The translations under genes were made by a program, and so were the position numbers. Positions 1-5,158 of a DNA stretch of 5,158 bases are shown one piece after another (positions within the stretch are counted from its first letter, which is position 1; each line of letters opens with the position of its first letter). This DNA comes from Nitrospirae bacterium CG2_30_53_67 (lineage in GTDB: Bacteria > CG2-30-53-67): contig MNYV01000114.1 of assembly GCA_001873285.1 (NCBI GenBank), positions 1 through 5,158 on the forward strand, read 5' to 3'. Under the pieces are notes generated by a model that was not told where the DNA came from, did no database searches, and worked only from the letters and a program-made list of their open reading frames with translations.

Positions 1-1035
1 ATCGTAGACCACTTTCTTTTTGGCTTCCAGAAGTTTCTCCAGCTCTTGAATCGAGTCGTCCGTCTTCTTCTGGATCTCATCCACTCTCTTTTCAAAACCG
101 GCGTCCTTGTGGCACATGGAGCAGGCTGCGAGCACATCTTTTTTGTTGTGGCCTTCGCTGATCTTTGCATGGCAGACGTCACAGGTGACGATTTCAACCA
201 TGGGGTCCGCCTCTCCCTTGATCCCCTCCAGGGCCAGTCCGTTGCGGAACTGATTCTCAAATGCGTGGCATTCGATGCATTCTTTTTTGATATCCTTGTG
301 GTGGCACTGCATGCAGATCTCTCTCGACTTCACAATCTCCCCGTGTATCTTTGCATTGGAATGGCATTCTTTGCAGATCAGACCCTGCTTCAAGTGCCGG
401 TCATGGGGGAACTCCACCTGGTAGAAGGTAATGGGCTTGGATGCGAAATCCGCATGACATTTTTCGCAATCCGTTCTATTGATGACATCCGCCTTGGGTA
501 ATGCGGCGATCACTTCGCTTGCGCCCCGCTGGTGGCATTTGGAGCAGGGGGTGGTTTCCTGGTCGTGACACTCTAAGCAGGCCTCCATTCTCGGACGGTT
601 GGTGATGGGGCGTAATTTGTCATGTTTGATGTTGAGGTGACAATCCGTGCACAGGGCGCCTACGTCCTGGAGATGGAACTTGTGGGGCATATAGATATTC
701 ATGACATTATATTTGAAACCCTTCATGTCCGTCTTCTTAAACATCTCTCCGTGGCAGCGGACACAGTTGGGGTTGATGCGCTCAGGATGGGCCGAGAAGT
801 CCTTGGGTATGAAATCCTTGTGATTGGCATGGCATTGAGGACAACGAACGGAATCGGGGTGTATGTTCGAGTGGACCAGGAAGTCCTCGCCCCACATTTT
901 ATAATGGCACGTCATGCAGAAATGCTCATCCGACGTGGTGTAACGTTCCAGTAAAAAAACAAACAGGGTAGGAATACTCAGGAGAATGAGTGTTCCGGCA
1001 GCGACTTTCCAGGGCGAGATCTTTTTGATGTTCAT
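1..1035 (-). CDS. Membrane-anchored multiheme c-type cytochrome, NapC/NirT-like N-terminus, at least 12 hemes (3' end missing)
   Basis: The frame is open from the ATG at 1035 to base 1, giving 345 codons without a stop, so the C-terminus lies outside the window. Residues 9-29 form one hydrophobic segment, which fits an uncleaved anchor with the heme domain in the periplasm. Twelve CXXCH heme sites begin at residues 40, 65, 91, 129, 153, 164, 190, 221, 241, 253, 285 and 305. The first (CMTCH, Met47 three residues after its His) and the second resemble the start of NapC/NirT/NrfH quinol dehydrogenases. Hemes 3-6 and 7-10 look like two copies of one four-heme unit. Residues 314-345 are rich in Lys and Glu and probably helical. 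The start is fixed by GGAGGAGGAAG just upstream and by an ATGA overlap with the chaperone stop, which suggests translational coupling. The likely role is electron transfer between the membrane and periplasm for the operon's molybdoenzyme; this is inferred. The exact family is not recognised. Confidence 0.93.
   Translation of the reverse strand, partial: MNIKKISPWKVAAGTLILLSIPTLFVFLLERYTTSDEHFCMTCHYKMWGEDFLVHSNIHPDSVRCPQCHANHKDFIPKDFSAHPERINPNCVRCHGEMFKKTDMKGFKYNVMNIYMPHKFHLQDVGALCTDCHLNIKHDKLRPITNRPRMEACLECHDQETTPCSKCHQRGASEVIAALPKADVINRTDCEKCHADFASKPITFYQVEFPHDRHLKQGLICKECHSNAKIHGEIVKSREICMQCHHKDIKKECIECHAFENQFRNGLALEGIKGEADPMVEIVTCDVCHAKISEGHNKKDVLAACSMCHKDAGFEKRVDEIQKKTDDSIQELEKLLEAKKKVVYD
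265..483 (-). repeat. Second copy of the internal four-heme unit in the cytochrome (hemes 7-10, residues 185-257)
   Basis: This copy has heme 7 at residue 190 after Ile-Asn-Arg, the motif PHDRHL at 210-215 matching PHKFHL of the first copy, then CXXCH sites at 221, 241 and 253. It is slightly shorter than the first copy, mainly between the first and second heme of the triheme cluster. His211 and His214 are candidate distal heme ligands by analogy with c3/c7 cytochromes. Confidence 0.6.
532..777 (-). repeat. First copy of an internal four-heme unit in the cytochrome (hemes 3-6, residues 87-168)
   Basis: The unit runs: one CXXCH after an Ile-Asn start (heme 3, residue 91), a spacer, a Pro-His-x2-His-Leu motif (residues 117-122), then three CXXCH sites at 129, 153 and 164. 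The same order and similar spacing recur at residues 185-257. The P-H-x2-H-L motif just before a triheme cluster is typical of cytochrome c3/c7 domains, where these His residues are distal heme ligands. The repeat is seen at protein level only; the DNA copies have diverged strongly, so this is an old duplication. Confidence 0.6.
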
Positions 1036-1703
1036 AAAGCGACTTCCTCCTCCACATTCCGGTGTGTGAGTTCTGTCAGTTCGGAGTCAATAAAGGCACG
1101 GGTTAATTGTGAAACCGCTCGATAAAAAGGGTTCTCTGTTTTTTTTATGATCAGATCTGAGAAGAGGGGAATCCACCTCCCTGGATGTTCGGCAAGAAAC
1201 TGACCCTCGATTTGCCGGACACGGTCGGTATGACCGGAGTCTGCGGCCTGGGATTCGAGTTCACTGAGCAGCCGTAAGGCTTCAAGTTCAACTCCGATAT
1301 GGTCGGGGAGAAGCTTAGCCTCTTCGGGTATGAGAATGCCGTATTCATGGTAGAATGTCCGGACCTCTACCGCCGCCTTGCCCTGGAGAGAGGGCTCAAA
1401 ATTCTCCATATCATCCCGGAATCCCCCCACATAAAAGGATTCATAGGGAGGCAGGTGCGACGGGGGGGTGAGGTAAAGACGGGCATATTCAAGAGAAAGC
1501 TCATGGATCAGAGAGGCCTCGTCCTTTTTCAGGATCTCATTCCCAAGTGGAAGGTCAAGGCTCTCAAACAGGGTCAGGACCTCCCGGCTTTTGAGAAAAC
1601 GGATCATCTCGAGGCCGGGCTCTTTCAGAAAGAGGCGGGAGAGGAGCGCATAAACAGCGCTTCTCTTTGCAGCCTCATGATTCGGATGTTCCTTCTTCTT
1701 CAT
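1032..1703 (-). CDS. TorD-family cytoplasmic chaperone for the molybdoenzyme
   Basis: This 223-residue protein has the hallmarks of the TorD/DmsD/NarJ-like chaperones: an all-helical composition, no signal peptide or membrane segment, LEYARLYLTPP (residues 71-81) followed by PPYESFY (85-91), and LPDHIGVELEAL (132-143), which matches the conserved P-D-H-x3-E-L signature. HPGRW (173-177) fits the later conserved H..W region. Such proteins bind the Tat signal peptide and apoenzyme of a specific molybdoenzyme in the cytoplasm and help insert the Mo/W-bisPGD cofactor before export. The gene starts three bases after the stop of the catalytic subunit gene, with its ribosome site inside that gene's last codons. 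Its own stop overlaps the cytochrome start as ATGA. Its client is therefore almost certainly the adjacent oxidoreductase. The length is usual for the family and the protein appears intact. Confidence 0.93.
   Translation of the reverse strand: MKKKEHPNHEAAKRSAVYALLSRLFLKEPGLEMIRFLKSREVLTLFESLDLPLGNEILKKDEASLIHELSLEYARLYLTPPSHLPPYESFYVGGFRDDMENFEPSLQGKAAVEVRTFYHEYGILIPEEAKLLPDHIGVELEALRLLSELESQAADSGHTDRVRQIEGQFLAEHPGRWIPLFSDLIIKKTENPFYRAVSQLTRAFIDSELTELTHRNVEEEVAL
1043..1053 (-). promoter_or_regulatory. Strong ribosome binding site of the cytochrome gene, inside the chaperone gene
   Basis: GGAGGAGGAAG reads leftward and ends seven bases before the ATG at 1035. It lies within the last codons of the chaperone gene, giving them the Glu-Glu-Glu run near that protein's end. 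This site and the ATGA overlap fix the cytochrome start and suggest strong translation of the cytochrome even though it comes last in the visible operon. Confidence 0.8.
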
Positions 1704-1706
1704 ATC

Positions 1707-4061
1707 TTACACCTTGACGATACGTACCTTCGTATCCATCCAGCATTGGCCTCCGCCGAGCGGATCGCTTAATATAGGGATGATCGGTTTGGGGTGGACG
1801 CCGTTTCCTCTGTCCCTCTCTTCTTCGGACCAGAATCCGCCTTTCTCCTTGCCCCACCAGAGGAGGCGGGTATTCGGGTCCTGGCTCTTGAAGGCCTCGG
1901 CCTGGGCAATGCGTCCAAACCCCCAATGGCCGCAACTGTCTCCGACGGCAATGACTTTCGGATGGATCCCCTCAACCACGCGGACGCTGCTCACCATTTC
2001 TCCGGCTTTGGAGATCACTTTGACCCGGTCATAGTTCTTGAGATCCAATTTTCTTGCTGTCATGGAGTTGATGTAAACGGGATTGTCATGAACGATTTCA
2101 GAAAGCCACATGCAGTTGGCCGTCCGGTCGTGGGTGTGCACCATCCATTGATGAATGACCATATAGAGTTCACCTTCTTTAATGGTCTGATGAATCGGGA
2201 TTGGGTCATAGATGGGAAGGGGGTTGAAACCCTGTTCCTCCATCCTTTTTGAATAAATCTCAATCTTACCGGACGGCGTATTGAACCCTTTCTCCTTGAA
2301 CACTTCATACTGCGGTTTTACGGTACTGTCGTAGAATACCCCGTTCTTTTCCAGGTATTCCAGCCCTCCGGCTTCCACAAGAGGTTGGATTGCGGAGATC
2401 CTCTCTTGGAGGTATGCTTCAGTATCAAACTTGAAGTATTTCTCCATCCCTCCCCCGATCCGGCGCGCCATCTCGATCAGGATCCCGGTGATGGGCACGG
2501 ATTCTCCAAGCGGGGGAATCATCGGCTGTCGAAGCGAGATGAAAGGGACCATTTCGAAGGCCGGGGGCGCCTCCAGTTCCATCCGCTCTATGTAAGTCGC
2601 TGCGGGCAGAATCAAATCCGCAAGGGCCGCAGACTCGGTCATGAAGGAATCAATGCAGACATAGTACGGGATCAGATCCTCGTCCTTGAGGATCAGCTCC
2701 ATCATCTTCCCTTCGGGGTTGGAATAGACCGGATTGTGCTGGTAGGTCATATAGATTTTTATGCGTTGTCGTCCTTCTTTGATCATCGGGAGTACCCTGT
2801 GATGCAGTTCAGTCATGGCAAGAGGGTAATTGGATAATCCGTTCAGCTTGCTCTTCATTCTGGGGACGGGCGGGGCCGGTTCGGGTTCCTTGAAGGTATA
2901 AAATTTCGGAAGGCAGTACCCTCCCTTGATGTCCACGTTGCCGGTGATGATATTCAGCAGGGCCACGCACCTTTCAGAGTAGACGCCGTTCCAGTGTTTG
3001 GTCACCCCTCCGGTGGAAATCGTGGTGGACGGTTTTGATGAGGCGAACTCCTTTGCGATACGGCGGATTTCCTTGGCCGGCACGCCGCTGATTTTTTCGG
3101 CAAGCTCAGGAGTGTAATCCTTCAGGTGCTGCTTGAGCGCATCCGGAGAATAGTTGGTCCACGTGTTGATAAAGGAGCGGTCCTCCATCCCTTCTTCCAT
3201 GATGACGTGGCACATGGCCAGGGCCACCAGACCGTCCGTTCCGGGAATGATCGGGTGCCATTCGTCGCTCCTGCCGGAGGTCTGGGAGACACGCACGTCG
3301 AAAGTGACCATTTTGGCTTTGGGGCGGAGAAGGTCGGCGCTGAATCGGCGGATGGAGCGGGCCTCCACCATCCTCTGTACAAAGCTGGTCCTCAGGTAAT
3401 GGGCTTCAAAGGGATTGGAGCCGAAGATCAGCATATATTCCGAGTTGGCCACGTCCGGTATTTCAAAATCGGCGCCCCAGGTCAGTTGCTGTGCCAACTG
3501 TTTGTTGGGCCCGCCTAAGGGATGATTCACGAAGGCGTTGGGTGAACCGAAGGCATGGACGAAGCGCCGGGTGAAATCTTGCGTGGTGATGTCCCGGTCG
3601 CTTTGAAATACGAATTCTTCCTGATGTCCGGAAGCCATGACCGGTTTCATACGGTCGGCGACTTCATGGTATGCCTCTTCCCAGGTGATCCTCTGCCATT
3701 TTCCTTCCCCCCTCGGACCCACCCGTTTCATGGGATAGAGGATCCGGTCCGGGTCATAGACCAGATTGAGGCCTGCCTGTCCCTTGGCGCACATCCTGCC
3801 TCGGCTGTTGGGGTGTTCCGGATTGGGGCCGATTTTAATCAGAGTTCCGTAGGCATTGAAGCCGTAATTCCCGCAGCGGGCGTAGCAGTTCAGGCAGGTG
3901 CTCGGAATGGGCTTCAAATGCTTTCCCGTGGTCCTCGAGACCTCAGACCCTCCCATGATCAGCTCCATGGCATCGGATTGGGTTTGAAGGAGCTTGTTCA
4001 CACCAAGGGATGCGGCCCCGACGGCGCCGAGTTGCAGAAAGGTTCGCCTGCTGAATTTCAT
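1707..4061 (-). CDS. Tat-exported molybdopterin oxidoreductase catalytic subunit, PsrA/PhsA/TtrA-like, DMSO reductase superfamily
   Basis: A 784-residue protein starting with a twin-arginine signal (SRRTFLQ at 4-10, hydrophobic stretch 11-25; no clear AxA cleavage site), so it is exported folded. Cys56, Cys59, Cys63 and Cys91 (C-x2-C-x3-C-x27-C) form the N-terminal [4Fe-4S] site of the superfamily. The body follows the molybdopterin oxidoreductase fold: WEEAYHEVADRM (127-138), SEYMLIFGSNPFEA (207-220), TESAALADLILPAATYIER (475-493). The C-terminal dinucleotide-binding domain begins near 630 and includes GHWGFGR (711-717). Length and context fit polysulfide, thiosulfate, tetrathionate or arsenate reductase relatives; the substrate cannot be assigned. 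An unusual feature is that the expected metal-ligand position (residue 183 or 184) is glycine, where relatives have Cys. Residues 390-400 form a proline-rich loop. The partners are the NrfD subunit upstream and the TorD chaperone downstream. The start is supported by AGGAGGAA five bases upstream. Confidence 0.93.
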   Translation of the reverse strand: MKFSRRTFLQLGAVGAASLGVNKLLQTQSDAMELIMGGSEVSRTTGKHLKPIPSTCLNCYARCGNYGFNAYGTLIKIGPNPEHPNSRGRMCAKGQAGLNLVYDPDRILYPMKRVGPRGEGKWQRITWEEAYHEVADRMKPVMASGHQEEFVFQSDRDITTQDFTRRFVHAFGSPNAFVNHPLGGPNKQLAQQLTWGADFEIPDVANSEYMLIFGSNPFEAHYLRTSFVQRMVEARSIRRFSADLLRPKAKMVTFDVRVSQTSGRSDEWHPIIPGTDGLVALAMCHVIMEEGMEDRSFINTWTNYSPDALKQHLKDYTPELAEKISGVPAKEIRRIAKEFASSKPSTTISTGGVTKHWNGVYSERCVALLNIITGNVDIKGGYCLPKFYTFKEPEPAPPVPRMKSKLNGLSNYPLAMTELHHRVLPMIKEGRQRIKIYMTYQHNPVYSNPEGKMMELILKDEDLIPYYVCIDSFMTESAALADLILPAATYIERMELEAPPAFEMVPFISLRQPMIPPLGESVPITGILIEMARRIGGGMEKYFKFDTEAYLQERISAIQPLVEAGGLEYLEKNGVFYDSTVKPQYEVFKEKGFNTPSGKIEIYSKRMEEQGFNPLPIYDPIPIHQTIKEGELYMVIHQWMVHTHDRTANCMWLSEIVHDNPVYINSMTARKLDLKNYDRVKVISKAGEMVSSVRVVEGIHPKVIAVGDSCGHWGFGRIAQAEAFKSQDPNTRLLWWGKEKGGFWSEEERDRGNGVHPKPIIPILSDPLGGGQCWMDTKVRIVKV
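1710..1715 (-). promoter_or_regulatory. Ribosome binding site of the chaperone gene, inside the end of the catalytic subunit gene
   Basis: AAGGTG lies six bases before the chaperone ATG at 1703 and overlaps the last codons of the catalytic subunit gene. It matches the Shine-Dalgarno consensus less well than the GGAGG sites of the other three genes. This fits lower chaperone output than structural subunits, with translation helped by ribosomes finishing the upstream gene. Confidence 0.6.
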
Positions 4062-4064
4062 TTC

Positions 4065-4072
4065 TTCCTCCT
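4065..4072 (-). promoter_or_regulatory. Ribosome binding site of the catalytic subunit gene
   Basis: AGGAGGAA reads leftward and ends three bases before the ATG at 4061. It is a near-perfect Shine-Dalgarno sequence and places the start directly before the twin-arginine signal. Confidence 0.8.
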
Positions 4073-4126
4073 AATCCGGACAAGCCGGAACCAGATTCGC
4101 CGACAAGACACGAAGAAATTGATTGA

Positions 4127-5062
4127 TCAATGGAGCGGGACGCTTTGTCCGCCGACGACCACGGAATAACGCATGGCATAGATTCCGATCATGACCAGTA
4201 CCGAGGCGATAGTCAGACCCTTGAGACTGTTTGCCGTTTTCGGATAAAAGACCATGAAGAGCGGGATGACGCTCCCGGCCAGGATCTCGATCCCCAGGAA
4301 ATCCAGGGAATACCGTCCCCATAACAGGAGTTCGGCCGCGTGCCAGGCCTCTTTGCTGGAAGTGAGGAGGACCAGCACGGCATTCAAAATCAGGAAGAGG
4401 TCGAAGATGATGGTCCCGCCGAGGAACTTGCCCAGTCCATAGATCAGTTTGCGGTCGGCCTCAACCTCATCCTCTGTTTTTCCTTTAGAGAAATAGACAT
4501 TGCGTATAATGGCCGCCAGGATCATCAGGGCGATACCGGAGACCATGGCCGAGACGATAAAGAGGGTCGGCATCAGGGCGGTGTTCCAGAGCGCCCGGCC
4601 TTTGCCGAGGGCGATGATAAAACCGGTATACCCGTGAACCGAGATGGCCAGAGGAATCCCTATAATAGCAAAAACCTTGGACATCTTGATGTTCCCGGTA
4701 TAGACGAAAAAGGCGTAAATGATCGCCGAGATGGGATAAGCGGTCAGGAGCATCACACCGTAGGTGATGGGAGATTTCGGATTGATGTAACCTGGGAGAT
4801 AGGTCATCAGGTGCCAGGCGCGAAGCGGCTGGGCCATTTCAACCAAAAGGTTCATGGGGGCGAGGATCAGACAAAGCGGCGCGACCACGGCTCCGATCTT
4901 TCCAAGGGGTTTATATTCGGTTTTCCCCCCAAGAATGGCGATGACCGATACCACGAAGGATCCGGCGCTGAGCCCCGTGAGATAAAAGTACTGGGCGAGA
5001 AGGATCCCCAGTGGGATCTGGTGGGGAGAGTTATAGAGCAGATTGACATTGCTGGGATCCAT
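4127..5062 (-). CDS. NrfD/PsrC-family quinone-interacting integral membrane subunit
   Basis: This 311-residue, very hydrophobic protein has about eight likely membrane segments (roughly residues 18-44, 52-76, 97-120, 127-151, 160-187, 207-233, 254-273 and 280-300). Family-like landmarks are AQYFYLTGLSAGSF (23-36), QPLRAWHL followed by NPKSPITYGV (78-103), an acidic residue in DFLGIEILAGSVIP (254-267), and the C-terminal RYSVVVGGQ (298-306). NrfD/PsrC proteins bind quinone or quinol in the membrane and pass electrons to or from a ferredoxin-like subunit docked on the outer face. Some members may also move protons. The gene precedes the catalytic subunit gene with a 65-base gap and follows an upstream gene by 26 bases, as in PsrABC-like operons. 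GGAGGAAT eight bases upstream supports this start. It is named from the family only and is not the NrfD of nitrite reduction specifically. It is complete, with normal length. Confidence 0.93.
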   Translation of the reverse strand: MDPSNVNLLYNSPHQIPLGILLAQYFYLTGLSAGSFVVSVIAILGGKTEYKPLGKIGAVVAPLCLILAPMNLLVEMAQPLRAWHLMTYLPGYINPKSPITYGVMLLTAYPISAIIYAFFVYTGNIKMSKVFAIIGIPLAISVHGYTGFIIALGKGRALWNTALMPTLFIVSAMVSGIALMILAAIIRNVYFSKGKTEDEVEADRKLIYGLGKFLGGTIIFDLFLILNAVLVLLTSSKEAWHAAELLLWGRYSLDFLGIEILAGSVIPLFMVFYPKTANSLKGLTIASVLVMIGIYAMRYSVVVGGQSVPLH

Positions 5063-5067
5063 GGGTT

Positions 5068-5075
5068 ATTCCTCC
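5068..5075 (-). promoter_or_regulatory. Ribosome binding site of the NrfD-type subunit gene
   Basis: GGAGGAAT reads leftward, with its GGAGG core eight bases before the ATG at 5062. An in-frame TAA at 5068-5066 separates it from any earlier in-frame start, so the 5062 start is the first usable one. Confidence 0.8.
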
Positions 5076-5088
5076 GTCGCTTCATTCA

Positions 5089-5158
5089 TCAATAAGGTTC
5101 TTCAAAATGGATAAAGTTAATATCTACCCCGCTCGTCGAGTCCATGGCATCATAATCG
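5089..5158 (-). CDS. C-terminal end of upstream gene, probably the ferredoxin-like [4Fe-4S] subunit (5' part outside window)
   Basis: Reading leftward from 5157, 22 sense codons end in TGA at 5091-5089; the peptide starts DYDAMDSTSG and ends FEEPY. This frame is open to the window edge, and the stop lies 26 bases before the NrfD start, as expected for operon neighbours. No Cys cluster or other domain lies in this short tail, so the product cannot be identified from sequence. In PsrABC/TtrABC/DmsABC-like systems the gene next to the NrfD-type subunit commonly encodes the four-cluster ferredoxin subunit linking the catalytic subunit to the membrane. No other such gene is seen here, so that is the best guess. 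Confidence 0.5.
   Translation of the reverse strand, partial: DYDAMDSTSGVDINFIHFEEPY

Follow-up and report, generated by a model that had tools for sequence, protein, structure and literature searches.

The window that was analysed is a stretch of 5,158 nucleotides from Nitrospirae bacterium CG2_30_53_67 (contig MNYV01000114.1). All of its genes lie on the reverse strand; they encode the last part of a ferredoxin subunit, an NrfD-type subunit, a MopB protein, a TorD-type protein and a multiheme cytochrome (Table 1). By a crude count the NrfD subunit has about eight transmembrane segments. The chaperone scores 63 bits against the NCBIfam model of TorD, below the cut-off of that model, and full-length homologues of the truncated cytochrome contain 12 CXXCH motifs. 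The C-terminus of the ferredoxin subunit, DYDAMDSTSGVDINFIHFEEPY, matches the FeS protein of locus L013, and in the gene order of L013 and L093 a Qrc-type set (multiheme cytochrome, ligand-free MopB, FeS and NrfD) is encoded together.

Table 1. Genes and features of the window
Feature	Position	Strand	Remarks
Multiheme c-type cytochrome	1..1035	(-)	N-terminal membrane anchor, NrfH/NapC-like start; cut by window edge
TorD/NarJ-type maturation chaperone	1032..1703	(-)	Pfam Nitrate_red_del, 74 bits
MopB protein without Cys ligand	1707..4061	(-)	784 aa; Tat signal RRTFLQ
[4Fe-4S] cysteines of MopB	C56, C59, C63, C91
Codon GGC, Gly183, at the Mo/W-ligand position	3513..3515	(-)	From profile alignments
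Arg156-Asp157, loop on metal-facing side	3591..3596	(-)
NrfD/PsrC-like membrane quinone subunit	4127..5062	(-)	311 aa; Pfam NrfD, 141 bits
4x[4Fe-4S] ferredoxin subunit, 3' end only	5089..5158	(-)	Remainder beyond window

Judged by its domains and predicted fold, the MopB protein is a member of the MopB/DMSO reductase superfamily. The Pfam domains Molybdopterin (PF00384), Molybdop_Fe4S4 (PF04879) and Molydop_binding (PF01568) all score over their cut-offs, and the AF2 model is confident over the full length (pLDDT 87.3, pTM 0.88), with block means of about 92-93 around the ligand segment. In a comparison of the whole-length model, ArrA (Z 40.1), PsrA (Z 36.5) and AioA (Z about 33) share the fold; PsrA (2vpw, VIA Z 36.5) is the best sequence match. 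The best NCBIfam model is PhsA (354.8 bits, cut-off 694), and QrcB (188 bits, cut-off 440) and AioA (20.9 bits, cut-off 359) were also compared. An identity as PhsA, AioA or QrcB was rejected, as every score lies far below the model cut-off; the same holds for the models of QrcA and QrcD.

The ligand position

The segment FGSPNAFVNHPLGGPNKQLA occupies residues 171-190, residue 184 being encoded by GGG, and the protein is devoid of cysteine between C91 and C284. In HMMER alignments (phmmer and profile), Gly183 stands opposite the ligand Cys of PsrA ('VSLC'), ArrA ('SSVC') and acetylene hydratase ('YMC'). It also faces the X in 'RLX' of F420-FDH, presumably a Sec. The distance between GSPN and the ligand column, 7 residues, equals that in ArrA and acetylene hydratase. 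These alignments agree with an earlier note on this DNA, which had placed the ligand position on Gly183 or Gly184 and had seen no Cys between residues 92 and 283. Judging from them, the Cys ligand to Mo or W that is a trait of PsrA and PhsA is missing from the window protein, which has Gly183 instead. The trait of AioA and IdrA, a metal without a protein ligand, is shared at the level of sequence only.

As the earlier note had looked for, the glycine is conserved in the ligand column of close homologues, and neither Cys, Ser, Asp nor His occupies that column of the window protein in the profile alignment. Gly, not Cys, is kept in L035 (93% identity), L036 (78%), L037 (75%) and L074 (79% over 215 aa); the homologues at 93, 78 and 75% carry HP(L/V)GG, their Gly codons being GGG, GGA and GGC. 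Because Gly is found in all close homologues checked and in distant ones, with varying codons, neither chance nor a read error accounts for it. GGC is indeed one base from TGC, and the earlier note had considered a point change or sequencing error at this codon; the homologues, the codons and the dN/dS values led to its rejection. Since the Gly recurs in independent assemblies with codons GGC, GGG and GGA, while two other members have Thr, the frames are open throughout and dN/dS is 0.06-0.09 (0.059 against L035, 0.087 against L036), it is extremely improbable that an error, a recent mutation or a decaying gene explains Gly183, and a pseudogene was likewise refuted. His180 was also considered as a replacement ligand and discarded, being unconserved beyond the window lineage.

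A branch without the ligand cysteine

Homologues were searched in the window's own genome and about 390 different genomes, and repeat samples drew nearly the same set; the viral contigs searched contained no relatives. In a maximum-likelihood tree of 34 rows, 11 sequences without the ligand Cys form one branch (support 97/92) adjoining clades that keep it. At the ligand column nine of them have Gly and two, L065 and L066, have Thr. The more distant members are L064 (59% identity to the window protein), L039 (58%), L038 (56%), L066 and L065 (about 50%), L041 (42%) and L042 (40%). The branch spans six classes, namely that of the window, G194/G049, G157/G295, G094, G065 and G038; since G065 and G038 are each alone in their phylum among the sampled genomes, and all the other classes lie outside the window's phylum, at least four phyla are represented. 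Judged from the aligned sequences, the ligand Cys is replaced by Gly or Thr throughout one branch, which takes in a groundwater bacterium together with relatives from several further phyla.

The Cys-type sister clades (L043, L073, L077, L068, L044, L069, L045, L046, L070, L075 and L015) are 35-41% identical to the window protein over most of its length and likewise have FeS, TorD and often NrfD genes. They differ in keeping the ligand Cys and Arg351, and mostly have no adjoining multiheme cytochrome gene. One example, L077, is the Azoarcus sp. KH32C plasmid protein WP_015451713.1; on this plasmid, pAZKH, it is accompanied by FeS, NrfD and TorD genes and lies close to a gene for arsenite efflux and to a PhnD-like sensor set.

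Two further sequences lack the Cys and group elsewhere, so that their ligand losses look independent of the branch described above. L067 has Ser (AGC) and groups with Cys-type rows; its fork with L073 is weak (92/40), but the set of four rows that includes three Cys rows has strong support (100/99). Elsewhere in the superfamily Ser serves as a metal ligand, and L067 therefore need not be ligand-free. L071 has Gly (GGA) and is placed inside the other Cys clade.

Several loci may be mentioned in their own right. L067 (L103:7004-9415, genome G177) lies beside a gene for a five-heme NapC-like cytochrome, and the same genome encodes L073 (L105:6988-9582), a related MopB with Cys and no such cytochrome. 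In L071 (L110:6851-9313, genome G342), Arg351 and Glu184 are retained and a TorD gene is present, but there is no multiheme cytochrome in the vicinity. The window's own genome encodes two paralogues: L003 (G000:C122:17906-19930), which is QrcB-like (322 bits, cut-off 440) and carries Ser (TCG) in the ligand column, and the PhsA-like L002/L080 (G000:C31) with a Cys ligand (646 bits, PhsA cut-off 694).

Gene neighbours and pocket residues

FeS and NrfD genes lie beside all members of the branch that have enough flank. A gene for a multiheme cytochrome (at least four CXXCH) is found on the same strand within 4.5 kb in 11 of the 11 members and at L067, against 2 of 11 other relatives. This context makes it a serious alternative, one that the earlier note did not consider, that the protein acts in electron transfer in the manner of Qrc or ACIII. 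It would then be a MopB protein without metal or cofactor and without catalysis, convergent with QrcB and ActB, serving as a scaffold and as a [4Fe-4S] relay that joins the FeS-NrfD quinone module to the multiheme cytochrome; we regard this as plausible, with somewhat less than an even chance. QrcB and ActB are published cases of MopB proteins without cofactor in multiheme-NrfD complexes (PMC6303296; PMC5928083). The loci L096, L097, L099 and L100, where genes for a Rieske protein and a split cytochrome b lie immediately upstream, point in the same direction. The models of the Qrc subunits, as seen above, argue against it.

At these four loci (L096:10892-14023, L097:12121-15110, L099 and L100), the Rieske, cytochrome b6-like and cytochrome b C-terminal genes and the multiheme cytochrome gene lie upstream of FeS-NrfD-MopB, so that two quinone-reactive modules occur within one cluster. 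Beside the G065 member, L102:10597-14636 encodes two proteins: one of 485 aa that matches no Pfam family, and a membrane protein of 651 aa with a DsrK/TfrB-like FeS domain.

A TorD gene adjoins nine of the ten Cys-type loci checked as well as L071. Within the branch it is found in the window lineage only, where it speaks against a cofactor-less role; the other members with enough flank have no TorD near the gene, as would suit such a role. Since independent losses number only two or three, these multiheme and TorD associations are suggestive rather than statistical. That multiheme context strictly tracks the loss of the Cys was not upheld: the Cys-type L075 (11 hemes) and L046 (four CXXCH) also have a multiheme neighbour, and L071, with Gly, has none.

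The four cluster cysteines are invariant in all 11 aligned sequences (in this alignment L067 takes the place of L035, whose identity to the window protein is 93%). An intact [4Fe-4S] motif argues against a role such as that of ActB, whose domain B1 has no prosthetic group (PMC5928083). Polar columns, chosen as conserved in 17 Cys-type rows and thus a proxy for cofactor contacts rather than a measurement of them, are kept to 92% in the window lineage, 90% in the other members without Cys and 86% in the Cys outgroup; QrcB-like paralogues keep 58% of them, the branch itself being closer than the QrcB-like rows to the rows used for the choice. Nearly all members retain D255, D276, T317, R493, R511, E655 and N660, which most or all QrcB-like rows have lost. 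Columns lost in the QrcB-like rows are kept to 81% in the branch (ligand column excluded), and those that the QrcB-like rows keep to 92%. Short of proof, this retention of residues favours a cofactor that is still bound.

The substrate side is different. Ten of the 11 members have Gly where the Cys clades have Arg351, and Tyr154 and His153 are replaced, changes that would also fit a protein without catalysis. As these residues of the Cys-type relatives are gone, the substrate is probably not theirs.

Another side chain might also have taken over the metal, the likeliest candidate being the carboxylate of Asp/Glu157, which adjoins Arg156. This loop presumably corresponds to E. coli FdhH Arg110, going by the F420-FDH alignment. 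Column 157 is acidic (D/E) in all 11 members, where the Cys clades mostly have Asn or Met, and column 156 is Arg or Lys throughout; furthermore, Asn186 is specific to the branch (10 of 11) and recurs in the independent loss L067. Such a relocated ligand is nevertheless unlikely: the loop differs in L041 and L042, which makes the alignment there less sure, and near residue 157 L067 has Tyr and L071 has Asp or Val-type residues.

A possible open metal site and its meaning

The known systems each resemble the window protein in part. With PsrA and PhsA of the CISM family it shares the fold, the [4Fe-4S] motif, the Tat signal and the ferredoxin and NrfD-type partners; it differs by Gly in place of the ligand Cys, by the extra multiheme cytochrome and by its score (355 of 694 bits). 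AioA and IdrA also lack an amino-acid ligand to Mo (PMC10100899, PMC3758308) and share the fold, but AioA is a separate branch, and the window has no [3Fe-4S]/Rieske AioAB architecture and keeps the [4Fe-4S] Cys. Qrc (QrcABCD) likewise combines a multiheme cytochrome, a ligand-free MopB, FeS and NrfD subunits (PMC6303296); in contrast to it, the window protein keeps the [4Fe-4S] motif and the conserved polar residues and has TorD. ACIII has a Mo-free MopB-like domain beside a multiheme cytochrome and NrfD-like subunits (PMC5928083), but ActB is a MopB-FeS fusion, whereas the window has separate genes and keeps the cluster cysteines.

From this evidence we favour, over a metal-free relay, an open-site Mo/W-bisPGD subunit of a quinone-multiheme complex, a reading to which we would assign an even chance. 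The retained pocket, the cluster motif and the chaperone favour it for the window protein, as do the ligand alignment, the support of the branch, the low dN/dS and the confident full-length fold. The cytochrome context reminiscent of Qrc and ACIII, the losses on the substrate side and a ligand column that varies between Gly and Thr, as a non-catalytic site would, favour the relay; the missing TorD near other members and the poorer retention of columns lost in QrcB-like rows also count against an open site.

The open-site subunit would belong to a periplasmic respiratory complex composed of the multiheme cytochrome c, the 4x[4Fe-4S] ferredoxin subunit, the NrfD-type quinone subunit and a MopB that has permanently lost its protein ligand to Mo or W. 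MopB would still bind Mo- or W-bisPGD, loaded by the TorD of the operon, and the metal would be held by the two dithiolenes alone together with oxo or water, as in arsenite oxidase. Electrons would be exchanged between menaquinone at NrfD and the open metal site by way of the ferredoxin subunit and the [4Fe-4S] cluster of MopB, the multiheme cytochrome being a second electron port. AioA and IdrA, which bind Mo-bisPGD without a protein ligand, are the published precedent (PMC10100899; PMC3758308).

More broadly, we tentatively propose, as a possibility a little short of evenly balanced, that these proteins are Mo/W-bisPGD respiratory enzymes with open coordination (or a relocated ligand) and form a second natural class of this kind, distinct from AioA/IdrA and derived from Cys-type PsrA/PhsA-like ancestors. 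They would act as menaquinone-multiheme cytochrome oxidoreductases in several phyla, the ligand having been lost at least two more times among close relatives.

The amino-acid ligand to Mo or W is used for classifying and interpreting the superfamily. In a survey of 2023, AioA/IdrA were the sole ligand-free holoenzymes and each sequence was checked for the 'correct' ligand of its family (PMC10100899); a branch without Cys could for this reason be passed over. No description of a ligand-free clade in this MopB branch was found in the open-access literature searched, which is weak evidence of absence. If the cofactor is bound, these proteins and their close Cys-type relatives would provide a comparison set for testing the role of the ligand. 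If there is no cofactor, the branch would represent another independent conversion of a MopB enzyme to an electron-transfer subunit beside multiheme cytochromes, seen at an intermediate stage in which the ligand is gone and the pocket and the cluster motif are still present.
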